Below are positions 1 through 48,695 of a DNA stretch of 48,695 nt, in pieces (within the stretch, counting starts at the first letter, position 1; every line of letters starts with the position of its first letter). The translations under genes and the position numbers were made by a program. Source of the DNA: a virus. The DNA lies in the IMG/VR virus record IMGVR_UViG_3300022413_000016, positions 1 to 48,695 of that record, one strand, 5' to 3'. Under the pieces are notes generated by a model. That model had not been told where the DNA came from and did no database searches. It saw nothing but the letters and a program-made list of their open reading frames with translations.

Positions 1-168
1 GACTCCCTTGAGAAAATAGCCAACGCCCAGCGGCGCCTAGAGCCCGAGGCCGACGTACTAATCGCGTGGGCGTGCGAGGCCCTAGGCTTATCGGTCGATT
101 GGCTCGACGGGCTCGCTCTAAAAATATGGGAGGAGCGAGCCCGACGGGCTTCGCCCGACAATGGCTAG
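1..168 (+). CDS. 3' part of a small gene that crosses the circular join
   Basis: This is the end of the gene that starts at 48542; joined across the repeat it encodes 63 residues. The protein begins MGKENDYRLALEKIANAQRR and ends in ASPDNG. It has no recognised domain and looks like a short helical protein. Its stop (166-168) overlaps the start of the gpW-like gene at 161 by 8 bases, so the two are probably translated together. It lies directly after the large propeller protein gene. Function unknown. Confidence 0.7.
   Translation, partial: DSLEKIANAQRRLEPEADVLIAWACEALGLSVDWLDGLALKIWEERARRASPDNG
5..130. repeat. Left copy of 126-bp terminal direct repeat
   Basis: Identical to 48570-48695. Just before it the left end reads GACT-CCC while the right end reads GACTCG-CCC, a 2-base difference at the extreme left edge. 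One gene reads continuously across the join, so the molecule is circular or circularly permuted. The overlap is close to common assembler k-mer sizes, so it may be an assembly overlap rather than a physical terminal repeat. Confidence 0.95.
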
Positions 169-481
169 CGAACCGGCGCCGGTTGCGACCGGCTGGACAG
201 TAGATCACCTAAAGTCGATCGAGGACGCGATCGCTTCGGGCGCCTCGACGGTGCGCTATCAAACCGAGCAGGGCGAGCGCGAGGTCCGCTACCAGAGCCT
301 CGAGGCCTTGCTTACGCTCTGGCGGACGTTGCGGGTCGAGCTCGGCCAGGCGCAACGCGGAAGCGGGGATATCTACGGGCATTTCCGAAAGGGCCTCGAG
401 CAGGGCGGAGCGCCCGACCGCGACACGTTCGATCTCAACCTCGTTCCGGGGCAGGCCTGGCAGGATCCGCGGTTCGGATAG
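161..481 (+). CDS. gpW-like head-tail joining protein paralog
   Basis: This 106-residue protein resembles the gpW-like protein at 14653: both carry an AIASG...VRYQTEQGEREVRY block near residues 25-45, the beta-hairpin region of the gpW fold. A 34-base stretch (260-293) is identical to 14725-14758, so the two copies diverged recently or exchanged DNA. gpW proteins sit between portal and tail and close the filled head. This copy is far from the head module and has a longer, unrelated C-terminus rich in Gly, Asp and Pro (residues about 68-106). It may be a divergent second connector or a protein with a new role. It converges with the leftward gene ending at 501. Confidence 0.7.
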   Translation: MASEPAPVATGWTVDHLKSIEDAIASGASTVRYQTEQGEREVRYQSLEALLTLWRTLRVELGQAQRGSGDIYGHFRKGLEQGGAPDRDTFDLNLVPGQAWQDPRFG

Positions 482-500
482 CCGATCGGGGGCCATTTCG

Positions 501-1370
501 TTACTCCTGGTTTAGGGGGTTGACGCATCCGGCGGCCCGAATGGCGCCGGCGAGATCGTATCTCGAGGCCCTGGCGCCGACGGTGGCGACCCAGGCCCCG
601 AGGTCCTCGGGGGGGCTCTGGCGCAGGGTGGCGAGGGCGGCGAGGGCCAGGGCGCCGGCGAGCCGCCAGGGCTCGAGCAGGAAGCGGGCGCCGGCCTGGA
701 TCCCGAAGCGCACCCCTCGGGCGGCCAGAGCTCCTAGGGCGCTCTCTGGCGGCTCGCGGACCAGGCGAATGATATCCGTCGCGCTCCAGGCTCCGCCGGG
801 AACAGGCGCCCGCCGGCGCTCCAGGATGCCCCGCAGCGGGGCGAGGGCCTGGCGCACGGCACCGGCGGCCCAATCGGCCCCGAATGTCTGGCGCCAACGG
901 TCGGGCGAGTAGCGCGCGCGCCGGTAGACCTCGGGGGAGTAGCGCCGGAAGCGTGCCCACCATACCGCCCAGGAATTCCGGTCGATAACGTGTATCGTAT
1001 CGGGGTAGCGTGGGCGTCGCTCGGGGTGGAGCGGGTCCCGCGTCACGGGGAGCCAATCGCCCGGCGAGCAAAGGATCGCGCCCAGGTCCGAGAGTGCCTT
1101 TAGGTGCGATCTCATGGAGCGGAGGGTCGGCGGCCCGTGGGGATCGGGCCAGATGCGGCGCAGGCCTTCCGCTCCGACTCGCGCCACGGCCCCGGGCACG
1201 TACCAGGGGCGCCGGAGACGCCTTCCCCTGGGCGCTCGTCGCTCCAGGAGCAGGAGGAGGATACGGGCGCGCACGCGCCGGCAATCGCTACGGCGCGATC
1301 CCTGGCGGACCAGATCGGCGAGACGGGGGGCGCGACGGTGGAGCTCGACGAGCTCCTCGGGCTCGAGCAT
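501..1370 (-). CDS. Putative replication initiator (winged-helix-like)
   Basis: One of only three leftward genes in the window; 289 residues if started at the ATG at 1370, whose first residues are MLEPEELVELHRR. An ATG at 1643 is also in frame, but the added 91 residues look noncoding and would cover the iteron-like repeats. The middle segment (about residues 90-130) reads like a DNA-binding winged helix: a helical stretch LRSMRSHLKALSDLGAILC followed by Arg-rich strand residues. The protein is strongly basic. Its position just downstream of DnaA boxes and three 14-bp-spaced repeats is what suggests an initiator. I do not recognise the family, so an unrelated DNA-binding protein is possible. 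Confidence 0.45.
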   Translation of the reverse strand: MLEPEELVELHRRAPRLADLVRQGSRRSDCRRVRARILLLLLERRAPRGRRLRRPWYVPGAVARVGAEGLRRIWPDPHGPPTLRSMRSHLKALSDLGAILCSPGDWLPVTRDPLHPERRPRYPDTIHVIDRNSWAVWWARFRRYSPEVYRRARYSPDRWRQTFGADWAAGAVRQALAPLRGILERRRAPVPGGAWSATDIIRLVREPPESALGALAARGVRFGIQAGARFLLEPWRLAGALALAALATLRQSPPEDLGAWVATVGARASRYDLAGAIRAAGCVNPLNQE

Positions 1371-1373
1371 TAG

Positions 1374-1394
1374 GGGCGATTCTCTTTTCGGCGG
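1374..1394. repeat. 21-bp direct repeat, copy 1
   Basis: Identical over 21 bases to 1712-1732; the core reads GGCGATTCTCTTTTCGGC. This copy sits 3 bases upstream of the leftward gene start at 1370. On the minus strand it contains a purine run (AAAAGAGAA) that could act as a weak ribosome binding site. The two copies bracket the DnaA boxes and iteron-like repeats, so they may be binding sites for a regulator or initiator. Confidence 0.75.
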
Positions 1395-1571
1395 TTCCTG
1401 GGGCGAACGCGACCGGGGGAGGGGGGGTCTCGCCGTCAATGGCTCGCCGGCGCCTGGCCGGTTCGCATGGCTCCGTCTAGTCCTCCCGCGGCCGCAAGCC
1501 GACTTTACGCACCCGCCGGCGAATGCAAATACCCGGGCCGGAAAACCGGCGCGTTCGGTTCCCGTTTCTGC

Positions 1572-1591
1572 TGTGGAAAAATTGTGGATAA
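1572..1591. promoter_or_regulatory. Two DnaA boxes one helical turn apart
   Basis: TGTGGATAA at 1583-1591 is an exact reverse complement of the bacterial DnaA box TTATCCACA. TGTGGAAAA at 1572-1580 differs from it at one base and starts 11 bases earlier, so both lie on the same face of the helix. The pair lies about 40 bases from the iteron-like repeats. Confidence 0.6.
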
Positions 1592-1631
1592 CTACCGGGG
1601 TAGGACTAGCGCGGCGGCCCCCGGAACTTTC

Positions 1632-1673
1632 ACCCTTAAGCATTAACCCCTAAGAAAGAACCCTAAACGGGGC
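1632..1673. repeat. Three iteron-like repeats with a 14-bp period
   Basis: ACCCTTAAG begins at 1632, ACCCCTAAG at 1646 and ACCCTAAAC at 1660, exactly 14 bases apart each time. Consensus ACCCYTAAG. Iteron plasmids and plasmid prophages carry such arrays as initiator binding sites. Only three units are visible and the third is weaker, so chance similarity cannot be ruled out. Confidence 0.5.
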
Positions 1674-1711
1674 GTTGCTCGCATCCGGGGCGGTTTGCCG
1701 CTATTCAAGGA

Positions 1712-1732
1712 GGGCGATTCTCTTTTCGGCGG
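1712..1732. repeat. 21-bp direct repeat, copy 2
   Basis: Identical to 1374-1394 and 338 bases away, in the same orientation. It lies upstream of the rightward gene at 1835 on the far side of the iteron-like repeats. Confidence 0.75.
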
Positions 1733-1735
1733 CCG

Positions 1736-1782
1736 GCTCCGAGGGTCCGCCCTGGGGCGCCCTGGTGGAGACACCTCGGAGC
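1736..1782 (+). promoter_or_regulatory. Inverted repeat in the leader of the gene at 1835
   Basis: GCTCCGAGG (1736-1744) pairs perfectly with CCTCGGAGC (1774-1782) around a 29-base GC-rich loop. There is no U-run after it, so it is more likely a leader structure or protein-binding site than a terminator. Confidence 0.4.
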
Positions 1783-1834
1783 CTGGGCCTAGGGGTCGGT
1801 CGCCTCTCCACCACAAACCAGGAACCCGCAACCA

Positions 1835-2101
1835 ATGAAAAACCCCAAAGTCGGCGACGCCGTCCGTTTGTTCCTGCACCACAACGGCCCTACGGAGGTC
1901 GAATACCGCGGCGAGGTCGTCAAGGTCCACAAAGGCCGACGACTCGACGTCCGGGTTACGCCCAAGGATGTATCGATCGTCGTAACCAACGTCCGGCACC
2001 GCGACGAAGCGGCCCAATACGTCAACTCGTGGGCGGCGATCCCGGAGTCGGATACCCCCGCAATCGTCACCACGCCCGACGCGTTCGAAACCGGACCGTA
2101 G
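1835..2101 (+). CDS. Hypothetical protein, 88 residues
   Basis: Starts at an ATG preceded by AGGAA nine bases upstream. The protein has an N-terminal beta-rich segment (KVGDAVRLFLHHNG, then YRGEVVKV) that looks like a small SH3-like or KOW-like barrel, followed by a mixed C-terminus. No family recognised. Its stop codon directly abuts the ATG at 2102, so it is probably co-translated with the basic protein that follows. Confidence 0.6.
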   Translation: MKNPKVGDAVRLFLHHNGPTEVEYRGEVVKVHKGRRLDVRVTPKDVSIVVTNVRHRDEAAQYVNSWAAIPESDTPAIVTTPDAFETGP

Positions 2102-2845
2102 ATGGTCGCGCCCTCCAAAGCGGCAGGCAGGACCGCCGGCAAAACCTTTCACGTCAAGGTACAGACTAATACGCCCTGGGTACGCCTGGCGATTAGCGAC
2201 GTCGCGCGGCGACAGATGCCTTTCGCAATGGCGCACGCGCTGACGATGACCGCCGGCTTTGCGCGCGACGACGTGCGCGATAACGTGGTGCGGAAATTCA
2301 CAATCCGAAACCAGTCGCTCTTGAGATCGGCTAAGGGGGGGTTTCTTGCCCAGCGGGCCGAGAAAAAAGACTGGCCCAACCCTCAAGCCGCGGTTTTTAC
2401 GCGGATGAACTTTTGGAAGCTCCACGAAACCGGCGGGCAAAAACGCCCGGAGCGCGGGGCGAAGCGAGTAGCGATCCCTACGAAGTTCACGATCCGCAAG
2501 GGGCGGCGCGGGGGAGGCGGCAAAAAGGCCGGGTCGATGAAGCCGAGCTTCAAGCCCAAAGCGATTCGCAAAAGGAAAACGGCACGCATCGAGGGCGACG
2601 AGCTGCGGGCCAAGGTGACCTCGGGCAACGCCCGCCGGCTGCGTTTCCCGATTTTCTACCTCCTCAAGCCGTCGGTACGCATAAAGCCCGAGCTCGAAAT
2701 GCGCGAGGTCGTGTTCGCGACCGCAAAGCGCCGGCTAAACCCGCAATTTAACCATTCGCTCGGCAAGGCGATCCGGACTGACAATAAAGGACCACGCAAC
2801 CGAAAAACCGCCGAGCGTCAAGCGCGCTCGGGCAGGAGGCCGTAA
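2102..2845 (+). CDS. Basic phage protein, possibly structural (tail completion-like)
   Basis: 247 residues, very rich in Lys and Arg. The N-terminal half (residues about 20-80, including SDVARRQMPFAMAHALTMTA and VRDNVVRKFTIRN) resembles proteins annotated as phage minor tail or head-tail completion components. The second half has a Gly/Lys-rich linker (KGRRGGGGKKAGSMKP, residues about 133-150) and a basic tail. It sits outside the main structural cluster, next to two small membrane proteins. The assignment is by resemblance only; a nucleic-acid-binding role is also possible. Confidence 0.5.
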   Translation: MVAPSKAAGRTAGKTFHVKVQTNTPWVRLAISDVARRQMPFAMAHALTMTAGFARDDVRDNVVRKFTIRNQSLLRSAKGGFLAQRAEKKDWPNPQAAVFTRMNFWKLHETGGQKRPERGAKRVAIPTKFTIRKGRRGGGGKKAGSMKPSFKPKAIRKRKTARIEGDELRAKVTSGNARRLRFPIFYLLKPSVRIKPELEMREVVFATAKRRLNPQFNHSLGKAIRTDNKGPRNRKTAERQARSGRRP

Positions 2846-2849
2846 TACA

Positions 2850-3047
2850 ATGACTACGAAACCGTTTTGGAAGTCCCGCACCCTTTGGGCAAATCTCGGA
2901 ATGCTCGTACTGTTCGGCGGATTGCCGGCGGCGGTGCCGACGCTCCAGGGCCATATCTCGCCCGAGCTCTACGTCCCGATCATGGCGCTAGCAAACGCCG
3001 CGCTGCGAATCGTTACGAACAAAGCCGTAGGCTTGAAAGCCCGCTAG
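2850..3047 (+). CDS. Small membrane protein, holin-like candidate
   Basis: 65 residues. A KSRTLWANLG start leads into a hydrophobic helix (residues about 14-32), and a second apolar stretch follows (about 40-55). The closing ALRIVTNKAVGL is a pattern seen in small phage membrane proteins often annotated as holins near lysis genes. The neighbouring gene also encodes a membrane protein. No endolysin is recognised nearby, so holin function is inference. Confidence 0.5.
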   Translation: MTTKPFWKSRTLWANLGMLVLFGGLPAAVPTLQGHISPELYVPIMALANAALRIVTNKAVGLKAR

Positions 3048-3048
3048 G

Positions 3049-3381
3049 GTGCCGGCTGGTAAGCAAAGCCCCGGGGCCGGGCCGACGCATGCGGATATTA
3101 TGGCGGCCCTAGGCAGGGTCCGCGAGGAGGCCCACAAAACGCGCGTACAGGACGACGCCGCGCACGGGCGCATTGACGCGGCCCTCGAGACCCTGGCCGA
3201 GGGCGTAACGGTTCTGACACAGCACCTCCACGGCCAGCCGGGCCGCCCGGGGCTACTGCAAATCGTGTCGATCATCCAGACCAAGGTCGCGGTGGGCGTT
3301 TGGGTCCTGGGGGTGGTCGCGGCCGCCCTCGTCGCCGGCGTGGTCGGGCTCTTTTGGGAAATGATCCCCCCAAAACCGTAA
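3049..3381 (+). CDS. Coiled-coil protein with C-terminal membrane helix (XhlA-like layout)
   Basis: Starts at a GTG one base after the preceding stop; 110 residues. The middle (about 18-65) is helical with a charged heptad-like pattern (LGRVREEAHKTRVQDDAAHG), and the C-terminus has one strong membrane helix (VGVWVLGVVAAALVAGVVGLF, about 82-102). A soluble coiled coil followed by a membrane helix is the layout of XhlA-type lysis accessory proteins. With the preceding gene it may form a holin pair; sequence family not confirmed. Confidence 0.5.
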   Translation: MPAGKQSPGAGPTHADIMAALGRVREEAHKTRVQDDAAHGRIDAALETLAEGVTVLTQHLHGQPGRPGLLQIVSIIQTKVAVGVWVLGVVAAALVAGVVGLFWEMIPPKP

Positions 3382-3388
3382 AGCCCGC

Positions 3389-3416
3389 TTGACACGGGGC
3401 CCGATAGGGCTAAGGT
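3389..3416 (+). promoter_or_regulatory. Sigma70-like promoter, leaderless geometry
   Basis: A perfect -35 TTGACA (3389-3394) lies 16 bases from a weak -10 TAAGGT (3411-3416). An ATG follows at 3423, about where transcription would start. The block GCTTGACAC is shared with the promoter at 41257, which has the same relation to its gene, so the two may be regulated together. Confidence 0.45.
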
Positions 3417-3422
3417 CCAGGC

Positions 3423-3515
3423 ATGGACAGGACCCTCGCCCATGCGACGCATTTCGAACTCCCTCGGGATCGCGAAACTCTAGCGGGGGCCTGTCCAACC
3501 ACACGAAAGGGGTAA
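3423..3515 (+). CDS. 30-residue peptide, possible leaderless leader peptide
   Basis: Reads MDRTLAHATHFELPRDRETL and on to TTRKG. The ATG has no upstream Shine-Dalgarno site and lies at the predicted transcription start. Its stop lies inside the ribosome binding site of the next gene (AAAGGGGTAA), five bases before the ATG at 3520. It could couple or attenuate translation of the operon, or be a chance frame. Confidence 0.3.
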   Translation: MDRTLAHATHFELPRDRETLAGACPTTRKG

Positions 3516-3519
3516 ACGA

Positions 3520-3777
3520 ATGGAATCGACGTATTGGATTGCGCAGGCGAACACGGGCGCGCGCGATCGGATGATTTTCCTCCACAACCAGAGCGACGAC
3601 GGGGGCGAGGCTTTCTATCTAGCCGGTCATCCGACGAAGTTTACGCGCGAGGAAGTGGTCGCGGGGTACACGCTCGTGCGCCCGCTCGACATATCGCCCG
3701 GCTCCGAGGATTGCGACCGCCGGAAGGGTGACCGGCGCCGAGGGGTAACGGTCGACGACGCAAGGGGGGCGGTATGA
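3520..3777 (+). CDS. Hypothetical protein, 85 residues
   Basis: Strong ribosome binding site AAAGGGG five bases upstream of the ATG. The first half is mixed and probably folded (YWIAQANTGARDRMIFLHNQ); the C-terminus is charged (DCDRRKGDRRRG). No family recognised. It is the first long gene behind the promoter at 3389 and overlaps the next gene by ATGA. Confidence 0.6.
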   Translation: MESTYWIAQANTGARDRMIFLHNQSDDGGEAFYLAGHPTKFTREEVVAGYTLVRPLDISPGSEDCDRRKGDRRRGVTVDDARGAV

Positions 3778-4067
3778 AAGCGGAGAACGTATCAGAGGAG
3801 GCGGCCCGACTTGGGCGCGCATACCGAAAGGAGCGGGACGCCGGCGCGCGCGCTTCCCGCTGCACTATCGCGGGGCGCCTACACGTAAACGACTCGGCGC
3901 ACGAACACCACGCCGCCGACCCCGGTTTCGACGTGCCGGCTCTATGGATCGCAACGCTACGTAACGAATCGGGCGACCCTGTCGCCTCGGCCGAAGGCGA
4001 GACGGCCTACGAAGCAATCGCAAACGCCCGGGCGCTCGCCGAGGCCTGGAATGCACAAGGGGCCTAG
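3774..4067 (+). CDS. Hypothetical protein, 97 residues
   Basis: Start overlaps the previous stop as ATGA. An N-terminal Ala/Arg-rich helix is followed by a His-containing segment (DSAHEHHAADPG, about 40-51), a WIATLRNESGDPVASAEGE beta segment and a closing helix. This order looks like a compact double-stranded-RNA-binding-like or HicB-like alpha/beta protein, but no family is recognised. Confidence 0.55.
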   Translation: MKAENVSEEAARLGRAYRKERDAGARASRCTIAGRLHVNDSAHEHHAADPGFDVPALWIATLRNESGDPVASAEGETAYEAIANARALAEAWNAQGA

Positions 4068-4079
4068 AAGGAACGCACA

Positions 4080-4385
4080 ATGCCCGAAATCGTAACGCCC
4101 TCCCCTGCCGTACTCGCAAGCGCCGCAACGGGTCCGAAGGTCTCGACGCCGCCCGACCCGCTCGCGAACGCGCCCGAGCTGGCAACCCTAGATCCGTTTA
4201 TTGGCAAGCGTCGCCAAAACGGAACGGGCATCGAAAAGGAAATAATCGCCGACTACGACCGCGTGCTCGAGAGCGCCCTTGTCCGCCTGGGGTGGGTAGA
4301 GGCGCGATACCTTGAGTATGCGGCCGACGCGGCTTACGTGCGCGCGCTTCGTAAGACGTTGCGCCAGCTACTTGCCGAGCAATGA
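4080..4385 (+). CDS. Hypothetical protein, 101 residues
   Basis: A Pro/Ala-rich disordered N-terminus (about 1-45) precedes a helical C-terminal half beginning GTGIEKEIIADYDRVLESA. The stop overlaps the start of the next gene as ATGA. No family recognised; probably a small accessory protein made with its downstream neighbour. Confidence 0.55.
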   Translation: MPEIVTPSPAVLASAATGPKVSTPPDPLANAPELATLDPFIGKRRQNGTGIEKEIIADYDRVLESALVRLGWVEARYLEYAADAAYVRALRKTLRQLLAEQ

Positions 4386-4894
4386 AGCAAGCCGGCCTAT
4401 ACGACGACGACCTCGTCGCGTGCCTACGCGCCCAGGTTCGGACGTTGCGGAAAACCGCAAAGGGCGGGGTTTGCCCCGTGTGCGACCAGTACGTAAAGGA
4501 ATACCCGCGCATGATCGACGGCCAGAGCGCCTACCTGCTGATTCGGCTCGTCCTGGCCTGGCAACGGGAGCCGCGGCCGTATTCGATCCACGAGCTCCCC
4601 TATATCCAGGGCCGGCGGGGTGGGGGCGATTTCGCAAAGCTCCGCTATTGGGGGCTTATCGTCGGCGAGGAAAACGAGGAAACGCGCAAGCGGGCCTCGG
4701 GGATTTGGAGCCCGACCGCGCAAGGAATCGCCTTTGTTATGCGCGAGGCGCGCGTCCCGAAGCGGTGCTACGTTTACAACGGCAAACCGGATTCCTTTTC
4801 AAGCGATACGGTCGAGGTCGTCGAGTGCCTGGGCGAGCGTTTCGACTACGCCGCTCTTATGGCCGAGGCGGTCCCACAATGGGCGAACCAATGA
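4382..4894 (+). CDS. Hypothetical protein with N-terminal zinc knuckle
   Basis: 170 residues. A single CPVC pair sits at about 31-34 after a helical start, suggesting half of a zinc site or a redox-type CxxC. The rest looks alpha/beta, with a LRYWGLIVGEENEETRKRAS block that could be a winged-helix hairpin. The segment SIHELPYI...FAKLRYWGLI fits a winged-helix reading-head pattern. No named family. Translation is coupled to the genes on both sides by ATGA overlaps. Confidence 0.55.
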   Translation: MKQAGLYDDDLVACLRAQVRTLRKTAKGGVCPVCDQYVKEYPRMIDGQSAYLLIRLVLAWQREPRPYSIHELPYIQGRRGGGDFAKLRYWGLIVGEENEETRKRASGIWSPTAQGIAFVMREARVPKRCYVYNGKPDSFSSDTVEVVECLGERFDYAALMAEAVPQWANQ

Positions 4895-6750
4895 GCAAGA
4901 CACAGACACCGACTGAGGCGCTGCGGGGGCTGGTGGATGCGGTTGACCGCTCGTATGCAGAGGGCCTCCTAGACCCTGTCAGCCTGGAGGCCGCCCGCGC
5001 TGCGCTCAGGGAGGCGAAGGCGGACCCGTGGCAAGAGCTGGTCGGCAAGACGTTCAAGCCCGTCGAGCAGGGCGCGGGGGACAGCCCCGATCCAGTCCCT
5101 GGCGACTACGTCCTGGCTACGAAGTACGAAGACGGCGATCCCGGCGATCAGTGGGCCGTCGGGTTCCTGCAACATGTCGTAACCCATGCGGACTATGATC
5201 GGCGATTCGTCGTGGTCGATGTCAACGGTGAACCATTCCGCGCGAACGGGTTTCGCCGTGCCGAGAAAGTCTCAGGCGTCCGTGGTGGGTGGATCTTGAA
5301 ACAGAAAGAGCAGATTGAGGCAGGTGACGCCAGCCTGTGGTACTACGCGACGTGCCCGATGGGCACGGGGGACAGCCCCGAAGCCAAGACGGTAAGCGAC
5401 GCTGTGGATGCTGGCTTCAACAGGCTGGCGGATGCGAGGGAGGGCCCTCGCGCTCCCCTGGACACGCTGCTCGACACGTTCGAGGCCCTGACCAACCTCT
5501 GCGAGCACACCCCCGAGGAAGACGTAGGCACCGGGATCTGCCGCCCACCGATTGCGAAAAACACCCGCGAGCGTATGCGCGCACAGTTGACCGCAGCACG
5601 CGCTCCCCTGCGTTGCCAGTCATGCAACTGCAAGATTCCGCTGCCGAATGTTTGCGGGGAGTGTGAGGGGCAGCCGCCCCGCACATCCGCTTGCCCTGAG
5701 TGTGGCAGCACTGACCCGAAGGCGACGGCATCGACTTGCCCGGTGTGCGAAGACTACCTCGCGCATTTCGAGCTCGGGTTTTATCGTTCAAGCCCGTCGA
5801 GCAGGGCGCTGCGGGCGCTGCTGGAACGCATCGACGAGGACGGGCCGGGACCCTGCTCCCTCATTGTGCAGGCCCCGACGGCCAGCACGTTTGAAGACCC
5901 GGCGCTTGCCGCCGCCCGCGCTGCGCTCAGGGAGGCGGAGATCGACCCCACCAAGACGATGTACCCGCGGGGTGCGGGGGACAGCCCCGAAGCCACGGAA
6001 CCGAACACCGTTAGGCCCCAACAAAACCCGGAGGTTTGTCGAGCAGTAGAGCCAGGGGAGACTGCCGCCAACGACTCAAGCCCTGGCACGGGTGGGGCCG
6101 CCATAACGAAGGGGGATGCCAGCGCTTCGGCCAGTGCATCCCCCACTTCCACCAAGGCGGATGCGAGGGAGGGCCCTCGCGCTCCCCTGGGAGAGAAGCC
6201 GAACGATGTGGCTGAGTATTGGTATCAGAAGTGCATAGCGGCGACGCTTGAAGCCGACTCCCTCCGCGCCCAGCTCCGTGAGCGCCCCAACCCCACCGAA
6301 TTCGAGCAGCGAACGTGCTGCCCTAGGTGTGCTTCGTTCGATGTCCAAGAGTACATGGGCGGCGCGATGGCCTGCCTTGCTTGCGGGCATACGGACAATT
6401 GCGACGATGCCGACTGGCCCGAAATCTCGGCCGTGCGCCTTGAGCTTGAAACGCTGCGAGCCGCGCTCCGCGAGCGCCCCACCAGGGAAGAGGCGCTAGA
6501 GGCGGCGATGCTTTGGGCCGCGCACTACGAAGAGCTGTGCAAAACGAGCGGATCGCCCGCCATCGCCGAGCTGTACACATCGGCCGAAGACTGCCTCGAT
6601 GCCGTCCTAGCCAAGAGAGCGGAACAGGGGGAGGGTGAGCCTCAAGCCCAACAAGACTCCGAGGGAACCGCGAGTCCGGGGACACAGCAGGCCGCTAGTT
6701 CTACGCCCTCCCCCACCCAACCCCACTTGACGAACAAACCGGAGGCTTGA
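4891..6750 (+). CDS. Large modular zinc-ribbon protein of unknown function
   Basis: 619 residues from the ATG overlapping the previous stop; an ATG at 4879 would add four residues. Three Cys clusters that look like zinc ribbons are visible: CQSCNCKI...CGEC (about 229-245), CPECGSTD...CPVC (about 256-275) and CCPRCASF...CLACGH (about 478-500). Between them lie Ala/Glu-rich helices and Pro/Ser-rich linkers. Phrases such as ARAALRE, GDSPEA and AREGPRAPL recur, and so does their DNA, as if assembled from repeated pieces of related genes. Codon choice is plainer than in flanking genes, which suggests transfer. Zinc ribbons hint at nucleic-acid contact; function unknown. Confidence 0.55.
   Translation: MSKTQTPTEALRGLVDAVDRSYAEGLLDPVSLEAARAALREAKADPWQELVGKTFKPVEQGAGDSPDPVPGDYVLATKYEDGDPGDQWAVGFLQHVVTHADYDRRFVVVDVNGEPFRANGFRRAEKVSGVRGGWILKQKEQIEAGDASLWYYATCPMGTGDSPEAKTVSDAVDAGFNRLADAREGPRAPLDTLLDTFEALTNLCEHTPEEDVGTGICRPPIAKNTRERMRAQLTAARAPLRCQSCNCKIPLPNVCGECEGQPPRTSACPECGSTDPKATASTCPVCEDYLAHFELGFYRSSPSSRALRALLERIDEDGPGPCSLIVQAPTASTFEDPALAAARAALREAEIDPTKTMYPRGAGDSPEATEPNTVRPQQNPEVCRAVEPGETAANDSSPGTGGAAITKGDASASASASPTSTKADAREGPRAPLGEKPNDVAEYWYQKCIAATLEADSLRAQLRERPNPTEFEQRTCCPRCASFDVQEYMGGAMACLACGHTDNCDDADWPEISAVRLELETLRAALRERPTREEALEAAMLWAAHYEELCKTSGSPAIAELYTSAEDCLDAVLAKRAEQGEGEPQAQQDSEGTASPGTQQAASSTPSPTQPHLTNKPEA
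5427..5461. repeat. 35-bp direct repeat inside the zinc-ribbon gene, copy 1
   Basis: Identical to 6156-6190; core GATGCGAGGGAGGGCCCTCG. Both copies are read in the same frame, giving ADAREGPRAPL. It contains the inverted repeat GAGGGCCCTC. Confidence 0.8.
6156..6190. repeat. 35-bp direct repeat inside the zinc-ribbon gene, copy 2
   Basis: Identical to 5427-5461, 729 bases apart (a multiple of three). Deletion between the copies by recombination would keep the reading frame. Confidence 0.8.
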
Positions 6751-6753
6751 TCG

Positions 6754-6792
6754 ATGGTTGACGAACAAACCAACTTGCCCGGTGGTGGATGA
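6754..6792 (+). CDS. 12-residue peptide bridging two genes
   Basis: Reads MVDEQTNLPGGG and stops at a TGA embedded in ATGATG, where the next gene begins. The phrase GACGAACAAACC also occurs just before it inside the end of the zinc-ribbon gene (about 6729-6740), so this short frame may be a duplicated junction. It may serve only to carry ribosomes to the next start. Confidence 0.25.
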   Translation: MVDEQTNLPGGG

Positions 6793-7199
6793 TGGGTAAA
6801 CCTGAAATAGAGCTTGAATGGGCGGCAAACCCCCGAGGGGCCAAGCTAACGCTCGTGACTTCTGACCGGGACGCCGTTCGAAACCTCGAGGCCCTTCGCG
6901 ATGCAATTATCGAGGCCGAGGAGCTGAACGTAACGCTGGGCGATATTCTCCGCGGCAAACAAACTGGCCCGCCGCCTGAGCCGGAGCATTGGCAGGGCAC
7001 TTCAAACGTTGGCGTAGCGCGCCATGCAGCCCGCATGTGGCGAGCCCGCTGCCGCTGGTTCGAGGCGGAGTGCGAGCGGCTGCGGTCCGGCCTTCAAGAG
7101 ATCCGTGACGAAGCCGAAGTTGACCACGAATGCAGTACGTGGATCGAGCACCTGGACAGGATTCTGCTTGGTTCGCGTGCCGAGGAGCCCCCGCAATGA
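6789..7199 (+). CDS. Hypothetical protein, 136 residues
   Basis: Two ATG codons in a row (6789, 6792) can start it. The N-terminal half looks like a small alpha/beta domain (IELEWAANPRGAKLTLVTSD, then an ALRDAIIEAEEL helix). The C-terminal half is helical with a Trp/Arg/Cys-rich stretch (ARMWRARCRWFEAECERLRS). No family recognised. The stop overlaps the next start as ATGA. Confidence 0.55.
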   Translation: MMGKPEIELEWAANPRGAKLTLVTSDRDAVRNLEALRDAIIEAEELNVTLGDILRGKQTGPPPEPEHWQGTSNVGVARHAARMWRARCRWFEAECERLRSGLQEIRDEAEVDHECSTWIEHLDRILLGSRAEEPPQ

Positions 7200-7303
7200 C
7201 TGAGACGCCCAAGGACGTTGCGCGCTTCCTTCTCTTTTTCGCGGCCATGGTTGCCCTGATCGTTACGTGGGCGGCTTTCGTACGTGTGGACTGTGTGCAA
7301 TGA
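7196..7303 (+). CDS. 35-residue single-pass membrane peptide
   Basis: MTETPKDVARFLLFFAAMVA leads into a hydrophobic helix (about 10-29) and a short tail ending VDCVQ. It is joined to both neighbours by ATGA overlaps, which supports real translation. Its start MTETPKD resembles the MTDKDR/MNKPKDR starts of nearby genes. A small membrane protein of unknown role. Confidence 0.5.
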   Translation: MTETPKDVARFLLFFAAMVALIVTWAAFVRVDCVQ

Positions 7304-7890
7304 ATAAGCCCAAAGATCGCATTGAGGACGTGGAGCTGACTCCTGCATCTGAGCGTAACGGACTGATTCTGCACCTGTGGCAACGCGGCTTCTCGGCTGC
7401 GTACATCCGCCTTCGATTGGAGCTAATGGCGGCTGCTGCGGCAGCCATCGGCAGCGGGGCCGGCGGGAACATTCTGGTTCGGGCAAACCGCCTGGAGGAC
7501 GGTGAGGCTGCGGCAGCCGTGGACAGCGAGCACAAGCCCGAGGTGGAATGTGCGCGCTGTGGGAGGCGGATCTCCGCGTACATGCCCGATGGGGGCGACT
7601 ACTTCGGGGAGCACGCGGTGCGTCGAGCAAGCTTGTCGTACCACCGTGCGTGTTGGGAGATGCCGGCCGCCCCCAGCATGCTCGTGCGCGTGCGCAACGG
7701 CACGGGCGCCATCGTCCACCTGGGCGACGTCGTCTGCATCAACGGCAAGAACGCCCAGATGGCTGTCCTGGCCAAGGAGCGGGGTGTGTTCGGGGTGGCC
7801 ATGCAGGATGCAGCCGCGGAGGACGACGTCCTCGTGCGCCTGCGCGGGATGGCCCCAGCCCCAAAGATCGCATTGAGGACGTGGAGCTGA
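7300..7890 (+). CDS. Chimeric gene: duplicated 5' segment fused to a zinc-ribbon protein
   Basis: 196 residues. Residues 1-42 (MNKPKDRIEDVELTPASERN onward) come from the first copy of a perfect 118-bp repeat that ends on the first base of an internal ATG (7426). From there the protein reads MAAAAAAIGSGAGG and has a CARCGR motif (about 84-89) followed by HRAC (about 118-121), a likely zinc site, then a beta-rich C-terminus. The last residues run out of frame through the second repeat copy and stop at 7890. This looks like two genes fused by a tandem duplication; the original second gene may have started at 7426. Confidence 0.5.
   Translation: MNKPKDRIEDVELTPASERNGLILHLWQRGFSAAYIRLRLELMAAAAAAIGSGAGGNILVRANRLEDGEAAAAVDSEHKPEVECARCGRRISAYMPDGGDYFGEHAVRRASLSYHRACWEMPAAPSMLVRVRNGTGAIVHLGDVVCINGKNAQMAVLAKERGVFGVAMQDAAAEDDVLVRLRGMAPAPKIALRTWS
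7309..7426. repeat. 118-bp perfect direct repeat, copy 1
   Basis: Identical to 7860-7977 and offset by 551 bases. This copy is coding, in frame with the ATG at 7300. Confidence 0.9.
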
Positions 7891-7977
7891 CTCCTGCATC
7901 TGAGCGTAACGGACTGATTCTGCACCTGTGGCAACGCGGCTTCTCGGCTGCGTACATCCGCCTTCGATTGGAGCTAA
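7860..7977. repeat. 118-bp perfect direct repeat, copy 2
   Basis: Identical to 7309-7426. No base has changed between the copies, so the duplication is very recent, maintained by gene conversion, or an assembly artefact. Confidence 0.9.
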
Positions 7978-7985
7978 CGCAATGA
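7881..7985 (+). pseudogene. 5'-truncated second copy of the duplicated gene
   Basis: The second repeat copy keeps the frame VELTPASERNGLILHLWQRG and continues to LRLELTQ and a stop that overlaps the next start as ATGA. It has lost its normal ATG; only an internal GTG at 7881 could start it. This copy probably shows the original 3' end of the gene, a protein of about 44 residues before the duplication. Confidence 0.4.
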
Positions 7986-8221
7986 CTGGCAAGGACCGCT
8001 TGACCCCCGTAGACGCTCAGGGGTTCCTGATACAGTCGATCGAAACAGACGACCAGAAGGGCATCGCCCGCACCTACGCGCTGGCGATGCGTGACCACTG
8101 GCACGTTGACTGGAAACAGGCAAACGAGGCCGTCATAGCCTCGCGTGGGCCCGCAGCTTTGACGGCGATCAAGACTCGGGCATGGAAGATCGTTGAGGGT
8201 AAGGTGGCTTTCGATGACTGA
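7982..8221 (+). CDS. Hypothetical protein, 79 residues, MTGKDR start
   Basis: Begins MTGKDRLTPVDAQGFLIQSI and is mostly helical after that. It belongs to a run of small genes with nearly the same first 18 bases (ATGACTGACAAGGACCGC, one mismatch here). The repeated Ala/Trp-containing helices give no family. Overlaps the next gene by 8 bases. Confidence 0.55.
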   Translation: MTGKDRLTPVDAQGFLIQSIETDDQKGIARTYALAMRDHWHVDWKQANEAVIASRGPAALTAIKTRAWKIVEGKVAFDD

Positions 8222-8402
8222 CAAGGACCGCACGAGACCGTTCACATGCATCGACTGCGGCGCGCATCCGTCCGATGGAACCGGCGCTGTAGTCCACCGC
8301 ATGGACGAAGGCTGGCTGTGTGAAGATTGCGGCGGACATGCCAAGGACCAGGAAACTCAAGACCTGACGGACACGCTACGGGAGGCCCAGCGCAATGACT
8401 GA
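8214..8402 (+). CDS. Small zinc-ribbon protein, MTDKDR start
   Basis: 62 residues. CIDCG (about 12-16) and CEDCG (about 37-41) form a clear four-Cys zinc ribbon. The first 18 bases are identical to those at 8395. Overlaps its neighbours on both sides by 8 bases, so the set is co-translated. Zinc ribbons of this size often bind nucleic acid or protein; role unknown. Confidence 0.6.
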   Translation: MTDKDRTRPFTCIDCGAHPSDGTGAVVHRMDEGWLCEDCGGHAKDQETQDLTDTLREAQRND

Positions 8403-8700
8403 CAAGGACCGCGAGCAACGCGCGCTGGAGCTGGCGACGGATGCGCTGCACCGGACCTTCGATTATGACGACAGGTTGCGGAATGTAACCGCCGCCATCC
8501 TCCAGGCCATGGACGAGGAGCGAGAGCGGGCGCTAGGGGGAGGGCTAACGCTCAGCCTTGAGGAAACGAACAATCTTTGGATGGCTTGTGACCGATACGT
8601 TAGCGACGTAACACCGAACGCCCGCGTGGCGCTAACCAAAACCTTGTACCAAGTTCACCAGGATGCACGCGAGCGCTCACTCAATAACACCACGGCGTGA
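8395..8700 (+). CDS. Hypothetical helical protein, MTDKDR start
   Basis: 101 residues, helical and acidic throughout (MTDKDREQRALELATDALHR, then DRLRNVTAAILQAMDEERER). Third gene with the shared start sequence and last of the patchwork block; the sequence after it is noncoding. No family recognised. Confidence 0.55.
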   Translation: MTDKDREQRALELATDALHRTFDYDDRLRNVTAAILQAMDEERERALGGGLTLSLEETNNLWMACDRYVSDVTPNARVALTKTLYQVHQDARERSLNNTTA

Positions 8701-9365
8701 TCGTGCGGCGCAGATCGAGCAGATCCCCGCAAGGGATCGACTACAAGTGGTAGAATCTCCAAACAATGGTCACGCTAGGCGGCACCGGCAATCTGATAGC
8801 CAGGTGATGGAATCGTTCATAATCTCATCCCAGGTGGGCTCCGCATGCAGGCTGGTACTAGTCAGCCCGTGACCACCCAACCTAAGCACTAACCAAGAAA
8901 GAGCCTCGAACATGGGACGACGTGCGCACGCTCCGAGAGGTACACGCGCGCACCGTGCGCGCAGAGCCCCCCCCCGGGCCCCTATTGGGTCCTTCCGGCC
9001 GCGGGGGCTCAGAGGGTGTCGGCGACCGCCGTCGCTTTTTAGTGTGGCGGCCCGAAACGGGGTTGCCGGGCGGGGTGCCGTTTTGGCACGGGTGGCGGGG
9101 GGTGCCGCGACGCCTCGCCCCTCAACTTGCGCCCGGCGGAGCGGTCGCGACCGTGTACCGTCGGGGAAAAGGGGCACTAGGCGAGGTCGGGACACCGGGC
9201 CGGGTCGCGCCTGGAAACCGGACTCGGCAAGCCTAGTGCCCCGCTTCGACGGGTACGGGACTCGGGTGGGAGCGTGCTGACACGCGCATGGACCACCGAG
9301 GGGCCGCCAATCAGCCGGGGTTCGAGGCCCCCGGCGCCCGCCCCCCTCCTACCGGAGCTCCCGTC
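8701..9365. other. 665-base gap without a convincing gene
   Basis: Frames here are Arg/Pro-rich and lack a good ribosome binding site. The left part (8701-8900) is of ordinary composition and may be a remnant of transferred DNA. The right part is extremely GC-rich and holds several hairpins: the structured RNA candidate (9143-9256), a GCGTG-CTGA-CACGC hairpin (9272-9285) and a 7-bp GCCGGGG/CCCCGGC hairpin (9314-9335). Confidence 0.5.
9143..9256 (+). ncRNA. Candidate structured RNA
   Basis: Nested inverted repeats form a long arm: 9155-9163 with 9247-9256 (9 pairs, G9251 bulged), 9171-9182 with 9231-9242 (12 perfect pairs, GGGGCACTAGGC/GCCTAGTGCCCC) and 9199-9206 with 9221-9228 (8 pairs, one G-U). 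The 14-base apical loop holds TGGAAACC. Sixteen unpaired bases (9183-9198) lie on the 5' side. A 10-base palindrome GGTCGCGACC (9143-9152) precedes it, and CGACC there could form a pseudoknot with GGTCG at 9185-9189. No known RNA family is recognised, and the strand is not fixed by the sequence. Confidence 0.45.
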
Positions 9366-9695
9366 GTGAACCGCGAACAAGTGTTAGGGCAACTGCTAAT
9401 CGGCGCGGGCAATGTCCCGGTTGATTGTGTCAACCTCGGCGACCTCGACCTCCTGGAGGGTTTGCACGCTTACGACGAGGGCTGCACCGATTCGGGCATA
9501 AGGGACGAGGTCGGGCGTGCCAAACTCCGCGAAAAACTACGGTTAGGCCCTACTGCTCGGTCGGGCCGTTGTGATGAGCAAATGGAGCTCGTTCGCCTGT
9601 TCCTCGTGCGCGCTGCACTCCCGCCGTACTCATGCGAGGACGTCGCCGGCGCCCTCGACTGGCTTCGCTCGAGTATGGGGGTTGACTGGCTATGA
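9366..9695 (+). CDS. Hypothetical protein, 109 residues
   Basis: Best start is the GTG at 9366, eight bases after GGAG; an in-frame ATG at 9288 would add an Ala/Pro/Gly-rich stretch that overlaps a hairpin and looks noncoding. Begins MNREQVLGQLLIGAGNVPVD and is helical and acidic, with two C-terminal helices (LVRLFLVRAALPPYSCEDVA). No family recognised. Stop overlaps the next start as ATGA. Confidence 0.55.
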   Translation: MNREQVLGQLLIGAGNVPVDCVNLGDLDLLEGLHAYDEGCTDSGIRDEVGRAKLREKLRLGPTARSGRCDEQMELVRLFLVRAALPPYSCEDVAGALDWLRSSMGVDWL

Positions 9696-9976
9696 CCGAA
9701 CCCAACGGAAAGGACCTCAACCTCGCGCGCGAGCTCGCCGGCGCGGTCGTGCGCAACCTCGCGGGTAAGCTCCGCGGGAGGCCATGCGCGGGTTGTGGGG
9801 AGCCGCTCGGGGACGCTTTCCTCGTCGGCGTTTCCCGACCCGCCCAGGGTGCGCCGGCGGCGGCCTGGGGAGCCTGTCACTCTTGCGCCGATACTCACGG
9901 GCTCCCGGCGATTTCGGCAAGCGTCGAGGCCGGGCTCGCGCGCGGCGCCGAGGAAATCGGACCGGAGGAACCCTAA
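9692..9976 (+). CDS. Small zinc-ribbon protein
   Basis: 94 residues. A helix is followed by CAGC (about 32-35) and CHSC (about 64-67), a clear four-Cys zinc ribbon with a Gly/Ala-rich loop. The C-terminus ARGAEEIGPEEP is nearly the same as that of the next protein because the DNA around the stop-start junction is duplicated. Confidence 0.6.
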   Translation: MTEPNGKDLNLARELAGAVVRNLAGKLRGRPCAGCGEPLGDAFLVGVSRPAQGAPAAAWGACHSCADTHGLPAISASVEAGLARGAEEIGPEEP

Positions 9977-9980
9977 ATGG
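9937..9980. repeat. 44-bp gene-junction repeat, copy 1
   Basis: Matches 10150-10193 with two mismatches. Each copy covers the last codons of one gene, the stop TAA, the ribosome binding site (GGAGGAA) and the start ATGG of the next. Confidence 0.8.
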
Positions 9981-10189
9981 CCGAGGCCCAGCGGGACCGC
10001 TTCGCCGCGGCGGCTTTGTCGTGCTTCCGCTTGGCGGTGCCCACCGGAGACGGGGGGCGCTGGGATTACGTGGACAAGGCGGAGGCGAAGCAAATCGACC
10101 TCCTCGCCCGAAAGGCCTATGCCATTGCCGATGCCATGATGCGGGCACGCGCGCGCGGCGCCGAGGAAATCGGGACGGAGGAACCCTAA
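9977..10189 (+). CDS. Hypothetical protein, 70 residues
   Basis: Short helical protein (MAEAQRDRFAAAALSCFRLA, then GGRWDYVDKAEAKQIDLLAR) ending in ARGAEEIGTEEP. The region around VDKAEAKQIDLLARKAYAIA resembles small phage or plasmid helical proteins, but no family is recognised. Start follows GGAGGAACCCTAA. Confidence 0.55.
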   Translation: MAEAQRDRFAAAALSCFRLAVPTGDGGRWDYVDKAEAKQIDLLARKAYAIADAMMRARARGAEEIGTEEP

Positions 10190-10193
10190 ATGG
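10150..10193. repeat. 44-bp gene-junction repeat, copy 2
   Basis: Second copy of the junction repeat at 9937-9980; the two differ only at two positions between the GAAATCGG and GGAGGAA blocks. Confidence 0.8.
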
Positions 10194-10405
10194 ACGTACC
10201 GGATTATTTTACGGAGCTACCGACCACGAACCGGACGCCCGGCGAGGAGGCGGCCCTAATCGAGGGCGTTCGCAAAGCGGCGGCCCTGGTTGAGGCCTAC
10301 GCGAAGCGCGCGCCGCCCATCCATCGGGGGGCGCTCGACGAGGTCGTCGAATATCTAGGCCTGCTGGCGGGCGATTCTCCGCCCGGGATGGGGGGGGGCT
10401 CATGA
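10190..10405 (+). CDS. Hypothetical protein, 71 residues
   Basis: Begins MDVPDYFTELPTTNRTPGEE, followed by an Ala-rich helix (ALIEGVRKAAALVEAYAKRA) and a Gly-rich end. No family recognised. Overlaps the next start as ATGA. Confidence 0.55.
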   Translation: MDVPDYFTELPTTNRTPGEEAALIEGVRKAAALVEAYAKRAPPIHRGALDEVVEYLGLLAGDSPPGMGGGS

Positions 10406-10725
10406 GCCGATGGCTCGACGGGTTGCGCGCGCGGTGGGACGCCTGGCACCAGCGGCGCCGAGATGAAGCTTGGCGCCGGCGCAACGGGCTACCGAAGGAC
10501 TATTTTACGGCGTCGGTTGCGGCCGGGGACCGAGGAGTCGCCCGCCAGGCGGTCGCGGCGCTCGACGTGCTCCGCGACCTATACGCGCAGGACGCCCGAA
10601 TAGACCAGCTCGACCGCGCTCTCGCGCCCTTCGACTTGTGCGTCCTCGACCACGATCCGGAGCGCAAGGTAATCCGGATCGGCCGCCCGGCGCCGCCTCC
10701 CCCTCCCCCCCCCGTAACCGACTAA
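10402..10725 (+). CDS. Hypothetical Arg/Trp-rich protein, 107 residues
   Basis: The N-terminal third is Arg- and Trp-rich (MSRWLDGLRARWDAWHQRRR), the middle is helical, and a short beta segment (CVLDHDPERKVIRIGRP) precedes a run of eight prolines. No family recognised. Last gene of the accessory block; hairpins follow. Confidence 0.55.
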   Translation: MSRWLDGLRARWDAWHQRRRDEAWRRRNGLPKDYFTASVAAGDRGVARQAVAALDVLRDLYAQDARIDQLDRALAPFDLCVLDHDPERKVIRIGRPAPPPPPPPVTD

Positions 10726-10727
10726 CC

Positions 10728-10782
10728 CCTCTCCCGAGAGGCCCCCCGCGAGGGGGCCGGCAACCTGTCCCCCGAGGGGGCA
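10728..10782 (+). terminator. Cluster of three GC hairpins, possible terminator
   Basis: CCTCTC/GAGAGG (10728-10741), GGCCCCC/GGGGGCC (10740-10746 with 10752-10758) and a CCCCC/GGGGG stem (about 10766-10782) follow the last accessory gene. No U-run is present, so Rho-independent termination is doubtful; the cluster may slow or stop transcription before the packaging module. From here to 11013 no convincing gene is seen. Confidence 0.35.
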
Positions 10783-11013
10783 CCCCGCGCGGGTGTCCCC
10801 TCCCTACCCCTACCTCCGCCCCGGCGAGACGGTCCCGCCGGGAGGTCGAAAGGCGATTGGGATCTGATACGCTCAGGCGGACCCGGGGCCTTTTGCGGGG
10901 TCCCGCTTCTCCTTTTGCTTTGCGTCCAGGCGCGGGCCGTTGGGGGCGTTTGTTACCCCTTCCGCTCCTCGCGGCTCTCGCTTGGGCGTTTCCATTACCC
11001 GGGGGCGGGGATA

Positions 11014-11541
11014 ATGACAGGCCGAAAGTACCTACTCGTAGGCGACGCGCCGACGCCGCAGGAGGGCGCCGAGCCCGCCGGCTGGATCCTGCCGGATGGC
11101 GGCACGCTCCCCGGCAAGGCTAACGCCGTTTTGAAAATGACCGGCTTCGACCTCGAGACCTACCTCGAGACCTTCGAGCGCACGCACGTAACCGACTGGA
11201 TTCCGGTTGCCGAGCGCCCCTTTTCGCCGGCCTTTGCGCGCAAGCGCGCCGCGGCCCTGACGCGGGAGCTCGCCGGCGGGGACCTCCGCGACCTCGAGGC
11301 GGTGCTCGTGCTCGGCCGGCGCGCCGCTAACGCCTTCAATTGGTGGGGCGAGCGGTTCGACGGGCAGCTCGGGCGCATATCCTCGGCCGAGCTCGACTAT
11401 TTCCTTTGGCGATCGATCTCGACCGGCGGGAGCAAGGGCAAGCGGACGCGAGTAGCGGCGGCCCTACTCCCCTACCCGGCGAAGCTCGACGGGCACGAGG
11501 CCGGGCGAGCGCGCGACTTTTTCGCCAAGCTCGCGGGGTGA
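11014..11541 (+). CDS. Uracil-DNA glycosylase-fold protein
   Basis: 175 residues from the ATG at 11014; the longer upstream frame adds an unlikely Arg-rich lead. KYLLVGDAPTPQ at the N-terminus resembles the GEAPG motif of family 4/5 uracil-DNA glycosylases. EAVLVLGRRAANAFNWWG (about 92-109) resembles their central beta-strand plus helix (valLG..Aa.af). The usual Fe-S cysteines and the C-terminal HPS motif are not evident, so this may be a non-catalytic or divergent member. It directly precedes the terminase genes, so a packaging role is also conceivable. Confidence 0.5.
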   Translation: MTGRKYLLVGDAPTPQEGAEPAGWILPDGGTLPGKANAVLKMTGFDLETYLETFERTHVTDWIPVAERPFSPAFARKRAAALTRELAGGDLRDLEAVLVLGRRAANAFNWWGERFDGQLGRISSAELDYFLWRSISTGGSKGKRTRVAAALLPYPAKLDGHEAGRARDFFAKLAG

Positions 11542-11544
11542 GGG

Positions 11545-12132
11545 TTGCCGCTAGTATCCCAACGCGCCTACGGGCGGCACCGGGGTTGCTCGCATACGGC
11601 GGTACAGCGGGCGATCCAATCGGGGCGGATCGAAAAGGCGCTAAGGGAGAAAAACGGGCGGACGCTGATCGATCTCGAGGCCGCGGACAAGCTCTGGGCG
11701 AAAAACACGCAAGAGACGCTCCGACGCGCACGGCCCAAACCAAAGGGCAAAACCATTACCCAATCGGTAATCCCCGGAACCGAGGAGGACGTCGCGCGCC
11801 TGCTCGAGGCCGAGGCCAAAACCAACGGCCGCGAGGAGGTCGGCGCGGTAGCGCGCGCGAGCATACAAAGCGCGCAGGCGAAAAAGCTCGAGGCGCAAGC
11901 ATCCCTAACCGAGCTACAGGTCGAGCGCGAGCTCGGGCGCACGCTTCCACGCGACGAGGTCGAGCGCGAAGCGGCACGGGTGGCGCGCATCATTCGCGAC
12001 GGTTTGCTCGCCCTGCCCGATCGGCTTTCGGGCCTGCTCGCGGCGGAAACCGAGGAAACGCTTATCCGCGATCTACTGCGCGAGGAAACGACGAAATTAC
12101 TCGAGGAACTCGTCGCTAACGTCAAGGCTTAG
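11545..12132 (+). CDS. Terminase small subunit
   Basis: 195 residues from a TTG start. It begins with a helix-turn-helix (SQRAYGRHRGCSHTAVQRAI, about 5-24) followed by GRIEKALREKNGRTLIDLEA, the DNA-binding layout of Nu1-type small terminases. A long helical, probably coiled-coil region (about 85-190) should mediate oligomerisation. Small terminase rings recognise the packaging site and load the large subunit. In other phages it abuts the large terminase; here a methyltransferase gene lies between them. Confidence 0.65.
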   Translation: MPLVSQRAYGRHRGCSHTAVQRAIQSGRIEKALREKNGRTLIDLEAADKLWAKNTQETLRRARPKPKGKTITQSVIPGTEEDVARLLEAEAKTNGREEVGAVARASIQSAQAKKLEAQASLTELQVERELGRTLPRDEVEREAARVARIIRDGLLALPDRLSGLLAAETEETLIRDLLREETTKLLEELVANVKA

Positions 12133-12137
12133 ATTCG

Positions 12138-12731
12138 ATGCAACCCTATTACGAACACGCCGGAATAACCATCTATCACGGCGACTGCCGGGAGATCCTG
12201 CCGCACGTCAAGGCGGATTGCGTGGTGACGGACCCGCCGTATGGAGTGGGATTCCGCGGCGAAGAGTGGGACGCCGAGATTCCCCATTGGTGGCTGCCGC
12301 TTGCTCGCGGGGCTGCACCGGTCGTAGCGTTTACGACGGCACCGACAACCATGTGGGACTATCCCCGCCCGGACTGGGTTCTGTGCTGGTATCGGCCCGC
12401 CTCAAGCTCGCGCAGCCCATCGGGCGGATTCAATCACTGGTCCCCTGTGCTTGTGTACGGCAAAGGCTCACCGTCGCCCGATTCGATCAACCTCCACGCC
12501 ATTCAACACGCGCAGCGCACCGGCTTCGAGCATCCGTCGCCCAAACCCGAGGCCCTCATGCGATGGCTTGTGAGTGCATGGGAGGGCACCATCCTTGACC
12601 CCTTCATGGGCTCGGGCACCACGCTTCGGGCTGCCAAGGATCTCGGCCGCGAGGTCATCGGGATCGAGATCGAAGAGAGGTATTGCGAGATTGCCGCGAG
12701 CCGGCTGGCCCAAGAGGTTTTTCAATTCTGA
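12138..12731 (+). CDS. DNA methyltransferase, beta-class (N4-cytosine or N6-adenine)
   Basis: 197 residues. The catalytic motif TDPPYG (31-36) comes before the AdoMet-binding motif DPFMGSG (154-160), the beta-class order. A C-terminal VIGIEIEERYCEIA matches the motif after the AdoMet loop. There is little room for a target-recognition domain, so it is a compact stand-alone enzyme, and no restriction nuclease lies nearby. The likely role is protecting phage DNA from host restriction. It sits as an insertion between the two terminase genes, and its stop overlaps the unusual start of the large subunit. Confidence 0.85.
   Translation: MQPYYEHAGITIYHGDCREILPHVKADCVVTDPPYGVGFRGEEWDAEIPHWWLPLARGAAPVVAFTTAPTTMWDYPRPDWVLCWYRPASSSRSPSGGFNHWSPVLVYGKGSPSPDSINLHAIQHAQRTGFEHPSPKPEALMRWLVSAWEGTILDPFMGSGTTLRAAKDLGREVIGIEIEERYCEIAASRLAQEVFQF
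12712..12717 (+). promoter_or_regulatory. Ribosome binding site that fixes the large terminase start
   Basis: AAGAGG lies 7 bases before an ATT (12725) and 10 before a CTG (12728). No ATG, GTG or TTG lies in that range in the terminase frame. Confidence 0.5.
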
Positions 12732-14677
12732 CCGCGACTGAAATTTACCGAAACGCCTTTGCGGTCGCGCTCACGCCCGAGCGGCGGCTTTCCGTGTCCG
12801 AATGGTCGGATAGATATCGGCGTTTGACCCTACGCAGCTCGGGCGAGCCGGGCCGATACCGCACGTCGCGGACGCCGTACCTCCGCGAAATCATGGATTG
12901 CCTATCGGTCGAGTCCTCGGTGCAAAAAGTCGTCGTAATGAAGGGCGCCCAGGTTGGCTATACCGAGGCGGGTAACAATTGGCTCGGGTACATAATCGAC
13001 CACGCGCCCGGCCCTATCCTCGCCGTACAACCGACGATCGACGTCGCGCGCCGGTTTTCCCGGCAACGCCTCGACACGTTGCTAGAGGATTCGCCCCGCC
13101 TGGCGGCGAAGGTTGTCCAACGCTCATCGCGGCAGGCGGCTAACTCGACCAACCTAAAGGAATTCCCATCGGGAATGCTCCTCCTGACCGGCGCCAATAG
13201 CGCCGCGGGCTTGCGCATGATTACCGCGCGCTACTTGTTCCTCGACGAGGTCGACGCTTTCGCGATCGACGCCGACGGCGAGGGCGACCCGATCCTCCTC
13301 GCTCGCCGCTCTACTCGCACGTTCGGCACGCGCTCTAAGATGCTAATGGGTTCGACGCCTACCTCGACGGGGACCTCGAGAATCGAACAGGCTTACGAAC
13401 AAAGCGACCAATCGGTTTTTATGGTTACGTGCCCCGATTGCGATCGCGAGCAAGAGGTCAAATGGCCGGCGATCATCTACGAAAAGGATCCCGACGACCC
13501 GACGCGCGTCCTCGACGGCTCGGTCGGCTTGCGTTGCCAGGGGTGCGCGGTGCTGATTCCCGAGACGCAAAAGCGCCTCCTCCTCGAGGGCGGGCGGTGG
13601 GTCGCTAAGGTCCCTTCGCGCTCGAGCAGGGTCCGCGGCTTTCATATCTCGGGCCTGCTCGCCCCGCCGGGGTGGTTTTCCTGGACCGAGGCGGCCGAGC
13701 TCTGGCTCGAGGCCAAGGGCAAGCCCGAGCAACTCCGGGTATTTGTAAACCAGGTCCTCGGCGAGACCTTTCGCGAGACGGGGGAAATGCCCGACTGGAA
13801 GGTCCTATTTTCGCGCCGCGAGCCGTACCGGCTCGGCACGGTGCCCGAGGGGGGCCTCGTGCTTACGGCCGGGGCCGACGTCCAGGCGGACCGGATCGAG
13901 GTCGAGGTCGTGGCCTGGGGTCCGGAACGGGAATCCTGGTCGGTCGACTACGTCGTAATCCCGGGCGATCCGGCCGAGCCCGACCCCTGGCACGGCCTCG
14001 AGCAGGTCCTAAAGCGCCCCTATCCGATGGCCGGCCAGGAAGGGCGCGAGCTCCGGATAAAGCTCGCGGCGATCGACGCCGGTTACCTGCAAACGCACGT
14101 CGTCGAGGCCTGCCGGCGGATCGGGCGCTATCTCGCGATCCCTATCAAGGGCCGCGACAAGTACCCGCAGCTAATCGGCCCCCCGACGGCGGTCGAGGTC
14201 AAACGGGCGGGCAAGCGCATAAAGCGGGGGGGGAAGCTCTGGCCCCTGGGGACCGATATCGCGAAACACGAGCTTTATGCAAACCTCCGCCAGATGCCCC
14301 CGGCGGAAGGGGAGCGCACCCCAAACGGCTTCGCCCATTTCCCCGAGTACGCCGAGGAGTATTTCCGGCAACTATGCGCGGAGCAATGCACCCCGCACGT
14401 CGTCAAGGGCTCCGGCGGGGCGGCCCCGAGGCGGGTTTTCGCGTGGGAAAAAATCCGAGAGCGAAACGAGGCTCTCGACTGCCGGGTCTACGCCCGGGCG
14501 GCCGCGGCAATCGTCGGGGTGGACCGTTGGGGGCCGGAGGATTGGCTCGCCCTCGCATCCGGGGCGGTTTCCGAGAATACTCCCAAGGGCAAGCCCGAGA
14601 CCCGCAAGCCCAAGCTACCCCGCAGGACAGGCCCGATAATCGACCCGAATAAATGGCGTGGACGACCAAAGATCTAG
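12728..14677 (+). CDS. Terminase large subunit (GpA family)
   Basis: About 649 residues. The conserved GpA N-terminus (ALTPERRLSVSEWSDRYR, then PGRYRTSRTPYLREIMD) begins within a few codons of 12728, so translation should start at CTG 12728 or ATT 12725. A TTG at 12683 would add a methyltransferase-overlapping tail absent in the family. The Walker A-like segment is VVVMKGAQVGYTEAG (about 68-82) and the Walker B region RYLFLDEVDAF (about 169-179). CPDC and CQGC form a zinc site in the middle. LTAGADVQADRIEVEV marks the RNase H-like nuclease part. This ATPase/nuclease cuts and pumps DNA into the prohead. Confidence 0.9.
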   Translation: MTATEIYRNAFAVALTPERRLSVSEWSDRYRRLTLRSSGEPGRYRTSRTPYLREIMDCLSVESSVQKVVVMKGAQVGYTEAGNNWLGYIIDHAPGPILAVQPTIDVARRFSRQRLDTLLEDSPRLAAKVVQRSSRQAANSTNLKEFPSGMLLLTGANSAAGLRMITARYLFLDEVDAFAIDADGEGDPILLARRSTRTFGTRSKMLMGSTPTSTGTSRIEQAYEQSDQSVFMVTCPDCDREQEVKWPAIIYEKDPDDPTRVLDGSVGLRCQGCAVLIPETQKRLLLEGGRWVAKVPSRSSRVRGFHISGLLAPPGWFSWTEAAELWLEAKGKPEQLRVFVNQVLGETFRETGEMPDWKVLFSRREPYRLGTVPEGGLVLTAGADVQADRIEVEVVAWGPERESWSVDYVVIPGDPAEPDPWHGLEQVLKRPYPMAGQEGRELRIKLAAIDAGYLQTHVVEACRRIGRYLAIPIKGRDKYPQLIGPPTAVEVKRAGKRIKRGGKLWPLGTDIAKHELYANLRQMPPAEGERTPNGFAHFPEYAEEYFRQLCAEQCTPHVVKGSGGAAPRRVFAWEKIRERNEALDCRVYARAAAAIVGVDRWGPEDWLALASGAVSENTPKGKPETRKPKLPRRTGPIIDPNKWRGRPKI

Positions 14678-14895
14678 CCGACCTTGAGGAGGCGATCGCC
14701 TCGGGGGCGTTATCCGTCCGCTACCAAACCGAGCAGGGCGAGCGCGAGGTCCGCTACCGATCGTCCGCGGACATGCTCGCGCTTCGCCGGCTCATGCGGA
14801 CGCGGCTCGGGATCTCGACGGGTAAAGACCGGGTGACCTACGGAACCTTCGCGAAAGGGCTCGGCACGCCTCCCAAGCCGGGCGGGGCAATATGA
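14653..14895 (+). CDS. Head-tail joining protein, gpW-like
   Basis: 80 residues, close to the usual length of lambda gpW. Two helices flank a beta hairpin (SVRYQTEQGEREVRYRS, about 20-36). It lies between large terminase and portal genes, the standard place for gpW. The family protein closes the packaged head below the portal and provides the surface for tail attachment. It overlaps both neighbours. A recent paralog is at 161. Confidence 0.85.
   Translation: MAWTTKDLADLEEAIASGALSVRYQTEQGEREVRYRSSADMLALRRLMRTRLGISTGKDRVTYGTFAKGLGTPPKPGGAI
14725..14758. repeat. 34-bp identity shared with the second gpW-like gene
   Basis: Identical to 260-293, including synonymous positions; the rest of the two genes has diverged much more. 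Confidence 0.8.
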
Positions 14896-16430
14896 CGGAG
14901 TCAACTTTCCTCGAGCGGTGGGCGCCGGGTCTGGCGCTACGGCGCTCGCGTGCTCGGTTTCGCGCCGCGCAGTACCGAGACGCACGCCTCCGAATCGAAG
15001 CGGCAACCGTCGGGCGCCGCACTCAGGGATGGGTCGCGGCCGGCGGGTCGATGACAACCGAAACGGACTACTCGCTAAACCGTCTACGGGCTCGCGCGCG
15101 CGATCTCACGTTTAACAATGACCTCGCGGCGACGGCGGTCGAGGTTCTACAAAGCGCGCTAATCGGGACGGGGCTACGCCCGAAAGCAATGGCGAAGGCC
15201 AAGCGGCGCAACAGGACGGCGCAGGATCTTTGGAAAAATTGGGCCGAAACGACCGAGGTCGACCCCGAGGGGTTGCTCAATATTTACGCGATCCAATCGC
15301 TAGCGACGCGCTCCCTTGTCGAATCGGGCGAGGTCCTTTTGCGGCGTTGGCCCCGCCGGCGGAGCGACGGGCTCGCCGTTCCGCTACAAATCCAAATGCT
15401 CGAGGCGGATCATATCGACACGTCCAAAAGCGAAACCCTCGACGGCGGGAATCGCATAATCCAGGGCGTCGAATACCAGGGGAACCGGCGCGTCGCCTAT
15501 TGGCTCTATCCCGACCATCCGGGCGACTCGAGGCTCGTCCGCACGACCGAATCGGCCCGCGTGCCGGCCGGGGATATCGTCCATTTGCTCGAGGTCCTCC
15601 GGCCTGGCCAGGTCCGCGGGATTCCGCGCGGGACGCCCTGCCTACTCCGGATCCGCGATTGGGACGACTACGCCGACGCGCAGCTCGTCCGCCAAAAGCT
15701 CGCGGCTTGCTTCGTGGCTTTCGTCCACGATATCGAGGCCGGCGACGATAACCCGGCCGTCGCGGCGGCGGGCTTCGAGGAGGAGGCCTTCGAGCCGGGT
15801 ATGACAAAGCAACTCCCGCCGGGCAAATCGGTAACCTTCGGCAACCCGCCCGGGGTCGAGGGCTTCGAGGACTACGCCCGGATAAACTTCCGCGGGATCG
15901 CTTCCGCCTTCCGCGTGACCTATGGCGAGCTCACGCAAGATTACTCGCAAGAGAATTTCTCGAGCTCGCGCTCGGCCGGGATCCCGATCCACCGGAGCCG
16001 CGAGCGCCTCCGCCGGCATACCCTGATTCCGCACCTGGGCGCGCGCCTATGGGGCTGGATGATCGACGCCGCGGTAACCGACGGGCGGCTCGACTCGCCC
16101 GACGTGCCGGCCGCCTGGCGCGCTCCGCGGCAATTCCTCACGGACCCCGCTCGGGAGATTCCGGCGCAAATCCGGGGCGTCCGGTCGGGTTTCCAAAGCA
16201 TTTCGGGCGCGATTCGCGAGCTTGGGGAGGAGCCGGAGGAGATTTTCGACGAGCTCGCCGAGGACTACGCCGCGATCGACGAGCGCGGGCTCGTGCTCGA
16301 GACCGACGGCCGGGTCCCGGTTGCCGGCTCCCCCGGAGCGCAGGGCGGGGAGGGCGGCGAGGGCTCCGGCGGGGCCGGCGGCGAGCGTAAGGACGGCGGG
16401 GATAAGGGCGACGAGGACGCCGAGGACTAG
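14892..16430 (+). CDS. Portal protein (lambda gpB family)
   Basis: 512 residues, the usual size. The lambda-family N-terminus is recognisable (LRRSRARFRAAQYRDARLRI, then DLTFNNDLAATAVEVLQSAL and GTGLRPKA). The central clip and wing blocks include LIEADHID-like LEADHIDTSK and VTYGELTQDYSQENFSSSRS (about 340-360), a hallmark of this family. The C-terminal 45 residues are Gly/Asp/Glu-rich and disordered. Twelve copies form the vertex ring through which DNA enters and leaves. Confidence 0.92.
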   Translation: MTESTFLERWAPGLALRRSRARFRAAQYRDARLRIEAATVGRRTQGWVAAGGSMTTETDYSLNRLRARARDLTFNNDLAATAVEVLQSALIGTGLRPKAMAKAKRRNRTAQDLWKNWAETTEVDPEGLLNIYAIQSLATRSLVESGEVLLRRWPRRRSDGLAVPLQIQMLEADHIDTSKSETLDGGNRIIQGVEYQGNRRVAYWLYPDHPGDSRLVRTTESARVPAGDIVHLLEVLRPGQVRGIPRGTPCLLRIRDWDDYADAQLVRQKLAACFVAFVHDIEAGDDNPAVAAAGFEEEAFEPGMTKQLPPGKSVTFGNPPGVEGFEDYARINFRGIASAFRVTYGELTQDYSQENFSSSRSAGIPIHRSRERLRRHTLIPHLGARLWGWMIDAAVTDGRLDSPDVPAAWRAPRQFLTDPAREIPAQIRGVRSGFQSISGAIRELGEEPEEIFDELAEDYAAIDERGLVLETDGRVPVAGSPGAQGGEGGEGSGGAGGERKDGGDKGDEDAED

Positions 16431-16478
16431 ATAAGGGGGGTTGTTTTCCTACCTCGACTTGTGACAGAAAGGCAAAGC

Positions 16479-16997
16479 ATGAGACCCCCGGTAACGCTCT
16501 TTTCGGGCCGGCTACTCAAGCCCCGAGGCGCGCAGCGGCCCCAGGCGCTCGAGCTCGCGGGCAAGGTCCCGGCCGTCCAAACCTTCGCGGCGACCGCGCT
16601 TCCGGAGACCTTCGACGCCGATAAATTGACCTTCGAGGTAGTTTTCTACTCGGGCGCGAAGGTCCTCCGACAACGGTTTTTCGACGATCCTTTCGAGCTC
16701 CGCCTATCGCTTGCCCCCGACGCCGTCCGTATGGGTCGGATTCAAAGCGGCCGGGCGGCCTTCACGATCGACCACGCGCGGAGCATTCGCGACACGATCG
16801 GAATTATCGAAAGCGCCAGCCTGGGCGCCGACGCGCGCGCGCGGGTGCGACTCTCGCAACGCGACGACGTCGCGCCTATCGCTATGGATATCCAGGCGGG
16901 GATCTTGAAAAGCGTTTCAATGGAAGCGGCGATTTACGCGACGAATGACGTTACCGAAAAAACGGATAAGCTCGAGCAAATCGAGGCGATCGATTGA
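16479..16997 (+). CDS. Prohead protease, 5' part of a protease-capsid reading frame
   Basis: 172 residues from the ATG at 16479, six bases after AAAGG; a GTG at 16461 is an alternative. It resembles the ClpP-like/HK97-type protease half of protease-capsid fusion proteins: RAAFTIDHARS with the expected catalytic His (H99) and GILKSVSMEA with the expected Ser (S147). It ends at an in-frame TGA (16995-16997) where relatives have Trp in a DWEP...SLV motif. The same frame continues without interruption into the capsid gene. Either the two halves are now separate proteins, or some ribosomes read through UGA. Confidence 0.85.
   Translation: MRPPVTLFSGRLLKPRGAQRPQALELAGKVPAVQTFAATALPETFDADKLTFEVVFYSGAKVLRQRFFDDPFELRLSLAPDAVRMGRIQSGRAAFTIDHARSIRDTIGIIESASLGADARARVRLSQRDDVAPIAMDIQAGILKSVSMEAAIYATNDVTEKTDKLEQIEAID
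16995..16997 (+). other. In-frame UGA between protease and capsid
   Basis: The frame reads EAID-TGA-EPMAVSLVSVGAD. Relatives have AVDWEPMEISLV or similar here, so one G-to-A change turns Trp TGG into TGA. The next ATG (17004) lies six bases downstream and could restart translation. UGA clearly works as a stop at many other genes in this genome (ATGA overlaps), so general recoding is excluded. Confidence 0.8.
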
Positions 16998-17003
16998 GAG
17001 CCG

Positions 17004-18467
17004 ATGGCGGTCTCTCTCGTTTCCGTCGGCGCGGACGCCGACGCGGAAGTATTAGCGGCGCTCGAGGCGAGCGGCCGGACCTATTTTCTACCCGAGGCCC
17101 AAGTAGAGGCTAACCAAATGGATAACCAAGACCCCGAAACGAGCGTCGACGCGACGGGCGCCGGCGAGGCCGAGCTCGAGCAGGCGCGGACCGAAACCCT
17201 CGAGCAGGAGCGCGCGCGGGTCTCGACCATTACGGACGAATGCCAGCGGGTCGGCTTGGCCGATAACGCGAAGGACTACATTCAGCGCGGTTTGACCGTG
17301 GAAGCGTTCCGCGGCGAGCTCCTCGACGCGATCGCAACGCGCGCCGAAAGCAACGGCGGCGAGGGACACGGGCAATACCACGTCGGCGAGGGGCAGGTCG
17401 AAAAGCTCCAACTCGCGGCGGTTGAGGCGGTGATCGCGCGCGGCGGCCACGTCCCGGGCATGAGCCGCGCGGATATTTCCGACTCCGGCCGCGAGGTAAT
17501 GGGGATGAGTCTTATTCGCCTCGCCGAGGCGGTGCTCGAGGCGCGCAATCCCGGTTCGACGCGCGGCAAGGGGCCGATGGGGATCGCTACGCTCGCGTTC
17601 CATTCGACTAGCGATTTCCCCTCCATCCTGGCGGACATTCAAAACAAAACCCTTCGCGCGGGATACGATGAAACGCCGCGAACGTGGATGCCGTTTACGC
17701 GCGAGACCACGGCTAACGACTTCAAAACCATTCAACGGACCCAGCTCGGCGAAGCTCCGAGCCTGCTCAAGGTCCCCGAGGGCGCGGAAATTACCGAGGG
17801 CACGATCGGCGACGCGAAGGAGCGTTATGCGCTCGCGACCTACGCCCGGATTTTCTCGGTTACCCGGCAAACGCTGATAAACGACGACCTCGACGCGCTC
17901 TCGCGTATGCCGTTCATGTACGGCGCCGCGGCCTCACGCCTCGAGTCTGACCTCGTGTGGGGAATCCTGACGGCTAACGCGGTCATGGATGACGGGATCG
18001 CGCTTTTCCACGCTTCGCATGGAAACCTCGAAACCGGGGACGTCGGACAGGCGAGTTTTACGGCAATGCGCAAAGCGGCGCGATTGCAAACGGGCGTCGG
18101 CGGCGTGGCAAAGCTGAACATCGACCTTCGTTACCTCATGGTTCCGCCCTCGCAAGAGGTCGACGCCTTGAAAGAAACGACACTGATTACCCCGGCCCAA
18201 TCCTCGAACGTAAACGTATTCCAAGGGGCGTTCGACGCGGTAATCGTCGAGGCGCGGCTCGAGGACACGAGCACGACCGAGTTTTACATGAGCGCGCGTC
18301 CGGGCCAAATCGACACGCTCGAGCTTGCGCGCCTGGTCGACTCCCCGGTTCCGAGAATCGAATCGCAAATCGGGTTCGAAATCGACGGCGTCCGATTCAA
18401 GGCGGCGCACGATTGCGCCGCGGCGGCGATCGATTACCGCGGCCTGGTCAAGTCCTCCGGCGTCTAA
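17004..18467 (+). CDS. Major capsid protein with N-terminal scaffold-like region
   Basis: 487 residues from the ATG six bases after the UGA; an ATG at 17118 could give a shorter form. Residues 1-40 are the tail of the protease domain (VSLVSVGADADAEVL). About 40-180 is charged and helical (ELEQARTETLEQERARVSTI), as in scaffolding domains that are cut off during maturation. The rest is an HK97-fold capsid of the protease-capsid fusion family: SDFPSILADIQNKTLRAGYD, RTFLP-like RTWMPFTRET, LATYARIFSVTRQTLINDDL and ALFHASHGNL are all family hallmarks. It builds the icosahedral head. Confidence 0.9.
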   Translation: MAVSLVSVGADADAEVLAALEASGRTYFLPEAQVEANQMDNQDPETSVDATGAGEAELEQARTETLEQERARVSTITDECQRVGLADNAKDYIQRGLTVEAFRGELLDAIATRAESNGGEGHGQYHVGEGQVEKLQLAAVEAVIARGGHVPGMSRADISDSGREVMGMSLIRLAEAVLEARNPGSTRGKGPMGIATLAFHSTSDFPSILADIQNKTLRAGYDETPRTWMPFTRETTANDFKTIQRTQLGEAPSLLKVPEGAEITEGTIGDAKERYALATYARIFSVTRQTLINDDLDALSRMPFMYGAAASRLESDLVWGILTANAVMDDGIALFHASHGNLETGDVGQASFTAMRKAARLQTGVGGVAKLNIDLRYLMVPPSQEVDALKETTLITPAQSSNVNVFQGAFDAVIVEARLEDTSTTEFYMSARPGQIDTLELARLVDSPVPRIESQIGFEIDGVRFKAAHDCAAAAIDYRGLVKSSGV

Positions 18468-18488
18468 ACCAAGGGGAACCTAGTAACA

Positions 18489-18836
18489 ATGAACACGCGA
18501 GTACAAAGCGGGGCCACGATCGACTTTACCCTCGCCGGCACGGTGGCGGCGGGGGATGGGATCCTGATCGGAACGGCGGGTATCGTCGGCGTATGCACGA
18601 CCGACGGCGTCAGCGGCGACACGATCGCGGTAGCGGTCGAGGGCGTCTACACGATGGCTATGGACGTCGCCGATACCGTCGCGCAGGGCGAGCCGCTCTA
18701 TTGGGACGACGGGAATAGTCGCTGGACGACCGTCGCGGCGGCCTCAAAATTTGCGGGCATCTGTTGGGAAGATGCCACGACCCAAACGACCGTAAAGGTC
18801 AAGCTCGTAAACGGCGGCAAGGACGTCCTCGGCTAG
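18489..18836 (+). CDS. Capsid decoration-like protein (DUF2190 family)
   Basis: 115 residues, all beta-like with many Gly, Thr and Val. FTLAGTVAAGDGILIGTAGI and AVAVEGVYTMAMDVADTVAQ followed by GEPLYWDD are typical of DUF2190 proteins that follow capsid genes and are thought to stabilise or decorate the head. Position right after the capsid gene supports this. Confidence 0.8.
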   Translation: MNTRVQSGATIDFTLAGTVAAGDGILIGTAGIVGVCTTDGVSGDTIAVAVEGVYTMAMDVADTVAQGEPLYWDDGNSRWTTVAAASKFAGICWEDATTQTTVKVKLVNGGKDVLG

Positions 18837-18845
18837 GGTGCCCGT

Positions 18846-19265
18846 ATGGCTTGGGCGCGACTAGCTTCGCTCGCCCAGCGGGCCGGACAACGGGCCTTCG
18901 GCGTCGAGGGCCTCGTTTCCTGGGAACCGAAAGCAACCGCCCCGGGGCCGGGCCTCCTGGTCGCCGGGGTGTTTTTCGAGGCCTGGCGCGAGCTCTCGCT
19001 GCAAACCGAGGCGGGGGTCGACGACCGCCGGCCGCACCTGGACCTAATGCTCGAGGACCTGCCGGCGGCCCCCGTCGAGGGCGACCGGGTCCGGATCCCC
19101 GGCACGGGCGGGAAGCTCTACGAAATCGTCGGCGACCGCCCCGACGGGGAGGGCGTCGTAACGCTTCCCCTTCACGAGGTCACGGTCGACGCGGGGGTCG
19201 GCGTGGGGCCTCCGCCGGCGGCGGCCTTGAGCGCGACGGCTTTCGGCTTGGCGGTGGTCGCGTGA
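18846..19265 (+). CDS. Head-tail connector (gpFII/stopper-like)
   Basis: 139 residues. The segment VEGDRVRIPGTGGKLYEIVG (about 79-98) resembles the beta-barrel core of gpFII-type head-tail joining proteins, and the gene order (decoration, connector, terminator) fits. The Ala/Val-rich C-terminus is unremarkable. It should attach to the gpW layer and form the tail docking surface. The stop overlaps the next GTG start. Confidence 0.6.
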   Translation: MAWARLASLAQRAGQRAFGVEGLVSWEPKATAPGPGLLVAGVFFEAWRELSLQTEAGVDDRRPHLDLMLEDLPAAPVEGDRVRIPGTGGKLYEIVGDRPDGEGVVTLPLHEVTVDAGVGVGPPPAAALSATAFGLAVVA

Positions 19266-19804
19266 GCCTCGAGGACATCCAGGCCCGAAAGGCCATCGTC
19301 GAGCGCCTGGTCGATCGCACGGCCGCAAAGGGGCGGGTTTTCTCGAATCGGACGCTCCCTATCCGCGTCGAGGACCTCCCGGCGATCTACGTCCAAATGC
19401 GGACGGTTCGCTCGCAGCTCTACATTGTGAGCGGGCGCCGCCAGTATCAACGCGAGCCCGACGTCGAAATCGAGTGCATAGCGGCTAAGGGCGCGGACGA
19501 CTTCGCCGACAACCTCGCCGACCTCATGGCCGAGGACGTCGAGGCGCTCCTCGAGCTCGACCCGACCCTGGGGGGGTGCATTTCCGACCTGTCGGTCGTG
19601 GGGGACGCTCGAGTAGGTATCGACGAGGAGGGCTCGCAACCCGTCGCCGCCGCAATCGTCCCGGTCCGCCTGGTCTACTTCAAGGACGCAATCGAATGCG
19701 ATCCCGCGGCGCTCGCGCACTTCGAGAGCCTGTCGGTCGTCTACGAAACGACCGGCGTTATGCCCCCGATCGCTCCCACCTTCTTACCCCCGAGCGGACC
19801 CTAG
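19262..19804 (+). CDS. Tail terminator-like protein (gpU-like)
   Basis: 180 residues from the GTG overlapping the previous stop. Order of elements fits tail terminators: an N-terminal helix (EDIQARKAIVERLVDRTAAK), a beta-strand block with RTLPIRVEDLPAIYVQMRT, and EPDVEIECIAAKGADDFADN followed by a helix. Such proteins cap the tail tube and join it to the head. Assignment rests on pattern and position. Confidence 0.65.
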   Translation: MSLEDIQARKAIVERLVDRTAAKGRVFSNRTLPIRVEDLPAIYVQMRTVRSQLYIVSGRRQYQREPDVEIECIAAKGADDFADNLADLMAEDVEALLELDPTLGGCISDLSVVGDARVGIDEEGSQPVAAAIVPVRLVYFKDAIECDPAALAHFESLSVVYETTGVMPPIAPTFLPPSGP

Positions 19805-22366
19805 ATGGCCGGCGAAACCTTCGACGGTCCCGAGGCCCCGCCCATTTACGGCGTATCGACGCCGGGCCTAACGCACCCGCCTACGTCGGTTGTCGGCCCC
19901 GTGCCAACCGTGCTCGACGAGCCGGGCTTTATCAAAAACCGGCTGTTTCAGGACACGAAGTACATAGGCAGCGGCAACGGAGCTAACGGGCAAACGTTCA
20001 AGCTGACCTATTCGCGACTTCGCCCCGACTTTACCTGGCGAAACTGCGAGTTTACCCATCGGGTACACGCCCTGGTTGCACCGCCAAACGATCCCGCCTA
20101 CATACCCTGGCCCGGGGAGCCGGCTTCCGGGCTGGAGCTCTATCAAACCGGCGTGCCGGGGCCTCCGGCAACCGTTCAGGGCACGGGCAGCCCGTTTACG
20201 CTGATTCGGACGCACGGCTCGCGGCGCTGGCTTATTGAAAATTGCTGGTTTCACTGGACGGGCAAAGAGCACGGTTTTTACGACGACGAAGTCGGCCCGC
20301 TAACGGTCATACGTAACTGTAAATTCGACCATTGCGCGGGGCAGGCTATCCAGCAATTTAGGCGCGACCAGGGATTGCCCCCGAAAAACCCGTCGACGAA
20401 TCCGGGCCTAAACCCCGAGGAGTACGTCCTCGACGATACCGGCCTAATGTGGGTCCATTCGAACGCATTTGAGCATAACGGGCTTGCCCCGCACGGGCTC
20501 GGGCGCGCGAACGTGCAAACCCGTTTCGGTCCCGCGGAAACGGACCCGGCGCTCGGTCCTAAAGTCCCTTACGAATTCCCGGTCGACGTCCTGCTCGAAT
20601 CGAATACGTACCTTCACGACCACGGCCTAGGTACGTGGTACGACTGGAGCGTTTTCGGAAACGGCGGCACCCCCGGCGCTTTCATGGTCGAATGGCGCAA
20701 ATACGGCGTCGTTCGAAACAATGTCGTTATCCATAACAACCAATCCGGCAAGTCGATTGGGTTTTGGAAGTTTGTTGACCTGGTGGTCGTCGAGGGGAAC
20801 CAATTCGACGGCGGCAACCTTGAGATAATCCAAGATTGGGCGAGCTCGCTCCGGCCGCATATGTACGTCCTTTGGCGTAATAACACCGGCGCGGGCGAGG
20901 TAAGGATTCGCGACAAGGTCGGCGCGGCGAATCCGGTAACGGTCAAGACCTACAATATTACCGACGACTTTATCCTCCTCGGCGAGCCTATGGGCGCGCT
21001 GATTACGCCGACTACCAACTTTGGTACGTGGCCCGTTTTCGGGCACGGTGGAACGGCGCGCGCGGTAAAAATCGAGGGGCAGGCCCCGATTGTCGTTTCC
21101 CTCCCATCGGGTAACCAAACGGTCGCCCCGCTACCCGCAACCGCGGCGACGGCGACGGTTGCGACCGTCGCGCAGGGCTCGATTACCTTTGCGCCGCGGA
21201 CGCCGGTTATCGGCTTCCCGGCGACGGTCGGCTCGACCGTCACGGTTACAACGGGCTCTATGCTCATCGAGCCGCCGGCCGCGACTGCGGCGCCGGCGAC
21301 CGAGCCGCCCTTTATCGATGCCGGGATCCTGCTCCGGCCCCTGACCGCGGAAACGCGCTCGAGGGCGGCCGGGCCGGCGGCGAGGGCGCTCTCGGGGTTC
21401 GCGCCGAGCTCGGGCTTTTCCGCCACGATTGCGTCGACCGTCGCGACGAGCGAAATCGTGCCCCTGGCGGCGACGGCCGCAACGGCGACCCAGGCCTCGG
21501 CGAGCGTTACGGCCGGCTCGCAAACCGTTACCCCGGTCCCGGTCGCCGGCGAATCCGAGGCGCTCCTCGGCGCGCTCGTAGCTGGCTCCCTGGCCCTCTC
21601 TCCGAGCCCCGTCGCGGCTTCGACGGCCACGGCCGACCCAGGGGTCTCGAGTCCCGCGGCGCCGACTCCGGCCTCCGCAGCAAGCGCGACGGTCGGCTCG
21701 ACGATTCACCTCGGCTCGGCGGTGGCAGCTCCGGCGGCGGCGAACGCTTCGACGGCGGCCCTATGGCCGACCCAGGTCGCGCAGGGGAGCGTATCGATCG
21801 CGCCGGCGCCGGCGAGCGCCCAATCGGCCACGGCCAACCCCGCGACGGTCCTTACGGGGGGGTCGGTAACCGTTGGCCCCTTACCCGTCACGGCGACGAG
21901 CTCGACCATTTTCGGCGAGCTCGCTCTAGGCTCGATTTCGCTTGGATTCTCCGCGAGCCCCGCCCAGGCCTTTACGCAAACCGTCGGCACGCTGACCCTC
22001 GCGGCCCTCGAGCTGGCCCCGCTCCCGGCGACGGGGCTATCGGCGACCCTCGACCCAATGGTCGGGACGAGCGACCTCGTCGCGCCTATCGCGGCGGGGG
22101 CGGGCACCGAAACCCGCCCGCCGAACGTCTCCGGCGAGCTCGTCGCGACGGCCTTTACGGCAACCGCGGACCCCGCGATCCTGCTCTCGACCCTGCTCGC
22201 AACGCCGGCGGCGGCCCAGGGCAGGGGGGCAACGGGCGGGCCTAACGTCGTAATCCCGCAGGTATCCCAGCAAATCGTTCCCGAGGCCCGGGACCATATC
22301 CAGATCGAAGCCGGGCCGCCCCGCGAGCCGCCTCCGCGGCCGATCATCTATGGCGCGCCCTTCTAG
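19805..22366 (+). CDS. Right-handed beta-helix protein with long Ala/Thr/Pro repeat region
   Basis: 853 residues. Residues about 20-400 form a parallel beta-helix: recurring strand-Asn-strand units such as WLIENCWFHW, LTVIRNCKFDHCAGQAIQ, VLLESNTYLHDHG and YGVVRNNVVIHNN. This part is paralogous to the protein at 44371. Residues about 415-820 are a low-complexity region of imperfect repeats (VAPLPATAATATVATVAQGS and similar), short on Lys and aromatics, probably an extended shaft or linker. Beta-helix domains in phages are usually tail spikes that bind or cut polysaccharide. Its location between head-tail connector and sheath genes is unusual and suggests insertion. Confidence 0.75.
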   Translation: MAGETFDGPEAPPIYGVSTPGLTHPPTSVVGPVPTVLDEPGFIKNRLFQDTKYIGSGNGANGQTFKLTYSRLRPDFTWRNCEFTHRVHALVAPPNDPAYIPWPGEPASGLELYQTGVPGPPATVQGTGSPFTLIRTHGSRRWLIENCWFHWTGKEHGFYDDEVGPLTVIRNCKFDHCAGQAIQQFRRDQGLPPKNPSTNPGLNPEEYVLDDTGLMWVHSNAFEHNGLAPHGLGRANVQTRFGPAETDPALGPKVPYEFPVDVLLESNTYLHDHGLGTWYDWSVFGNGGTPGAFMVEWRKYGVVRNNVVIHNNQSGKSIGFWKFVDLVVVEGNQFDGGNLEIIQDWASSLRPHMYVLWRNNTGAGEVRIRDKVGAANPVTVKTYNITDDFILLGEPMGALITPTTNFGTWPVFGHGGTARAVKIEGQAPIVVSLPSGNQTVAPLPATAATATVATVAQGSITFAPRTPVIGFPATVGSTVTVTTGSMLIEPPAATAAPATEPPFIDAGILLRPLTAETRSRAAGPAARALSGFAPSSGFSATIASTVATSEIVPLAATAATATQASASVTAGSQTVTPVPVAGESEALLGALVAGSLALSPSPVAASTATADPGVSSPAAPTPASAASATVGSTIHLGSAVAAPAAANASTAALWPTQVAQGSVSIAPAPASAQSATANPATVLTGGSVTVGPLPVTATSSTIFGELALGSISLGFSASPAQAFTQTVGTLTLAALELAPLPATGLSATLDPMVGTSDLVAPIAAGAGTETRPPNVSGELVATAFTATADPAILLSTLLATPAAAQGRGATGGPNVVIPQVSQQIVPEARDHIQIEAGPPREPPPRPIIYGAPF

Positions 22367-22411
22367 CCGTTCCGTTGCTATCGGTCCGCGAGTCCGCCTA
22401 GACTCGGCGCT

Positions 22412-22627
22412 ATGAAGGTTCGCCCCTCGGACCGCGCGATAGGCGCCGGCCTGCTCCTGGTCGATCCTAAAACGCGACTAGCGATTCCGGCCGAGGGCGT
22501 CGAGGTCCCCGGCCGCCCCTCGTACTGGCTTAGGCGGATCGCCGACGGGGACGCCGTCGAGGTCCTCGAGCACGAGGACAGGCCGCCGGCAACGGCAAAG
22601 CGCAAAGCGAAACCCGATACGGAGTAA
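22412..22627 (+). CDS. DUF2635 family protein (Mu gp38-like)
   Basis: 71 residues. RLAIPAEGVEVPGRPSYWLR RIADGDAV (about 27-53) is the DUF2635 signature: a small protein encoded just before the sheath gene in Mu-like phages. Its exact role is unknown. The basic C-terminus (AKRKAKPDTE) is ordinary for the family. Confidence 0.8.
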   Translation: MKVRPSDRAIGAGLLLVDPKTRLAIPAEGVEVPGRPSYWLRRIADGDAVEVLEHEDRPPATAKRKAKPDTE

Positions 22628-22633
22628 CGATCG

Positions 22634-24097
22634 ATGGCTATTTCCTTCGCCCAAATCCCGAGCACGATTCGGACGCCGTTCATTTTCGTCGAATACGACC
22701 CGTCCAACGCCCAGCAAGGGCCAATCCTCCAGCCGTATACGGCGCTGCATATCGGCAACCGGCTATCGACCGGAACCGTCGCCGAGCTAACGCCTAAGCT
22801 CGTGACCTCGGCCGACCAGGCCGCGCAATTCTGGGGGTCGGGCTCCATGCTCCACCTAATGGCGGTGGCCTGGTTCGCGAATAACCGGACCGTCAAGCTC
22901 TGGCAAATCGCGCAGGACGACGGCGCCGGCGCGAAAGCGACCTCCGACCTAACGGTAACGGGGACCGCAACGGCCGACGGCACCGTTTATCTCTACGTAA
23001 ACGGAACGCGGATACAGGTCGCGGTAACAAACGGCGACGACGCGAATACGGTCGCGGCCGCGATCGACGCAGCGGTAACGGCCGAGGTCGGCTTGCCGGT
23101 TACCTCGAGCGTAACGACCAACGTCGTAACGCTTACAAGCGTCCACGCCGGCGAGACCGCGAACGAGCACGACGCGCGCTTCAATTACGCCGAGGGCGAG
23201 GAATTCCCCGACGGCGTTACGATTACCGCGGCCGCATTCGCGAGCGGCACGGGATCGCCCGATATTACGGCGGTCTGGCCGGTCATCGAGACCGAACAAT
23301 ATCATGTAATCGCGGTCGGCAACCGCGACACGACCACGCTCGCCGACGTAAAAGCGGAAATGGCGGCGCGTGCCGACGCGCTCCGGATGCAAGAGGGTGT
23401 CGCGTTTTTCGGTGCGCGGCAAACGCACGCTGAGGCCGTGAACGAAGGCCTTGCCCAAAATTCGGGATTCGATTCGATTCTGAGTATCGACGAGAGCCTC
23501 GAGGCTTCCTACCAGATTGCCGCGGCGTATTGCGGTCAGGTCGCGGCCGCGGCGCAATCGGACCCCGCGCGACCCTTCAAGACTCTTTCGCTCAACGGGA
23601 TCAACCCGCCGACCCTCGCGAAACGCTTTACTCGGGCCGAGCGGCAAACGCTGCTCGAGTCTGGCGCGGCGACCTGGTACGTCGACCCGGGCGGGGTGGT
23701 GCGAATCGAGCGCGCGATTTCGACGTTTACGCTAAACGCCCTCGGGGTCGCCGATACGGCTTACCTCCAACTCAACACGGCGTTTACACTGTCCTACCTA
23801 CGCTTTGCCGTGCGCGCGCGATTCTCTTCGCGCTACCCGCGCCACAAGCTCGGCGACGACGGCAAACGCTACGGCGCCGGCCAGGCGATCGTAACCCCCG
23901 CGCGCGCGCGGGCGGAATTCGTCGGTTTGTTCCTCGAGTGGGAGGAGCTCGGGCTCGTGGAGAACCTCGAGCAATTCAAGCGCGACCTGATCGTCGAGCG
24001 CAATCCGAGCGACCCCAACCGCCTCGACGCCGTCCTCCCGACCGACCTCGTCAACCAGCTCGAGGTAATGGCGGTTAAACTGCAATTCCTTCTCTAG
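22634..24097 (+). CDS. Tail sheath protein (Mu gpL-like)
   Basis: 487 residues. N-terminus ISFAQIPSTIRTPFIFVEYD matches the Mu-type sheath start, and the C-terminal half contains the conserved ARPFKTLSLNGINPP-like block and YLRFAVRARFSSRYPRHKLG (about 387-406). The sheath surrounds the tube and contracts on infection, which makes this a myovirus. Neighbours DUF2635 and tube confirm it. Confidence 0.92.
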   Translation: MAISFAQIPSTIRTPFIFVEYDPSNAQQGPILQPYTALHIGNRLSTGTVAELTPKLVTSADQAAQFWGSGSMLHLMAVAWFANNRTVKLWQIAQDDGAGAKATSDLTVTGTATADGTVYLYVNGTRIQVAVTNGDDANTVAAAIDAAVTAEVGLPVTSSVTTNVVTLTSVHAGETANEHDARFNYAEGEEFPDGVTITAAAFASGTGSPDITAVWPVIETEQYHVIAVGNRDTTTLADVKAEMAARADALRMQEGVAFFGARQTHAEAVNEGLAQNSGFDSILSIDESLEASYQIAAAYCGQVAAAAQSDPARPFKTLSLNGINPPTLAKRFTRAERQTLLESGAATWYVDPGGVVRIERAISTFTLNALGVADTAYLQLNTAFTLSYLRFAVRARFSSRYPRHKLGDDGKRYGAGQAIVTPARARAEFVGLFLEWEELGLVENLEQFKRDLIVERNPSDPNRLDAVLPTDLVNQLEVMAVKLQFLL

Positions 24098-24109
24098 GAG
24101 CTTCGAACA

Positions 24110-24478
24110 ATGGCTAGACCCTCTCCGAGACGCGGCGGAATCGTATCGCTTTCCGTCAATGGCGAGCAACTCGATGTAGCCGACGACCTCGAGTATCAAC
24201 TTTCGGGCGACGAGCGGGAGGCGGCAACGGGTCCGACCGGCGTACAAGGCTACATAACGAAGCCTATTGTGCCGTTTTTCGCGACCTCGCTCCGCGATTC
24301 GGACACCTTCGACGCCGGCCTCCATTCGCAAATCACGGGCGCGACGGTAACTGTCGAGCTCACGAACGGAAAAACGATTACGCTCCGAGACGCCTGGGCA
24401 ACCGGCGCCTGGTCTCAGCAAGCCGTCGAGGGAACGATCGCGGCCCGCTGGGAAGGCCTGTCCGCGAGCGAAGTCTAG
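24110..24478 (+). CDS. Tail tube protein (Mu gpM-like)
   Basis: 122 residues, right length for a Mu-type tube. IVSLSVNGEQLDVADDLEYQ (about 11-30), then REAATGPTGVQGYITKPIVP and VELTNGKTITLRDAWATGAW are family features of the beta-barrel subunit that stacks in rings to form the inner tube. Confidence 0.9.
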   Translation: MARPSPRRGGIVSLSVNGEQLDVADDLEYQLSGDEREAATGPTGVQGYITKPIVPFFATSLRDSDTFDAGLHSQITGATVTVELTNGKTITLRDAWATGAWSQQAVEGTIAARWEGLSASEV

Positions 24479-24503
24479 AGAACACTCCAAACCAGAGGAC
24501 ACG

Positions 24504-24815
24504 ATGACGACCCAACCCAGGGCAGGGAAAAACAACGACGCGCCGGCCGAGCCGGGGACGATCACTATCGAGCTAAAGGACCCGATTCCTTTCGGCGACG
24601 AAATGGTCGAGGAGCTGAAAATGCGGCCGCTCCAGGCGGGCGACCTATGGGACCTCCCGCTCGAGGGCCTCAAAATGGGCGATATGCTTACGATCGCTTG
24701 CAAGGTCTCTTCGACGCCCCCGCCCCTAATGAAGCGCGCGAGCGCCCGCGATATGGCGGCCATCGTCGGGGCGATAAACGACCAGCTCGCCCCTTTGCAA
24801 GAAGCGACGACCTAG
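24504..24815 (+). CDS. Tail assembly chaperone, short form (Mu gp41-like)
   Basis: 103 residues. IELKDPIPFGDEMVEELKMR (about 23-42) is the typical start of Mu gp41/Phage_TAC proteins. These coat the tape measure during tail assembly. The gene carries a slippery site near its end, so a longer form is made by frameshift. Confidence 0.85.
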   Translation: MTTQPRAGKNNDAPAEPGTITIELKDPIPFGDEMVEELKMRPLQAGDLWDLPLEGLKMGDMLTIACKVSSTPPPLMKRASARDMAAIVGAINDQLAPLQEATT

Positions 24816-24973
24816 AGCCGGTCCCCGCCCTCGGGGATTGTGTGGCGGTCGTCGCCTATGTATTTCACTTCGGCGAATGGGAGGTTATGGGGATGCCCCT
24901 CGGGCGTTTGCGGTGGTGGCACGCCCGCGCCCAGGAGGTCGTCGAAAGCATGCGCGAGAATCCGGCCCGATGA
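24504..24973 (+). CDS. Tail assembly chaperone, long form by -1 frameshift
   Basis: Ribosomes slipping back one base at 24791-24797 would make a protein of about 156 residues, joining the first 98 residues to ARSDDLEPVPALGDCVAVVA...RENPAR. The added segment has DCVAVVAYVFHFGEWEVMGM and LGRLRWWHARAQE, the usual features of the gpE'-like extension in contractile-tailed phages, and it has no start codon of its own in a good context. The frameshift ratio sets the amounts of the two forms in other phages. Confidence 0.8.
24791..24797 (+). promoter_or_regulatory. -1 ribosomal frameshift site CCCTTTG
   Basis: In the zero frame the codons are GCC-CCT-TTG; the heptamer C-CCT-TTG fits X-XXY-YYZ and allows re-pairing to CCC-TTT. 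It lies 18 bases before the zero-frame stop (24813-24815). Confidence 0.7.
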
Positions 24974-24990
24974 CCCGCTAGGCTTGCGGC

Positions 24991-26613
24991 GTGGCGCTCG
25001 GCCAATCCTTTAGCCTCGCGGTCGTCCTCTCGGGGATCAACCGGCTAACCGGACCCCTCAACCGAGGAAAGGGCGACCTTGCCAAATTTGGCAAAGCGGC
25101 GACCCGGGTCGGAACCGCCCTCACGCTCGGGGTAACCGTCCCGCTGATCGGTATGGGCGCCGGCGCAATCCGGGCCGCGGCGGGCTTCGAGCACGGGATG
25201 AACAAGGTCCGCGCGATTACGGGCGAGACCAAGGAAGCTATCAAGCCGCTCTCGGACGAGGCCCGCCGGCTCGGCAAGCTAACGCAATTTTCGGCGACCG
25301 AGGCGGCCGACGGCCTGGCGCGCCTATCACAGCAAGGCTTTTCGCTCGAGGAGCAATTTCAGAGCCTCGAGCCGGTCCTAAACCTCGCGGCCGGCGCGGA
25401 CATCGGCATAGCAGAATCGGCCGCGATCGCGGCGGGTGCTTTGCGCGGCATGCGCAAGCCGGCCTCCGATATGGCGGGGATGGCCGACGTAATGGCGAAA
25501 GCGATCGCCAGCTCGGGAACAAACCTCCTCGAGCTCGGCGAGGCGCTTACCGACGCGGCGCCGGCGGCGGCGCAATCGGGTATCGCGTTTACCGAAACGG
25601 TCGCCGTCCTCGGCAAGATGGCCGACAACATGTTCCTGGGCACGCGCGCGGGAAACGCCTTCAAACGCGGGATCGTCGAGCTAACCAAGTTTGCGCCGCG
25701 AACGGAGCAGGCCTTCGCGCGGCTCGGAATCAAACGCTCACAAATCCTCGACTCACAGGGCAACGTCCGGAGCCTAATCGGGACCCTCGAGCTTTTGCAA
25801 AAGGCGGGCGCCGGTACGCGCGACTTTATCGATATCTTCGGCGCGCGCGCTTTCGTGCCGTTTGCGGCGGCCGCCGGCAAGTCGACCGAGGAGCTCCGAA
25901 AGCTCGAGGCGAAGCTAAGCGAAAACGGTTTCGCGGCAAAGCAGGCCGGAATCCTAATGTCGGGGACGACTGGCGCGCTCGCTCGCTTGCGGGCATCGGT
26001 CGAGGATCTCGGGATTCGAATCGGCGAGACGGGCCTGCTCGACCGTTTCCGCGAGCTCGTCGATTGGCTCGCGAAAACTATCGACAAATTCGGGACGCTT
26101 TCGAAATCGACGCAACGCTTTAGCCTTATGGGCGCCGGCGTAATGATCGTCCTCGGCCCGCTCCTGCTCGCGTTCGGCGCCCTCGTCCCGCTCTTTACGG
26201 TGCTGGGCGCGAAAATCGTCGCGGTCGGGCTTTTGCTCGGGCCGGTTATCGCGCTCGGGGTTTCGCTTTGGCGCACCTTCCGGGACGTATTCAAGGCGGT
26301 TCGCCGCGGCTTTGCGCTGACCGTCTCTGATATCAAGTCCGGCCTAGGCTCCCTGGCGCGGATGATCCTCCCCGATTGGCTCCTAAACCTCCTCGGCGGC
26401 TCGGGTGGCGGGGTCCGCGCGGCGGTTTCAGGATCGCCCGGCGGCCGGCCGTCGCTCCCGGTTACGGCCGAACGCATGGCGCGCGCGGCGGCGCACGACG
26501 CCCGCGTCCGCGTCGAGCTCCCTAACGTCCCGCGCGGGTCGCGGGTGACGACCGAAAATAGCGGGGTCGACTTCGAGCTCGACCTCGGTTTCGCAATGCA
26601 AGCGCCCTCCTAA
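24991..26613 (+). CDS. Tape measure protein
   Basis: 540 residues from a GTG start. N-terminal half is the TP901-type tape measure domain: GFEHGMNKVRAITGETKEAI, LGKLTQFSATEAADGLARLS and AGNAFKRGIVELTK (about 60-230). The C-terminal half has hydrophobic helices (about 375-430), likely membrane-inserting on ejection. It is short for a tape measure, so the tail should be fairly short. It sets tail length and is probably released ahead of DNA. Confidence 0.92.
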   Translation: MALGQSFSLAVVLSGINRLTGPLNRGKGDLAKFGKAATRVGTALTLGVTVPLIGMGAGAIRAAAGFEHGMNKVRAITGETKEAIKPLSDEARRLGKLTQFSATEAADGLARLSQQGFSLEEQFQSLEPVLNLAAGADIGIAESAAIAAGALRGMRKPASDMAGMADVMAKAIASSGTNLLELGEALTDAAPAAAQSGIAFTETVAVLGKMADNMFLGTRAGNAFKRGIVELTKFAPRTEQAFARLGIKRSQILDSQGNVRSLIGTLELLQKAGAGTRDFIDIFGARAFVPFAAAAGKSTEELRKLEAKLSENGFAAKQAGILMSGTTGALARLRASVEDLGIRIGETGLLDRFRELVDWLAKTIDKFGTLSKSTQRFSLMGAGVMIVLGPLLLAFGALVPLFTVLGAKIVAVGLLLGPVIALGVSLWRTFRDVFKAVRRGFALTVSDIKSGLGSLARMILPDWLLNLLGGSGGGVRAAVSGSPGGRPSLPVTAERMARAAAHDARVRVELPNVPRGSRVTTENSGVDFELDLGFAMQAPS

Positions 26614-27791
26614 TGCCCGAATCCTGGAAAGACACGCTCCGCCCGGCATCCTTTCGGGGGGTGCCGTTTCAGGTCTCGAGCGCCGAGACCGACGACGGCC
26701 GCCGGATCGCGGTCCACCAGTTCCCCGGCCGCGAGGAGCCTTTCGTCCAGGACCTAGGCCGGCGCGCGCGGGTTTTCTCGCTCGAAGCTTTCGTCCTCGG
26801 CCCCGACTACAACGTAGGGCGCGACCTCCTGGTCGCGGCGCTCGCGGCCAAGGGGCCGGGCGAGCTCAGCCATCCCTACCAGGGCTCGCTCGCTTGCTAC
26901 GTGGGGGGCTTTCGGTTCCGGGATTCGCACGACCACGGGGGGCTGGCGCGCTTCGACATCACCTTCCAAGAGGCGGGCTCGAGGCTCGTCCTGGCCCGCC
27001 GGGCCGGGGGCGAGGGCGCCGTCGACTCCTCCGCGGACAACGCCGATACCGTCGCCGGCGTTACTTTTATACGCGAAACTATCGTTATCGGCGTTCCCGA
27101 GCCCGTGCGGACCGCAGCGGTCGAGGAGGCCGAGCGCGCCGCGCAAACGATCATTGACCTATCGGCGCTCTACGAAAAGGGGCGCGCGGCCTCCGATACG
27201 GCAAGAAAGGCTCGAGCCCTGCTCGAGGACGCTCAAACCCTTATCACGACCCCGGCGGCTTTCGTTACGTCGGTACACGATGCAATCCGGAGCGTCCTCG
27301 ACGGCCTCGAAACGGCCAAAGGGGCGCTCGAGGCCTATCGGGCGCTCGAGGACCTCCGGCCCCTGTCGCGCGGGGGTGGAACCGCGGCGGAAAACGGGAC
27401 GACAACCGCGAACCTGGTCCGCCGGGCCTCGCTCGCCGGCGCCTGCCGCGCGGCCGCACGGGTGCCCTACGCCTCCCTCGACGAGGCGCTCGAGGTCCGG
27501 ACCGACCTCCTCGACCGCCTAGACCTCCAACTCGAGGACCCCGCCACGAGCGACGAGGACGGCCAGGCGCTCGAGGCGCTCCGCCTGGCGGTCGCCGAGT
27601 CGATCCCGCCGGAGGAGGAAACCCTCCCCCGGATCGCGACCTATACCCCCCGGGTATCGCGGCCCCTGGTTTCGATCGCCTACGAGCTCTACGGCGACTC
27701 GGCCCGCGAGCAGGAAATAGCCGACCGGAACCAGGTCCGGAACCCGGCCATAACCCCCGGCGGCGTGGCTCTGGCGGTCCTCGATGCTTGA
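26613..27791 (+). CDS. Baseplate/DNA circularisation protein (Mu gpN-like)
   Basis: 392 residues. The N-terminal DNA_circ_N domain is clear: WKDTLRPASFRGVPFQVSSA, HQFPGREEPFVQDLGRRARV and a following YNVGRDLLVAAL (about 5-80). The middle is Ala/Arg-rich and helical; the C-terminus (LYGDSAREQEIADRNQVRNP, about 355-380) resembles a LysM-like closing domain. In Mu-like phages gpN is a baseplate hub component. Overlaps the tape measure stop by one base. Confidence 0.88.
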   Translation: MPESWKDTLRPASFRGVPFQVSSAETDDGRRIAVHQFPGREEPFVQDLGRRARVFSLEAFVLGPDYNVGRDLLVAALAAKGPGELSHPYQGSLACYVGGFRFRDSHDHGGLARFDITFQEAGSRLVLARRAGGEGAVDSSADNADTVAGVTFIRETIVIGVPEPVRTAAVEEAERAAQTIIDLSALYEKGRAASDTARKARALLEDAQTLITTPAAFVTSVHDAIRSVLDGLETAKGALEAYRALEDLRPLSRGGGTAAENGTTTANLVRRASLAGACRAAARVPYASLDEALEVRTDLLDRLDLQLEDPATSDEDGQALEALRLAVAESIPPEEETLPRIATYTPRVSRPLVSIAYELYGDSAREQEIADRNQVRNPAITPGGVALAVLDA

Positions 27792-28977
27792 CGCGGTAGG
27801 CTCCCAAATCCGCCGGCGCCTGCTCGAGGTCCGTATCGAGGGGAACCGATACACCGGCTGGACCTCGGCGGCGGTCTCGCGCTCTCTCGACGCGCTCTCG
27901 GCGACCTTCGAACTCTCGGTAACCTCGCAACGGGGCGCCTTCCCGCTCCTCCCCGGGGTGGACGTGTCGATTTTCCTCCCCGGGACGCTCCCAATCGGGG
28001 ACCGCCTAATCCTTACCGGGCGGGTCGACCGGGTTCAGGCCAGCCTAACCCCCGACTCGCACTCTATTACGATTTCGGGCCGGGACCGGACCGCCGACCT
28101 CGTCGATTGCTCTATCGACCCCGAGGCGCCGGCGGAGCTTTACGACGTGCGGGTCGACGAAATCGTGCGCGAGCTCGCGCGGCCGTTCGGGGTGGCGGTG
28201 GAGGCTAACTTCGATACCTCGACCTCCGAGCGATTCGAAAAATTCGCGTATATGCAAGGCGAGAGCCCGTTTGCGGCGATCGATCGCGCGACCCGCCTCC
28301 GCGGCCTGCTCGCCTTTACCGATCGATTCGGCAAGCTCCAAATCGAGCGCCCTGGCGGGCCTGGGCGAACGCTTACCGACCTGGTCGAGGGGGTCAATAT
28401 CGCGGCGGCTTCGTGGGAGTGGAACGACGCCGGGCGGTTCAAAACTTACGTAGTGCGCGGGCAACGGCAGGGGTCGGACGCCGAGAGCGGGATCCTCGTC
28501 GCGGCAACCGAGGGCCGCGCGAGCGATTCGGCTATCGGTCGCTTTCGCCCGCTCGTGCTCCTGGCGGAGGGGCCGGTAACGAGCGCCTCGGCGACCGCGC
28601 GCGCGCAATGGGAGGCCACGGTGCGCGCCTCTCGGGCGGTCGTCGCAACCGTACAGGTCCCCACATGGCGCGAGGGGTCGGACCCTAATTCCTTCCCGTG
28701 GGAGGTCAACCGCCTAACCCGGCTGACGATCCCCTCGCTCGGGCTCGATTCGGACATGCTGTTAAACCGCGTTTCATACCGTATGGGCGACCAGGGCGAG
28801 GTCGCGGAGCTGAGCTACATTCGGCCCGACGCCTATAGCGTCCAGGCGGTAATCGAGGAGGAGGACGAGGTCCTCGAGGAGCTCAAGGCCGGCAAGGCCG
28901 AGCTCGCCCTCGAGCCTATCCTCGAAATATCCCCGGGCCTGGGCAACCCAAACGACCTACGCTTTATCAAGTTCTAG
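27784..28977 (+). CDS. Baseplate hub protein (Mu gpP/gp44-like)
   Basis: 397 residues. N-terminal EGNRYTGWTSAAVSRSLDAL and a following FELSVTSQRG, then SDSHSITISGRDRTADLVDC-like text (TPDSHSITISGRDRTADLVD, about 88-107) match the Mu gpP family, a hub ring under the tube with a barrel and lysin-free fold. Gene overlaps gpN by 8 bases and precedes gp45, as in Mu. Confidence 0.9.
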   Translation: MLDAVGSQIRRRLLEVRIEGNRYTGWTSAAVSRSLDALSATFELSVTSQRGAFPLLPGVDVSIFLPGTLPIGDRLILTGRVDRVQASLTPDSHSITISGRDRTADLVDCSIDPEAPAELYDVRVDEIVRELARPFGVAVEANFDTSTSERFEKFAYMQGESPFAAIDRATRLRGLLAFTDRFGKLQIERPGGPGRTLTDLVEGVNIAAASWEWNDAGRFKTYVVRGQRQGSDAESGILVAATEGRASDSAIGRFRPLVLLAEGPVTSASATARAQWEATVRASRAVVATVQVPTWREGSDPNSFPWEVNRLTRLTIPSLGLDSDMLLNRVSYRMGDQGEVAELSYIRPDAYSVQAVIEEEDEVLEELKAGKAELALEPILEISPGLGNPNDLRFIKF

Positions 28978-28981
28978 CGAT

Positions 28982-29437
28982 ATGTCCGCCGTCGAAGCTC
29001 TAAAGCGATTGCGAACGCGGATTTTTACGATGATCGCGCGCGGCGTGCTCGAGGTCGTCGACGATGATTCGAAAGTTCAAATCATCCGCGCGACCCTTCA
29101 CTCCGGCGAAACGCGCGACCGCCTCGAGCGCCTAGGGCAATACGGGCTAACGTCGGTCCCGCACGACGGCGCCGAGTGCGTGGTCCTTTTTCCCGGCGCG
29201 GACAACTCGCACGGGATCGTAATCGCCGTCGAGGACCGCCGTTATCGATTGACCGGGCTCGCCCAGGGGGAGGTCGCGCTTTATACCGACGAGGGCGATT
29301 CGATCCAGCTCCGCCGGAATAAGGAAATCGAGGTTCATACGGATAACTTTACGGTTTTCGCGGGGAGCTCGACCCTTGTCCTAAACTCGGCCGGATTCGC
29401 CGTAACGGCGCCGGTCGTCAACCTCAATTCGACCTAA
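28982..29437 (+). CDS. Baseplate spike protein (Mu gp45-like)
   Basis: 151 residues. An OB-like N-terminal region (about 20-95, with RATLHSGETRDRLERLGQYG and CVVLFPGADNSHGIVIAVED) leads to a beta-helical end (IEVHTDNFTVFAGSSTLVLN, about 116-135). This is the trimeric membrane-piercing spike of Mu-type tails. It is shorter than Mu gp45 and the tip is provided by the next gene. Confidence 0.9.
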   Translation: MSAVEALKRLRTRIFTMIARGVLEVVDDDSKVQIIRATLHSGETRDRLERLGQYGLTSVPHDGAECVVLFPGADNSHGIVIAVEDRRYRLTGLAQGEVALYTDEGDSIQLRRNKEIEVHTDNFTVFAGSSTLVLNSAGFAVTAPVVNLNST

Positions 29438-29700
29438 TGCCTAGCGCGCTCCTCGTCGGCGTAGCAACCGCCGGCGGAATTATCACGGGCGGCGGCCCCG
29501 CTCACGTCAAGGTAAACGGGATCCCCTGGGCGGTGGTGGGGGCCGCGGTTGCCAGCCACGGCCCCCCCCCGCACGCCTCGGCGACGATGGCCGAAGGCTC
29601 ACACGTCCGGATAGACGGGGTCCCGGCGTGCGTTGTGGGCGACCTGGCAACGTGCGGGGACGCCGGGGCGGGGGTTTCGCACGTATCGGCGAGTCCGTAG
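29437..29700 (+). CDS. PAAR-like spike tip protein
   Basis: 87 residues made almost entirely of short Gly-rich beta turns: GGGPAHVKVNGIPWAVVGAA, HGPPPHASATMAEGSHVRID and CVVGDLATCGD. His and Cys residues (H22, H41, H46, C69, C78 or nearby) could bind a metal as in PAAR tips. PAAR proteins sharpen the gpV/VgrG-type spike. The overlap of one base with gp45 supports a joint product. Confidence 0.85.
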   Translation: MPSALLVGVATAGGIITGGGPAHVKVNGIPWAVVGAAVASHGPPPHASATMAEGSHVRIDGVPACVVGDLATCGDAGAGVSHVSASP

Positions 29701-29710
29701 GCTCGGAGCC

Positions 29711-30184
29711 GTGGTCGACCTTCGGCTTAGATTGAACGAGGACGGCGCCGACCTGGTACTCGAGGACGGGGATTTGGCTTTGGACGGGGGTCTAGAGTCC
29801 GCGGCCCTCGCGGCCCTGTTTACCGATGGCCGGGTCGACCCGCCCGCCCCGCCTGTCGACGGCGAGCGGCGGGGTTATTGGGCCGACACGGCGGCCGACC
29901 GTTACGGTTCACTTTTGTGGACCCAGGACCGCCAAACGATCCGGACCCCCGTCCTAGTCAAAATCCAGGAGCACGCCGGCCGGGCGCTCGGGTGGATGCT
30001 CGAGGACGGGATCGCGGAGCGAATCGAGGTCGTCGCGGGTCGCTTCGGCCGCGAGGTCGTAACGCTCGAGGTAACGATCCTCCGCGGCTCGGCGAACCGT
30101 TGGGCGGGGATATGGGCGTCGATTGCCGACGCGACGACCGTCGAGGTCGACGGAATGCGAGTTAAGCTACTGCCCCTAGCCTAA
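29711..30184 (+). CDS. Baseplate protein gp46-like
   Basis: 157 residues from a GTG eleven bases after the PAAR stop. The DGDLALDGGLESAALAALFT block (about 20-39) and GERRGYWADTA (about 52-62) are the Mu gp46 signature. Similar to gpW/gp25 baseplate wedge proteins that start the sheath. Position in the gp45-gp46-gp47-gp48 order confirms it. Confidence 0.88.
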   Translation: MVDLRLRLNEDGADLVLEDGDLALDGGLESAALAALFTDGRVDPPAPPVDGERRGYWADTAADRYGSLLWTQDRQTIRTPVLVKIQEHAGRALGWMLEDGIAERIEVVAGRFGREVVTLEVTILRGSANRWAGIWASIADATTVEVDGMRVKLLPLA

Positions 30185-30186
30185 AA

Positions 30187-31272
30187 ATGCCCTTCAACCG
30201 CCCCACACTTGCCGACCTTATCGCGCGCGCGGACGCGGAAATATCGAGCCGCCTCGGACTCGGCCCCCTCTTGCGCCGCGGCGTCCTGTCCGTAATCGCG
30301 CGCACGCTCGCCGGCTTGACGCACGAGCTGCACGGTCGCTTGCTTTGGATTTCCCGCCAGCTCCTACCAGATACGGCCGAGCAGGAATACCTAGAGCGGC
30401 ACGGGATCATCCGCGGCGTACCGCGCAAAGCGGCGACCTTTGCGGTCGGTAACGTCACGTTTACCGGAACCGAGACCACGGTAATAGGCAAGGGTACGCG
30501 GCTCGTGCGCGCGGACGGCGTCGCCTTCACGGTCGACCGCCTGGTAACGATCCTCGGCGGGTCGGCGCTCGCGGCGGTAACCGCGGAGGAGGCCGGCGTC
30601 GGCGGCAATACGGCGGCGGCGACGGTGCTTTCGCTCGCCTCGCCGATAGGCGGGATAGATTCGGACGTGACGGTCGACCCCGACGGGCTCTCGAGCGGTG
30701 CCGACGAGGAAACCGACGCGGCGCTCCGCGCGCGGATTCTCGAGGTCTGGCAGGCTCCGCCCCAGGGCGGGTCCGCGACCGATTACGAAATATGGGCGAA
30801 GGAGGTCGCCGGCGTGACGCGCGCCTGGGCGCTTCCCTTGCACCTGGGCGCGGGGACGGTCGGGGTAACCTTCGTCGAGGACGATAACGAGCTCGGGATA
30901 ATTCCGAGCGCCGGCTCGGTTGCGGCGGTGCAAACCCATATTGACGCGCGCCGGCCGGCGACGGCGGTCGCGACTGTGTTCGCGCCGGGCGTGCTCGCTA
31001 TGGACGTAACGCTAACCCTCGTCCCGAATACGGCCGAGGTACAGGCGCAGGTAAACGACGCCCTCGCCGCAATGCTCAAGCGGGACACCGAACCCGGCGC
31101 CGGAATCCTAATGTCCCGAATCGACGAGGCGATTTCGCTCGCGGCCGGCGAGACCGACCACACGATTTCGAACGTAAAAACGACGCCCGGCTCGGCGACG
31201 CCGGCCCTGCCGTTAGCGGTCCAGCCGGCGGCCGGCGAAATTGTCGTTTTGGGTACGACCGTATTTACGTAG
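30187..31272 (+). CDS. Baseplate wedge protein (gpJ/Mu gp47-like)
   Basis: 361 residues, standard length. RPTLADLIARADAEISSRLG at the start, GHVTFTG-like GNVTFTGTETTVIGKGTRLV, and EAGVGGNTAAATVLSLASPI (about 138-157) followed by DEETDAALRARILEVWQAPP are strong Baseplate_J features. It forms the wedge framework that links hub and fibres. Confidence 0.92.
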   Translation: MPFNRPTLADLIARADAEISSRLGLGPLLRRGVLSVIARTLAGLTHELHGRLLWISRQLLPDTAEQEYLERHGIIRGVPRKAATFAVGNVTFTGTETTVIGKGTRLVRADGVAFTVDRLVTILGGSALAAVTAEEAGVGGNTAAATVLSLASPIGGIDSDVTVDPDGLSSGADEETDAALRARILEVWQAPPQGGSATDYEIWAKEVAGVTRAWALPLHLGAGTVGVTFVEDDNELGIIPSAGSVAAVQTHIDARRPATAVATVFAPGVLAMDVTLTLVPNTAEVQAQVNDALAAMLKRDTEPGAGILMSRIDEAISLAAGETDHTISNVKTTPGSATPALPLAVQPAAGEIVVLGTTVFT

Positions 31273-31276
31273 GTCG

Positions 31277-31993
31277 ATGGTCGACCTAAGCCCCAAGCTC
31301 ATTCGCCAGCCGCTCGAGGTAGGGCGGCCGCAGATTGCCGACCCCGGGGCCGAGGCGCCGGCCTACGCCGAGGCAATGACCCGCCTCCTCCCGCCGGGCC
31401 GTTTGTGGGTCCGCGCGTGGGATTCCGCGACCATTTTCGGAAAGCTCCTCCTGGGCCTGGCCCGCGAGCCCGCGATTCTCGCCTCGAGAGGCCTCGACCT
31501 CCTGGACCGCGAGAGCGACCCCCGGCGCACGCAAGAGCTCCTCGCCGAATGGGAGCGGGCGGCCGGCCTGCCTGACCCCTGCCTGCCGGGTGCGGCCGAC
31601 GAGGAGCTCCGGCGTAACCGCCTGGTCGAGCGCCTGGTCGGGGACCGAGGCCAGGCGGCTACGCACTTCGAGGCCCTGGTCGCGGGCCTCGGCTACTCGG
31701 CCGAAATCCTGGAATTCCACCCCTTCCGGGTGGGCGCCGGCGAGGCCGGGACCCCCCTTTACGGGGAGGGCTGGGCGCACGTTTGGTTTATCGTCGCCGA
31801 CCTGACCCAATCGGAGGGCGAGGCGGCGACCGATCCCACCGGGGCGGCGATTCTCTGCATTCTCGGCGGTCTCAAGCCGGCGCATTCGGTCCTCCTGGTC
31901 TACTTCGGCTCGGTCCCGGTCCGAACGATCTCGCCGACGATATCGATCGGTGCCCCGATTTCGCCTAACGTCTCTACGTTGACCCAGCCGTAA
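31277..31993 (+). CDS. Baseplate protein gp48-like (DUF2313/YmfQ)
   Basis: 238 residues from the ATG at 31277. AEAMTRLLPPGRLWVRAWDS (about 34-53), then DPRRTQELLAEWERAAGLPD and HFEALVAGLGYSAEIL are typical of Mu gp48/YmfQ. Mu gp48 fits beside gp47 and may anchor fibres. A Pro/Ser/Ile-rich end (SPTISIGAPISPNVSTLTQP) resembles the linker of fibre-binding proteins. Confidence 0.88.
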   Translation: MVDLSPKLIRQPLEVGRPQIADPGAEAPAYAEAMTRLLPPGRLWVRAWDSATIFGKLLLGLAREPAILASRGLDLLDRESDPRRTQELLAEWERAAGLPDPCLPGAADEELRRNRLVERLVGDRGQAATHFEALVAGLGYSAEILEFHPFRVGAGEAGTPLYGEGWAHVWFIVADLTQSEGEAATDPTGAAILCILGGLKPAHSVLLVYFGSVPVRTISPTISIGAPISPNVSTLTQP

Positions 31994-31996
31994 AGC

Positions 31997-33046
31997 ATGC
32001 ACCGAAACCCCGGCCCCAATTCTGGACCCTCCTCGAGTTTCGTGAACGGCGACCCGGTCGCCGGCACGCCGGGGACGATCGTCGACGGCGGCTATATGAC
32101 GTCGGTGCAGGAGGAGCTCGCCGGATTCGTCGAGGGGCAGGGTCTAACGCTCGACGTCGCGGATAATACCCAACTCCAAACGGCGATCCTCCAGGCGATC
32201 ACGACAACCGGCCTCCGAAACCCGCTCATAAATCCCGGCTTCGACGTCTGGCAACGCGGGACCACGGCCACGGTAAGCGCCGGCGGGAAATATACGGCCG
32301 ATCGATGGTTTCAGGAGTCGAGCCTAATCGGAAACTCCACGCTCACGACGTCAAGGGTTGCCGCGGCTCCGGGCGACATCGGCGTAACCCTTCCCCAGGG
32401 CACTAAGCATTTTATCGAAATCGATTGGGCCGCCGGCGGGGGCGGGGGCGCGCGCGGCTACCTCGAGCAACGTATCGAGAATGTCCGGAGGTACGCGGGC
32501 AAGGTCCTAAACGTGTCGTTTTACGCAAAGCGGAAAAACGCGGGTACAAACGTGCTCGTTATTCCGCGGATCGTTCAAAACTTCGGGAGTGGCGGCTCGC
32601 CCCAGGTTATTACGACGGGGACGAATCAGAACGTACTTACGGGAGTATGGGCGCGCTACGATACGACTATCGCGGTCCCGACCATTGCCGGGAAAATCAT
32701 CGGCTCGAGCGGCGACGATTGGCTCGGGATACGCCTCGAGCACGATATTCCCGACCTCTCGGCGGGCGGGCATTTCGCGCAGGTCGAGGTACACGTCGGG
32801 ACGGCGCCCCCGCCGGCGGAAATACGCCCGACCGAGACCGAGCTCGCTCTTTGCATGCGCTACTTCCAAAAGAGCTACAACGTCGACACGGCCCCGGGGA
32901 GCAACGCGGGCGCGGGCGTCCTCCACGGGCACGACGTATCCGGTCCGAATATCCAACCCTTGCAACGCCTGTTCCCGGTTCGCATGCGCGCCTCGCCCTC
33001 GGTCGTTTGGTACGCGCCGACCGGGCAATCAACCGCGTTAACGTAA
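31997..33046 (+). CDS. Tail fibre protein, C-terminus cut by a frameshift
   Basis: 349 residues. The N-terminal part (FVNGDPVAGTPGTIVDGGYM, about 15-34) attaches to baseplates in related fibres. NPGFDVWQRGTTATVSAGGK followed by YTADRWF begins a carbohydrate-binding-like jelly roll (about 80-275). The closing block ELALCMRYFQKSYN...FPVRMRASPSVVWYAPTG is a common fibre C-terminus, but it ends early. The missing segment, NRVNVNTVDEVVTG to YTAEAEI, lies in the -1 frame up to 33177 and has no start codon. This looks like an indel or sequencing error, or less likely a programmed shift, as no good slippery site is seen. Confidence 0.75.
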   Translation: MHRNPGPNSGPSSSFVNGDPVAGTPGTIVDGGYMTSVQEELAGFVEGQGLTLDVADNTQLQTAILQAITTTGLRNPLINPGFDVWQRGTTATVSAGGKYTADRWFQESSLIGNSTLTTSRVAAAPGDIGVTLPQGTKHFIEIDWAAGGGGGARGYLEQRIENVRRYAGKVLNVSFYAKRKNAGTNVLVIPRIVQNFGSGGSPQVITTGTNQNVLTGVWARYDTTIAVPTIAGKIIGSSGDDWLGIRLEHDIPDLSAGGHFAQVEVHVGTAPPPAEIRPTETELALCMRYFQKSYNVDTAPGSNAGAGVLHGHDVSGPNIQPLQRLFPVRMRASPSVVWYAPTGQSTALT

Positions 33047-33177
33047 ACACGGTCGACGAGGTCGTAACGGGTCAATTTGCCCAGGGGGAGAGCTCGACGG
33101 GATACCCGCAGGTCGCGGCGTTTGGGGCCTCCGCCGGCACGGTTGCGGCGCACTACACGGCGGAGGCCGAAATCTAG
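33047..33177 (+). pseudogene. Out-of-frame C-terminal remnant of the tail fibre gene
   Basis: The -1 frame reads VDEVVTGQFAQGESSTGYPQ and on to a TAG at 33175-33177, with coding-like composition and no start codon. It completes the family's usual last 45-50 residues. Confidence 0.55.
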
Positions 33178-33953
33178 TGGCCGACGTCCAGGGGGTTTAT
33201 CGGCTGATCGGCGTCGACGATACCGGCGGCGTTTTCGAGATAGCGTCGAGCAAGTTCATACCGAACGACCTCGCTAATACCGACTGGCGGACGTATCTCG
33301 CCTGGAAAGCCGACAACGACGCTACGGCCGACGCGGCGATCGGGCTAACGACGCTCGAGGACTACAAGCTCGACGCTAAGACGCGGATCGATCTCGAGGC
33401 CGACCAGGAAATCGCGCGACAGGTCGCGAGCTTCGGGGGCGCGTTTGGCCTGGCCGGCGGCCGCGCGGCGCTGGGTTTTGTTTACGGCGAGCTCCTCCGC
33501 GAAGCGTGGTACGAAAATATAGACGGGACGCCGACCGTTGGCGATTACCCCTTGTGCAATTCGCTCGTTAGCGTCCTGGGCGCGACCGACTTCCAAGACG
33601 CCGCGAGCAAAATTCGGACGGAATGGTCGGCGGTCGTCGCCGGCGTTGCGGCGGTCCTTCAATCGCAACGGGCGGCCCATATCGATATCGACGCGGCGGC
33701 TAGCGAGGCGGCGGTCGACGCGGTCCGCGGCGGCGTTGACTTCCCGATTTACCCGGCGGCCGCGGCGGCCTTCCCCTCGACCTCGGTTTCCGGCTCCGTT
33801 GGCTCGGGCGATAACCTGCTTGCGCCGATCGCGGCGAGCGCCGAAACCCTCACGCTGATAGGCGCCGTCGGGGTGACCTCGGGCGCGAACCAGACGGTAA
33901 GCGCGCCGGCGGTCTCGGCGAGCCTCTCGGCCGTTACCCCATCGGTGACCTAA
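33177..33953 (+). CDS. Tail fibre-associated protein with terminal repeat motif
   Basis: 258 residues from a GTG overlapping the preceding TAG. N-terminal part starts MADVQGVYRLIGVDDTGGVF and is followed by a helical region (TLEDYKLDAKTRIDLEADQE, about 60-79). The C-terminus carries one unit of the repeat found many times in the protein at 37674: TVSAPAVSASLSAVTPSVT. It may be an adaptor whose end plugs into the repeat shaft. No family recognised. Confidence 0.6.
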   Translation: MADVQGVYRLIGVDDTGGVFEIASSKFIPNDLANTDWRTYLAWKADNDATADAAIGLTTLEDYKLDAKTRIDLEADQEIARQVASFGGAFGLAGGRAALGFVYGELLREAWYENIDGTPTVGDYPLCNSLVSVLGATDFQDAASKIRTEWSAVVAGVAAVLQSQRAAHIDIDAAASEAAVDAVRGGVDFPIYPAAAAAFPSTSVSGSVGSGDNLLAPIAASAETLTLIGAVGVTSGANQTVSAPAVSASLSAVTPSVT

Positions 33954-34408
33954 TGGCGAACCTGGTATTTCGTAAAGCCCGCTTGCGCGCCTTCGAGAAG
34001 CAGCTCGACATTACCTCGGGCCTAAAGGTCCTGCTCGTAATGACCTCGAGCGCCGTAACGGCAAACCTCGGGATTGAATTCCTGGGCGATTTGAGCGCCG
34101 GGCAGCTCGACGAAAACGACGGCGCCGGCTATACGGCCGGGGGGGTGGCCCTTACCGCGGTCGCCTGGGCCGAGGACCCGACCGCGGACCTCGTCCGCCT
34201 CACGGCTGACGACGTCGATTTCGGATCGCTCTCGGCCGGCGCCCGGGCGATCAAAGGGGCCATTCTCTACAAGGACGTCACGACCTACGCGAATAGCCCC
34301 GTTTTGGGCTGGATCGATACGGTAGATGGCGGCCCGCCTTTCCCCTACGCTCTGAACGGAGGGCCGTTCAAGCTCCTATGGCCCTCGTCGGGCATCATCG
34401 AATTCTAG
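33953..34408 (+). CDS. Phage tail-region protein, single fibre-type domain
   Basis: 151 residues. LKVLLVMTSSAVTAN followed by a YTAGGVALTAVAWAED block and AIKGAILYKDVTT is a pattern seen in many phage tail-region proteins of unknown function. It resembles in outline the repeated domain of the next gene. Likely a structural component of the fibre or its cap. Confidence 0.6.
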   Translation: MANLVFRKARLRAFEKQLDITSGLKVLLVMTSSAVTANLGIEFLGDLSAGQLDENDGAGYTAGGVALTAVAWAEDPTADLVRLTADDVDFGSLSAGARAIKGAILYKDVTTYANSPVLGWIDTVDGGPPFPYALNGGPFKLLWPSSGIIEF

Positions 34409-34426
34409 GAACCACGGACTAAGCAA

Positions 34427-35353
34427 ATGGCCGGAATCACAAACCGAGGTAAGGCGCTCCTCCTCAAGCTCTTTTTTCAGGGTATCGAGGACCCGGCGGG
34501 GCTTTCCTTTTTCGTCGCCCTGGGGACCAATGACACGCCCCCGACCGCCGACTCGAACACGCTCGCGGACGTCTCCCAAATCGCAACCGGAAACGGCTAT
34601 ACCGACGGGGGGCTCGCGGTCGCGCGGGATAACGTCGATTGGGACGTCCTGACCGAGGACGACGTAAACGACCGCGCCCTAATCCAAGCAATCGATCAAG
34701 TCTGGACGGCCTCGGGTGGTTCGATCCCGTCGGGGGGCAACGGTGCGCGCTGGGCGTTCCTGCTTACCGACGAGGTTACGGCCTCGACCCGCCAGATTAT
34801 CGCCTATTGGGATCTCGCGTTCGACCGCACGATCTCGACCGGCCAAACGCTCACGCTCCAAAACCTCGAGCTCCGCCTTAACGGTTTCCTCGGGATGACC
34901 AACCGCGGCGCCTACTTGCTCTTGCAGCTCTACTTTCAGGCGGTCAACCCGCACGGGTCGTTTACTGGATTCTACCTCGCGTTGCTCGACGACGCCGAGG
35001 CGCCGAATGCCGATTGGGATACGATGACCGGGCGGAGCGAAATCCCGAGCGGGAACGGCTACACGTCGGGCGGGATCGCGGTCGCGCGCGATAACGTCGA
35101 TTTCGACGTCCTGACCGAGGACGACGGAAACGACCGCGCGCTCGTCCAAATAAAAGACATCACCTGGACGGCGTCGGGCGGAAACCTGCCGAGCGCCGGC
35201 AACGGTGCGCGTTACGCGGTCCTTTTGACCGACGAGGCCACGGTCGGAAGCCGGCAAACGATTGGCACCTTCGACCTCGGCGCTAATTGGTTCGCGAGCT
35301 CCGGCCAGGATCTCGTATTGCAAGATTCCGAACTCCGGATAAACGAAAGCTAG
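34427..35353 (+). CDS. Fibre protein with two tandem copies of one domain
   Basis: 308 residues: residues 1-152 and 153-308 are homologous. Each starts ITNRGKALLLKLFFQ/MTNRGAYLLLQLYFQ, then has a DxxxPxADxxT block, GNGYT(D/S)GG(L/I)AVARDNV, WTASGG and a closing LRL/LRI strand. The same domain pair ends the large protein at 45350. The domain is likely a beta-sandwich used for trimerisation or receptor binding. Confidence 0.65.
   Translation: MAGITNRGKALLLKLFFQGIEDPAGLSFFVALGTNDTPPTADSNTLADVSQIATGNGYTDGGLAVARDNVDWDVLTEDDVNDRALIQAIDQVWTASGGSIPSGGNGARWAFLLTDEVTASTRQIIAYWDLAFDRTISTGQTLTLQNLELRLNGFLGMTNRGAYLLLQLYFQAVNPHGSFTGFYLALLDDAEAPNADWDTMTGRSEIPSGNGYTSGGIAVARDNVDFDVLTEDDGNDRALVQIKDITWTASGGNLPSAGNGARYAVLLTDEATVGSRQTIGTFDLGANWFASSGQDLVLQDSELRINES
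35002..35026. repeat. 25-bp identity with the C-terminal domain of the protein at 45350
   Basis: Identical to 48196-48220 (core AATGCCGATTGGGATACGAT), encoding PNADWDTM in both. Confidence 0.75.
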
Positions 35354-35357
35354 CTAA

Positions 35358-35831
35358 ATGGTCTGGTACAACAACGGTAAGGGCCTCATGCTCGACCCCA
35401 ACCTCTCGCCGGTCGGCGAGGGGCCGCTCCTCCTGCTCTCTGATCGGATCATCATTGCGCTGATGAAGGCCGCCTATGCGGTCGACATCGACGCGCACCA
35501 CGACTTCGCCGACACGGGAGTTTCTACGAACGAAATCGTTTGCACCGGCTACACGGCTCGCGGTGATAACAATCCGCTCGCCGGCAAAACCGTAACCGTC
35601 GACGACGCGAACGACCGGGCCGAATTTGACGCGAACGACCTCGTATATACGGCGCTCGGCAACGGCACAAACGATACATTCGACGAAATTATCATCATGC
35701 GCGAGCAGGACGCCGGCGCAACCGACGCAAATACGATGCTACTCGCGCACGCCTCGGTATCCTCGACGACCACAAACGGCGGAAACATAACCCTGGTTTT
35801 CAATGCCGAGGGAATCCTCCAACTCTCCTAG
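35358..35831 (+). CDS. Tail-region protein, 157 residues
   Basis: Starts MVWYNNGKGLMLDPNLSPVG. The rest is beta-rich, with VTVDDANDRAEFDANDLVYT (about 74-93) and FDEIIIMREQDAG, features shared with many small phage proteins near fibres. Function unknown; probably part of the distal tail. Overlaps the next gene by 29 bases. Confidence 0.6.
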   Translation: MVWYNNGKGLMLDPNLSPVGEGPLLLLSDRIIIALMKAAYAVDIDAHHDFADTGVSTNEIVCTGYTARGDNNPLAGKTVTVDDANDRAEFDANDLVYTALGNGTNDTFDEIIIMREQDAGATDANTMLLAHASVSSTTTNGGNITLVFNAEGILQLS

Positions 35832-36402
35832 CGACTTCGCTCTACGCTACTCGCGCTCGTCGGGGTTCTGGTCGATTCGCCACGTTCTAAGCGGTCGCTC
35901 GGTCCTCGCGAAGCGGGTACGGATCGACGCGCCCTGTCGCACCTGGCGGGTCCCACCCGGCGAGGAGAGCCTCGCCGGCGAGCTCCTGGTCGTCGGGGCG
36001 CTCAACGCTTCGGAAATCCTGTCATTGAGCGGTAACGGGGCCGTCGCCGGGGACCTTCGAATCCTCCCCGACGGTCCGGCCCCGCCGGGCAAGGTCAACC
36101 CCGACCCGATGCTCGAATGGGTCGCGCTCTACGACGAGGGCTCGCGGCGGTGGGTTGTGTACCGGCACGGGGTCGAGGGCGTAACCGTCACGACCGAGGA
36201 CCTTTCCATAGAATGCCACGCGATTAGCTCGGGCGGTGCGCTGCACTGTTTTTGCGAAATGCTCGCCAGGGGGGCCACGAACAAAACCGATAAGCTCGTC
36301 GATTGTGATAGCGTCCGATTGCGCACCTTGCGGGTGCATAACCAGGAGGTCGCCGTCCCGATCATGGGCGAGGCCAAACCGCTTTCGAGGTCGCTTTATT
36401 GA
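35803..36402 (+). CDS. Hypothetical tail-region protein, 199 residues
   Basis: Starts inside the end of the preceding gene. Composition is beta-rich with repeated short Gly/Val/Leu strands (AGELLVVGALNASEILSLSG), and there are four Cys. No family recognised. The stop overlaps the sulfatase TTG start (TTGA), so the two are co-translated. Confidence 0.5.
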   Translation: MPRESSNSPSDFALRYSRSSGFWSIRHVLSGRSVLAKRVRIDAPCRTWRVPPGEESLAGELLVVGALNASEILSLSGNGAVAGDLRILPDGPAPPGKVNPDPMLEWVALYDEGSRRWVVYRHGVEGVTVTTEDLSIECHAISSGGALHCFCEMLARGATNKTDKLVDCDSVRLRTLRVHNQEVAVPIMGEAKPLSRSLY

Positions 36403-37628
36403 AACTCGCTCGCCACTTCGGCGCGTTGCTCTTGTGCGCAACTGCATCCGCTCAAAACGTCTTGATCCTTGTAGCCGACGACCTCGGCGTCGACGGGGTG
36501 CGCGCCTATGGCGAATATCTAGACGAGCCGCGGACGCCTAACCTCGACGCACTGGCGGCGTCGGGCGTGCTATTCCGCAATGCTTGGTCGTATCCGTCCT
36601 GCTCGGCTTCCCGCGCGGCAATGCTTACGGGCCGACACGGCTTTCGAACCGGCATCGGCTTTGCGCTCCCGCAGGGCGCTCCCGGCTTGTCACTGGCGGA
36701 GGACACCCTGCCGGAGCTCATGCCGGGATACGCCTCCGGGCTTTTCGGTAAATGGCACCTGGGAGGCCCGGGGCTGCCCGAGCTGACGCCCAACGCTGCG
36801 GGGTGGGGATATTTTGCCGGGATGCTTTGGGCCGGAGTGCCCAGCTATTACGCCTGGACAATGGTAAAAAACGGCGCATCGATTCCGGTAGCGACGTATT
36901 CGACGACGGCAATAACAAACCAGGCGGCCTACTGGATAACGCAAGTCGCGCGCGAGCCGTGGGTTTGCCAGGTTGCCTACAATGCCCCGCACAGACCGTG
37001 GGAGTACCCACCGGCCAACCTCCATAGCTACCCCGGCGGGGGCGGCCCCTTGGTACAGCATTTCGCAATGCTCGAGGCAATGGACGCCGAAATCGGCCGA
37101 CTGCTTTCTTACGTCGACTTGTGCCGGACAACGGTCATTTTTTGCGGGGATAACGGCACGCACGGAACCGTCTATCAGGGCCCATCGCCGGGGGCCAAGC
37201 TTAGCCCCTATGAAGGCGGCCTAAACGTGCCGTTGATTCTGGCAGGCGCCGGCGTCGTCGGTCCGCGAGAGGAGTTAGCCCTCGTCCATCTGGTCGACGT
37301 ATTCGCGACGACCCTCGATGTCGCGGGCGTTGCGGTTCCGGCGGGATCGGATTCGGTAAGCCTGCTCCCATACGCGGGGGGCCCCTCCGTTCCGTTGCGC
37401 TCGACCGTTTTTACCGAAAGTTTCGGCGCGCCTAGCGCGCTATGGAATTTCGAGGCTATCCGTGACGCGCGCTATAAGCTGGTCAACTATGGATTGGTGG
37501 AAGAGCTCTACGACCTGGCGGTCGACCCAAACGAAACGAGTAACCTGATGCTCGGGTTGCTAACCCCCGGACAATTGATTGCGCTCGAGGCGCTGCGGTC
37601 GGAAATACTGGCAATCAAGGGGGGGTGA
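36399..37628 (+). CDS. Secreted sulfatase (type I, Cys-type)
   Basis: 409 residues from a TTG that overlaps the previous stop. A signal peptide is clear (MKLARHFGALLLCATASAQ, likely cut after AQ). The type I sulfatase active site is complete by eye: D27 and D28 for Ca, the formylglycine motif C68-S-A-S-R72 with LTGR after it, K118 and H120 in FGKWHLGG, H198 in NAPHRPW, D251 and N252, and K267 before YEGGLNVPLI. The motif has Ala in place of the common Pro. The C-terminus has ELYDLAVDPNETSNL, usual for the family. It should remove sulfate esters from polysaccharide outside the cytoplasm. Host formylglycine-generating enzyme would be required, as none is encoded here. Confidence 0.92.
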   Translation: MKLARHFGALLLCATASAQNVLILVADDLGVDGVRAYGEYLDEPRTPNLDALAASGVLFRNAWSYPSCSASRAAMLTGRHGFRTGIGFALPQGAPGLSLAEDTLPELMPGYASGLFGKWHLGGPGLPELTPNAAGWGYFAGMLWAGVPSYYAWTMVKNGASIPVATYSTTAITNQAAYWITQVAREPWVCQVAYNAPHRPWEYPPANLHSYPGGGGPLVQHFAMLEAMDAEIGRLLSYVDLCRTTVIFCGDNGTHGTVYQGPSPGAKLSPYEGGLNVPLILAGAGVVGPREELALVHLVDVFATTLDVAGVAVPAGSDSVSLLPYAGGPSVPLRSTVFTESFGAPSALWNFEAIRDARYKLVNYGLVEELYDLAVDPNETSNLMLGLLTPGQLIALEALRSEILAIKGG

Positions 37629-37673
37629 GCGCGCCGACGGTCAACGGCGCCAATCGCTCACTAAGAATCGGGC

Positions 37674-40600
37674 GTGGCGGACATCCGGATAAGGGCCGTT
37701 CGCGCGGCGATTCGAACCGGAACGGGGACCCAAGACTTTACGGTTTCGGGTTTTGGTACGCCGAAAGCGGCGCTCGCGCTGTACTCATACGCAACCGCCG
37801 ACGAAACGGAGGCCAACCACGCCGGGCTAGGTATCGGCGCGTGGGATGGCACGAACGAGCGAAGCGCCTTCACCTGGCGCGAGCATGACCTCGGAACGTC
37901 GGACGCCGGCGGCCATGTGTCCGATACAAAATTCCTCCGGATCCTCGACCAGGCAAACGCAACCCTGGCAGAGTGTGACGCGGATTCATTCATAACCGAC
38001 GGGGTCCGGCTCGACTGGACCACGATGGGCGCCGCGGCCGAGGGGACCTTGCTGACGGTTGTTCTTTTCGGCGGCGACGACCTGAGCGCCGCGGTAGGTC
38101 ACAAGGCGGGAGCGGGTACAGTCAACGGCACGGCGGCCGTTACCGGGCTCGGCTTCGAGCCCGACCAGGTAGTCGCGTTCGGGTGTATGGGCCAGAACCC
38201 GTCCGCGACCGCGTTCGACGATGCAAAAATGACGGTCGGCTTTTGCGACAACGGAGCCGGCATCGTCCAGCGAAGCCACGGATTCTATTTTCAGGACAAC
38301 GTCGGCACGACTAGCTACGGGGGCCAGGACTCACAAACCTACGTAGCGCGAAGTAACACGACCGCACTGCAAAGCGCGCTCGAGATAACGTCATTTGAAA
38401 GCGGCGGTTTTACGCTAACCACGCGGGTTAGTACGACCGAGGTCCCGACCGTTTGCTTTTTGGCGCTCGAGTATGGGGGGGCGAGCCATTGGGTTGGGGA
38501 TCAAAGTACGCTCACCTCGACGGGAAACCAGAACATAACGGCCCCGGGATTCGATACGCAGGCCGCGCTCGCGTTCTACGGCTTTCACCAGGATTTCGAC
38601 ACGATCGTAGTCGTGAACTCGGCCGCTCCCCTGTCTGTCGGGGTATTGACAAAAAACGAGGAGTTTTCGCACGGCGTAACGGGACGCGACAATTCGAACA
38701 CAACGGACGAACATTCCTGGACCGCGTCCAAATTCCTATTTAGCCGGAACTATGTAGGAAACCAGGGCTATGACGGGGCCGGTACGCCCGACTCGCTCGG
38801 TTTCGACGTCAACTTTACTAAGGTTCTGGGCGTTGCGAGGCACGCGCACTACCTCGCGGTCGAGGTTGGCACGATCGCGGTCCCGGCGGTCTCGGCGGCG
38901 CTTGGCGCGGTCGCGCCCGCGCGCATCGACCAGGAGGTCGCGGTCCCGGCCGTGTCCTCGAGCGCCGCGGTCGTGGCGCCGAGCGTTACCGGCGCGCAGT
39001 CTGTAGCGGTCTCGGCGACGCCGGCGACTTTGGCGGTCGTGGCGCCGGCCCGCCTCGACCTCGAGACGGCCGTCCCGGCGGTGGCGGCGAGCTCGGCGGC
39101 CCTGGCGCCCGAGCGGATCGATCTCGAGGCGGCAATCCCGGCGGTGGCGGCGGCCTCCGCGGTCGTCGCGCCCGACCGGACCGACCTCGAGGCGGCCGTC
39201 CCGCCGGTGGCGGCGAGCTCGGCGGTGATCACCCCCGACCGGCTCGACCTCGAGGTCGCCGTCCCGGCGGTCTCGGCGGCCCTGGCCTCGGTCGTTCCGG
39301 ATATCTACTTCGACCAAACGGTCGGGGTCCCGGCGGTCTCGGCGGCCCTGGCGGCGGTGGCGCCCGACCGGACCGATCTCGAGGCGGCCGTCCCGCCGGT
39401 GGCGGCTAGCTCGGCGGTGATCACCCCCGACCGGCTCGACCTCGAGGTCGCCGTCCCGGCGGTCTCGGCGGCCTCTGCGGTCGTCGCCCCGGGCGTGGGC
39501 GGAGGGCAGAACGTCGCCACGCCGGCCACGGCGGCGACCCTGGCGGTCGTCGCCCCCGACCGCCTCGACCAAACCGTTAGCGTGCCGGCCACGTCCGCGA
39601 GCGCCGCCGTGGTGGCGCTCGACGTGGCTTTCGACCAGGCGATCGGGGTCCCGGCGAGCTCCTCGAGCGCCGCCGTGGTGGCGCCGGAGCGGCTCGACCT
39701 CGAGGCCGCGGTCCCGGCGGTGCCGGCGAGCTCGGCGGCCCTGGCTCCCGATCGGATCGACCTCGAGGCGGCCGTCCCGGCGGTGCCCGCGAGCTCGGCG
39801 GTGGTCGCCCCCGACCGCCTCGACCTGGTTATCGTTCCCGAGGCAATCCCCGGGGTCGCGTCCTCGGCGGTCCTGGCGCCCGACCGGATCGACCAAACGG
39901 TCGGCGTCCCGGCGGTGCCGGCGGCCCTGGCGGCCGTCACCCCGAGCGTTGGCGGCGCCCAAATCGTCGCGGTGCCGGCGGTCTCGGCGGCGCTCTCCGT
40001 TGCTCCGTTGCCCCAATCGGTCGGGGTCCCGGCGGTCTCGGCGGCCCTGGGCGTGGTTGCTCCCGGGAGCGTCGACCGAACGGTCGCGGTCCCGCCAATC
40101 GTGGCGGGAACCTTCGCGGACGTGGGTCCGCGGGTGCTCCGGATCGATCTCGAGGTCGGGGTAAACCCGCCCGACGCGCCGGTCGAGGCCTTTTCGGCCG
40201 TCCTGGCGCCCGCCCGGATCGACCAAACGGCCCAGGTCCTCGAGACCCCGCTCGCGACCTTCGACTCGCCAGGGGCCGCCCAGGTCGACCAAACGGCCAC
40301 GGTGCCGTCGGTCTCGGCGAGCTCGGCGGCGGTGGCTCCCGACCGGGTCGACCAGGCGATCGACGTCCCGGCCGCCTCGGCGAGCCTGCTCGTGCCGGCC
40401 CCCAACGTCGGCACGCTCCAAACTGTCGCCGTCCCGGCCACGGCGGCCAGCTCGAGCGCCGTCGCGCCCGACCGGGTCGACCAAACGAGCAACCTCCCGG
40501 CCACGCCCGCGAGCGCCGGCGTACTGGCCCCGGAGGTCTATTTCGCCCAAGGGGTCGCGGTCCCGCCGGCGGCCTCGAGCGCCGGCGTGGCGGCCCTGGA

Positions 40601-41249
40601 TCGGATCGACCAAACGGTCGGCGTCCCGGCGGTGCCGGGCGCCCTAGGGGTCGTCGCTCCGACCTTCTTCGGCGAGGTCGCGGTCCCGGCGGTCTCGGCG
40701 ACCCTGGCGGCCGTTGCCCCCCGGGTCGACCAGGCGATCGACGTCGGGGCAATCTCGGCGGCCCTGGCGGTCGTGGCGCCCGATCGCGTCGACCAGGTCT
40801 CGGTAGCGGTCCCGGCCGCCTCGGCGACCCTGGGCGTCGTAGCGCCCGACCGGGTCGACCAGGCGATCGACGTGCCGGCTACGCCGGCGCTCCTGCTCGC
40901 GATCGCGCCTAACCTCGATTCCGACCAGGCGGTCGGCGTGCCAGTCGTGGCGGCCGTCCTGGGCGTCCTGGCGCCGGGCACCTTCGAAGGTCTGGCCCAG
41001 CCGGCCCCGGCCGAGGCGCGCATCGGGCCTAAGCAAGGCTACCCGATCGTCGTCGTAACGATCCCCCCAATAGCGCCGGCGGGCGCCTTTACCGAGACCC
41101 TGGTAGGCCTGGCGCGCACGATTCACGTACTCGAGGGCTCGGTCGCGATAGGCCAGACCCAGGATGGGTCCGCGACCATCGGCCAGACCCAGGAGGGCGA
41201 GGCCTCGGTCGTAAGCGTCCAGGAGGCCGAAACGGCGCTCCTCCCGTAA
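37674..41249 (+). CDS. Giant fibre protein with about 33 short repeats
   Basis: 1,191 residues from a GTG start. Residues 1-400 form a globular beta-rich region (VSGFGTPKAALALYSYATAD, and a second related block with FDTQAALAFYGFHQDFDTI), looking like two copies of one beta-sandwich. Residues about 402-1110 are roughly 33 units of 20-22 residues, consensus VAVPAVSAALAVVAPDRIDQ. The end (about 1110-1191) has GSVAIGQTQDGSATIGQTQE. Such short repeats of alternating Val and Ala with Pro and Asp turns fit a trimeric beta-spiral or beta-solenoid shaft. No Lys or Cys occurs in the repeats. The DNA repeats too, so the number of units may vary. Confidence 0.75.
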   Translation: MADIRIRAVRAAIRTGTGTQDFTVSGFGTPKAALALYSYATADETEANHAGLGIGAWDGTNERSAFTWREHDLGTSDAGGHVSDTKFLRILDQANATLAECDADSFITDGVRLDWTTMGAAAEGTLLTVVLFGGDDLSAAVGHKAGAGTVNGTAAVTGLGFEPDQVVAFGCMGQNPSATAFDDAKMTVGFCDNGAGIVQRSHGFYFQDNVGTTSYGGQDSQTYVARSNTTALQSALEITSFESGGFTLTTRVSTTEVPTVCFLALEYGGASHWVGDQSTLTSTGNQNITAPGFDTQAALAFYGFHQDFDTIVVVNSAAPLSVGVLTKNEEFSHGVTGRDNSNTTDEHSWTASKFLFSRNYVGNQGYDGAGTPDSLGFDVNFTKVLGVARHAHYLAVEVGTIAVPAVSAALGAVAPARIDQEVAVPAVSSSAAVVAPSVTGAQSVAVSATPATLAVVAPARLDLETAVPAVAASSAALAPERIDLEAAIPAVAAASAVVAPDRTDLEAAVPPVAASSAVITPDRLDLEVAVPAVSAALASVVPDIYFDQTVGVPAVSAALAAVAPDRTDLEAAVPPVAASSAVITPDRLDLEVAVPAVSAASAVVAPGVGGGQNVATPATAATLAVVAPDRLDQTVSVPATSASAAVVALDVAFDQAIGVPASSSSAAVVAPERLDLEAAVPAVPASSAALAPDRIDLEAAVPAVPASSAVVAPDRLDLVIVPEAIPGVASSAVLAPDRIDQTVGVPAVPAALAAVTPSVGGAQIVAVPAVSAALSVAPLPQSVGVPAVSAALGVVAPGSVDRTVAVPPIVAGTFADVGPRVLRIDLEVGVNPPDAPVEAFSAVLAPARIDQTAQVLETPLATFDSPGAAQVDQTATVPSVSASSAAVAPDRVDQAIDVPAASASLLVPAPNVGTLQTVAVPATAASSSAVAPDRVDQTSNLPATPASAGVLAPEVYFAQGVAVPPAASSAGVAALDRIDQTVGVPAVPGALGVVAPTFFGEVAVPAVSATLAAVAPRVDQAIDVGAISAALAVVAPDRVDQVSVAVPAASATLGVVAPDRVDQAIDVPATPALLLAIAPNLDSDQAVGVPVVAAVLGVLAPGTFEGLAQPAPAEARIGPKQGYPIVVVTIPPIAPAGAFTETLVGLARTIHVLEGSVAIGQTQDGSATIGQTQEGEASVVSVQEAETALLP
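38880..41000 (+). repeat. DNA-level tandem repeats of about 63-66 bp coding for the shaft
   Basis: Units read CCGGTGGCGGCGAGCTCGGC and GACCGGCTCGACCTCGAGGT with substitutions; unit length stays a multiple of three. At least one two-unit block (about 39173-39272 and 39361-39456) is nearly identical, pointing to recent duplication. Confidence 0.75.
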
Positions 41250-41256
41250 TGCGGGC

Positions 41257-41285
41257 TTGACACTCCGCCGGAACCCGCCTAGATA
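41257..41285 (+). promoter_or_regulatory. Strong sigma70-like promoter for the repressor gene
   Basis: A perfect -35 TTGACA (41257-41262) and -10 TAGATA (41280-41285), 17 bases apart. The ATG at 41293 lies at about the expected start of transcription, so the mRNA would be leaderless, as for lambda cI from PRM. The -35 is framed by GCGGG and CCCGC (41251-41255, 41274-41278), a possible operator. Confidence 0.65.
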
Positions 41286-41292
41286 ATGGGGC

Positions 41293-41532
41293 ATGCCGAA
41301 ACGAGCCGTAAAGCGTCCGGAATCCTTCGCGGAGCGCGTCGGGCGGGAACGCCGCGCCCGGAAAATGAGCGTTACGGCCACGGCTCGAGGGGCGGGAATC
41401 TCGAGGCAATCGCTTATCAATATCGAAGCCGGTAACCAGGTTCCGAAAATCGCCACGGTCCAGGGTCTCGCGCGCGCTCTCGGGGTCGACGTCGCCGACC
41501 TAATGTTCGGAAACGGAAAGGGACCCGAGTAG
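41293..41532 (+). CDS. XRE-family transcription regulator
   Basis: 79 residues. One helix-turn-helix fills most of the protein (about 25-73): ARGAGISRQSLINIEAGNQV with the classic Q/SLxxIExG motif and IATVQGLARALGVDVADLMF. No oligomerisation or cleavage domain is present, so it cannot be a full cI-type repressor cleaved by RecA. It may be a small repressor or Cro-like regulator. It has its own promoter and no Shine-Dalgarno site. Its stop is followed directly by the next ATG. Confidence 0.85.
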   Translation: MPKRAVKRPESFAERVGRERRARKMSVTATARGAGISRQSLINIEAGNQVPKIATVQGLARALGVDVADLMFGNGKGPE

Positions 41533-41862
41533 ATGGCGGCAAAGCTCTATCAAAACGACGTCGGCGTAATCATCCGGCGCAAGGTAACCGACCGCGAAAC
41601 GGGTCTCGGGGTCAACCTGAGCAACGCGACCGAGCTCCGTTACCTTGTCGAGGAACCGGACACGACGCCGAAGATTTGGACGGCGGTCGTTTCGCCTACC
41701 GACCCTACGAAAATGGATCACACGGTAGCGGCGGGCGAGCTGCATTTCCGGGGCAAGTTTCGGCTACAAGCCGTCGTCAGTCTACCCGGGGGCGTCGAGC
41801 TCTCGGGCGAGGTCGAATCGATCGAAGTAGGGCAACGGCTCAAGGTGCCCGCGCCCGCATAA
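41533..41862 (+). CDS. Hypothetical phage protein, 109 residues
   Basis: MAAKLYQNDVGVIIRRKVTD opens a beta-rich protein with VNLSNATELRYLVEEPDT and a GELHFRGKFRLQAVVSLPGG block (about 69-88). It resembles small immunoglobulin-like phage tail proteins often described as BppU-N or fibre accessory proteins. Not certain; it begins directly after the regulator. Confidence 0.55.
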   Translation: MAAKLYQNDVGVIIRRKVTDRETGLGVNLSNATELRYLVEEPDTTPKIWTAVVSPTDPTKMDHTVAAGELHFRGKFRLQAVVSLPGGVELSGEVESIEVGQRLKVPAPA

Positions 41863-41880
41863 CCGAAAAGGGGTAATGGA

Positions 41881-42144
41881 ATGGACGCTTGCATTTCTTG
41901 CGGTGGGAGTGGGTTCGCGCACCGGGCAACGGTGACCCTCGGCGTGTCGGGGATGACAATCGAGAGCGTAGACGCTTGCGGGGATTGCGCCGGGACCGGC
42001 GTCGTCGGCCCTCTCGACGACGACGACCATGTCGTAACGCCCGAGCCGGCCGAAACAACTATCACAATGAATGACGTCGCGGTGGCGATCGGTCGCGACG
42101 TCTCGCAATGCGACCCGCTAAACGATCCTTCCTCGCTGCTATGA
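41881..42144 (+). CDS. DnaJ-type zinc-finger protein
   Basis: 87 residues. CISCGGSG (4-11) and CGDCAGTG (33-40) are two CxxCxGxG motifs as in the DnaJ central zinc domain, without J-domain or peptide-binding part. Ribosome binding site AAAAGGGG lies eleven bases upstream. Small phage proteins of this type may act as zinc-dependent chaperone mimics or nucleic-acid binders. Confidence 0.65.
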   Translation: MDACISCGGSGFAHRATVTLGVSGMTIESVDACGDCAGTGVVGPLDDDDHVVTPEPAETTITMNDVAVAIGRDVSQCDPLNDPSSLL

Positions 42145-42434
42145 ATCTTCCGGCCGAAACCGCGGCGAAATACTGCAAGGTCTGCGGTGGGACGGGGGAG
42201 CTCGAGGTCGAGTGCAACGGCTGCGCCGGGACCGGAAAGGTCGTGGTCACGCCCGAGGAGGCGCAGACCTATAGAATAGCGCTTGAGACGATCGCGCTTT
42301 GTATGTGTGAAACCAACGAGGCTACAGGGGGGACCTGCCGTGCCGACGAACCGCTACATCCGGAAGGCTGGTGTCCCGCGTGCATTGCACGGGAGGCCCT
42401 TGGCCGTCCCCGGCCGGCGAGGCCCCGCCCTTGA
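42141..42434 (+). CDS. DnaJ-type zinc-finger protein, second copy
   Basis: 97 residues from the ATG overlapping the preceding stop (ATGA); an earlier in-frame ATG at 42108 would add 11 residues. CKVCGGTG and CNGCAGTG (about 12-19 and 28-35) again match CxxCxGxG. A second Cys cluster, CMCET...CRADE...CPACI, follows (about 54-80), so two zinc sites are likely. The two neighbours look like a tandem duplication. Confidence 0.65.
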   Translation: MNLPAETAAKYCKVCGGTGELEVECNGCAGTGKVVVTPEEAQTYRIALETIALCMCETNEATGGTCRADEPLHPEGWCPACIAREALGRPRPARPRP

Positions 42435-42652
42435 AACGCACGCGCATAGGCGGGGCGCCGCGGATGTCCCCGGCCGTCGAGGCCCTTTCGGGAATCCTGT
42501 TCGGGCTCCTGGCCCTGCTCGCTTGCGTCGCCCTGTTCTGGCCCGACCTCGTCGATAGCGTCGGGCCGCAGTTAGACGAGGAGCGAAAAGGCCAAGCGTA
42601 TTCCGCCGAGGATCGCGTTACGGAGACCGTCGCGGACCGCGCCGGCGGCTAG
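42431..42652 (+). CDS. Small membrane protein, 73 residues
   Basis: Starts at a TTG overlapping the preceding stop (TTGA) or at ATG 42464. One membrane helix (ALSGILFGLLALLACVALFW, about 17-36) precedes a charged C-terminal tail (LDEERKGQAYSAEDRVTETV). It converges with the leftward pair, whose 3' end it overlaps. A membrane-anchored protein near lysis-type genes; could be an antiholin or spanin part. Confidence 0.45.
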   Translation: MKRTRIGGAPRMSPAVEALSGILFGLLALLACVALFWPDLVDSVGPQLDEERKGQAYSAEDRVTETVADRAGG

Positions 42653-42877
42653 CGCCGAGGTCGCCGACCCTAGATTCGCGAGGCTCGCGTTTACCACGGC
42701 GCGCGCCTCGGCGACGTCCTCGCCGGCGAGCTCGCGCAGGGACAGGTCGGTCATCCGAAGCGTAAGATCGCGCACGCGCGGGCGGATCGTATCGTCGAGC
42801 ACTCCGCCGGCGCGCTTGAAACGGTCCTCAACTAGGGCAAGGACGTTATCGGCGATCGCTTCGCTCGTCGCGCTCAC
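42572..42877 (-). CDS. Hypothetical leftward helical protein
   Basis: 101 residues from a GTG that overlaps the stop of the upstream lipoprotein gene (GTGA on the minus strand). Helical throughout with a small C-terminal apolar stretch (AILGGIRLAFSLLV). Together with the lipoprotein it forms a two-gene leftward unit. Overlap with the rightward gene at 42431 is about 80 bases at their 3' ends. Confidence 0.5.
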   Translation of the reverse strand: MSATSEAIADNVLALVEDRFKRAGGVLDDTIRPRVRDLTLRMTDLSLRELAGEDVAEARAVVNASLANLGSATSALAAGAVRDGLRNAILGGIRLAFSLLV

Positions 42878-43182
42878 TGTCCCGCCCCCAGCTCCGCGAT
42901 TGCCTGCTCGCTAACTTGTATGTTCAAATTCCAATCGGCTAGCAAATTGTGGAGGTCGACCCGCTCCTCGACGCTAAGGGTTACGTCGGCGTCGATATAC
43001 GCTCGAAACCGCGGGGCGATTACGTCGTGCGTTGCGCGCGCCGACTGGACCCAGGCGGGCGCCGGCGCTTGCATCCATTTGGTAGAGGTACAGGCGGCCC
43101 CGAGGCAAAGCGGGAGGACGACCAGGACGAGGAGCAGGACCGGGCGGAGAATCGATCGATTTCGAGCGTAGACGGCGCGCAT
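42874..43182 (-). CDS. Lipoprotein, spanin-like candidate
   Basis: 102 residues. A basic start (MRAVYARNRSILRP) leads to a hydrophobic core (VLLLVLVVLPLCLGAAC) with the lipobox LGAAC, so C31 or so should be lipidated. The mature part is Ala/Asp-rich and helical. Strong ribosome binding site AAAAGGGTAAACA on the minus strand. Outer-membrane lipoproteins near lysis genes are often o-spanins, which would imply a Gram-negative host; no matching i-spanin is clear. Confidence 0.6.
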   Translation of the reverse strand: MRAVYARNRSILRPVLLLVLVVLPLCLGAACTSTKWMQAPAPAWVQSARATHDVIAPRFRAYIDADVTLSVEERVDLHNLLADWNLNIQVSEQAIAELGAGQ

Positions 43183-43220
43183 TGTTTACCCTTTTCGGTG
43201 GTGGTGGTGGATTCGAGGCA

Positions 43221-43508
43221 ATGCCCCAGCTTTACTACGAAGTCCCCGCAGGCGAAAGCCTTTGCACTTGTGGCGCGCCGATTGCGTGGGTAAAAACCCG
43301 CTCGGTCGATCGGTTTCCCCTGGACCTCGAGCACCGGCACCCGACCCGCCAGGAGCTCGCCCGGCCGCATTGGCCCTACTGTAAGCATGCGAGCGCGGCC
43401 CAAAAGGCCCAGGCGCTCGCCGAGGCCGACCTCGGCCGCCGGCCGGTCTCGGTCGACTTTCAGGAGCGATCGGAGCGGGATAACGAGGGGGGTAATCTGT
43501 GGGATTGA
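43221..43508 (+). CDS. Hypothetical zinc-binding protein
   Basis: 95 residues from the ATG at 43221; TTG at 43182 is in frame but would add a Gly run. CTCGAPIAWVKT (about 14-25) with HWPYCKH (about 54-60) looks like a C-C-H-C/C-H zinc site, a pattern seen in small phage proteins before RusA-like resolvases. It overlaps the next gene by 10 bases. Confidence 0.55.
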   Translation: MPQLYYEVPAGESLCTCGAPIAWVKTRSVDRFPLDLEHRHPTRQELARPHWPYCKHASAAQKAQALAEADLGRRPVSVDFQERSERDNEGGNLWD

Positions 43509-43930
43509 AGGCCCGCCGGCGCCGCAAGCCGCCTCCGCTCTCGGCCCGAACCGTCGAGCTCGTCGACGGAATCCTGATTGTCGTCCAGGGCCTCGAGCCG
43601 CCCAGCCTGAACGGTCGCGGCGGGCTTATCCGGGCCGACTGGCGAGCTCGCCGGCGGCGACTCGAAACCCTAAAGCTCGTGCTCCTGGCGGCCCGGCCCC
43701 CCCGGCTCTACGCGCGACGGTGCCGGGTTCATTACGTCCGCAGCTACGCCGCCCGGCCGCTCGACGCCGACAACCTCGCGGCGTCCTTCAAGCTCGTAGG
43801 CGACGCCCTCGTTTCGATCGGGGTTTTACGGGACGACGACCGCCTCGAGCTAAGACCCGCCCAGCGGCCCCGCGGCGGGCGCGGGCCGTTCTTCACCGTA
43901 GCGATTAGGGCAACCGCCCCCAACCCTTGA
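43499..43930 (+). CDS. RusA-like Holliday junction resolvase
   Basis: 143 residues from a GTG. LDADNLAASFKLVGDALVSI followed by GVLRDDDR (about 89-116) matches the RusA pattern D-x-DN...K...DAL...DD, giving the three expected acidic metal ligands. The basic N-terminus fits DNA binding. RusA cuts four-way junctions and helps resolve replicated or recombining phage DNA before packaging. Confidence 0.75.
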   Translation: MGLKARRRRKPPPLSARTVELVDGILIVVQGLEPPSLNGRGGLIRADWRARRRRLETLKLVLLAARPPRLYARRCRVHYVRSYAARPLDADNLAASFKLVGDALVSIGVLRDDDRLELRPAQRPRGGRGPFFTVAIRATAPNP

Positions 43931-43943
43931 TAGGGTCCCTGAC

Positions 43944-44366
43944 GTGGCTAAGGTCCTCGTATGCGGCAAGACGGGCTCGGGTAACCGCCTGGTAGTTTCG
44001 CTACTGCGCGCGGCGGGGGTGCGGACAATGCTTTATCACGGGGAGCGCCAGGCCAACGGCATTAGGTGGAGCGGTAACCCGAAGGACCCCGAATCGTGGA
44101 CGCACCTCGTTATCCCGATCCGCGACGAGCGTTATCGGCAGCTCTCGAGGACGCGCGTCCGCCCCGAGTGGTCGGAACCCGATTGGGATCGCTACGCCTT
44201 CGCCTGGCGCTACGGGATCCCGATTCTAGAGGTCGAATATCGCGCAATCGTCGAGCGCCCCGGGCGCACGCGAATAGGGATACTGGAATTTGTAGGCGCG
44301 CCGAGTTCGACCCCTTGGCCGACCATCATTTACGACGCGGACGCAAAATACTCTAACCAGGGATAA
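43944..44366 (+). CDS. Small P-loop protein, sulfotransferase-like
   Basis: 140 residues from a GTG. The N-terminus KVLVCGKTGSGNRLVVSLLR (about 3-22) has a glycine loop that resembles the 5'-phosphosulfate loop of sulfotransferases or a degenerate Walker A. LVIPIRDERYRQLSRTRV (about 55-72) matches the family's RDPR...S region at a distance. It is half the usual enzyme length. Related small proteins occur near phage fibre genes. A sulfotransferase role is speculative but notable because the genome also encodes a sulfatase. Confidence 0.45.
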   Translation: MAKVLVCGKTGSGNRLVVSLLRAAGVRTMLYHGERQANGIRWSGNPKDPESWTHLVIPIRDERYRQLSRTRVRPEWSEPDWDRYAFAWRYGIPILEVEYRAIVERPGRTRIGILEFVGAPSSTPWPTIIYDADAKYSNQG

Positions 44367-44370
44367 GCCA

Positions 44371-45345
44371 ATGGTGCATGTAATTGGACCGAGCTACGAC
44401 GGAGTTTTCCTCAAGGCCTCGACCCCCGACTTTTCGCTCCAGGATTACGCCGGCGTCGAAAGCGGCGAGCGGGTAAAGGTTATCGTCACGCACCGGGCCG
44501 GGGTGATAACCAACCTCCGCCAACCGCAACCGCGTTGGGATATCCATAACGCCGAATTTACGGCGCGCGTCCACGACTTCCCGCGCGACGACCCGCGTAA
44601 CGCCGTATGGCCGGGCGAGCCGCAAAGCGAACAGGACCTATATCGGGCGCGGTGGGCGGAGCGCGCCTATATGCTCTATGACGGGGTTATCGAGGAGTGT
44701 CTTTTCCGTTGGCTCCATAAGGAGCACGGACCCTATCTAACCCTCGTCGGAAACTTTCTTGTCCGGCGTAACGTATTCGACCATTGCGCGGGGCAAGGGT
44801 TGCAGATAGTCCAGCGTCCAAACGAAATTGATACCGCACTCTGGCCCCTGGACCCCGACGCGGTAATCGATATCCGCGGAAACGCCTTCAACTATTGCGG
44901 TTTGTGGCACGGCCGGGGCCGCGCGGCTTTCGCGTGTACGGCGTTCGGCGGGGCCGAGGTCGTGGTCGTCCGCCGAAACCGATTCATTCACGACCACGAC
45001 CGTCCGGGCTGGCTTCAATGGATAGACAAGGCGACGCCGGGCGCTATCAATATCGACCGCCGGCGAATCGCAAAAGTCCTAAACAACCGGATTGCCTATA
45101 AGGGCATGCGCTCGAGGCCGGTAATCCGCCTCAACGGCGCGACGGAACACAGCTACGCAATTTTGCGAGGCAACGATTTTATCCACGGCGGAAAGATCGA
45201 CGTAACGAGCTTCGACGCCGTCGTTATCGCGCGCAACACCTATTCGCCGGCGGACCCAAACGAGCCCGAGCCGATCGTAAGGGTATGGGATCGCGGCGGC
45301 GTCAATATCCACACGGGGCCGATAAGCCAAGACTGGACGACCTAG
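44371..45345 (+). CDS. Right-handed beta-helix protein
   Basis: 324 residues made mostly of beta-helix turns: YDGVIEECLFRWLHKEHGPY, FLVRRNVFDHCAGQGLQIVQ, VIDIRGNAFNYCGLW, VVVRRNRFIHDHDRPG and YAILRGNDFIHGG. It is a paralog of residues about 20-400 of the protein at 19805, sharing HKEHG and FDHCAGQ motifs, but lacks the repeat tail. Such proteins form trimeric spikes that bind or degrade surface glycans. No catalytic residues can be assigned. Confidence 0.75.
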   Translation: MVHVIGPSYDGVFLKASTPDFSLQDYAGVESGERVKVIVTHRAGVITNLRQPQPRWDIHNAEFTARVHDFPRDDPRNAVWPGEPQSEQDLYRARWAERAYMLYDGVIEECLFRWLHKEHGPYLTLVGNFLVRRNVFDHCAGQGLQIVQRPNEIDTALWPLDPDAVIDIRGNAFNYCGLWHGRGRAAFACTAFGGAEVVVVRRNRFIHDHDRPGWLQWIDKATPGAINIDRRRIAKVLNNRIAYKGMRSRPVIRLNGATEHSYAILRGNDFIHGGKIDVTSFDAVVIARNTYSPADPNEPEPIVRVWDRGGVNIHTGPISQDWTT

Positions 45346-45349
45346 GAAA

Positions 45350-48300
45350 ATGAGCGAAACGACTTGGGCACCGTTCCTAATCCGATCGCCGTTCGAATCG
45401 GCGCAGTACCAGCTAAACAAGGCGAAACCCTGGGGCGAGGCGCATCAAATCCACCTATGTATAACCCGGCACAAGCGCGACCCGAACCTAATCGTTATTG
45501 CGCAAGATTGCTCCCCGCCCCTTTGGAGCCCGAACAACCACGGCCACTGGTTACGCGCGCAGGGGATCGGGCTCCCGTTGCCGGGCCGGACGTCGATCGA
45601 GGTCGACCCCGAGGACCCGAAACATTGGGTTATCAACGTACACGAAACTTTCAAGTCGAACGCGAAACAGCTCGCCGGGCTTTATCGGACGCTCGACGGC
45701 GGGCAAACCTGGGCGTTTGCCCTGCCGGCGCCGCACACCTACTCGAACACTTACCGCAAGTCGATCGCCTACGATCCCGCGAGCATTTCGAGCGGGCGCG
45801 CGCAGGTTTGGTATCACGTACAGGTAAAGATTTCCGAGGCCACGGGCCGGCCCGAAACCATCGTTTACAAGTCGACGCAAGCGGCGGCGCCCGACACCTG
45901 GGCGGAAGTATTCCGTATAGACTCCGGCGCGGCACCTCTCGAGCAGGTCACAAACGAAACCGTATGGTGCCATCCGACCGACGGGCAGACCGTTTGGGTC
46001 GCCCATTACACGGGCGTATGGAAAAGCACGAACGGGGGCGCGTCCTTCTCTCTTACCGGCATGGCCGGGTCTTGTACCTCGATTGCGCCGCACCCGACAA
46101 ACGGCTCGGTCGTCTACGCGATCCTCGACGACCAGCTAAAACGGAGCGACGACGGCGGCGCGTCGATTGCTTTTACGAAGTCGACGCCCTACGCAATGCG
46201 CTACGTCTTCGTCAACGCCGGCTATCCCAATACGGTGATGGTTACGCCGAAAACGGGGAGCGACCTCGATCATCCGATAATGACGCAGGACGCGCAGAAC
46301 GGCCCGGCCGCGACCTGGAGCCTAAACGGCGCGACGGTCGCAAATGGGCGTATGGTTCCCTTGACGGGTCTGGAGCGGGGGACGGCGGTCAATACCCGAC
46401 TATCGACAAAATGGACGGCGGCAAGTCTCGACCCGCTCGACCCCAACCGCGCGAGCATCATTGGCGCCGCGCGGACCTTCACGTTTGACTACCCGACCTC
46501 GACCTTTACCGAATCAACCGATACTCAAGGCGGTTTCAACTTTGGGGGTATTCAATACTCGGTCGCCTGGGATCCTGTCGACCCGAATCGTTCTGTATGG
46601 TTTTTCGTCGATGTCGGGATTGCCAAAACCCTCGACGGCGGCCAATCGTTCGAGATCATTAGCGACCCGATCGCCGGTTTCGTGGGTAGCGGAGAGCTCC
46701 GAGGGTCCGGGGTGCGATCCGGCCCGGGCGACCTCGAGCCGATCGCCGGCGGTCAAAAAATTATTGCGGTAATCGGGGCCAACGGGCAGAGCTCCCAAAA
46801 GCTCGTGATATCGCACAATTTCGGCGCGACTTGGTCGGTCCCGCTCGTGTCCGGCGGCCCGCAAGTATTCCAAGACAATCTCCGCTGTTTTTTCCATCGC
46901 CAAAACCCCTCCACCATTTACGCCGGTCGGATCATGTCGACCGATGGCGGGGCGACTTTTTCGAATGTGACTTGGGACCAGGTCGGGGGCGGTTCCTTCG
47001 CGGCCGCGAACCCGCGCATAATCGCCCAGACGCGGGCCGACTGCGACGTCGTATGGGCGGTTTCGGCGGACCGGCGCACGCTCTATAAGTCCGTCAACGC
47101 CGGGGCCGAGTGGGTCGAGGAGGACACGCCCGGGTGGCCCTTCGTACAGTTTGGCGCGGCGGTCGTAATGGAGGCCGATCCGGTCGACCCAAACGTTTTT
47201 TATGCCGGCGACGCGCAGGGGGATATCTCGCGTTGGAACGGCTCGAGCTGGACGTCGCTAAACGTGCTCGCGCGGGTAACGCCGACGCTAACCGATCCGG
47301 GGCAGTTTACGTTTATTTTCGGAATCGCGATCGACCCTAACGACCCACAACATATTGCCTTTGCACCCTGGTCGGCGGGGACCGCGACCATACTCCGCAC
47401 GCGCGACGGGGGCGCGACGATCGAGGATATAACTTTTAACGCAATTCGGACCCCGACGAATGCAATTCAATTCAACCCGCACACGGGGACGCTTATCGAA
47501 TGCGCTTGTCCCGCGGTTTGGGGCCTTCCGCGACCGGGTACGTATACGCCGGGCGTCGACCCGCAATACGACCTCGGGCTCGAGATCATCGAGAACTTTT
47601 ACAACGCGGAGCCGCCTCCCCCGCTCCCGACTCTCGCGTCCTGGACCGCGCGCGGTAAGCGGCTTCTCCTCGAGACCTACCTAACCGGCTCGGCGCTTCC
47701 GGGAACGGGCTTCAATGTCGCACTGGTGACCGACGCCGTACCGCCGACGCCGGCGACGCTCACGCTCGGCGACCTGGTCGAGGTTGCGGCAGGGAACGGG
47801 TACGTATCGGGCGGGCTCGCTCGGGCGCGTAGCGCCGCGGGATTCCCCTCGCTCGTCGAAATGGACGCCCAGGACCAGGCGCGGGTAACGATCGGCGATC
47901 CGATTTGGAGCGCGGTCGGCGGTTCGATCCCGGCCTCCGGCGACCCGGCCCGTTGGCTCGTGCTCACGACCGACGAGGCCACGCCGGCCGACCGCCAGGT
48001 CCTCGCCTTTTGGGATCTATTCGCCGATCGGACGATCCAAAACGGCCAAATCTTGCACCTGCAAAATACCCGGCTCTCGGCAAAGGGTTTCGCCGGCGTT
48101 ACCAACCGCGGCGCCTTCCTTATGCTCGACCACTTTTTCCACGCGGCCGCGGTCGGGTCTGACTTCTACCTCGCGTTCCTCGACGACTCCGAGCCGCCGA
48201 ATGCCGATTGGGATACGATGGCGGGCCGCGCGGAAATCCCGGCGGCTAACGGGTACGTCGCCGGCGGGTCGAGTTTCGCAAAGGCGCCCGGATCCTGGAC

Positions 48301-48541
48301 CCTGCTCGAGGTCGCGAGCTCGAGCGCGAGCGCGCGCATGCTCGACCGCACGCTCGCGGCCGCCGGCGGGCCCTTGCCCCAAACCGGGCCGGGCATACGC
48401 TACCCGGTCCTAACGACCGACGAGGGCGCGCCGCCCGACCGCCAGATAATCGCGGTTTTCGACACGGGTACAAATTGGCAACTCGCGGACGGCGAAACGC
48501 TGACCCTAGGCGGAATGCAACTCGAGCTAACGGAGCCTTAA
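45350..48541 (+). CDS. Asp-box beta-propeller protein, tail-spike candidate
   Basis: 1,063 residues. Asp-box (BNR) motifs S/T-x-D/N-x-G-x-x-W/F recur: YRTLDGGQTWAF (about 111), VWKSTNGGASFS (224), LKRSDDGGASIAF (264), AKTLDGGQSFEI (424), STDGGATFSNV (528), YKSVNAGAEWVE (578) and LRTRDGGATIED (681). This fits a sortilin/Vps10- or sialidase-like propeller (about 20-740). The C-terminus (about 760-1063) holds two copies of the domain in the protein at 34427. Propellers in tail spikes bind or cut glycans; catalytic residues are not evident. Overlaps nothing and ends one base before the junction gene. Confidence 0.75.
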   Translation: MSETTWAPFLIRSPFESAQYQLNKAKPWGEAHQIHLCITRHKRDPNLIVIAQDCSPPLWSPNNHGHWLRAQGIGLPLPGRTSIEVDPEDPKHWVINVHETFKSNAKQLAGLYRTLDGGQTWAFALPAPHTYSNTYRKSIAYDPASISSGRAQVWYHVQVKISEATGRPETIVYKSTQAAAPDTWAEVFRIDSGAAPLEQVTNETVWCHPTDGQTVWVAHYTGVWKSTNGGASFSLTGMAGSCTSIAPHPTNGSVVYAILDDQLKRSDDGGASIAFTKSTPYAMRYVFVNAGYPNTVMVTPKTGSDLDHPIMTQDAQNGPAATWSLNGATVANGRMVPLTGLERGTAVNTRLSTKWTAASLDPLDPNRASIIGAARTFTFDYPTSTFTESTDTQGGFNFGGIQYSVAWDPVDPNRSVWFFVDVGIAKTLDGGQSFEIISDPIAGFVGSGELRGSGVRSGPGDLEPIAGGQKIIAVIGANGQSSQKLVISHNFGATWSVPLVSGGPQVFQDNLRCFFHRQNPSTIYAGRIMSTDGGATFSNVTWDQVGGGSFAAANPRIIAQTRADCDVVWAVSADRRTLYKSVNAGAEWVEEDTPGWPFVQFGAAVVMEADPVDPNVFYAGDAQGDISRWNGSSWTSLNVLARVTPTLTDPGQFTFIFGIAIDPNDPQHIAFAPWSAGTATILRTRDGGATIEDITFNAIRTPTNAIQFNPHTGTLIECACPAVWGLPRPGTYTPGVDPQYDLGLEIIENFYNAEPPPPLPTLASWTARGKRLLLETYLTGSALPGTGFNVALVTDAVPPTPATLTLGDLVEVAAGNGYVSGGLARARSAAGFPSLVEMDAQDQARVTIGDPIWSAVGGSIPASGDPARWLVLTTDEATPADRQVLAFWDLFADRTIQNGQILHLQNTRLSAKGFAGVTNRGAFLMLDHFFHAAAVGSDFYLAFLDDSEPPNADWDTMAGRAEIPAANGYVAGGSSFAKAPGSWTLLEVASSSASARMLDRTLAAAGGPLPQTGPGIRYPVLTTDEGAPPDRQIIAVFDTGTNWQLADGETLTLGGMQLELTEP
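48196..48220. repeat. 25-bp identity with the fibre gene at 34427
   Basis: Identical to 35002-35026 within homologous domains. Confidence 0.75.
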
Positions 48542-48695
48542 ATGGGTAAGGAAAACGATTACCGACTCGCCCTTGAGAAAATAGCCAACGCCCAGCGGCG
48601 CCTAGAGCCCGAGGCCGACGTACTAATCGCGTGGGCGTGCGAGGCCCTAGGCTTATCGGTCGATTGGCTCGACGGGCTCGCTCTAAAAATATGGG
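48542..48695 (+). CDS. 5' part of a small gene that crosses the circular join
   Basis: Starts at an ATG right after the stop of the propeller gene. The window ends in the middle of the codon that continues at base 131. The 63-residue product is described at 1-168. Confidence 0.7.
   Translation, partial: MGKENDYRLALEKIANAQRRLEPEADVLIAWACEALGLSVDWLDGLALKIW
48570..48695. repeat. Right copy of 126-bp terminal direct repeat
   Basis: Identical to 5-130. Removing one copy gives a circle of 48,569 bases. Confidence 0.95.

Follow-up and report, generated by a model that had tools for sequence, protein, structure and literature searches.

Descriptions of sulfatases concern bacterial and eukaryotic enzymes with catabolic or lysosomal functions. 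Our search of the open-access literature, with preprints and most subscription papers outside its scope, returned no phage- or virus-encoded sulfatase, and we state the novelty of such an enzyme with caution. Formylglycine-generating enzymes (FGE) have been reported in Pseudoalteromonas phages (PMC10232697), and DGRs of Desulfovibrio prophages target proteins of the FGE-sulfatase fold (PMC12724379), but these proteins belong to the maturation-enzyme family or adopt a lectin-like fold and are not sulfatases.

Here we analyze a gene for a putative sulfatase in a 48.7 kb IMG/VR record (the whole of this stretch is referred to as the window). The best PDB match to its product is PsS1_19B (6prm and 6psm; 3.3e-28 by sequence), an exo-4S-κ-carrageenan S1 sulfatase. 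PsS1_19B is a bacterial catabolic enzyme with the same FGly and metal sites, whereas the phage-borne window protein has ∼60 fewer residues and carries the motif CSASR. Three chromosomal proteins from Verrucomicrobiota and Planctomycetota (L100, L101, and L102; 42–49% identity) share its catalytic core, but they lie in bacterial contexts, often contain extra N- or C-terminal domains, and lack the downstream partner described below. The sole matching PHROG, 19870 (1.5e-25), is functionally unannotated, and thus a phage family for such proteins already exists without a name.

Sequence, active site, and fold of the sulfatase

Positions 36399–37628 (+ strand) encode, from a TTG start, a 409-residue protein that we assign to the S1-family (type I, formylglycine) sulfatases from its PF00884 match, its AlphaFold2 model, and its Foldseek similarity to PsS1_19B. 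PF00884 is matched over the full profile (1–301; E = 2.6e-37, 129 bits against a cut-off of 25), and SGSH_C provides a second Pfam match (6.8e-10). The catalytic motif C68-S-A-S-R72 (36600–36614, +), located by alignment, sequence, and published consensus, contains the cysteine for conversion to formylglycine. Both PSCSASRAAMLTG, which spans the catalytic pattern, and GYASGLFGKWH match the SulfAtlas consensus patterns (PMC5066984) exactly. The first SulfAtlas calcium pattern is matched at all but its first position; the second is not matched as written, and D251-N252-G253 is present nonetheless. In the FGly motif the window protein has an alanine where almost all relatives carry proline, a substitution permitted by the published consensus C/S-X-P/A-S/X-R, also given as C/S-X-P/A-X-R (PMC10154612).

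Ten residues (D27, D28, C68, R72, K118, H120, H198, D251, N252, and K267) are invariant across 32 aligned phage and bacterial sulfatases, and the window enzyme retains the calcium ligands (D27, D28, D251, and N252) together with K118, H120, H198, and K267. The AlphaFold2 model (pLDDT 93.4, pTM 0.92, low confidence in the first ∼20 residues) shows an alkaline-phosphatase-superfamily fold, with a TM score of 0.85 to 6psm (0.85/0.79 for PsS1_19B, at 26–27% identity). The top Foldseek matches in the PDB are carbohydrate sulfatases, with PsS1_19B ranked first, including S1_19, S1_16, and S1_15 enzymes, human arylsulfatase A, and a 4-sulfatase. A sequence-only reading of this DNA had proposed a full-length type I sulfatase with its active-site residues in place; the full PF00884 profile, all 10 catalytic and metal residues, and the structural model bear this out, and the product is almost certainly the S1-type FGly hydrolase that sequence and model predict.

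Ahead of the catalytic core lies MKLARHFGALLLCATASAQ, which resembles a Sec-type signal peptide (36399–36452, +) by eye and by its hydrophobicity; it is likely cut after ATASA (residue 18), and model confidence is low over residues 1–20. The same reading had noted a signal peptide, and on this evidence the enzyme does look exported. A hydrophobic, signal-like N terminus is found in 12 of 15 phage sulfatases (the window and 11 of 14 others), with lipobox-like LLAAC, LIAC, or LVAAC motifs in three of them; the sulfatases of L001, L014, and L016 have no signal-like segment. Searches of the window and of seven other sulfatase phage contigs returned no formylglycine-generating enzyme, whereas FGE-family matches occur in 9/9 bacterial genomes holding close relatives, although the Pfam family used also includes non-FGE proteins. 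Because the phage appears to lack its own FGE, maturation of Cys68 must presumably depend on a host enzyme, unless the phage encodes an anaerobic radical enzyme.

Genomic setting and relatives in other phages

The window encodes small and large terminase subunits, portal, capsid-protease, sheath, tape measure, hub, baseplate, and tail fibre proteins. It is a contractile-tailed phage contig, and the sulfatase lies within its tail-appendage region. A phrog_4492 tail fibre gene (at 31997) and a run of phrog_644 proteins (33953–35831) are followed by a gene for a 199-residue protein (35803–36402, +) and then by the sulfatase. The gene had been described as sitting between tail-fibre genes; this holds for the region, with phrog_4492 and phrog_644 nearby, but not for the immediate neighbours, as neither 35803–36402 nor 37674–41249 has a family match. 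The upstream gene, with which co-translation had been proposed, shares a 4-base overlap with the sulfatase: the TGA stop of 35803–36402 sits inside TTGA and overlaps the TTG start. A Shine-Dalgarno-like GAGGT (36387–36391, +) lies 7 bases 5′ of that start. In a comparison of 17 large window genes, the sulfatase has the lowest codon-adaptation-like value (0.52 versus 0.60–0.69) and the lowest GC3, as would fit a later acquisition.

Further genes of the window deserve mention. Three successive genes at 33953–35831 contain phrog_644-like domains (two of them in 34427–35353) and represent an expanded tail-appendage family. A 1063-residue protein at 45350–48541 has a sortilin/BNR-like propeller signal below the cut-off and a phrog_644-like C-terminal part, and is probably a second tail appendage. 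A 140-residue open reading frame (43944–44366, +) carries sulfotransferase-like motifs at its N terminus (VCGKTGSGNRLVVSLLRAAG) and C terminus (EVEYRAIVERPGRTRIGILEFVG), as well as IRDERYRQLS, with R and S spaced eight apart. A sulfotransferase was suspected from these motifs, and neither HMM nor PDB searches gave support for it; if real, one phage would have an enzyme for adding sulfate as well as one for removing it.

Pattern scans over 2.9 million viral contigs, far from exhaustive, located relatives of the sulfatase in at least 14 other distinct IMG/VR contigs. One more is found on a 64 kb contig (G641:C31) filed in a Myxococcota-group genome, which is no proof of host; the contig is itself a phage, with major head protein, tape measure, TerL (phrog_38), and portal. 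Sulfatases appear rare in phages, as had been stated: by tblastn, only 24 of 50,697 phage records match the window sulfatase, and the two that we opened look bacterial. Campylobacter phage A11a and Bacteriophage sp. MT835490 were discounted as phage examples, their sulfatases lying within bacterial-type sequence. In MG065691.1 (L236) and MT835490.1 (L237) the sulfatase is ringed by transporters, acetolactate synthase, a Na/H exchanger, and a radical SAM enzyme, and these are likely bacterial sequences within public phage records.

In a tree with bacterial sulfatases, as had been recommended, 11 viral sulfatases (L001–L003, L005–L008, and L010–L013) form a separate group (SH-aLRT 98), which chromosomal L213 joins in a second tree. 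Those of the 11 and of the G641 phage that were aligned have 10/10 active-site residues, and eight of these proteins are paired with the partner domain. The window sulfatase lies outside the group of 11; it branches among chromosomal proteins from Verrucomicrobiota, Planctomycetota, and other taxa, and weakly beside the sulfatase of the G641 phage. An AU test does not reject a single clade of the window and other phage sulfatases (p-AU 0.126 and 0.132), so that we claim neither a single nor a multiple origin; the sequences point to at least one capture from bacteria, and possibly several. Three loci with branches close to the 11 (L213, L217, and L221) were inspected and set aside, their surroundings looking like ordinary chromosome. 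The sulfatases of L014 and L016, both without a signal peptide, sit on a long branch, are 54% identical to each other, and represent a second, divergent phage lineage. A search for the host through TerL in 289 Verrucomicrobiota-group genomes gave two prophage-like matches only (35–36%) and was not informative. We regard the window gene as truly belonging to the phage and as encoding an S1 sulfatase, probably active on carbohydrate, that ultimately derives from bacteria.

Besides its sulfatase, the phage of L012 carries genes for NeuB (5.7e-38), for a polysaccharide-biosynthesis dehydratase (9.4e-73), and for a DegT aminotransferase (L193, 6167–7081; L194, 6814–8569), which amount to a phage-borne sugar pathway of nonulosonic-acid type. 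P-loop proteins with a resemblance to sulfotransferases occur in three sulfatase phages (L193, 13555–14130; L180, 15437–16048; L185, 7981–8586), one of them with a Sulfotransfer_4 match (0.0066) below the cut-off.

The downstream partner gene

When all called window proteins were compared with the neighbourhoods of other viral sulfatases, only the product of 37674–41249 (+) recurred strongly besides the sulfatase itself. This partner, delineated from ORF calls and alignment, has 1191 residues and consists of an N-terminal ∼395-residue all-β domain (A2; 37674–38867, +, defined by alignment and model) and a degenerate repeat beyond it (VPAVSAALAVVAPDRID...). The C-terminal ∼800 residues (38868–41249) form a degenerate ∼20-residue repeat (VPAVSAALAVVAPDRIDLEAA...) and are poor in aromatic residues. 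A2 is encoded directly 3′ of the sulfatase in the window and in eight other phages (L001, L002, L003, L006, L007, L008, L012, and L226, the last being the G641 phage); the partner is absent next door in 7 of 16 viral sulfatase loci. Single-sequence comparisons detect A2 at 4e-19, 9e-19, and 2e-10, and at 4e-10 for the G641 phage, and the remaining matches come from profile iterations and are somewhat less independent. Sulfatase and partner genes are at most 46 bases apart or overlap, with a GTGA overlap in L001, L003, and L007.

The phages that carry this pair are otherwise dissimilar. In six whole contigs of paired phages, sulfatase and partner are the sole window homologues, and G641:C31 has the pair and the tape measure in common with the window. 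Where classified, the TerL proteins of the sulfatase phages fall into three PHROG families (phrog_15 for the window, phrog_2 for both L003 and L005, and phrog_38 for G641), and the pair is found after the tail fibres (window), beside the terminase (L001 and L003), or between portal and head genes (G641). Apart from the G641 phage, the partner is missing from all of the ∼100 bacterial sulfatase loci that we inspected. Outside sulfatase loci, the window domain returned no pattern match in viral contigs and nothing in 50,697 phage records, and a search with a four-sequence alignment (A4) recovered only its own four contigs, the full A2 alignment being too divergent as a query. A second partner-related protein is encoded further downstream in one paired phage (G014). 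The same pair in unrelated phages argues for a recurrent two-gene unit and not a chimeric insert; the sequence comparisons suggest that this unit is transferable, the alternative being independent pairing.

The AlphaFold2 model of A2 is all-β (pLDDT 76, pTM 0.83) and has no confident PDB match, and Pfam returned no match for the partner at E = 0.01, DUF7483 included. Predicted structures of viral DUF7483-domain proteins (e.g. A0A6J5QL19) match A2 with a Foldseek probability of 1.00, but the TM scores are just 0.37/0.25 and we do not claim membership. A structural, surface-exposed role for the partner is plausible, and it is probably an adhesin or tail appendage; given these low-TM matches and the lack of a confident PDB hit, we use adhesin as an inferred term. 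Position alone is no proof of a tail role, since the pair lies between portal and head genes in G641.

Proposed role and competing explanations

We consider it about an even prospect that the gene encodes a late, host-exported carbohydrate sulfatase acting on a sulfated surface glycan, perhaps the receptor of the partner; export, substrate, partner function, and benefit are what we infer here. The sulfatase would be translated along with the neighbouring tail-region genes, its Cys68 would be converted to formylglycine by the infected host's own sulfatase-maturing enzyme, and its N-terminal signal would direct export through the Sec system. Beyond the membrane, it would remove sulfate from a sulfated surface or matrix glycan of the host. 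This glycan may be the one recognised by the partner, because the partner gene adjoins the sulfatase in most related phages. Late desulfation could then free progeny from debris and matrix and block re-adsorption, in the manner of a receptor-destroying enzyme. A bolder and more tentative proposal is that sulfatase and A2 are a mobile module between unrelated phages, combining a sulfated-glycan adhesin with its own exported receptor-destroying sulfatase. The logic would be comparable to that of influenza viruses, with their paired receptor-binding and receptor-destroying proteins.

The enzyme might instead be the product of an auxiliary metabolic or lysogenic-conversion gene, allowing an infected cell or a lysogen to draw sulfate or sugars from environmental sulfated polysaccharide, with an incidental structural neighbour. 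Its exported appearance would fit, as would its nearest bacterial relatives (42–49% identity), which are chromosomal genes of Verrucomicrobiota and Planctomycetota, groups described as rich in sulfatases for polysaccharide use (PMC6388578). We find such a nutritional gain unlikely and less favoured: nine phages have this partner directly behind the sulfatase, an arrangement that one would not expect of a free-standing nutritional gene, neither a glycoside hydrolase nor a transporter adjoins it, and no integrase was identified among the window proteins scanned (an incomplete set). The conserved downstream partner thus favours a surface role over pure nutrition.

Similarly doubtful is a virion-borne enzyme that would be carried by the tail or the partner and would desulfate capsule at adsorption, like a depolymerase tailspike. 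The sulfatase does lie in the tail-appendage region, closely coupled to a structural-type gene, and in L016 a central tail fibre J gene lies upstream of the sulfatase. Exported proteins, however, are not normally built into virions in the cytoplasm, and the prevalence of signal-like N termini among the phage sulfatases, three of them lipobox-like, points to secretion from infected cells and tells against a simple virion enzyme.

It appears quite improbable that the protein is a phosphonate monoester hydrolase or phosphodiesterase with substrates such as teichoic-acid-like or lipid phosphodiesters. SulfAtlas S1_0 members bear FGly yet are phosphohydrolases (PMC5066984), the active-site residues are the same, and a weak Phosphodiest match (Pfam, 4.4e-4) falls below the cut-off, but the closest PDB sequences and folds are carbohydrate sulfatases. 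An assembly chimera or bacterial contamination, suggested by the lowest codon-adaptation-like value and GC3 and by nearest sequences that are bacterial, is largely refuted and most improbable given the 4-base overlap with the upstream gene, partner synteny in eight other phage contigs, and a stretch in which no bacterial genes flank the sulfatase.

An exported, surface-acting sulfatase remains the reading we prefer. Phage sulfatases reliant on maturation by the host would narrow host range to bacteria that possess the maturing enzyme. If the adhesin and receptor-destroying module is real, sulfated bacterial envelopes or matrices would constitute a class of phage receptor. Our analysis offers a compact set of phage sulfatases, and a pair conserved in otherwise unrelated phages would imply a part in infection for sulfate groups on bacterial surface or matrix glycans and may provide a handle on the receptor.
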